Source: Thermoguttaceae bacterium
GTDB lineage: Bacteria; Planctomycetota; Planctomycetia; Pirellulales; Thermoguttaceae
Length of the DNA: 32,353 bases
Direction: 5' to 3'
Assembly: GCA_024653385.1 (NCBI GenBank)
Contig: JANLFZ010000001.1
Location: 1 to 32,353, forward strand
Shown: positions 1 to 32,353 of the stretch, in pieces
How the letters are laid out: each line of letters opens with the position of its first letter
How positions within the stretch are numbered: the stretch's first letter is position 1
Translations under genes and position numbers: made by a program
The notes under the pieces: generated by a model
Told to the model about the DNA's origin: nothing
Seen by the model: the letters and a program-made list of their open reading frames with translations, nothing else
Databases searched by the model: none

Positions 1-109
1 GAAAGCCGCGTAGTCGGCGAACGTTTCGAATGCCGTAGCGGCGACCGACCGCGCGATTCAGCACGTGGTAGACGTACCCTCCGGTTGCGACTCGCGGACG
101 CCTTGGCAT
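1..109 (-). pseudogene. REP-associated tyrosine transposase (RAYT / Y1_Tnp, IS200-like) N-terminal fragment, apparently frameshifted; continues past the left edge
   Basis: The minus strand from ATG at 109 reads MPRRPRVATGGYVYHVLNRAVGR, the typical RAYT N-terminus. Past about position 40 the expected continuation (AATAFETFADYAAF, matching xxLFxxxxDYxAF) is found only in another frame. Confidence 0.7.
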
Positions 110-176
110 GCCCCCGTTGTAGCCAAGACCCCTCCCCTCCGCAACATAATGAGACCCGACCCCATTTCCGTGACCG

Positions 177-1325
177 CTACCGGCGGATCGTGACCCGGGA
201 GCCGCACGACAGGATGTCGTAGACGTCTTCGATGTCGCGGTCGCGTAGACAGATGTTGCCGTGCGGCGTGGTGCGGCGGATGTTCTCGGGGTCGTCGGTG
301 CCGTGGATGCCGACCGGGCCATCCAGGCCGATCCAGAGGCGGCCGAGGGGGTTGCGGGGGTCTTCGGCGGCGAACTCGCCGTCGCGCCCGTGGTACGGCC
401 TGCCCGGCAGCTTCTCGCGCACCGTGTAGGTGCCTTCCAACTGCGGCTGGTCACGCCCGACGCCGATCGGAAAGCGCCCCGCATAGCGGCCGCCGACCGA
501 GAGCACCAACTCGTAGCGATCCAGGCAGACGGTCGCCTCGAACGGGCCTCGGAGCACCTTCAACTGCCTGCCGGGCGCCAGGTTTCCGGGAGAGCGGATG
601 CCGTTGATCTTCGCCAGCAACTGCCAGGGCACGTCGTAGGCGGCCGCGATCTGCTCGAGGGTATCGCCCGGCCGGACCACGTACGGGGCCTCCAACAGGT
701 GCTGGCGCGAGTAGATGACCGTGCCGGCCAACTGATCGAGCAACTCGGTCAGTTGCCGGCTTTCTTCCGGCGTCAGGTCGGGGTTGCCATACAGGGGCGA
801 GAGTTCCAGAAGCACTTCGGCCAGTTCGCCCGCATCGAGCTTGCGGCGGGCCGTGTCCATCATGGCCGTGAACTCGGGGCGGATCTCGGATGGGGTAAGC
901 CGCGCGGTCGGTCCTTCGGCGCCCTGCGGGGTCCGGTTGGACGGAGATGGAAGCGAAGGCGTGTTGAACCTCGGGCCCTCGGGCGGGGTTGCCGTTTTCT
1001 CGGATGTCTTGGCGAACGGATTGGCCGGTGGCGTAAACGGTGCTTTGGACGAGGGCGACGCCTGGGCCGTGCTGTCGGCAGGTTCCGCCGCGCGCCGGCC
1101 GGGAGGCCAACTGGGCGCCGAAGCCGTCTTGCTGTCGGAGACCTCCCACGGGGCTTTCTCTTTGTCTTTCGAGACGCCGGCGGGCATGCGCACGCTTAAA
1201 GAAGGCCACTGCCCACCCGATCCGTCGGGAGGCGGAGCGCCCGGCTGACTCGTCAGCGTTGTGTAGACCCCGTACATCACCCCCAAGAGCACGGTGACGA
1301 CCACGGCGGTCTTCAGCGAGTTCAT
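177..1325 (-). CDS. LysM-domain L,D-transpeptidase (YkuD family) with N-terminal membrane anchor
   Basis: N-terminal hydrophobic segment, Pro/Ser-rich linker, LysM motif YVVRPGDTLEQIAAAYDVPWQLLAKINGI, then a YkuD-like C-terminus (GIHGTDDPENIRRTTPHGNICLRDRDIEDVYDIL). Confidence 0.85.
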   Translation of the reverse strand: MNSLKTAVVVTVLLGVMYGVYTTLTSQPGAPPPDGSGGQWPSLSVRMPAGVSKDKEKAPWEVSDSKTASAPSWPPGRRAAEPADSTAQASPSSKAPFTPPANPFAKTSEKTATPPEGPRFNTPSLPSPSNRTPQGAEGPTARLTPSEIRPEFTAMMDTARRKLDAGELAEVLLELSPLYGNPDLTPEESRQLTELLDQLAGTVIYSRQHLLEAPYVVRPGDTLEQIAAAYDVPWQLLAKINGIRSPGNLAPGRQLKVLRGPFEATVCLDRYELVLSVGGRYAGRFPIGVGRDQPQLEGTYTVREKLPGRPYHGRDGEFAAEDPRNPLGRLWIGLDGPVGIHGTDDPENIRRTTPHGNICLRDRDIEDVYDILSCGSRVTIRR

Positions 1326-1457
1326 CGTCGTCCTCCTTGACGAGGCGGCTCTATCTGGACCGGCTTATCTTAGAGCAATGGCCAGAACGATGCCATCCCA
1401 ACCCGAAAAATTCCACCGTGCGTGTTGGCATTTCCCCATCGGGCGATTCGGTCTACA

Positions 1458-2507
1458 ATGCCGCCCATGACCGCCCCCCTTGGCCCGCGCCGCGTTCTCT
1501 TGGTCCGCCTCAGCGCGATCGGCGACGTCATCCACACCATGCCCGTGGCGTGTGCGGTGCGTGAACGTTTTCCCGAGACTAAACTGGCGTGGGTGGTCGA
1601 AGCGCGGGCGGGCGCGGTCTTGCGGGGACACGAGGCCATCGACGAGCTGATCGAGCTGCCCCGGGGCTTTCTCAAATCCCCCCGCGAGGTCTGGGGGCTT
1701 CGGCACCAGCTGCGGGCCTTTGGGCCCGACGTGGCGATCGACGTCCAGAGCCTCAGCAAGAGCGCACTGGTCGCGTGGATTTCGGGAGCCCCTCTGCGGA
1801 TTGGCTTCGCACGCCCCGTCGGGCGGGAACTGAGCCCGTGGTGCAACAACCTCCGGGTTCGGCCTACCGCCACCCACGTGGTCGATCAGTACCTGGAATT
1901 GTTGGGGCCGCTGGGCATCCGGCAGCCCACCGTGCGGTTCCAAGTGCCGGAAACGGCCACGGAACGCGAGACGGCCGATCGACTGGTGCGGCAGATGGGG
2001 CTCGACGGAGGATACGCCATCCTGAACGCGGGCGCGGGTTGGCCGTCGAAGCGCTGGCCTGCCGACCGGTTTGCCGCGGTGGCGCGGTATCTGGGCCAGT
2101 CCTGGCACTTGCCGAGCCTGGTGCTTTGGGCAGGGACCGAGGAGCGCGGTTGGGCCGAACAGATCGTGGCTGGTTCCGAGGGCCACGCCAAGCTGGCGCC
2201 CCCGACAAGTCTGCGCGAGTTGGCGGCCTTGGCGCGGCAGGCGAGGCTTTTTGTCGGCTGCGACACGGGGCCGCTGCACTTGGCCGCCGCGGTGGGCACG
2301 CCGTGCGTGGGATTGTTCGGCCCATGGCCCGCCGAACGCAACGGTCCGTACGGCCCCAACCATATCGCCATTCAGAAAATGCGGTTCGAGGGCCCCACGC
2401 GCAAGCGCCGCACTGCCCCGCCGATCTACATGAACGCGATCGACGTGGCTTCGGTCTGCGAGGCGTGCGATAAGCTGCTCGAACGCGACTTCATTCAAGC
2501 GGCGTAG
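1458..2507 (+). CDS. Glycosyltransferase family 9 (lipopolysaccharide heptosyltransferase-like)
   Basis: RRVLLVRLSAIGDVIHTMPVACAVRERFP at the N-terminus and LFVGCDTGPLHLAAAVGTPCVGLFGPW near the C-terminus are GT9 hallmarks. Start chosen at 1458 or 1467 rather than 1422. Confidence 0.9.
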   Translation: MPPMTAPLGPRRVLLVRLSAIGDVIHTMPVACAVRERFPETKLAWVVEARAGAVLRGHEAIDELIELPRGFLKSPREVWGLRHQLRAFGPDVAIDVQSLSKSALVAWISGAPLRIGFARPVGRELSPWCNNLRVRPTATHVVDQYLELLGPLGIRQPTVRFQVPETATERETADRLVRQMGLDGGYAILNAGAGWPSKRWPADRFAAVARYLGQSWHLPSLVLWAGTEERGWAEQIVAGSEGHAKLAPPTSLRELAALARQARLFVGCDTGPLHLAAAVGTPCVGLFGPWPAERNGPYGPNHIAIQKMRFEGPTRKRRTAPPIYMNAIDVASVCEACDKLLERDFIQAA

Positions 2508-2560
2508 CCAACAACCAACCCGCCTCGTGCTCCGTTTTCCACGCTCCCCGCTCCCTGCTC

Positions 2561-3169
2561 TTACGCGGCCGGGCGCTGGCGCCCGTACAGATACGGGTTG
2601 AGCGTCGGGTCGTTGTACATCTTGAATTGCCGATAGACCTTCAGGCGCTTGCGCCCGGCAAAAATGTCGTTGAGGAGTTCCTGGAGGGACTTCGACAGAT
2701 CGGCAAGCTGCTCGCGGAGGACCACCAGGCGCGATTGTGCCTTGGCGCGGTGTTCGGCGTCGGCGTCGGGCCGTTGGGCCTGTTCTTCCATGTGGTAGAT
2801 CCGCAGGGCGAGGATCGAGAGCCGGTCGATCGCGCTACCGGGCGTTTCGGTATTGAGCTTGGCCCTCGGCCGCGGCACGGTGCCCCAGGCTTTGAGCTGA
2901 CCGATGAGAAAGTCGTCGATCCTCTCGATGTGGTCGTTGCGCTCCTGGTTGAGGCGGTCGATCGCCCGCTTCACCTCGGCGATCACCGAATCGGCGACGT
3001 CCGGGCAGCGGGCGATGTCTTCCTGATGCCAAAGGAGGAAGTTGCGCCGATGTTGACGGCAAACCAGGTCCAGCAACCCCTCGGTGGAGTCGCCTTCATC
3101 AGCCCCGTCCTGGTGCCACTCTACCACCTTCTTGCGGTGCAGTTCCGTAATCGCCCGTACGTCGATCAT
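2561..3169 (-). CDS. DUF4254 domain-containing protein
   Basis: Helical protein with LLDLVCRQHRRNFLLWHQEDIAR and ETPGSAIDRLSILALRIYHMEEQ patterns typical of DUF4254, next to a GT9 gene as is common for this family. Confidence 0.75.
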   Translation of the reverse strand: MIDVRAITELHRKKVVEWHQDGADEGDSTEGLLDLVCRQHRRNFLLWHQEDIARCPDVADSVIAEVKRAIDRLNQERNDHIERIDDFLIGQLKAWGTVPRPRAKLNTETPGSAIDRLSILALRIYHMEEQAQRPDADAEHRAKAQSRLVVLREQLADLSKSLQELLNDIFAGRKRLKVYRQFKMYNDPTLNPYLYGRQRPAA

Positions 3170-3434
3170 CCCTTCGACTCGCTAAGAAACGGCCCCTCCT
3201 TGTCCCACGATGCCTTCAGGAGGCGACGCACGATAGCAAGACACGGCCAAGCGGGCAAGAGCGAAACCGTTTTTGCGGCACCATGAGCGCCGTCACACCA
3301 TCGCGCGATCCCCGCGATGGCACGGTGGCGGGCGCCAGTGGGAGACTGCATCTCGTACCCAGGGGCTTGCATCGTGCGGCGGATTGTGCGAAGAAAGACA
3401 TGCGGTTGCCCGGGTCCCTTTCGAGGAGAGTCTT

Positions 3435-4466
3435 GTGAAAGCCCTGGTTCTCACGGCCTACGATCAGCTCGAGTATCTCGACGTTCCGGAGCCGAGCGTG
3501 GGGCCTCAGGACGTGCTCGTCCAGGTCAAGGCATGCGGGATCTGCGGCAGCGACGTCCACGGCATGGACGGCAGCACGGGGCGGCGCATCCCGCCGATCA
3601 TCATGGGCCACGAGGCGGCCGGGATTATCGTGCGCACCGGTTCGTCGGTCTCCGAGTGGCGGGAGGGCGATCGCGTGACGTTCGACTCGACCGTCTCGTG
3701 CGGCCATTGCCGGTTCTGTTCGCAGGGCGCGATCAACCTTTGCGAACGGCGGCGCGTGCTGGGGGTCTCGTGCCAGGAGTTCCGGCAGGACGGGGCGTAT
3801 GCCGAGTACGTCGCCGTGCCCCAGAACATCCTCTACCGACTGCCCGACGGCCTCTCGTTCGAGCATGCCGCGATGGTCGAGCCGGTGTCGGTCGCGGTCC
3901 ACGCGGTGCGGCGTGTGCCGGTGGGACTGGACGATACGGCCGTGGTGGTGGGCGCGGGCATGATCGGCCTGTTGGCGGTGCAGGTGCTGCGTGCGGCGGG
4001 CTGCGGTCGGGTCTTCGCGATCGAGGTCGATCCGCGGCGCCGGGACCTGGCCCTGCGGCTTGGCGCCAGCGAGGCATTCTCGCCCGAGGATACCGACGTC
4101 CTCTCCGTCCTCCGCCACCGCACCGAAGGGCGCGGCGCCGATCTGGCGATCGAGGCGGTGGGTATTCCCGCCACGGTCGCCCTGGCCGTGGCCGCGGTGC
4201 GCAAAGGCGGCTCGGTGGGATTGGTGGGCAACCTCGCCGCCAAGACCGAGTTGCCTCTCCAGGCGGTGGTCACGCGGGAACTGACGCTCTATGGTTCGTG
4301 CGCGTCGTCGGGCGAGTACCCGGCTTGCCTCGGCCTGATGGCGCGGGGCGCCGTGCATGTCGATCCGCTTGTCAGTGCGGTGGTTCCCTTGGCCGAGGCG
4401 GCCGGCTGGTTCGAGCGGCTTAGGCGGCGCGACGAGGGGCTACTGAAGGTGATCGTGCGGCCGTAG
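3435..4466 (+). CDS. Zinc-dependent alcohol/polyol dehydrogenase (MDR superfamily, galactitol-1-P/sorbitol dehydrogenase-like)
   Basis: CGICGSDVHG...GHEAAG catalytic-zinc motif; structural-zinc cysteines CGHCRFCSQGAINLC; Rossmann motif VVGAGMIGLLAVQ. Start assigned to GTG 3435 (MKALVLTAYDQLEYLDVPEP). Confidence 0.9.
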   Translation: MKALVLTAYDQLEYLDVPEPSVGPQDVLVQVKACGICGSDVHGMDGSTGRRIPPIIMGHEAAGIIVRTGSSVSEWREGDRVTFDSTVSCGHCRFCSQGAINLCERRRVLGVSCQEFRQDGAYAEYVAVPQNILYRLPDGLSFEHAAMVEPVSVAVHAVRRVPVGLDDTAVVVGAGMIGLLAVQVLRAAGCGRVFAIEVDPRRRDLALRLGASEAFSPEDTDVLSVLRHRTEGRGADLAIEAVGIPATVALAVAAVRKGGSVGLVGNLAAKTELPLQAVVTRELTLYGSCASSGEYPACLGLMARGAVHVDPLVSAVVPLAEAAGWFERLRRRDEGLLKVIVRP

Positions 4467-4510
4467 GTCCTGGCTTGGCCGCCAGGGCGAGCCATGCCTT
4501 CCGGCGCCCC

Positions 4511-5731
4511 TCAGGCCGTCTGGAGTTGCACGGCTTCGTCGTGCCCGACGGACGCCACGCCGGCGCGACCGGCGTGGGCGCCGTTCGATCCGGACGAGGA
4601 TGGCATGGGGGTTGCCGGATCGCCGGTCGCGGTGGCGGCGCCGCCCGCCCGCTCCAGCGGTCCGGCCGCTCCGCGCCGATTGCCGGGATAGAAGAGTTCC
4701 ACGGCCGCGTGGAACTGCTCGAGACGGGGCGGGTTTTCCATCTGCGCGGCCTGGGCTCGGAACCGCTCGCTCAGTTCGTAGACCTGATGGCGTCCCAGCG
4801 GCCATCGGACGTTCATGATGTCGTTCACCTCGTTGAGCAACTGGTAGACTCGCGCGCGGGTGAGCCCCATCGAGCGGGACACTTGGCGCACGCTGGTCAC
4901 CGGGCCGCGGATGCCCAATCGGTTCTCGGCCAGCGTCACGATCTGATCCGCGGCATCCACCCGAATCTGCTCCAACAGGGGAGACACGAATCGCTGGAAC
5001 AACTCTTCCTCACTGGGGATGCCCGGACTCTGAAGGACGTGGCCGACCCACGTCTCGACCGCATCGATCCGCCGGGGGACGATGCGTACCACGAGGTGCT
5101 CCTGGGCGCCGACCGCGGCGACCAGCCGGTGGATGCAGTAGAACACCTCGAGGATCGCGCGCACGCGCTTCTCGCCGTGGGTCTTGAGTCTGCGGATTTC
5201 CGCCAGACTCATGGCCGCGTAGGTTTCCAAGGGGGTGTTCCAAATGACGCGGGTCATGTGCTTGAGGCTGGGCGCAAACCGTCCCAGCGCCTCCTTGCCC
5301 AGCCCGTGCCGAAGCACACTCGAACGCCATTGCTCCCAGACCACCTCGGAGACGGCGGCGGGGTCGAATCCGTTGGCTGTGGTGTCGGCCTCACCGAGCG
5401 CGATGGGTTCGGTGACTTCGGCCAGGTGGGTGGATAATTGGGCCGGGTCGGTGCTGGCGACGCGGGCCAGGAGCTTGACGAACATGCGGATCTTCTTCTG
5501 CCCGATCCCCGGCGTCGAGGCCAGTTCGGCGAACGGCGTGTTCAAGAGATCCTGGAGGGTGCGGCCCAAGAAGGCCAGGGGCAAGCGCCGGTCGGTCGGA
5601 AGGGCCCAATAGGCCAACGGCCTTTCGAGATGCGGCGCATAGGCTTCCGACAGGAGGACTTTTCGCAGGCTCTCGAAGCGGCTGATCACCTGGAGTTCCT
5701 CGACGGACGGCGTCTTGACGAATCTCATCAT
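4511..5731 (-). CDS. Uncharacterised protein with two RNAP alpha-CTD/HhH-like modules and a sigma-70 region-4-like HTH
   Basis: Module 1 LPLAFLGRTLQDLLNTPFAELASTPGIGQKKIRMFVKLL; module 2 RVIWNTPLETYAAMSLAEIRRLKTHGEKRVRAILEVF; HTH SVRQVSRSMGLTRARVYQLLNEVNDIMNVRWP; low-complexity Gly/Ala C-tail. Confidence 0.7.
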   Translation of the reverse strand: MMRFVKTPSVEELQVISRFESLRKVLLSEAYAPHLERPLAYWALPTDRRLPLAFLGRTLQDLLNTPFAELASTPGIGQKKIRMFVKLLARVASTDPAQLSTHLAEVTEPIALGEADTTANGFDPAAVSEVVWEQWRSSVLRHGLGKEALGRFAPSLKHMTRVIWNTPLETYAAMSLAEIRRLKTHGEKRVRAILEVFYCIHRLVAAVGAQEHLVVRIVPRRIDAVETWVGHVLQSPGIPSEEELFQRFVSPLLEQIRVDAADQIVTLAENRLGIRGPVTSVRQVSRSMGLTRARVYQLLNEVNDIMNVRWPLGRHQVYELSERFRAQAAQMENPPRLEQFHAAVELFYPGNRRGAAGPLERAGGAATATGDPATPMPSSSGSNGAHAGRAGVASVGHDEAVQLQTA

Positions 5732-6359
5732 GTCCTCCTCAAAGCCGACGCGTGGTCGCGCATGGTTATGCCCTTACCCGGCCCGCCGCTGCCCACCGGA
5801 TTTTTCGGACCAACCAGTCCGCGTATTCTTGAAATTCACCACAGACTGTTTGCTCCGAGGAAGGCGCGCTGCGAACCACCCGCCTAGTTGTCGCCCGCAG
5901 GCGCAAATGCGGCGAAGGTATTTAGGGCCTCTGTTCCCGGTCTGTCCGAGAGGGTCAACGTCATCTCAACGAACACTTCGGTGGGAGTGCGGGTGAACAA
6001 CGGGATTCAATTGACTCTGGCCTCTGGTGGATCCCGTCCTTCGCCCGAACCTGATTGTGGCGGGCAGCTCGGGTCCGCGCCGCATCCTCTTGCTGCAATG
6101 CAAGAACCGGCAAAGCGCGAAGCCCCGCACCAATTCTCACACGGCAAGTGGGCTCGTCAAGAGCCTCTCAAGTCTTTTTGGTCAGGATCGAAAACAAAAG
6201 TCAAAGCGGAGTCGACTGTCCACCTAACAATCCCCCTCTACAGAGAATTTCACGGACAGCAACACACCCATATCGCCAGGACCCGGCTTGCGATCTGATC
6301 GGCGCCCCCCCTCGGGTTGTGTGGCGCAATCTACTCCCAGGGGCCCCTACCCCACGCCA

Positions 6360-7115
6360 TCATGTCATCACCCGACTGAGGAACCGCTGGGCACGGGTCG
6401 TTTGGGGATGGTCGAGCACGACACTGGGCGGACCGTCTTCCAGAATCGCGCCGTCGGCAAGGACGACCACGCGGTCGGCGCTGCGCCGGGCGAACGCCAT
6501 CTCATGGGTCACCAGGACGAGCGTCAGGCCGTCGCGCTTGAGATCCTCGAGGACGGCCAGGACCTCGCCTTTGAGTTCGGGATCGAGCGCGCTGGTGATC
6601 TCGTCGCATAACAGGCCGCGGGGCGACATGGCCATCGCCCGCGCAATCGCCACCCGCTGCTTCTGTCCGCCGGACAACTCGGCCGGGTAGGCCGCGGCAC
6701 GGTCGGCCAGGCCGACGCGGTCCAACAGTTCCGTGCCGCGTCGCTTGGCCTCGTCCTTGGTCAGGCCGAGGACGCGCCGGGGGGCCTCGATCACATTGCC
6801 CAGGGCCGTCAGGTGTCCAAAGAGTTGGAAATCCTGGAAGATCATTCCCAACATGCTCCGCACGCGGCGCGCTTCGGCGCGGCGTGCGCGCCCGTCGCCC
6901 GCGTGCAGCACGTGGGGTCCGACGCGGATCTGGCCGGCATCGAACGCACAAAGCCCGTTGAGGCACCGCAGCAATGTCGACTTGCCGCTGCCGCTGGGGC
7001 CCACCAGGGCCACGGTCTGGCGCGGGGCAATCGCCAAGCTGACGCGGTCGAGCACGGTGCGCGTGCCGAAGCGCTTGGTCAGGTGGTCCACGGCGATCGG
7101 CAAGGGTTCGATCAT
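6360..7115 (-). CDS. Polar amino-acid ABC transporter ATP-binding protein (GlnQ/HisP-like)
   Basis: Walker A GPSGSGKSTLL, signature LSGGQKQRVAIARAMA, Walker B LLCDEITSALDPEL. ATG at 7115 overlaps the upstream TGA (ATGA). Confidence 0.92.
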   Translation of the reverse strand: MIEPLPIAVDHLTKRFGTRTVLDRVSLAIAPRQTVALVGPSGSGKSTLLRCLNGLCAFDAGQIRVGPHVLHAGDGRARRAEARRVRSMLGMIFQDFQLFGHLTALGNVIEAPRRVLGLTKDEAKRRGTELLDRVGLADRAAAYPAELSGGQKQRVAIARAMAMSPRGLLCDEITSALDPELKGEVLAVLEDLKRDGLTLVLVTHEMAFARRSADRVVVLADGAILEDGPPSVVLDHPQTTRAQRFLSRVMT

Positions 7116-8806
7116 GCGCCCTTCCCCCACCGGCGTTCAAGGCGTCGCGAAAGATATCCCAGCGGCACCGACATCACCAGGTACAGCGCCGCGGTGGCCA
7201 GGCCGATTTCCAGGTACTTCATGCTCGACTTGGCGAGGATCTGGTACTGCTTGGTCAGTTCCACGACGGCGATCACGCTGACGATGCTGGTGTCCTTGAA
7301 CAGGGCGACGAAGTCGTTGGTCATCGGCGGGAGGATCACGCGAATCGCTTGCGGGAGGACGATGCGCCGGAAGGCCAGCGCCGGCCCCATGCCGAGCGAG
7401 GCGGCCGCCTCCCACTGGCCCACGCCGATCGACCCGATCCCCGCGCGATAGATCTCGGCCTCGTAGGCCGCGTAATTCAACCCGAACCCAAGCACCGCCG
7501 CCTGGAGCGGGGCCAGCTTGAGGTCCATGGCCAGACCGTAGTATTCCGACACCGCCGGCAGCCCGTAATAGAGAAAATACAGCAAGAGCAGGACCGGGAT
7601 GCCGCGGAAGAACTCGACGTAGGCGGCGGCCAGCCAGCGGATCGGCGCGGGCCCGAAGAGCCGGCCCAGGGCGAGTGGCAGCCCCAAGGCAATGGCCACG
7701 CTCATGCTCAACACGCTGACTTCGATCGTCACCCAGGCCCCTTGGAGCAACAGCGGCAGGTAGCGGGCCGGGGTCCACTGACGCGCCGACTCGCGGAGCA
7801 CGTCGGCCATGCCCTCGGCGCCGCTCAGGGCCTGTTGGTCGTCGTTCCAAAGGCCCCACGCCTGGTAGATCCGTTGCAAGCGGCCGCTCCGCCAGAGCCG
7901 GTCGATCGCCGCGTCGAACTGCGAGGCGAGTTCTTCCTGGTCCTTGCGGAAAGCGACCGCGTAGAACCCGCGGGCGCTGGGCTCCTCCGCGTACTTGAGC
8001 TTCGGTCGCTGCCGGGCATAGTAATCGGCGATGGGAAGGTCCAAGAGCACCGCATCGACCTGGCGCTGCTCGAGATCGTCGTACGGCTCGACTTGGCTGT
8101 CGTAGATTCGCTTGCGCACGCCCAGTTGGTCCAACAGCCGCTCGGCCGCGGTGTCTTCGAGCGTGCCGACCACGCCGCCGACCGCCTTGCACTGGTTGAG
8201 CGTGGCGAAACGCTCTTCGTCCTGCCGGACGACAAGCCGGAGGCGGTAGACGTAGTAGGGCCGGCTGAAGCGGATCGCCTTGAGGCGGTCGGGCGTGACC
8301 TCCAGGCCGTTCATGGCGAAGTCGAAGTCGCCTCGCTTCAGGCCCGAGACGAGGCTCTTGAAATCGTACTGCACGAATTCGATCCGGCGGCCGAGTTCCT
8401 CCTGCAGGGCCTCGGCCAGATCGACCTCGAAGCCGACGTGCCGGCCCGGCGCGGTCGGATCGCGGAACACGTACGGCGCGCCGCCCTCGGCGTCGGCTGC
8501 CCAGCGGAGCGGAGGAAGCGGCTCGGCGGCCACTGCCAAGGCGGCGACCAGCCAGGCGGCCAGTCCGAGCGCCCAGAAGCCCCCGCGCGCGGCGCGGCGA
8601 GCATGGTGACCCGGGCGGTCGGGCGCAAGGCCCGCGCGGGGGCCCGGCCCGGTGCCGCGCGCCAAGAAACGACCGAAGGTCTCCTCGTCGGCAAGACGGC
8701 GGAGACCTTCGGTCGGCACGGTAGTGCGGTCGGCAGACCGCATCGCAACACGAGTCTCAGCGGCGGTGCAGCCCAATGACCGCACCATGACGCGGACCCC
8801 GTTCAA
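7112..8806 (-). CDS. Fused amino-acid ABC transporter substrate-binding protein / permease (GlnH-GlnP-type fusion); true start uncertain, probably downstream of the ORF start
   Basis: Signal-like WALGLAAWLVAALAVA, then SBP_bac_3 domain (PTAPGRHVGFEVDLAEALQEELG...), then permease with EAAASLGMGPALAFRRIVLPQAIRVILPPMTNDFVALFKDTSIVSVIAV. The first ~70 residues look non-coding; an in-frame TTG exists at 8665. Confidence 0.88.
   Translation of the reverse strand: MNGVRVMVRSLGCTAAETRVAMRSADRTTVPTEGLRRLADEETFGRFLARGTGPGPRAGLAPDRPGHHARRAARGGFWALGLAAWLVAALAVAAEPLPPLRWAADAEGGAPYVFRDPTAPGRHVGFEVDLAEALQEELGRRIEFVQYDFKSLVSGLKRGDFDFAMNGLEVTPDRLKAIRFSRPYYVYRLRLVVRQDEERFATLNQCKAVGGVVGTLEDTAAERLLDQLGVRKRIYDSQVEPYDDLEQRQVDAVLLDLPIADYYARQRPKLKYAEEPSARGFYAVAFRKDQEELASQFDAAIDRLWRSGRLQRIYQAWGLWNDDQQALSGAEGMADVLRESARQWTPARYLPLLLQGAWVTIEVSVLSMSVAIALGLPLALGRLFGPAPIRWLAAAYVEFFRGIPVLLLLYFLYYGLPAVSEYYGLAMDLKLAPLQAAVLGFGLNYAAYEAEIYRAGIGSIGVGQWEAAASLGMGPALAFRRIVLPQAIRVILPPMTNDFVALFKDTSIVSVIAVVELTKQYQILAKSSMKYLEIGLATAALYLVMSVPLGYLSRRLERRWGKGA
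8671..8714 (-). terminator. Rho-independent terminator-like hairpin downstream of the small lipoprotein gene
   Basis: Perfect 14-bp arms GACCGAAGGTCTCC (8671-8684) and GGAGACCTTCGGTC (8701-8714), with a nested CGTC/GACG stem in the loop. The minus strand continues GTTTCTTGG. Confidence 0.6.
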
Positions 8807-9141
8807 GGCGACTTGGCGGCGGGCTTCAGCTGCTCGAGCAGTGCCTTGGCCTTGCCCGCCCGGGCCGATTCAGGCGATTTCTGGAGGTCGTCCAGACCCT
8901 TTTGAAGGATATCGGCCTTGGCCGGATCGGCCTTGCGCAGTTCCTCGACGAGGTTGGGGAACGACGTGGCTTCGCTTCCCATCGGCTGGCCGTTGGCATA
9001 TTGCTCGAGGATGGTGACTGCCGGGACGAGCGGATCGGTCGGCGTCTTGATCTGGACTTTCTTCTCCTTGACCGTTTCCGCGCATCCGAAAACCGTCACC
9101 GCCAGGGCCAGTCCGGCCACGAGAGAGAACATTCGCGACAT
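8803..9141 (-). CDS. Small lipoprotein of unknown function
   Basis: MSRMFSLVAGLALAVTVFGCAET has a signal peptide and lipobox-like VFGC. It lies 13 nt downstream of the DUF1559 gene. Confidence 0.75.
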   Translation of the reverse strand: MSRMFSLVAGLALAVTVFGCAETVKEKKVQIKTPTDPLVPAVTILEQYANGQPMGSEATSFPNLVEELRKADPAKADILQKGLDDLQKSPESARAGKAKALLEQLKPAAKSP

Positions 9142-9154
9142 GGTTAATCCTTGT

Positions 9155-10195
9155 TCAGAAGTTGCCGAGAGCTTGCCGGTCCTTGCAATTTCCGAGCCGT
9201 TGGAAGGTCAACAGGTCGACGGTGCTGGAGACGAACCGCACCGACCCGTCGCCCAACAGGGCGTTGACGCCGCCGGGGTGCATGCTGCGCGGGGGGATGA
9301 TCCCGCGGCCCCAGTCGTGGGCGCCGCCGGGGCAGCAGTTGCCGCCGGCGCTGGGCCAGGACCAGTTCGGCGGCGCGGCCGTGGTCAGGGTGGATTGCGC
9401 GGCAGCGTACCAGGCCCACATCGTCCCGTTGTTCGACCGCGACCCCGAGGGGCTGGTCATCGCGGCCCTGCCGATGTTATCGAGTTCGGCTTGGGTCGGG
9501 AAGTCCTGGTTCACCACGGCCGTGAAGAGCGAGTCGGACGTGTAGAAGATGTCGTACGGGTACATGGCCGCCCCGCCGGTCAACCCCGACCCGGAGAGCA
9601 ATTCCGAGGCCAACAGCGTGTTCGACAGGCCGTCGATCACGTCGGCCATCCGGCGATCTTCCTGGTAGGCGATCATCCCGTTGAAGCGGTTGCCCGCCCA
9701 CACCGTCTCGACCCGGCTACCGGTGGACCAGCCGTAGTTGCAGCCCGGGCCATCCCAGCCGTTGGGGTGCGTGCCGCGCCGCGGCGCCGCCTGGGCCGAG
9801 GGGCACAGGAACGCCGAGAGCTTGGTGTTCATCAGGTTGTTGTAGAACCAACTCCAGTCCGCCGTGTTCGGCGTCGAGGCGTCGGTCAGATACGTCTGGC
9901 CCTGGTCGTACAGCGGCTTCTGTTCGATGAACGGCAGGAGGTGGTAATTCGCGCTGACCGCCTCCCACGCATTGGCCCCGACCTGCGTGAAGTTCCGCGG
10001 GAACTTCACGTACACGTCGTGGAAGTTGTGCATGCCCAACCCGAGCTGCTTCAGGTTGTTCGTGCACTGCGACCGCCGTGCGGCCTCGCGGGCCGCTTGC
10101 ACGGCGGGCAACAACAACGCGATCAAGATGCCGATGATCGCGATGACCACCAGCAACTCGACCAGCGTCAAACCGGTTCGAAACGTTCGTCGCAT
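9155..10195 (-). CDS. DUF1559 domain-containing protein with type IV pilin-like N-terminal methylation motif
   Basis: [53 protein letters not shown] plus C-terminal [17 protein letters not shown] (H-X9-DG), both hallmarks of the planctomycete family. Confidence 0.95.
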
Positions 10196-10444
10196 GAGAC
10201 GGACTCCTAATGAAACAATGAAACCGAAACCACCAAACTATCTGGCCTCAGGCCAGAAGCCCACGATCTTTCATTATTTTAGATGCGATGACCACCTGAA
10301 AGTGCCTCAAAAAAAACGAACATTTGCCGCAAATCGGACGCTGAGGATGCTTCCCGGACGACCGTCACCCCCGAAGGCGCGGTTCCTTTGCGGGATGCCT
10401 GCCACCCACTGCCTCGCTCGACCCGCACAATGGGGAGAGATTTC

Positions 10445-10480
10445 TTTTCTGGTTTCCGCCGAGAAAATCGGGACCAGATC
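10445..10480. repeat. Diverged relative of the 27.9-kb palindromic element
   Basis: CGCCGAGAAAATCGGGACCAG at about 10.46 kb versus CGCCGCGAAAATCGGGACAG at about 27.90 kb, with local TTTTCT/AGAAAA pairing. Confidence 0.45.
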
Positions 10481-10527
10481 TCGTGCCCATGCTCCCAGAC
10501 CGAGCATCGCTCGCCAGGGGAAAGGCC

Positions 10528-11727
10528 TTACCCCCGCGCGCGGAGCATCGCCGCGACCCCCTGCTCAATGGCCTTCATTTCGCCGAGAAACTCCCCCGTG
10601 ATCTCCTCGCCCGGCAACCAGATGGTCTTCGAGTTGGGGATCGGGTCCGGTGGGACGGCCACATGGTTTTTCAGCGGCTTGTAGCAGAAGGCCATCTCGG
10701 GCGCCAATTCGCTCAAGGGGTAATGCATGGCGGGCCAGCCGCCGTGAGGGAGTTGGTTATCGAGGAAGGTGAAGATGGCGACCCGCTCGGCCACGCGATA
10801 GGCGCGCTCGATGGTCTCGGCGTCGCCCGCTTTGTGCTCGACCAGCACGCGGAGCAACTCGCCCGCGCCCCAACCCACCTTGCACTTCGATGGCCAAAGG
10901 TAGGTATCCAGCGGCATGGTGGCCTCGAAATCCAAGAGGGTCAAGGCCGCATCGAGGTAGGGCTTCACCTCGTCGGCCGGACAGCCCCATGTCCGGCGCA
11001 GGGCGTCGTATAGCGCGGCGAGGTAGGCCATGGCCGTGCCGACGTGCCAGAACTCCTGCTTCGGACTGCACCGGTCGACGATCTTGGCGAGGCGTTCGCC
11101 CGGCGCGACCTGGGTCACGAGGTCGCCCGAGGGCGTAAGCTGCGTGTAGAGCCGGCCCTGGGCCATCGGCTCGCGGTTGGCCTCGACCCAGCGGCGGACC
11201 CATTGGCCGGCCGAGACGGCCTCGGCGCGGAGGCCCAACGCGATCATCAGGTGTCCGAAGAAGGTGGTGTTCAGGACGCCGAGGGTGGGCTCTTCCTGGG
11301 GGTCCTCCGGATCGTCGCCGATCCACGCGAACACACCGCCCGACGAATGCTGGTATTGAAGGATGCGGTCCAGCACGCGCGGGGACCGGATCACCGGATG
11401 GCCGATCCACGCCGCTACCTTGCCGAACGTCAGCGGACGGTAGACACGCTGGAAGTCCTTATACTCCGGCGGCTCGCCCGGCACGTAGAAATCGCCGTTG
11501 GGCTGAAGCGCCTCGCGCTGGGCCCAATCCAACAACCGGGCGATCAGGGCGTGGTCCACCCCCGCGGCGTACATCCCCCAACTCGCCTTGTGGATGTAGC
11601 TCAGCGAGGGCTCGCGGCAAATGGGGCCGTTGGGGTCGACGCGACTTGCCAGAAACCGCCCGCCCTCGTGAAGCGACAATCGCATCGCATCGAGCAGGTG
11701 CCTGGGATCGGAAATCCGCCAGTTCAT
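10528..11727 (-). CDS. Hypothetical protein, probable alpha/alpha-toroid (terpenoid-cyclase/glycosidase-like fold)
   Basis: 399 codons starting MNWRISDPRHLLDAMRLSLHEGGRFLA. Helical repeats with QYQHSSGGVFAW and NQLPHGGWPAMHY. ATG overlaps the upstream stop. Confidence 0.6.
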   Translation of the reverse strand: MNWRISDPRHLLDAMRLSLHEGGRFLASRVDPNGPICREPSLSYIHKASWGMYAAGVDHALIARLLDWAQREALQPNGDFYVPGEPPEYKDFQRVYRPLTFGKVAAWIGHPVIRSPRVLDRILQYQHSSGGVFAWIGDDPEDPQEEPTLGVLNTTFFGHLMIALGLRAEAVSAGQWVRRWVEANREPMAQGRLYTQLTPSGDLVTQVAPGERLAKIVDRCSPKQEFWHVGTAMAYLAALYDALRRTWGCPADEVKPYLDAALTLLDFEATMPLDTYLWPSKCKVGWGAGELLRVLVEHKAGDAETIERAYRVAERVAIFTFLDNQLPHGGWPAMHYPLSELAPEMAFCYKPLKNHVAVPPDPIPNSKTIWLPGEEITGEFLGEMKAIEQGVAAMLRARG

Positions 11728-13205
11728 CGACTCTCTCCTTTCCCCAGATCGGCCAACAGGTTTTTCAGGCACGAGGCCATGATCTGCCGGTACCGCGGGT
11801 CGACCGCGCGGAAGACGAACCCGTTGGGCTCTTTCGGGTCGAGTTCGACGCGCAAGGCCGCCGGTCCCACGTTGGGCACCTCGAACCGGGCCGCCTGTCT
11901 GGTCCCGTCGCCATAGACGATTTCGATCTGGTGCTCGCCTGGGGCGTAGAACTGGAACCACGCGTCGAGCTGCGCGCCGCGCCGCTGGAAGGCCATGCGC
12001 CACCATCGCCCGGTCTCGACGTATTCCCACCGCCCTTGCTTCGGCCCGGTCAGGATGATGTTCTGGATGGCCCGCTCGGGATCGACTCCGACGACCCGGA
12101 CGCAGCAGTCGGGCCGGCCGTCGGGTTCCGGCCGTCCCGTGCCCACGCGGTCGTCGCGCTGTCCTTGCCATGCGGCACGGAGTTCGCCCGGGCGGGCTTG
12201 AGGCGGCGCCACGGCGGGCGCGCTTTCGTCGATCGTCGCCCGCATCGGCACGAAGCGGAACGCGGCGACTTCCTTCTCCTTCAACCCCGCTTGCTCGGCG
12301 GCGCCGGGTTGCAAGGCGACGAAATCGTCCGGGCCGCGCTGGTAGACCTTGCGGCCGGCCGCGTGGAACATGGGGGCGGTGCACCACATGGCCCGGGGCC
12401 CTCGGGGCAGCGGGTGCGGGCCGGTCGCCAGAAAGGCGATCGGGTCGGCCGTCGACTTCGTCAGGCAGTAGACGAAGAAGTTTCGTACCGCCGGCCGGCA
12501 CGCCCCCACCACCGTCGTCTGATCGACCGTGTAAAGCGTCTCGTACCCGTCCTTGCCGAAACACGGACACCAATACAGCGGCAAGCCCGATTCGAACATC
12601 CGCAGGTACGCGGTGGGATCGTAGCCCACGTTGCACTCCTCCTGAGGCTCGTTCGGCCCGCGCCCGATGTTGAAATACACGGCAAGGACTTTCTTCTTGA
12701 GCAATTCCGGCTCGCGGTTGAAAGCGGCCGCCACGTCGCGGCAGCTCCCGGTCGTGTGAAGCACCACCTTCTCGTTCGACGCGCGCAGCACCGACAGAAT
12801 CAGCCGCACCCCGGCCTGGAACTCTTCCGGCTCGTCGTCGCCCCGATCCGTCCGCGTGCGCAGGGGCCGGCTCAGGCCAAAGGCCACGGGACACGTGCGC
12901 CGGGCCAAGTGCATCATCTGCTGAACGGCCGGCCTTCCGGATCGCTCGGCCTGGGTGGCCCCCAGATCGAGAATGATCCCCCGCACATCGAACTCGTCGA
13001 TGGCAAACAGCGTGGCCAGATCGTAGTGGTCATCCGGGTCGGCGTGCGGATGAAACAGATCGGTCGAATGGATGATCGGCACGCGCCGCGTCGGGGCGAT
13101 CGGCTTGGGACCCGCCTGGCCCGAAGGCTCGGCCCCAAGCGACACCCCAAGCGCCGAAACAACCCATGCGACCGAAGCAACAACCAGGCAAGCCACGCGA
13201 CTCAT
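11724..13205 (-). CDS. Secreted nucleoside-hydrolase-like (IUNH fold) protein
   Basis: Signal peptide MSRVACLVVASVAWVVSALGVSLGAEP; STDLFHPHADPDDHYDLATLFAIDEFDVRGIILD resembles the DTDxxxDDxxAL metal site, with insertions. Confidence 0.6.
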   Translation of the reverse strand: MSRVACLVVASVAWVVSALGVSLGAEPSGQAGPKPIAPTRRVPIIHSTDLFHPHADPDDHYDLATLFAIDEFDVRGIILDLGATQAERSGRPAVQQMMHLARRTCPVAFGLSRPLRTRTDRGDDEPEEFQAGVRLILSVLRASNEKVVLHTTGSCRDVAAAFNREPELLKKKVLAVYFNIGRGPNEPQEECNVGYDPTAYLRMFESGLPLYWCPCFGKDGYETLYTVDQTTVVGACRPAVRNFFVYCLTKSTADPIAFLATGPHPLPRGPRAMWCTAPMFHAAGRKVYQRGPDDFVALQPGAAEQAGLKEKEVAAFRFVPMRATIDESAPAVAPPQARPGELRAAWQGQRDDRVGTGRPEPDGRPDCCVRVVGVDPERAIQNIILTGPKQGRWEYVETGRWWRMAFQRRGAQLDAWFQFYAPGEHQIEIVYGDGTRQAARFEVPNVGPAALRVELDPKEPNGFVFRAVDPRYRQIMASCLKNLLADLGKGESR

Positions 13206-13216
13206 GATGGGCAGTC

Positions 13217-16200
13217 CTATCGGGAATTACCGAGAATGACAATCGCGGACGTAACGCGGACAGGCACGGCAGTGGCCTTCTTCGCCGGGGCATTGCCCAG
13301 ACGCACGTGGGCCGTGGTCGCCTGGCCCGCCGCTTCCCAAAGGCGCAGGATCAAAGCGTCGCCCTCGTCGGCCTGCTTGGCCCCGATCAACAGCACGTTC
13401 GGCTCGTCGATCGAGACGAGGCTTGCCGAACTGGCCGCAAGCGGACCGTCGGGATTCGGCCCGGCCGCCACGGCCGAAAGCGGGTTCGACACGGCCCAAC
13501 CGAACCGCGCCGAGGCGACCGTATCGGCCTTGGGCCGGCTGGTGATCGAGAATCGGAATTCGAAGTCTCCCCCTTGCCCGGCAAGGTAGTTCGTGAACCA
13601 GTAGTTGTTCATGACGTAGGCGTACAGGTGGCCGTTGGTCATGGCAAGCGAGGTCTGCCACTTGCCCCGATTGATGTCCTGGAAACAGACCAAGGGCGCG
13701 TCGGGCGTGGCCCAGGCCACGGCCCCCGTTTTGTCGGCCACCTCGACGAAGTGCTGCACGGTGAACCAGTCGAGGCAGGCCCCGGGCAGCATCTCGGTGT
13801 TCGCGTTGACCACGCCCGCCGGGATCTCGTAACGGAACGTGGGCTTTTCCGCGGCAAAGGGAAACGCGAAGTAGACCGCTTCCTTGTCGTAGGTCTGCGT
13901 CTTGGTGAGGCCGTGGATCGCGTCGACTCGCTTCACGTCGTTCCAAACGAACACGGCGCTCTGGATCCTGGGCGTCATCGCCGCCGACGTGGCGACGACC
14001 ATCATCTCGCCCAACTCGCCCAGCTTCATTTTGCGGAGCACGGCTTTCTCGGGGGACGAGACCGAGAGTTTGGCCTCGGGGCCGTGTTCCACGATCTTCG
14101 TGTCCTTGCCGCCCGACACGTAGAGGTACTGGTTGAGGCGATAAGGCGCCTTGGGATCGACCAATTCGCGTCCCGACTCCTTGTCGATCAGGCTCGTGAT
14201 GCCGCCGGTAGCCCGGTCGAACGCCACGCGATAGCACCGGCTTTCGAGGGTCGTCCCGTCGGCCTCTTGCGCCGCGGCCGGACTGCCTGCCTGGCCGAGC
14301 CGCAACACGCGGTACCCGCACGCCGGCACATCGCGCACGAGGACCACCAACTCGCGCGCGCGATCGGTGCGCGAGAGTTCGCACGCGGGGACGCCAGGCT
14401 CCGCAATCGACGTGTCGAGCGGAAGCGTGATCCGCACAAGGTCGGTTCGCGGCCAGCTACAGGGGTTCACGACCACCAGCGACCGGCTTTCGGTGCGCAC
14501 GAGTCTCGCCACGGCCTCGAGCGCTTGGCCCAGCACCTGCGACGCCTCGCGCTGGGCATCGACCGCGAATTGGGCCTTGATCTTCCACTGGGCCTTGGTG
14601 AACTCGCTCTCCGGCTGGCTGATCGAGCAGTGCGCGCCCCAGGTGTGCTCGTCGTAGAGCATCGAGTGGCGCCAGGCGTCTTCGATCTGGCGGCGCGGGT
14701 ATTCGACGGCGGGCCTCACGCGGCGGGCCAGGGCCAGGAGTTTCTCGCCGTTGGCCACCGACTCGTGGGCGCGGCGGCAGAGGGCCGTCTCGCGGGCCGA
14801 CGAGCCCGCGCCGTCTTCCCAATACGTGCCGCCCGAGCCGCGAACCACCGGCAGCTTGTCCCCAAAATGCTTCTCGATGTGCTCGAAGAACTCGGCGTTG
14901 CGGCAGAGGATGACCTTGGGGAACTCGTAGCGGTCGTTCCACGCCTGGACGACCTCGGCCAGCTTCGGGTTCAAGGGACAATTGTCGCCCACCGCGCCGT
15001 GGAGGAAGATCGCGTCGAACGGATAGTCCTTGCGGGCCTCGTGCTGGCGGATCGCGTCGAGCACGGCGGGCCGGGCCCGCTCGATACTCACATCGAGCCC
15101 CCAGGCCGCCGCGTGGGCATAGCCGGGCATCCACATCATGAGCACGCGGCTGCCGTCGGGGCCCTCCCACCACGCCGGACATTTCGAGTAGAACCGCGTA
15201 AACGTGAAGGCCCGGGTGTTGTTGATGCCGCTGGAGAAATACCGGATGCCCGACCCGGCCAAGAGCATCGGCAGCGAGGCCTCTTGGGTGGGCACGTCGC
15301 TGATCATCGCGCTTTCGTAGGGGATGCCCGTGCGCCGGCTCAGGCGGTGCGCAAAGCTCATCAGGCGGCAGGCCTCTTCGTGCGAGCACAGCCCGGTGAG
15401 GATGTTGCAGTACAGGGCCTGCACGCCGATCCGCCCCGCCTTGGCCATCTCGACAAACGGCTTGAGCCGGTCGTCCTTGCGCGATTGGAAGTAGTTCTCG
15501 GCCTGCCAAGCCACCTCGAGGTTCCAGCGAAAGCCGGGGTACTTCCGGCAAAGCTCCACGGCCAGGTCGGTGTTCTGATCGTGCCGTTCGGCACACTTGG
15601 GCTGGAGATCGGTGTAGCCGATGTCCGTGTGCGAGCTGGGGGCCACGAAGATCCGCCACTTGCGCTGCGGCTCGACGCGGGCCGTGGCCGTCTTCGAGCG
15701 GCCGTCGATGGTGGCCGTGGCCTTCACGTCGATCGGCCCGTCGAGGTCGGGCACGCCAACCTCCTGGACGATCGTCCCGAACTGGGGAAGCTGCTTGACC
15801 GGCACCTCGACCGTCTCGCCGCCGGCCTCGACCCGGATCGTCATGTCGCCCACGGGCACGTTTGCTTGGACGGCCACATCGACCGCCCGGCGGACCTTTC
15901 CCCCTGCCCGAAGGTAGAACGGCGTGCCCGAAACCGAAAGGCTCTGGATCCGTGGCTCGGGCATGGCCGCGTCGGGGTCGTTCGAAAGCGTGACCGCGTC
16001 GTAGAGCACCCACGAGCCCTCGAGGCACTCGAGGCGGACCTCGTTCTGGCCCTTGGCGAACATGGTGGGTGGCAGGGAAATCTCGATCGTGTGCGGCTTG
16101 CCGGCCTTGGGATTCGTCAGCGCCTCGTCGCTGGCCCCGGCGGGCAGGCGGAACCGCCCCTGGCGCCCGGCGACCGTCACCGCGTAGGTCGGCGGCATGC

Positions 16201-16531
16201 CGTAATGGGTGTTCACCAGCTCGATGCGCAGCCGAAACAAGCCGCGAGGCTGGTCGGCCAGCGCAAACCGCACCACGAACGGGTGCACGCGGTGGCCGGC
16301 CCATGCGTCGACCGGACCGGGGTGGATGAACGGCCAATCGCGGGCCGGGTCGCTCTTGCCCGGCTCGAACACCACCGGTTGGGCGAACTGCTTGGGGAAC
16401 GCCGCATGGTTGCCGGCGATGGCCAACTCGCGGTAGTCGCGGTCCGGCTTGCCGATCTGCCAGACCACCCGCTCGGCGCCGCTAGCAACCGAGGCCGCAA
16501 GGCCCAAGACGACCAGGATCGCGCGGGACAT
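13217..16531 (-). CDS. Secreted glycoside hydrolase family 38-like protein (alpha-mannosidase superfamily) with N-terminal lyase/CBM-like domain
   Basis: Signal peptide MSRAILVVLGLAASVASGAE; WQIGKPDRDYREL domain like the C-terminal domain of PL4 lyases; PSSHTDIGYTDLQPKCAERHDQN and SDVPTQEASLPMLLAGSGIRYF catalytic regions; long beta-rich C-terminus. Confidence 0.75.
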   Translation of the reverse strand: MSRAILVVLGLAASVASGAERVVWQIGKPDRDYRELAIAGNHAAFPKQFAQPVVFEPGKSDPARDWPFIHPGPVDAWAGHRVHPFVVRFALADQPRGLFRLRIELVNTHYGMPPTYAVTVAGRQGRFRLPAGASDEALTNPKAGKPHTIEISLPPTMFAKGQNEVRLECLEGSWVLYDAVTLSNDPDAAMPEPRIQSLSVSGTPFYLRAGGKVRRAVDVAVQANVPVGDMTIRVEAGGETVEVPVKQLPQFGTIVQEVGVPDLDGPIDVKATATIDGRSKTATARVEPQRKWRIFVAPSSHTDIGYTDLQPKCAERHDQNTDLAVELCRKYPGFRWNLEVAWQAENYFQSRKDDRLKPFVEMAKAGRIGVQALYCNILTGLCSHEEACRLMSFAHRLSRRTGIPYESAMISDVPTQEASLPMLLAGSGIRYFSSGINNTRAFTFTRFYSKCPAWWEGPDGSRVLMMWMPGYAHAAAWGLDVSIERARPAVLDAIRQHEARKDYPFDAIFLHGAVGDNCPLNPKLAEVVQAWNDRYEFPKVILCRNAEFFEHIEKHFGDKLPVVRGSGGTYWEDGAGSSARETALCRRAHESVANGEKLLALARRVRPAVEYPRRQIEDAWRHSMLYDEHTWGAHCSISQPESEFTKAQWKIKAQFAVDAQREASQVLGQALEAVARLVRTESRSLVVVNPCSWPRTDLVRITLPLDTSIAEPGVPACELSRTDRARELVVLVRDVPACGYRVLRLGQAGSPAAAQEADGTTLESRCYRVAFDRATGGITSLIDKESGRELVDPKAPYRLNQYLYVSGGKDTKIVEHGPEAKLSVSSPEKAVLRKMKLGELGEMMVVATSAAMTPRIQSAVFVWNDVKRVDAIHGLTKTQTYDKEAVYFAFPFAAEKPTFRYEIPAGVVNANTEMLPGACLDWFTVQHFVEVADKTGAVAWATPDAPLVCFQDINRGKWQTSLAMTNGHLYAYVMNNYWFTNYLAGQGGDFEFRFSITSRPKADTVASARFGWAVSNPLSAVAAGPNPDGPLAASSASLVSIDEPNVLLIGAKQADEGDALILRLWEAAGQATTAHVRLGNAPAKKATAVPVRVTSAIVILGNSR

Positions 16532-16652
16532 GACGGGGCTCCTTGGCGAGGCGGGAAGATGCCCGAAGCCGGCCGACCTGCATCGGCCGGTCGGGGTTGA
16601 ACATAGCCTGGCGCCAACGCGTCCGCAAGAGGCCGCGGCCCGCATGCCGCGG

Positions 16653-19310
<2,658 letters not shown>

Positions 19311-19412
19311 CGCGGACTCCTCAGGTTCGTTCCTGCGCGGGCGCGTGCCACCTCTTGCCCGCGGCCGCAAGTCGGCTCGCCGGCTTCCTCAAGGTCACGG
19401 GTCGGCAAGAGG

Positions 19413-19439
19413 CCGGGCCGTGGCGCCCCGAAGGCCCGG
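19413..19439 (-). terminator. GC-rich hairpin immediately 3' of dnaK (possible terminator or attenuator ahead of clpB)
   Basis: CCGGGCC (19413-19419) / GGCCCGG (19433-19439). A second inverted pair lies further downstream, CCTCTTGCC (19351-19359) / GGCAAGAGG (19404-19412). No clear U-tract. Confidence 0.35.
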
Positions 19440-19445
19440 CGGCGG

Positions 19446-21365
<1,920 letters not shown>

Positions 21366-21679
21366 GAATTTCTCCTTTCTCGGTATTCACAGGCCCCCCG
21401 ATATAGCGTCGGCACGACGAGCCCGTGAAACACGACATATCGTTCAAGTTTGTTTTCCACCAAAGCAAAGCCCGTGCCGCTCACTCAGCGCAAATTGCCA
21501 CTTATAATTTAAGGTAGATTGCCAGAAGAGGTTAGGACGACGTGTACCCCAATAATGAAGTCGCGCCGACGGAAGAAGCCCCAGGGAACTGCCAATTTGG
21601 CACATTCTTCTTGCCGTTGAAACCCTTGTTGGGATGCGCGGCCACTGCCTCGTGCGTCGGCTACCCTCGACTCGGGATG

Positions 21680-21708
21680 TTGACACCCACTTCCACACCT
21701 AGTACACA
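21680..21708 (+). promoter_or_regulatory. Possible sigma-70-type promoter for pheA
   Basis: Perfect TTGACA (21680-21685), 17-nt spacer, weak -10 TACACA (21703-21708), about 77 nt upstream of the pheA ATG. Confidence 0.3.
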
Positions 21709-21784
21709 AGGAGTTTGGTAGTCCGGGCATCTGCGGCGAACTACCGCGCGACGTTTCGTCTCCCGACTGCCAAGAATTGACGCA

Positions 21785-22933
21785 ATGGCCAAGGCAAAAA
21801 GGAACCCATCACCTGCGGATCGAGGCGTTGCGACCCGGGCGCCGAGTGTCGCCTCCCTCCAGGCGAAGATGGAACGCCTCGATCGGGCCTTGATTCGTCT
21901 GATGGAAGAGCGGGCGGTACTGGCCCAGAAGATCGGTCAGATGAACCAAGCGTCGGGGCAGCCGCCATTCCTTTTCGGCGACGAGGAAGAAGCCGTGTTG
22001 CGGGCGGCCGGCGCGGCGAAGGGGCCGCTTTCGGCCGCGGCCATCCAAACCGTATTTCGTGAACTGGTCAGCAGTTGCCGGTCGCTGGTGCACGAACCCA
22101 GCGTCGCGTTCCTCGGTCCCCTTTACAGCTACAGCCACTTGGCGGCGATCCACCGGTTCGGCCGGAGTGTGCGATCCGTGCCGGTCGGCTCGATCTCCGC
22201 CGTGTTCGAAGAGGTCAACCGAGGGCAATCGGACTTCGGCATCGTCCCCTTGGAGAACTCGACCGACGGGCGCGTGGCCGACACGCTCGACATGTTCGCC
22301 CGTGTTCCCGTGCGGATCTGCGGCGAGGTGGAACTAGAAATCCATCACGCGCTGTTGGGCAGGTGCCAGCGGGCCGACGTCAAGGAGGTCTACAGCCGGC
22401 CGCAAGCCTTGTCGCAATGCCGGAACTGGCTGGCCAAACACCTGCCTGCCGCGCGGACGATCGAGGTCACCAGCACCTCGACCGCGGCGCAGTTGGCCGC
22501 CGAGAAGCCCGGGGCGGCCGCCGTCGCAAGTCTCGAGGCGGGAGTGCATTACGGTTTGAACGTGCTGGCCGAACAGATCGAGGACAACCCCGGCAACGCA
22601 ACCCGATTCGCCGTCATCGGCGATCAACCCGCCCGGCGCACCGGCCGAGACAAGACCGCTTTGATGTTCCAGGTCGAGCACCGGCCGGGCGGACTGGCCG
22701 ACGCGATCAACGTCTTCAAGCGCCATCGACTTAACATGACGTGGATCGAGTCGTTCCCCATCCCCGGTTCGAAGCGTGCATACCTGTTCTTCGTCGAGCT
22801 GGAGGGACACCAGACCGAACCCCGGCTGCGCCGGGCGATCGGCCTCTTGGGACAGAAGACGCTGCGCCTGGAGGTTCTCGGTTCGTTCCCCTGCAACACC
22901 GGCGACGAGGCCCCCAGCGCGGGCCGGGAGTAG
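21785..22933 (+). CDS. pheA: Bifunctional chorismate mutase / prephenate dehydratase (P-protein)
   Basis: N-terminal AroQ-type mutase (LDRALIRLMEERAVLAQKIGQMNQ); PDT domain VAFLGPLYSYSHLAAIHRFG and FGIVPLENSTDGRVADTLDMF; ACT domain ending HRPGGLADAINVFKRHRLNMTWIESFPIPGSKRAYLFFVELEGH. Confidence 0.95.
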   Translation: MAKAKRNPSPADRGVATRAPSVASLQAKMERLDRALIRLMEERAVLAQKIGQMNQASGQPPFLFGDEEEAVLRAAGAAKGPLSAAAIQTVFRELVSSCRSLVHEPSVAFLGPLYSYSHLAAIHRFGRSVRSVPVGSISAVFEEVNRGQSDFGIVPLENSTDGRVADTLDMFARVPVRICGEVELEIHHALLGRCQRADVKEVYSRPQALSQCRNWLAKHLPAARTIEVTSTSTAAQLAAEKPGAAAVASLEAGVHYGLNVLAEQIEDNPGNATRFAVIGDQPARRTGRDKTALMFQVEHRPGGLADAINVFKRHRLNMTWIESFPIPGSKRAYLFFVELEGHQTEPRLRRAIGLLGQKTLRLEVLGSFPCNTGDEAPSAGRE

Positions 22934-22936
22934 CAT

Positions 22937-23254
22937 GTGAAGAGCCTTCGCCCGTGGCGCCTCGGGGCTTGGTGCCTGGCCCTGCTGCCTGGCCTGATCG
23001 CCGGGTGCGGCCGGACCAACCCCCCGGCCGCCGACCCGCAACCCTTCAAGACAGCCATCGCCGAGTATCTCGAACGCAACAACATGGCCATGGCGGTCAA
23101 GGAAGTCAAGGAAGGCCCGACGATCGAGGGCGACACGGCCAGACTCAGGGCCTCGCTAACCCACGCCACCATGGGCGGACCCAGCGTCACCTGGGAGTTC
23201 CGGTTCCAGAAGGGCCCCGACGGGAAGTGGAAAGCCGTCGAGCACAAGCCGTAG
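22937..23254 (+). CDS. Small lipoprotein of unknown function (GTG start)
   Basis: Signal peptide with lipobox LPGLIAGC, 3 nt after the pheA stop, ordered 105-aa product. Confidence 0.65.
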   Translation: MKSLRPWRLGAWCLALLPGLIAGCGRTNPPAADPQPFKTAIAEYLERNNMAMAVKEVKEGPTIEGDTARLRASLTHATMGGPSVTWEFRFQKGPDGKWKAVEHKP

Positions 23255-23285
23255 GACCGGCTTTCCAGGCGGTCTATCGTCTTCT

Positions 23286-23307
23286 CGACGACCTGGAAAG
23301 GTCGTCG
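23286..23307. other. Perfect 9-bp hairpin with GGAA tetraloop
   Basis: CGACGACCT-GGAA-AGGTCGTCG, between the lipoprotein gene and the Rpn-like gene; no U-tract. Confidence 0.6.
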
Positions 23308-23408
23308 GACCAACCCCCCAAGCGTCCGGACCCTCGACCCGCGTCGCGCGTCGCGGTATGGTGGAGCACGCGTGAGGGGGTTGACCGATTTCCAAGGGCC
23401 TTTGGCCT

Positions 23409-24449
23409 GTGAACCCTTACGCCATACGCGATGAAGCCAACTTGCCCATGGAGAACCGCCGCATGGCCCGACGGAAGCAAGCCCATGCGCGCCGACAGGA
23501 TAGCGATTACGACGGAGCGTGGAAGGAATGTCTCCGGATGCACTTCCGGGAGACGCTGGAGAAGTATTTCCCCTCCGTCGCCGCCGCGATCGATTGGAGC
23601 GTTCCGTCGCGGTGGCATGACAAGGAACTCAGCCAGATCCTCGCGCAGACCGGGCGCCGTGCAGGTCGCGTGGACCTGTTGACGGAAGTGCAATTGTCAA
23701 CCAGGGAAAAACAGTGGATTCTGCTGCACGTCGAGGTGCAATCAGCGCGGGAAGCCGGCTTCGAGGCGCGCCTGGCGCGCTACCACGGCGGTTTGTCCTG
23801 GGTTTTCCAGCGGCGCGTGGCGAGCCTTGTGGTGCTCGCCGACTTGGACGAACACTGGCGTCCCAGCGAGGATGTTTTCCGTCTGGGTGACTTCGAGAGC
23901 CGCCTGCGGTTCCCTGTCTGCAAATTGATCGAGAGGGTGGACCGCCAATGGCGAGAAGACGATCCGTCACTGGCCGTGCAGGTCGCCCGAGCGCAGATTG
24001 CGGCCCTTCGCACGACGGGAGACGGCGAAGGGCGGTACCGAACCAAGTGGCAACTGGTGCGCAACCTCTACCATCTGGGGTATAATGCAGATGAGTTGCG
24101 GGAGGCTTTTCGCCTGATCGACTGGATGATGAGCTTGCCGGAGGCGTTGAGTCGGAAGTTCGTGCGAGAATTGACGGCTCTGGAGGAGGAACTGAACATG
24201 CCGTACGTCACGTCGGTGGAACGGATTGCAGAAGCGCGGGGTCGAGCGGAAGGTGAAGTGCAAGGGAGCTTGAATATCCTCCTGAGGCTGCTTGCCCGCG
24301 TGTGCGGTCCGCTTCCCCAAGAAGTCGAGCAGCGTGTCCGCCGATTGCCGGTGCAGCGGCTGGAGGCTTTAGCCGAGGCGGCTGTTGATTTTCGCTCCTT
24401 GCACGACGCCCAGGTCTGGTTGGACACCCACGAAAGACCAACCCAGTGA
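23409..24449 (+). CDS. Rpn-family / DUF4351-type PD-(D/E)XK nuclease-like protein; start may be an internal ATG (23448 or 23463)
   Basis: RVDLLTEVQLSTREKQWILLHVEVQS resembles the D...ExQ core of Rpn/PDDEXK_2 proteins. C-terminal LLARVCGPLPQEVEQRVRRLPVQRLEALAEAAVDFRSLHDAQVWL resembles DUF4351. Confidence 0.75.
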   Translation: MNPYAIRDEANLPMENRRMARRKQAHARRQDSDYDGAWKECLRMHFRETLEKYFPSVAAAIDWSVPSRWHDKELSQILAQTGRRAGRVDLLTEVQLSTREKQWILLHVEVQSAREAGFEARLARYHGGLSWVFQRRVASLVVLADLDEHWRPSEDVFRLGDFESRLRFPVCKLIERVDRQWREDDPSLAVQVARAQIAALRTTGDGEGRYRTKWQLVRNLYHLGYNADELREAFRLIDWMMSLPEALSRKFVRELTALEEELNMPYVTSVERIAEARGRAEGEVQGSLNILLRLLARVCGPLPQEVEQRVRRLPVQRLEALAEAAVDFRSLHDAQVWLDTHERPTQ

Positions 24450-24471
24450 CCCGCCGGACATTCCCGGCGGG
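24450..24471 (+). terminator. Hairpin directly after the Rpn-like gene
   Basis: CCCGCCGG (24450-24457) acattc CCGGCGGG (24464-24471), immediately after the TGA stop; T-poor tail CTTGCTGC. Confidence 0.45.
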
Positions 24472-24581
24472 CTTGCTGCACTCGCCTAATCCATGTGGCG
24501 CCGAAGCGTCGGTCGGTTTTTCGGTTCCCGCGCGGTCTTCCCGTTGCCACGGTCCGAGCCTCTAGCCTGGAGACCATCGCG

Positions 24582-26570
24582 ATGCTTTCCCGTTACGTGC
24601 CTTGCTACCCCGCCATCCTCATCCTGCTTGCGGCACTGGCCGATGCCGGCGAGCGCCCCAAACCCAAGCCATCGGCCAAAGCGCCCGATACCGCGGAGAC
24701 CGCCAAGGCCCTGCGGGAATACTACGAGGCCATGTCAGTGCCCAAGCCGTTCCTCGTCCGGACGGGCGCGGAGTGGACCTCCCATCGCGACCGGCTCCAA
24801 GCCGCCGTGCTCGAATGCGCCGGCCTGAAGCCTCTGCCCAAGCGGGTGCCGCTCGACGTGCGCGAGTCGCCCCCGTTGGACCACCCCTGGTGCACGGTCC
24901 GCCGCGTGTACTACCAGCTTTGGCCCGGCGTATACTCCTCGGGATTGCTTTTCGTGCCGAAGCAGTTCCGCGAGCGCCCGGCCCCGGCGATGCTCTCGCC
25001 GCACGGACATTGGCCCAACGGCAACGCCCATCCCGAGGTGCAGAAGCGATGCCTCAACTTCGCGCGGCTGGGCTACGTGACCTTCTCGTCGACCCAGAAC
25101 CACTACGAGGACTTGTACATCGGCGTGTCGCACCAGACGTTGATGATTTGGAACAACCTGCGGGCGCTGGACTACCTCGAATCGCGGCCTGATGTCGACC
25201 GCTCGCGCATCGGCGTGGCCGGCGCGTCCGGCGGCGGGCTTCAAACCCAGATGGTCGTGGCGCTCGACCCCCGAGCCAAGGCGGCGACGATCGTGGGCCT
25301 GACGTGCGACTTCCGCGAGATCATGTTCCCCGACGCGGCCCATTGCACGTGCAACCACTTCCCCGGGGTGATGCAATGGACCGACCATCCGGAAATCAGC
25401 ACGCTGGGCCTGCCGGCCCCGGTCCAGTACCTGACCATGAACGACTGGACCCGAACCTTCCAGAAGAACAACTTCCCCACGATCGAGAAGCTGTACGCGG
25501 CCAACGGGGCGGCCGGCCGGGTCGAGTGCAAGTACTTCGACACCGAGCACAACTACGACAAGACGAAGCGCGAGGAGACCTACGGGTGGATGGAACGGTG
25601 GCTTCGCGGCCGCCAGACCCCACGCCCCGAGCCCGAGCCGGAAACCAAGACCTTCGCCGTCGAAACGCTCGAGAAGCTCTCGGCCCCCGTGCCCGAGAAC
25701 AAGGGTTTTGGCGAAATTAGCCGCATCTATCGGCAGGAGCGGGGATACCGGACGCCCTCGATCGCCTCGCGATCCGACTGGGAGACCTACCGCCAGTCGA
25801 TGCTTGCAAGCCTTCGGAAGCTCCTGGGTGAGTCGGCAACACTCCCGCGGAGAAGCATGCGGCCGGAAGTCGCCCAGGGTGCCGGCGAGCCTACCCTTGC
25901 GATCGAGCGCATCGGTTGTCCGAGCGAGGGCCCGATCGTCGTGCCGGCCTACGTGGTTTGCGGCAAGGGGGCCGGCCCGGCCAAACGGCCCGTGGTCATC
26001 CTGCTCTCGTCGGCGGGGAAGGAGGCCCTGCTGAAGGAGACGGGCGAGGGATCGCCGCGGCACCGCGCCGGTCAGGGGACGCTTGTCGTGCTTCCCGACG
26101 TCCGCCCCCTGGGCGAGCTGTTCTCGACCGGGACCAAGGACCGCGCCCGGCAGGAACTGGCCTGGCAGCGCAACGGCATCGTCTGGGGTCGCCCCACGCC
26201 CGGCATGGGCGCCACCGACCTCCGCGCCGTGGTGGACGCCCTCGTCGCGCGGCCGGACGTCGATCCCAACCGCGTCGAGGTCGTCACGCGAGGCTCGGGC
26301 GAAGCGGCCGTCGCGGCCCTGTTCGCCGCCGCGCTGGACCCGCGCATCCGGTCGCTCGACGTGGACCTGGCAGGCTCGTGTTTCGAAAAACGCAACCTGC
26401 CGTTGGTGTCGTGCGTGCTCCAGCACGGCGACGTGCTTCAATGGGCCGCCTTGCTCGCCGACCGCCAGGTAACGCTCCGCCATGTGCCTCCGGAGGCCGG
26501 CGACGTGGCGTGGCTGGCCAAGGTCTTCGCCGCGGCAGGCAACCCCGACGGCCTGCGCATCGACCCATAA
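24582..26570 (+). CDS. Secreted tandem alpha/beta hydrolase (acetyl-xylan-esterase/dienelactone-hydrolase-like)
   Basis: Signal peptide MLSRYVPCYPAILILLAALADAGE; first hydrolase with RIGVAGASGGGLQTQM elbow; second hydrolase-like half with RVEVVTRGSGEAAVAALFAAALDPRI. Confidence 0.78.
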   Translation: MLSRYVPCYPAILILLAALADAGERPKPKPSAKAPDTAETAKALREYYEAMSVPKPFLVRTGAEWTSHRDRLQAAVLECAGLKPLPKRVPLDVRESPPLDHPWCTVRRVYYQLWPGVYSSGLLFVPKQFRERPAPAMLSPHGHWPNGNAHPEVQKRCLNFARLGYVTFSSTQNHYEDLYIGVSHQTLMIWNNLRALDYLESRPDVDRSRIGVAGASGGGLQTQMVVALDPRAKAATIVGLTCDFREIMFPDAAHCTCNHFPGVMQWTDHPEISTLGLPAPVQYLTMNDWTRTFQKNNFPTIEKLYAANGAAGRVECKYFDTEHNYDKTKREETYGWMERWLRGRQTPRPEPEPETKTFAVETLEKLSAPVPENKGFGEISRIYRQERGYRTPSIASRSDWETYRQSMLASLRKLLGESATLPRRSMRPEVAQGAGEPTLAIERIGCPSEGPIVVPAYVVCGKGAGPAKRPVVILLSSAGKEALLKETGEGSPRHRAGQGTLVVLPDVRPLGELFSTGTKDRARQELAWQRNGIVWGRPTPGMGATDLRAVVDALVARPDVDPNRVEVVTRGSGEAAVAALFAAALDPRIRSLDVDLAGSCFEKRNLPLVSCVLQHGDVLQWAALLADRQVTLRHVPPEAGDVAWLAKVFAAAGNPDGLRIDP

Positions 26571-26631
26571 GGCGGGCACCCGGGGCGCGCGATGGCGTGG
26601 TCTCCGGCCCTGCCCCAGCACCGGCGGGAAT

Positions 26632-27453
26632 TCACAGGTCCACGCGCACGCCCGCCAGTTTCGGAGCGATCGTGGCCACGTCTTTCCGGCAGGTCAGATC
26701 GAGCACCGGCGCCCGGACCGTGATCACGTGAAACGGCTCCCGAACGACGTCGATGAGGTGCTGCACCGCGTCGGGCAGCTCGTACTCGCCCCGCTTCGAC
26801 GGCCGGATGCTTCGGCACGCCTCGAAGATCGCGGGGCCAAAGCGCCAACAGTTCATGCTGATCCAGAGCGGGCGGGGTAGAGCGGCCAGAGCGGCCTCGT
26901 CGGGCTTCTCCACGATCCGCTGCAACAGGCTGCTGCCGTCGATCTGCCCCACGGCGAACTGCCGGATCCGCTCGGGCGCGATGTTGCTCCCGGCGAACAT
27001 CGCCTCCTGCTCGAACAGCGCCGTCCCGCACCCGGCAAGCCCGCGCAGCCGCGCGAGGGCCTCGATCGGGTAGTAATTGTCGGCATTGATGACCAGGAAC
27101 GGGTCGCCCGCGGCGAACTCCTCGGCCGCGGCCACGGCGTCGGCGGTTCCCTTGGGCTCGCGTTGGACGGCGTAGTCGATGGCGATCCGCCGCGGCCGAA
27201 GCCCCTCGTAATAGCGTCGGATGACGTCGTGCTCCGGCGCCACGACCAGGCACACGCGGCGATAGCCCGCGTCGGCCAGGGCCGACAGCACGTAATCGAG
27301 GAACGGGCGGTCGATGGGCATCATCGCCTTGACGCCCGCGTCGGCCATCGCCTGTTGGCGCGGGTCGAGGGCCACCCCGGCCTCCGCCCGGCGCATTCGG
27401 GTGCCGAGTCCGCGAGCGAGGATGACCGCCTTATCCATCGAAAAGTCCGCCAT
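26632..27453 (-). CDS. Sugar-nucleotide NTP transferase (glucose-1-phosphate nucleotidyltransferase-like)
   Basis: AVILARGLGTRMRR N-terminal motif, KAMMPIDRPFLDYVLSALADAGY, FLVINADNYYPIEAL, IVEKPDE. Confidence 0.88.
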   Translation of the reverse strand: MADFSMDKAVILARGLGTRMRRAEAGVALDPRQQAMADAGVKAMMPIDRPFLDYVLSALADAGYRRVCLVVAPEHDVIRRYYEGLRPRRIAIDYAVQREPKGTADAVAAAEEFAAGDPFLVINADNYYPIEALARLRGLAGCGTALFEQEAMFAGSNIAPERIRQFAVGQIDGSSLLQRIVEKPDEAALAALPRPLWISMNCWRFGPAIFEACRSIRPSKRGEYELPDAVQHLIDVVREPFHVITVRAPVLDLTCRKDVATIAPKLAGVRVDL

Positions 27454-27851
27454 GGAGGAGTCTCCCGGAGAAGTTCTTTTGGGGCACGCGCCACCTACCG
27501 CCTGCCTGAAACGCGAGCCATCCGTCTATTGTAATCACCCCACTTGTGGTGTTACGAGGTCAAATTTCCGTGTCTGCCTGGCCTCTTGACCCACAGCGCC
27601 CTCCCCAAGAGGCAACCAGCGTGTCCCATAGTAGCGTAAGGCTCATTGTCAGTTGGACTTGCAAGTCGTGTAGCGAGTGCGGCTCGTAGCGGCTATAATA
27701 CCGCAGTGACGATCACGGAGGCATGTACGGATGTTTCGATTTTGCCCCCATTAGGGTGGGGCCCGTTGAGGCGTTCGACCGAGGGAGTCGTCGGCTCCGT
27801 GGCTACGTTGCCATGAGCGTTGTTCGGCCCCTTGTGGGCCGAAAGACGTGC

Positions 27852-27923
27852 CTGTCCCCTTCACGCCCGAAGGGGACAGTCCCATTTTCGCGCTCCTTCG
27901 CCGCGAAAATCGGGACAGTCCCC
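27852..27923. repeat. Compound palindromic (REP/RAYT-like) element upstream of topo VI genes
   Basis: CTGTCCCCTTC-acgccc-GAAGGGGACAG (27852-27879), then GGGGACAGTCCC-ATTTTCGCG-ctccttcgc-CGCGAAAAT-C-GGGACAGTCCCC (27872-27923). Confidence 0.65.
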
Positions 27924-27963
27924 GTGAACGGTTACTGGTCGAAGCCGACAGGGACGGAACCGT

Positions 27964-30096
27964 GTGGGAGTCTTGCCATTGGATAAGACGAAATCTTCCG
28001 ATCGCGCCGCACCGATGACGGAACGGGTCCAGGGCGTCGACGCGGGCGTCAAGCCGGTCCCTTTGGCCCCACCGGGCCCGAACGGCCAGGGCAACGGGGA
28101 AGCACCTCGGCGCCGCGCCACGGCGCACTCGATGGCGGCAAGCCAGCGCGACATCTCGGTCAGCGAGTTCTTCGCGAAGAACCGGCACCTCTTGGGCTTC
28201 GACAACCCGCGCAAGGCCCTGTTGACCACCGTCAAAGAGGCGGTCGACAACGCCCTCGATGCGTGCGAAGAGGCCGGCATCCTGCCCGAAGTCTGGGTCC
28301 ATGTCCGCTCGACCGGCGAGAACCGGTTCCAGGTGGCCGTGCAAGACAACGGGCCCGGCATCCTCAAGAAGACCATCCCGCTGATCTTCGGCAAGCTGCT
28401 GTACGGCTCGAAGTTCCACCGCCTGCGCATGAGCCGCGGCCAGCAGGGCATCGGCATCTCGGCGGCGGGGATGTACGGGCTGTTGACCACGGGCAAGCCG
28501 GTCAAGATCATGTCGAAGATCGACAAGGGCAAGCCCGCCCACTACTACGAAATCCAGATCGACACGAAACGCAACGAGCCCGAAATCCTCAACGGCAAGG
28601 GCGAGGGCGACGAGATCCCTTGCGGCGAGCGCGGCCGGCAGGCCATCGAGAAGCTGGGCATCGAGTGGGTCGAGGTCGAGCATGGCACGCGCGTGACGAT
28701 CGAACTGGAGGCCCGATTCCAGCGCGGCCGGGGAAGCGTCGACGAATACCTCGAGCAGACGGCCCTGGCCAATCCGCACGTCACGCTGCATTACATGGAT
28801 CCCGAGGGCCAGGAGAAGCACTACCTCCGCGTGGCCGAGACCCTGCCGCCGGAACCCAAGGAGATCAAGCCGCACCCCTACGGCGTGGAGCTGGGCATGC
28901 TCGTCGCGATGCTCAAGGACGCCAAGGCCTCGACCTTGTCGCAGTTTCTGACCACGTCGTTTTCGCGGGTCAGCGCGGGGGTCGCCCGCCGGATCTGCGA
29001 GGCGGCCGGCCTGAGCCCGCGCGCCAGCGTGCGCAAGATCGGGCGGCACGAGGCCGACGCCCTGTACAAGGCGATCCAAGAGACGAGAATTCCCGCACCG
29101 GCCACCGACTGCATCTCGCCCATCGGCGAGGAACTCTTGCTGAAGGGATTGCACCAGCTCGTGCCGGGCGAGTTCTACGCGGCGGCGACGCGGCCCCCGG
29201 CCGTCTACCGCGGGAACCCCTTCCAGATCGAGGTTGGTCTGGCCTACGGGGGAGCCCCGGCGACGCACCGCGTGCCCAAGGAAACGCTCGTCGAGCTGCT
29301 CTCGCAGAGCGACGCCCGCACCTTGCGGCAGTTCCTGGCCACCACGTTCGACGGCCTGGGCGTCGAGGCGGCCGATCAGATCCTCCACACGGCGAAGCTC
29401 CGCCGGCGCATGTCGCCCGGCAAGCTCAAAGAGGCTGAAATCGACCGGCTCCACGAGGCCATGCAGAACGTAAGCCTCAACGACCGGCAGACGATGACCG
29501 TCTTGCGGTATGCCAACCGGGTGCCGCTCTTGTTCCAGGCCGGGGCCTGCGCGATCACCCAGACGGTGATGCAGACGAACTGGCGGGCTTATGGGCTGTC
29601 GCAGTCGCGCGGGGCGCTGCCCTCCGGCCCCGTGACCGTGATGGTCCACATCGCCAGCGTCTGGGTGCCCTTCACGAGCGAGTCGAAAGAGGCGGTGGCC
29701 GGCTACCCGGAGATCCAGAAGGAGCTGCGACTGGCCCTCCAGGCGGTGGGCCGCAAACTCGGCATGTACCTCAAGCGCCGCCAGAAGGCCCGGCACGAGG
29801 GCGAGCGCCGGAACCTCTTTCTTCGCTACCTGGGCGAGGTGGCCACCGCGGTCAGCCGCATCAACCGGACCGACCGTGACGCCCTGTACGAACAACTCCT
29901 CAAGGTCGCCAAGCGCAAGACCGCGGAGGCCGACGCCAAGTACGACGAGCGCGGCCAGCGGATCGACGAGGAGGAAGACCTGGGCGAGCACGTGCTGATC
30001 GTCGAGCGGGCAACAAGCCCGACGCCGGTCCCCGCCGCTTGCGTCGCTCCCGCCGAGCACCCCGAGGTCGCGGAAGTCGACGACGAAATCGACTAG
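27964..30096 (+). CDS. top6B: DNA topoisomerase VI subunit B
   Basis: GHKL motifs TTVKEAVDNALDACEEAG, VAVQDNGPGILK, MSRGQQGIGISAAGMYG; H2TH segment; GNPFQIEVGLAYGG; LRYANRVPLLFQAGACAITQ and switch-Lys region VPFTSESKEAV. Confidence 0.95.
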   Translation: MGVLPLDKTKSSDRAAPMTERVQGVDAGVKPVPLAPPGPNGQGNGEAPRRRATAHSMAASQRDISVSEFFAKNRHLLGFDNPRKALLTTVKEAVDNALDACEEAGILPEVWVHVRSTGENRFQVAVQDNGPGILKKTIPLIFGKLLYGSKFHRLRMSRGQQGIGISAAGMYGLLTTGKPVKIMSKIDKGKPAHYYEIQIDTKRNEPEILNGKGEGDEIPCGERGRQAIEKLGIEWVEVEHGTRVTIELEARFQRGRGSVDEYLEQTALANPHVTLHYMDPEGQEKHYLRVAETLPPEPKEIKPHPYGVELGMLVAMLKDAKASTLSQFLTTSFSRVSAGVARRICEAAGLSPRASVRKIGRHEADALYKAIQETRIPAPATDCISPIGEELLLKGLHQLVPGEFYAAATRPPAVYRGNPFQIEVGLAYGGAPATHRVPKETLVELLSQSDARTLRQFLATTFDGLGVEAADQILHTAKLRRRMSPGKLKEAEIDRLHEAMQNVSLNDRQTMTVLRYANRVPLLFQAGACAITQTVMQTNWRAYGLSQSRGALPSGPVTVMVHIASVWVPFTSESKEAVAGYPEIQKELRLALQAVGRKLGMYLKRRQKARHEGERRNLFLRYLGEVATAVSRINRTDRDALYEQLLKVAKRKTAEADAKYDERGQRIDEEEDLGEHVLIVERATSPTPVPAACVAPAEHPEVAEVDDEID

Positions 30097-30190
30097 TGGA
30101 AGCCTCCAAGCCGCAACCGAAAGGCGACGCGGCTTGGCGGTCGCGTGGCGTTTATCCTTCATCCCGCACCGTTCATCCCGCACCCCTTCG

Positions 30191-31345
30191 ATGGCCAAGA
30201 AACCCCGCACATCCGCCGCCGAACAGCGCGAGATCGACCCTAAGGACCTCAGTCCCCGCGACCGCAAGACGCTCGGCCAGATCACCGGCCTGGCCGACAC
30301 CGTGGTCAAGGCGGCCGCATCGGGTCGCGATCCCGCGATGGACATCCCGGCGCGGACCCTCTCGAACGTCCGCTATAACAAGACCAAACGGTTCATCGAG
30401 ATGGGCGCTGCCACCAACCGGCGGCAACTGTTCAATCTCAACCAGGCCAAGAGCTACATGCAGACGATGCTGGTGGCCGAGGGCGCCAAGCGGCTGATCG
30501 TCCAGGGCAAGACCACCAGCCTCCGTGGCATGTACTATCTGCTGAAGCACACCATCGAGGGCACCCGCGAGGAGACCTTCGACGATCAGGAAGAATCGGA
30601 CAGCGTGATCGAAGACCTCGAGGTCGCCATCGAGGCGCTCCGCGAAGAGTTGCACGTCTACGCGAAGAACGCCGGGGCCATGGTCGGCGAGATCACCCTG
30701 ATCGACAGCGGCGACACGATCGACTGCACGCGCATGGGCTCGGGCGGGTACTCGATCCCCTCGATCGTCGAGCCCGAGGTGATCCAGTTCGCCAAGTGCA
30801 ACGCGAAGTTCATCCTCCATGTCGAAAAAGACACGGTCTGGCGGCGGTTCAACGAAGACAAGTTCTGGAAAACCCACAAGTGCATCCTCACCCACGGCGG
30901 CGGCCAACCGCCGCGCGGCGTGCGCCGGCTCTTGTACCGCATGCACCACGAGCTGGACCTGCCGGTGTATTGCCTCCTGGACAACGACCCCTGGGGGTAC
31001 TACATCTACAGCGTGATCAAGCAGGGATCGATCAACCTGGCCTACGAGTCGAAGCGCATGGCGATCCCCGACGCACGCTATCTCGGCCTGCGGTCGAAGG
31101 ACTTCGAGGAGTGCGGCCTGTCCAACAGCGTGAAGATCGACCTCAGCGACACCGACCGCAAGCGGGCTCACCAGATCATGAAATACCCCTGGTTCGCCCA
31201 CAAGAAGCCGTGGCAGAAGGAGATCGAGAAGCTCCTGGAGAACGGCTTCAAGCTGGAAGTCGAAGCCTTGATCTCGAAGGACATCAGCTACGTGACGGAA
31301 GAGTACACGCCCCAGCGCCTGGCCGACCAGGATTGGCTGGACTAG
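30191..31345 (+). CDS. top6A: DNA topoisomerase VI subunit A (Spo11-like)
   Basis: Catalytic-Tyr region TTSLRGMYYLLKH; Toprim Glu ILHVEKDTVWRRF; Toprim DxD LLDNDPWGYYIYSVIKQGS; C-terminus like Top6A. Confidence 0.95.
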   Translation: MAKKPRTSAAEQREIDPKDLSPRDRKTLGQITGLADTVVKAAASGRDPAMDIPARTLSNVRYNKTKRFIEMGAATNRRQLFNLNQAKSYMQTMLVAEGAKRLIVQGKTTSLRGMYYLLKHTIEGTREETFDDQEESDSVIEDLEVAIEALREELHVYAKNAGAMVGEITLIDSGDTIDCTRMGSGGYSIPSIVEPEVIQFAKCNAKFILHVEKDTVWRRFNEDKFWKTHKCILTHGGGQPPRGVRRLLYRMHHELDLPVYCLLDNDPWGYYIYSVIKQGSINLAYESKRMAIPDARYLGLRSKDFEECGLSNSVKIDLSDTDRKRAHQIMKYPWFAHKKPWQKEIEKLLENGFKLEVEALISKDISYVTEEYTPQRLADQDWLD

Positions 31346-31914
31346 GCCTCGCCAGACCACAGCATCGCGGGCCGCAAGACCGCCTCGGGCAGCGCGAGCG
31401 GTCGGATCTCCTCGTCCCCGGCGAAGATCCGGATGCTTCGGTAGCGGCCGCCGCGCGGCTCGCGACGCACCTCCACGGTCCGCTCCGGCAGGTTGGCGAT
31501 CCCATAGTCCGCGATCCCGGCGGCAGCGTACAATGCCGCCTTTTCCCCCCGATCGTATTCGAGACTGCTGTCGGCCACCTCGATCAGCAAGAGCACCGCG
31601 GAGGCGAGAGGCCGGCCGCTCCAATAATCGCCCGGGGCGACCCAGGCGATGTCGGGCTCCGGAACGCTCTCCTCGGCCGGCAAGCCGATCGAGTTCTGCA
31701 CCCGAACCCAAATCCGCTCTTCAGGGACGCTCCGGACGCTCCAGTGATTCAGCCGATCGACGACCACCTCATGCGAGGGACCTGAAGGGGACATCTCGCG
31801 AACCTCCCCTCGAATGAGTTCCACGTGGCGGCGCTTCTCGCCCTCGAAGAATCCCAACGCGATCATCTGATCGTATTCAGCCAACGAGAATCGGGCGATC
31901 GTGCTCATGGGCAT
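31342..31914 (-). CDS. Uma2-family (DUF820) PD-(D/E)XK putative nuclease
   Basis: RHVELIRGEVREMSPSGPSHEVVVDRLN, ESVPEPDIAWVAPGDY, LLLIEVADSSLEYDRGEKAALYAAAGIADYGIANL. Confidence 0.9.
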   Translation of the reverse strand: MPMSTIARFSLAEYDQMIALGFFEGEKRRHVELIRGEVREMSPSGPSHEVVVDRLNHWSVRSVPEERIWVRVQNSIGLPAEESVPEPDIAWVAPGDYWSGRPLASAVLLLIEVADSSLEYDRGEKAALYAAAGIADYGIANLPERTVEVRREPRGGRYRSIRIFAGDEEIRPLALPEAVLRPAMLWSGEA

Positions 31915-31946
31915 CTTCCCCAGGAGAGGAGTGCATTATACCGCGA

Positions 31947-32353
31947 TCACGGTTCCAGCACGATCTTCCCCGCCAGAACGCCCGAGCGGTGCAGCGTGCT
32001 TTGCTCCTGAAGCCGGTGGGCCTCGGCCGTTTCCGAGAGCTTCATCACGCGGCTGATGCGGGCCCGGAGCTTCCCCTCGGCCAGCCAGCGGTTGATGTCC
32101 TCGGCCGCCTTCTGCTGCTGGTCGGCCGGGGCATTGAACATCGCGAAACCGACGACCTGGCAGTCGCGGGTGTAGAAGGGGCCGACGGGAAAGACCGGCT
32201 TCGCGTCGCGCCCGGCCATCAACACCACGCGGCCTCGCAAGGCCAGGTGACCGATCGCCCGTTCGAGATCCGGCTCGCGGAGCGTCTCCCACCACACGTC
32301 GACGCCCTTGGGCGCTGCCTGGCGGAGGGCCTCGCTTTCGTCCTCGCGGTGGT
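31947..32353 (-). CDS. Zinc-type/quinone oxidoreductase (MDR family), C-terminal part, truncated by window edge
   Basis: The frame is open to the right edge (HREDESEALRQAAPKGVDVWWETLREPDLERAIGHLALRGRVVLMAGR...VMKLSETAEAHRLQEQSTLHRSGVLAGKIVLEP), typical MDR C-terminus. Confidence 0.82.
   Translation of the reverse strand, partial: HREDESEALRQAAPKGVDVWWETLREPDLERAIGHLALRGRVVLMAGRDAKPVFPVGPFYTRDCQVVGFAMFNAPADQQQKAAEDINRWLAEGKLRARISRVMKLSETAEAHRLQEQSTLHRSGVLAGKIVLEP

Follow-up and report, generated by a model that had tools for sequence, protein, structure and literature searches.

A gene for the B subunit of topoisomerase VI (Top6B), located in a 32,353-nucleotide stretch of Thermoguttaceae bacterium DNA (the window), encodes two related 67-residue segments, one at the place where the H2TH domain of this protein is expected and the other within the transducer domain. 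This locus raises the question of what the second segment is, how it was generated, and what it could do in the enzyme. The features relevant to this question are the following:

27964-30096, forward strand: Top6B gene (NF003218, E 4.7e-209; 2q2e_B, E 7.3e-143; full-length AlphaFold2 model, pLDDT 86.3)
28132-28866, forward strand: GHKL ATPase region (PF02518, E 1.3e-10) with the motifs EAVDNALDA, DNGPGI, and GQQGIGIS
28891-29091, forward strand: H2TH copy 1, the canonical H2TH domain, which aligns with M. mazei residues 243-309
29098-29262, forward strand: first half of the transducer (PF09239, profile positions 1-55)
29278-29478, forward strand: H2TH copy 2, between the transducer strands GNPFQIEVGLAYGG and VLRYANRVPLLF
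29479-29805, forward strand: second half of the transducer (PF09239, profile positions 55-158, E 9.2e-38)
29707-29865, forward strand: long transducer stalk helix (AlphaFold2 helix 526-578 of a 654-residue model)
30134-31345, forward strand: Top6A, the partner subunit (PF21180, E 4.7e-58; PF04406, E 1.6e-15; NF003333, E 5.9e-166)

The product of nucleotides 27964 to 30096 is topoisomerase VI subunit B, as the GHKL, H2TH, transducer, and stalk regions as well as the Top6A partner are all present. The first possible start codon is the GTG at 27964, and the likeliest ones are the ATG at 28132 or that at 28015; the Top6A gene lies directly downstream, with a start possibly at the ATG at 30191. The residues of the N, G1, and G2 boxes of the GHKL region are invariant or nearly so in a 77-protein alignment, and the second half of the transducer includes a WRAY (WKxY) motif and the ATP-contacting SESK lysine, aligned with those of M. 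mazei. The archaeal Top6B proteins of M. mazei (2Q2E/9O0G) and S. shibatae (1MU5/2ZBK) share the GHKL, H2TH, transducer, and stalk helix regions, the catalytic and ATP-contacting residues, and the adjacent Top6A gene, but they have one H2TH domain and a short loop where the Pirellulales protein has copy 2. We recognized no Ig-like domain at the C-terminus of this Top6B. Although the second H2TH departs from the single H2TH and short transducer loop of the solved structures, these are not defining features, and it marks a variant of a known enzyme rather than a new kind of enzyme. A gene of the Uma2 family (putative restriction endonuclease; 31342-31914, reverse strand) is located tail-to-tail with Top6A and shows no sign of belonging to the topoisomerase VI system.

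A first-pass annotation of this DNA had described an ungapped 67-residue duplication with 23 identities, and the peptides it quoted lie exactly at 28891-29091 and 29278-29478. The two copies are 34% identical (23/67, ungapped BLOSUM62 score 86), and when the whole protein is compared with itself no other pair of 67-residue segments scores as high (88 versus 36 for the next best). Chance similarity was ruled out: the local score of 91 was not reached in any of 5,000 shuffles (mean 22.4, SD 4.1, maximum 46). As had also been proposed, copy 1 occupies the canonical H2TH place between the GHKL region and the transducer, as its alignment with M. mazei indicates, and its helices are seen in the AlphaFold2 model. 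Copy 2, the whole insert of which spans about 29263-29478, cuts the PF09239 transducer match at profile position 55 into the two pieces listed above, and the alignment with M. mazei Top6B breaks at the same site (residues 364/368). Nothing was found in favor of copy 2 being an artefact, either a duplication introduced in the assembly or a chance resemblance, and the probability of such an explanation is practically nil: copy 2 was read directly, at one length, in 94 loci (some of them pairs from one genome), and a transducer divided in the corresponding way indicates its presence in more than 200 genomes, single-contig ones included. Besides, an identity of no more than 34% between the copies of this Top6B rules out a read-duplication error.

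On the basis of profile homology and predicted fold, copy 2 is an H2TH domain, as the first-pass annotation had supposed. A profile built with 52 copy-2 sequences, from which copy 1 was excluded, was searched against the whole PDB and retrieved the H2TH domains of archaeal Top6B, those of S. shibatae (residues 235-301, E 5.9e-9) and M. mazei (residues 241-309, E 1.2e-4); ribosomal protein S13 and Fpg came next, with weak matches. Copy 2 also matched the H2TH region of NF003218 (E 6.4e-11), and the value for the Pfam H2TH family PF06831 (0.015) was below the cut-off. NFACT_N (PF05833) was matched by 52 of the 52 sampled copy-2 members and S13 by 39; we take the part of PF05833 matched by copy 2 to be its H2TH. 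Modeling of isolated copy 2 by AlphaFold2 without templates resulted in a mean pLDDT of 82.7, with core block means of at least 85, and Foldseek placed Top6B chains at the top (probability 1.00, rmsd 1.4-1.7), the best match being the M. mazei Top6B H2TH (9o0g_B, rmsd 1.4 Å over 71 columns), with MutM/Fpg after them. In the full-length model (pLDDT 86.3) the helix pattern of copy 1 (254-263, 269-276, 282-292, and 305-317) is repeated in copy 2 (383-392, 398-405, 411-420, and 434-446). The H2TH domains of S13, Fpg/MutM, and NFACT/RqcH have the same fold and G-x-G turn and give weak profile matches to copy 2, but they belong to other proteins with other functions, and copy 2 is clearly closer to the Top6B H2TH.

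A Top6B transducer was found in 217 of 246 Pirellulales genomes examined, in nearly all cases in two pieces; the few single matches scored as half of the profile only, and none of the 217 genomes gave the score of an uninterrupted domain. Since every Top6B-bearing member tested is devoid of an uninterrupted transducer, and the insert length is identical in the 94 loci, the fixation of copy 2 in Pirellulales is strongly supported and the insert is clade-wide, a point that had been left for alignment of homologs. An insert common to all planctomycetes was ruled out. In planctomycetes outside the order the loop is either 4-6 residues long (e.g. AYGGELPADE) or, in several families, holds unrelated, charged low-complexity inserts of 25-55 residues, indicating that it tolerates insertions; a split transducer match in one of the families (f51) corresponds to such a low-complexity insert and not to copy 2. 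A folded H2TH in this loop was found only in Pirellulales among the genomes tested. The short linker expected in archaeal proteins was present in S. shibatae, M. mazei, and three haloarchaeal Top6B proteins, which rules out for these five an insert common to archaeal Top6B. The haloarchaeal proteins (PRK14868-type, about 820-845 amino acids) are likewise enlarged by a large insertion, but this is located inside the canonical, copy-1-type H2TH and their transducer loop is short, unlike that of Pirellulales.

A tree was built from 83 H2TH segments, with 67 columns only and with copy 2 on a long stem; in it, copy 2 formed a single clade (100/100) and Pirellulales copies 1 and 2 joined each other against the single-H2TH proteins (99/96.7). 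These two groupings point, with good but not final strength, to one internal duplication in the Pirellulales ancestor, apparently of its own H2TH. Capture of copy 2 from another H2TH protein, such as an archaeal Top6B, S13, or Fpg, instead of duplication in place would agree with the score that the copy-2 profile gives to the S. shibatae H2TH (44.4 bits), similar to the mean for Pirellulales copy 1 (40.5). We nevertheless consider capture very unlikely because the trees unite copy 2 with Pirellulales copy 1 and the S. shibatae sequence joined the copy-2 clade, in another tree, only as a very long branch (length 3.24), a placement that we read as long-branch attraction. Scores of Top6B with copy 2 are also far above those of S13 or Fpg; capture from S13 was not supported by either the profile search, where the Top6B H2TH is well ahead, or the trees. 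Capture would concern the origin of copy 2 only and is compatible with any reading of its function.

The two copies differ in the residues that in M. mazei contact DNA through the H2TH domain, R263, K268, and K308 (PMC5922973, PMC13040014). At these positions Pirellulales copy 1 has mostly T, R, and K, and in the Top6B described here basic residues are kept at the K268 and K308 positions; the same three positions are occupied in copy 2 by I/A/T, G (98%), and N (79%). Net charge averages +5.5 in copy 1 and +5.1 in the single-H2TH planctomycetes, compared with 0.0 in copy 2. Purifying selection is stronger on copy 2 than on copy 1, with pN/pS values of 0.19 versus 0.27 (90 pairs), and copy 2 is no less conserved than copy 1 (mean column entropies of 1.30 versus 1.44 bits). 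Fixed or nearly fixed positions of copy 2 (67-residue numbering) are D12, R14, R17, Q18, F19, F24, G26, G28, R44, and P47, and define a polar signature consisting of D-x-R-T-x-R-Q-F, a G-x-G turn that is more canonical than that of copy 1 (G 98%, G 97%), and R-x-S-P. R14 and R44 are invariant, R17 is nearly so, and helical periodicity places R14 and R17 on the same face as the lost R263, which makes a shifted DNA contact possible. Ordinary DNA-backbone binding by copy 2 is likewise possible in view of R14, R17, R44, and the canonical G-x-G turn. As copy 2 is strongly conserved despite having lost the DNA-contact set, we infer that it has taken up a new job and is a repurposed module instead of a spare DNA-binding site. 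The earlier suggestion of a second DNA-contacting module was consequently borne out in part: the conserved arginines and the G-x-G turn speak for it, but the contact residues are replaced and the net charge is 0 versus +5.5.

An unexplained "alpha-helical bundle" adjacent to the transducer was described in 2024 in the Top6B proteins of Pirellula staleyi and the dinoflagellate Cladocopium goreaui, and was unique to these two and absent from the other modeled bacterial topoisomerases VI (PMC11302465). Belonging to the same order and the same domain, this bundle is very probably the same insert as copy 2. Its presence in C. goreaui was attributed to gene transfer (PMC11302465); contamination is another possibility. 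The published description did not include its identification as an H2TH or a duplication, nor analyses of distribution, residues, or selection, and in the literature searched we found no recognition of the bundle as an H2TH or as duplicated, nor of its occurrence throughout the order. While the bundle itself was already known (PMC11302465), its H2TH identity, origin, fixation, and altered surface are new here.

The cellular setting of this enzyme was inspected through the other type II topoisomerase genes. Among tested Pirellulales, one GyrB-type gene was found in 10 of 10 genomes with Top6B and two full-length ones in 11 of 11 without it, counts that ignore kinship; the second GyrB-type gene of the Top6B-less genomes is topoisomerase IV-like, with about 640-700 residues. 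Top6B and this second gene look mutually exclusive among the genomes tested. This is consistent with topoisomerases VI and IV replacing each other in the order. Topoisomerase VI bacteria outside Pseudomonadota and Terrabacteria have been reported to be without topoisomerase IV (PMC11302465), and this together with the GyrB-type counts suggests that the double-H2TH enzyme is probably the Pirellulales decatenase, doing the job of topoisomerase IV. The genome studied here encodes a single gyrase-type GyrB and has a single GyrA-type gene; the match to the latter (contig C751, 256-1669) is divided between two neighboring open frames, probably as a result of a frameshift in the assembly.

A more far-reaching reading, to which we give a probability of roughly 0.35, is a division of labor in which copy 1 would sense the bent G-segment outside, copy 2 would sense or gate the T-segment in the cavity, and the enzyme would act as the chromosome decatenase of the order. 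In the AlphaFold model of P. staleyi Top6B the bundle protrudes into the central cavity (PMC11302465), and because of this location a cavity-side gate element appears to be the likeliest job of copy 2, for which we see about even odds; the placement of copy 2 itself would follow from this published model of one relative. In the proposed mechanism the H2TH domain was duplicated once in the Pirellulales ancestor and, as sequence and structure prediction show, the second copy came to lie in the loop that connects two transducer-sheet strands. Copy 1 would keep the usual role, as deduced from M. mazei, gripping the bent G-segment arms and coupling ATP turnover to cleavage. Copy 2, having lost the DNA-contact set and acquired its own polar signature and new job, would line the chamber of the T-segment or make it narrower. 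On closure of the ATP gate it may come into contact with the T-segment, with the transducer of the opposite subunit, or with Top6A, and could in this way bias strand passage in favor of decatenation in cells without topoisomerase IV. No biochemical data on Pirellulales topoisomerase VI were found in the literature searched.

Copy 2 could instead be a second DNA-binding H2TH that grips a G-segment arm near the WKxY motif and the stalk and raises bending or affinity, a role in keeping with the general nucleic acid-binding nature of the fold, with the canonical turn and the conservation of R14, R44, and R17, and with the fact that the nearest non-Top6B matches, S13 and Fpg, bind nucleic acids. 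The basic residue is, however, gone at all three M. mazei contact positions, the net charge is neutral compared to both copy 1 and the single-H2TH planctomycetes, and the published model has the bundle inside the cavity and not on the outer face with the G-segment arms, so that we regard this role as doubtful. It is also unlikely that copy 2 serves as a structural spacer or docking surface devoid of a DNA role, for example one bridging the two B subunits or receiving a partner specific to Pirellulales, such as a protein of chromosome segregation. There is no known partner gene, and an H2TH fold whose pN/pS value is below that of copy 1 would be superfluous in a pure spacer, even if the neutral charge, the conserved polar patch, the constant insert length in 94 of 94 loci, and the tolerance of the loop to unrelated low-complexity additions in other planctomycetes would suit such a function.

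The H2TH domain of topoisomerase VI couples ATP use to DNA cleavage, and T-segment sensing in the cavity is poorly defined. An altered second H2TH, fixed in an order that seemingly uses topoisomerase VI and not topoisomerase IV, provides a natural comparison; since the short loop of the ancestor is regained once the insert is removed, the contribution of copy 2 to gating and decatenation is directly testable.

Searches of other records gave no Top6B match in phages; on plasmids, haloarchaeal Top6B was matched and all other matches were partial. A Top6B of the Pirellulales type, copy 2 included, was present in records titled Chthonomonadales, Ca. Nealsonbacteria, and Deltaproteobacteria, which are probably misnamed assemblies and possibly cases of transfer.
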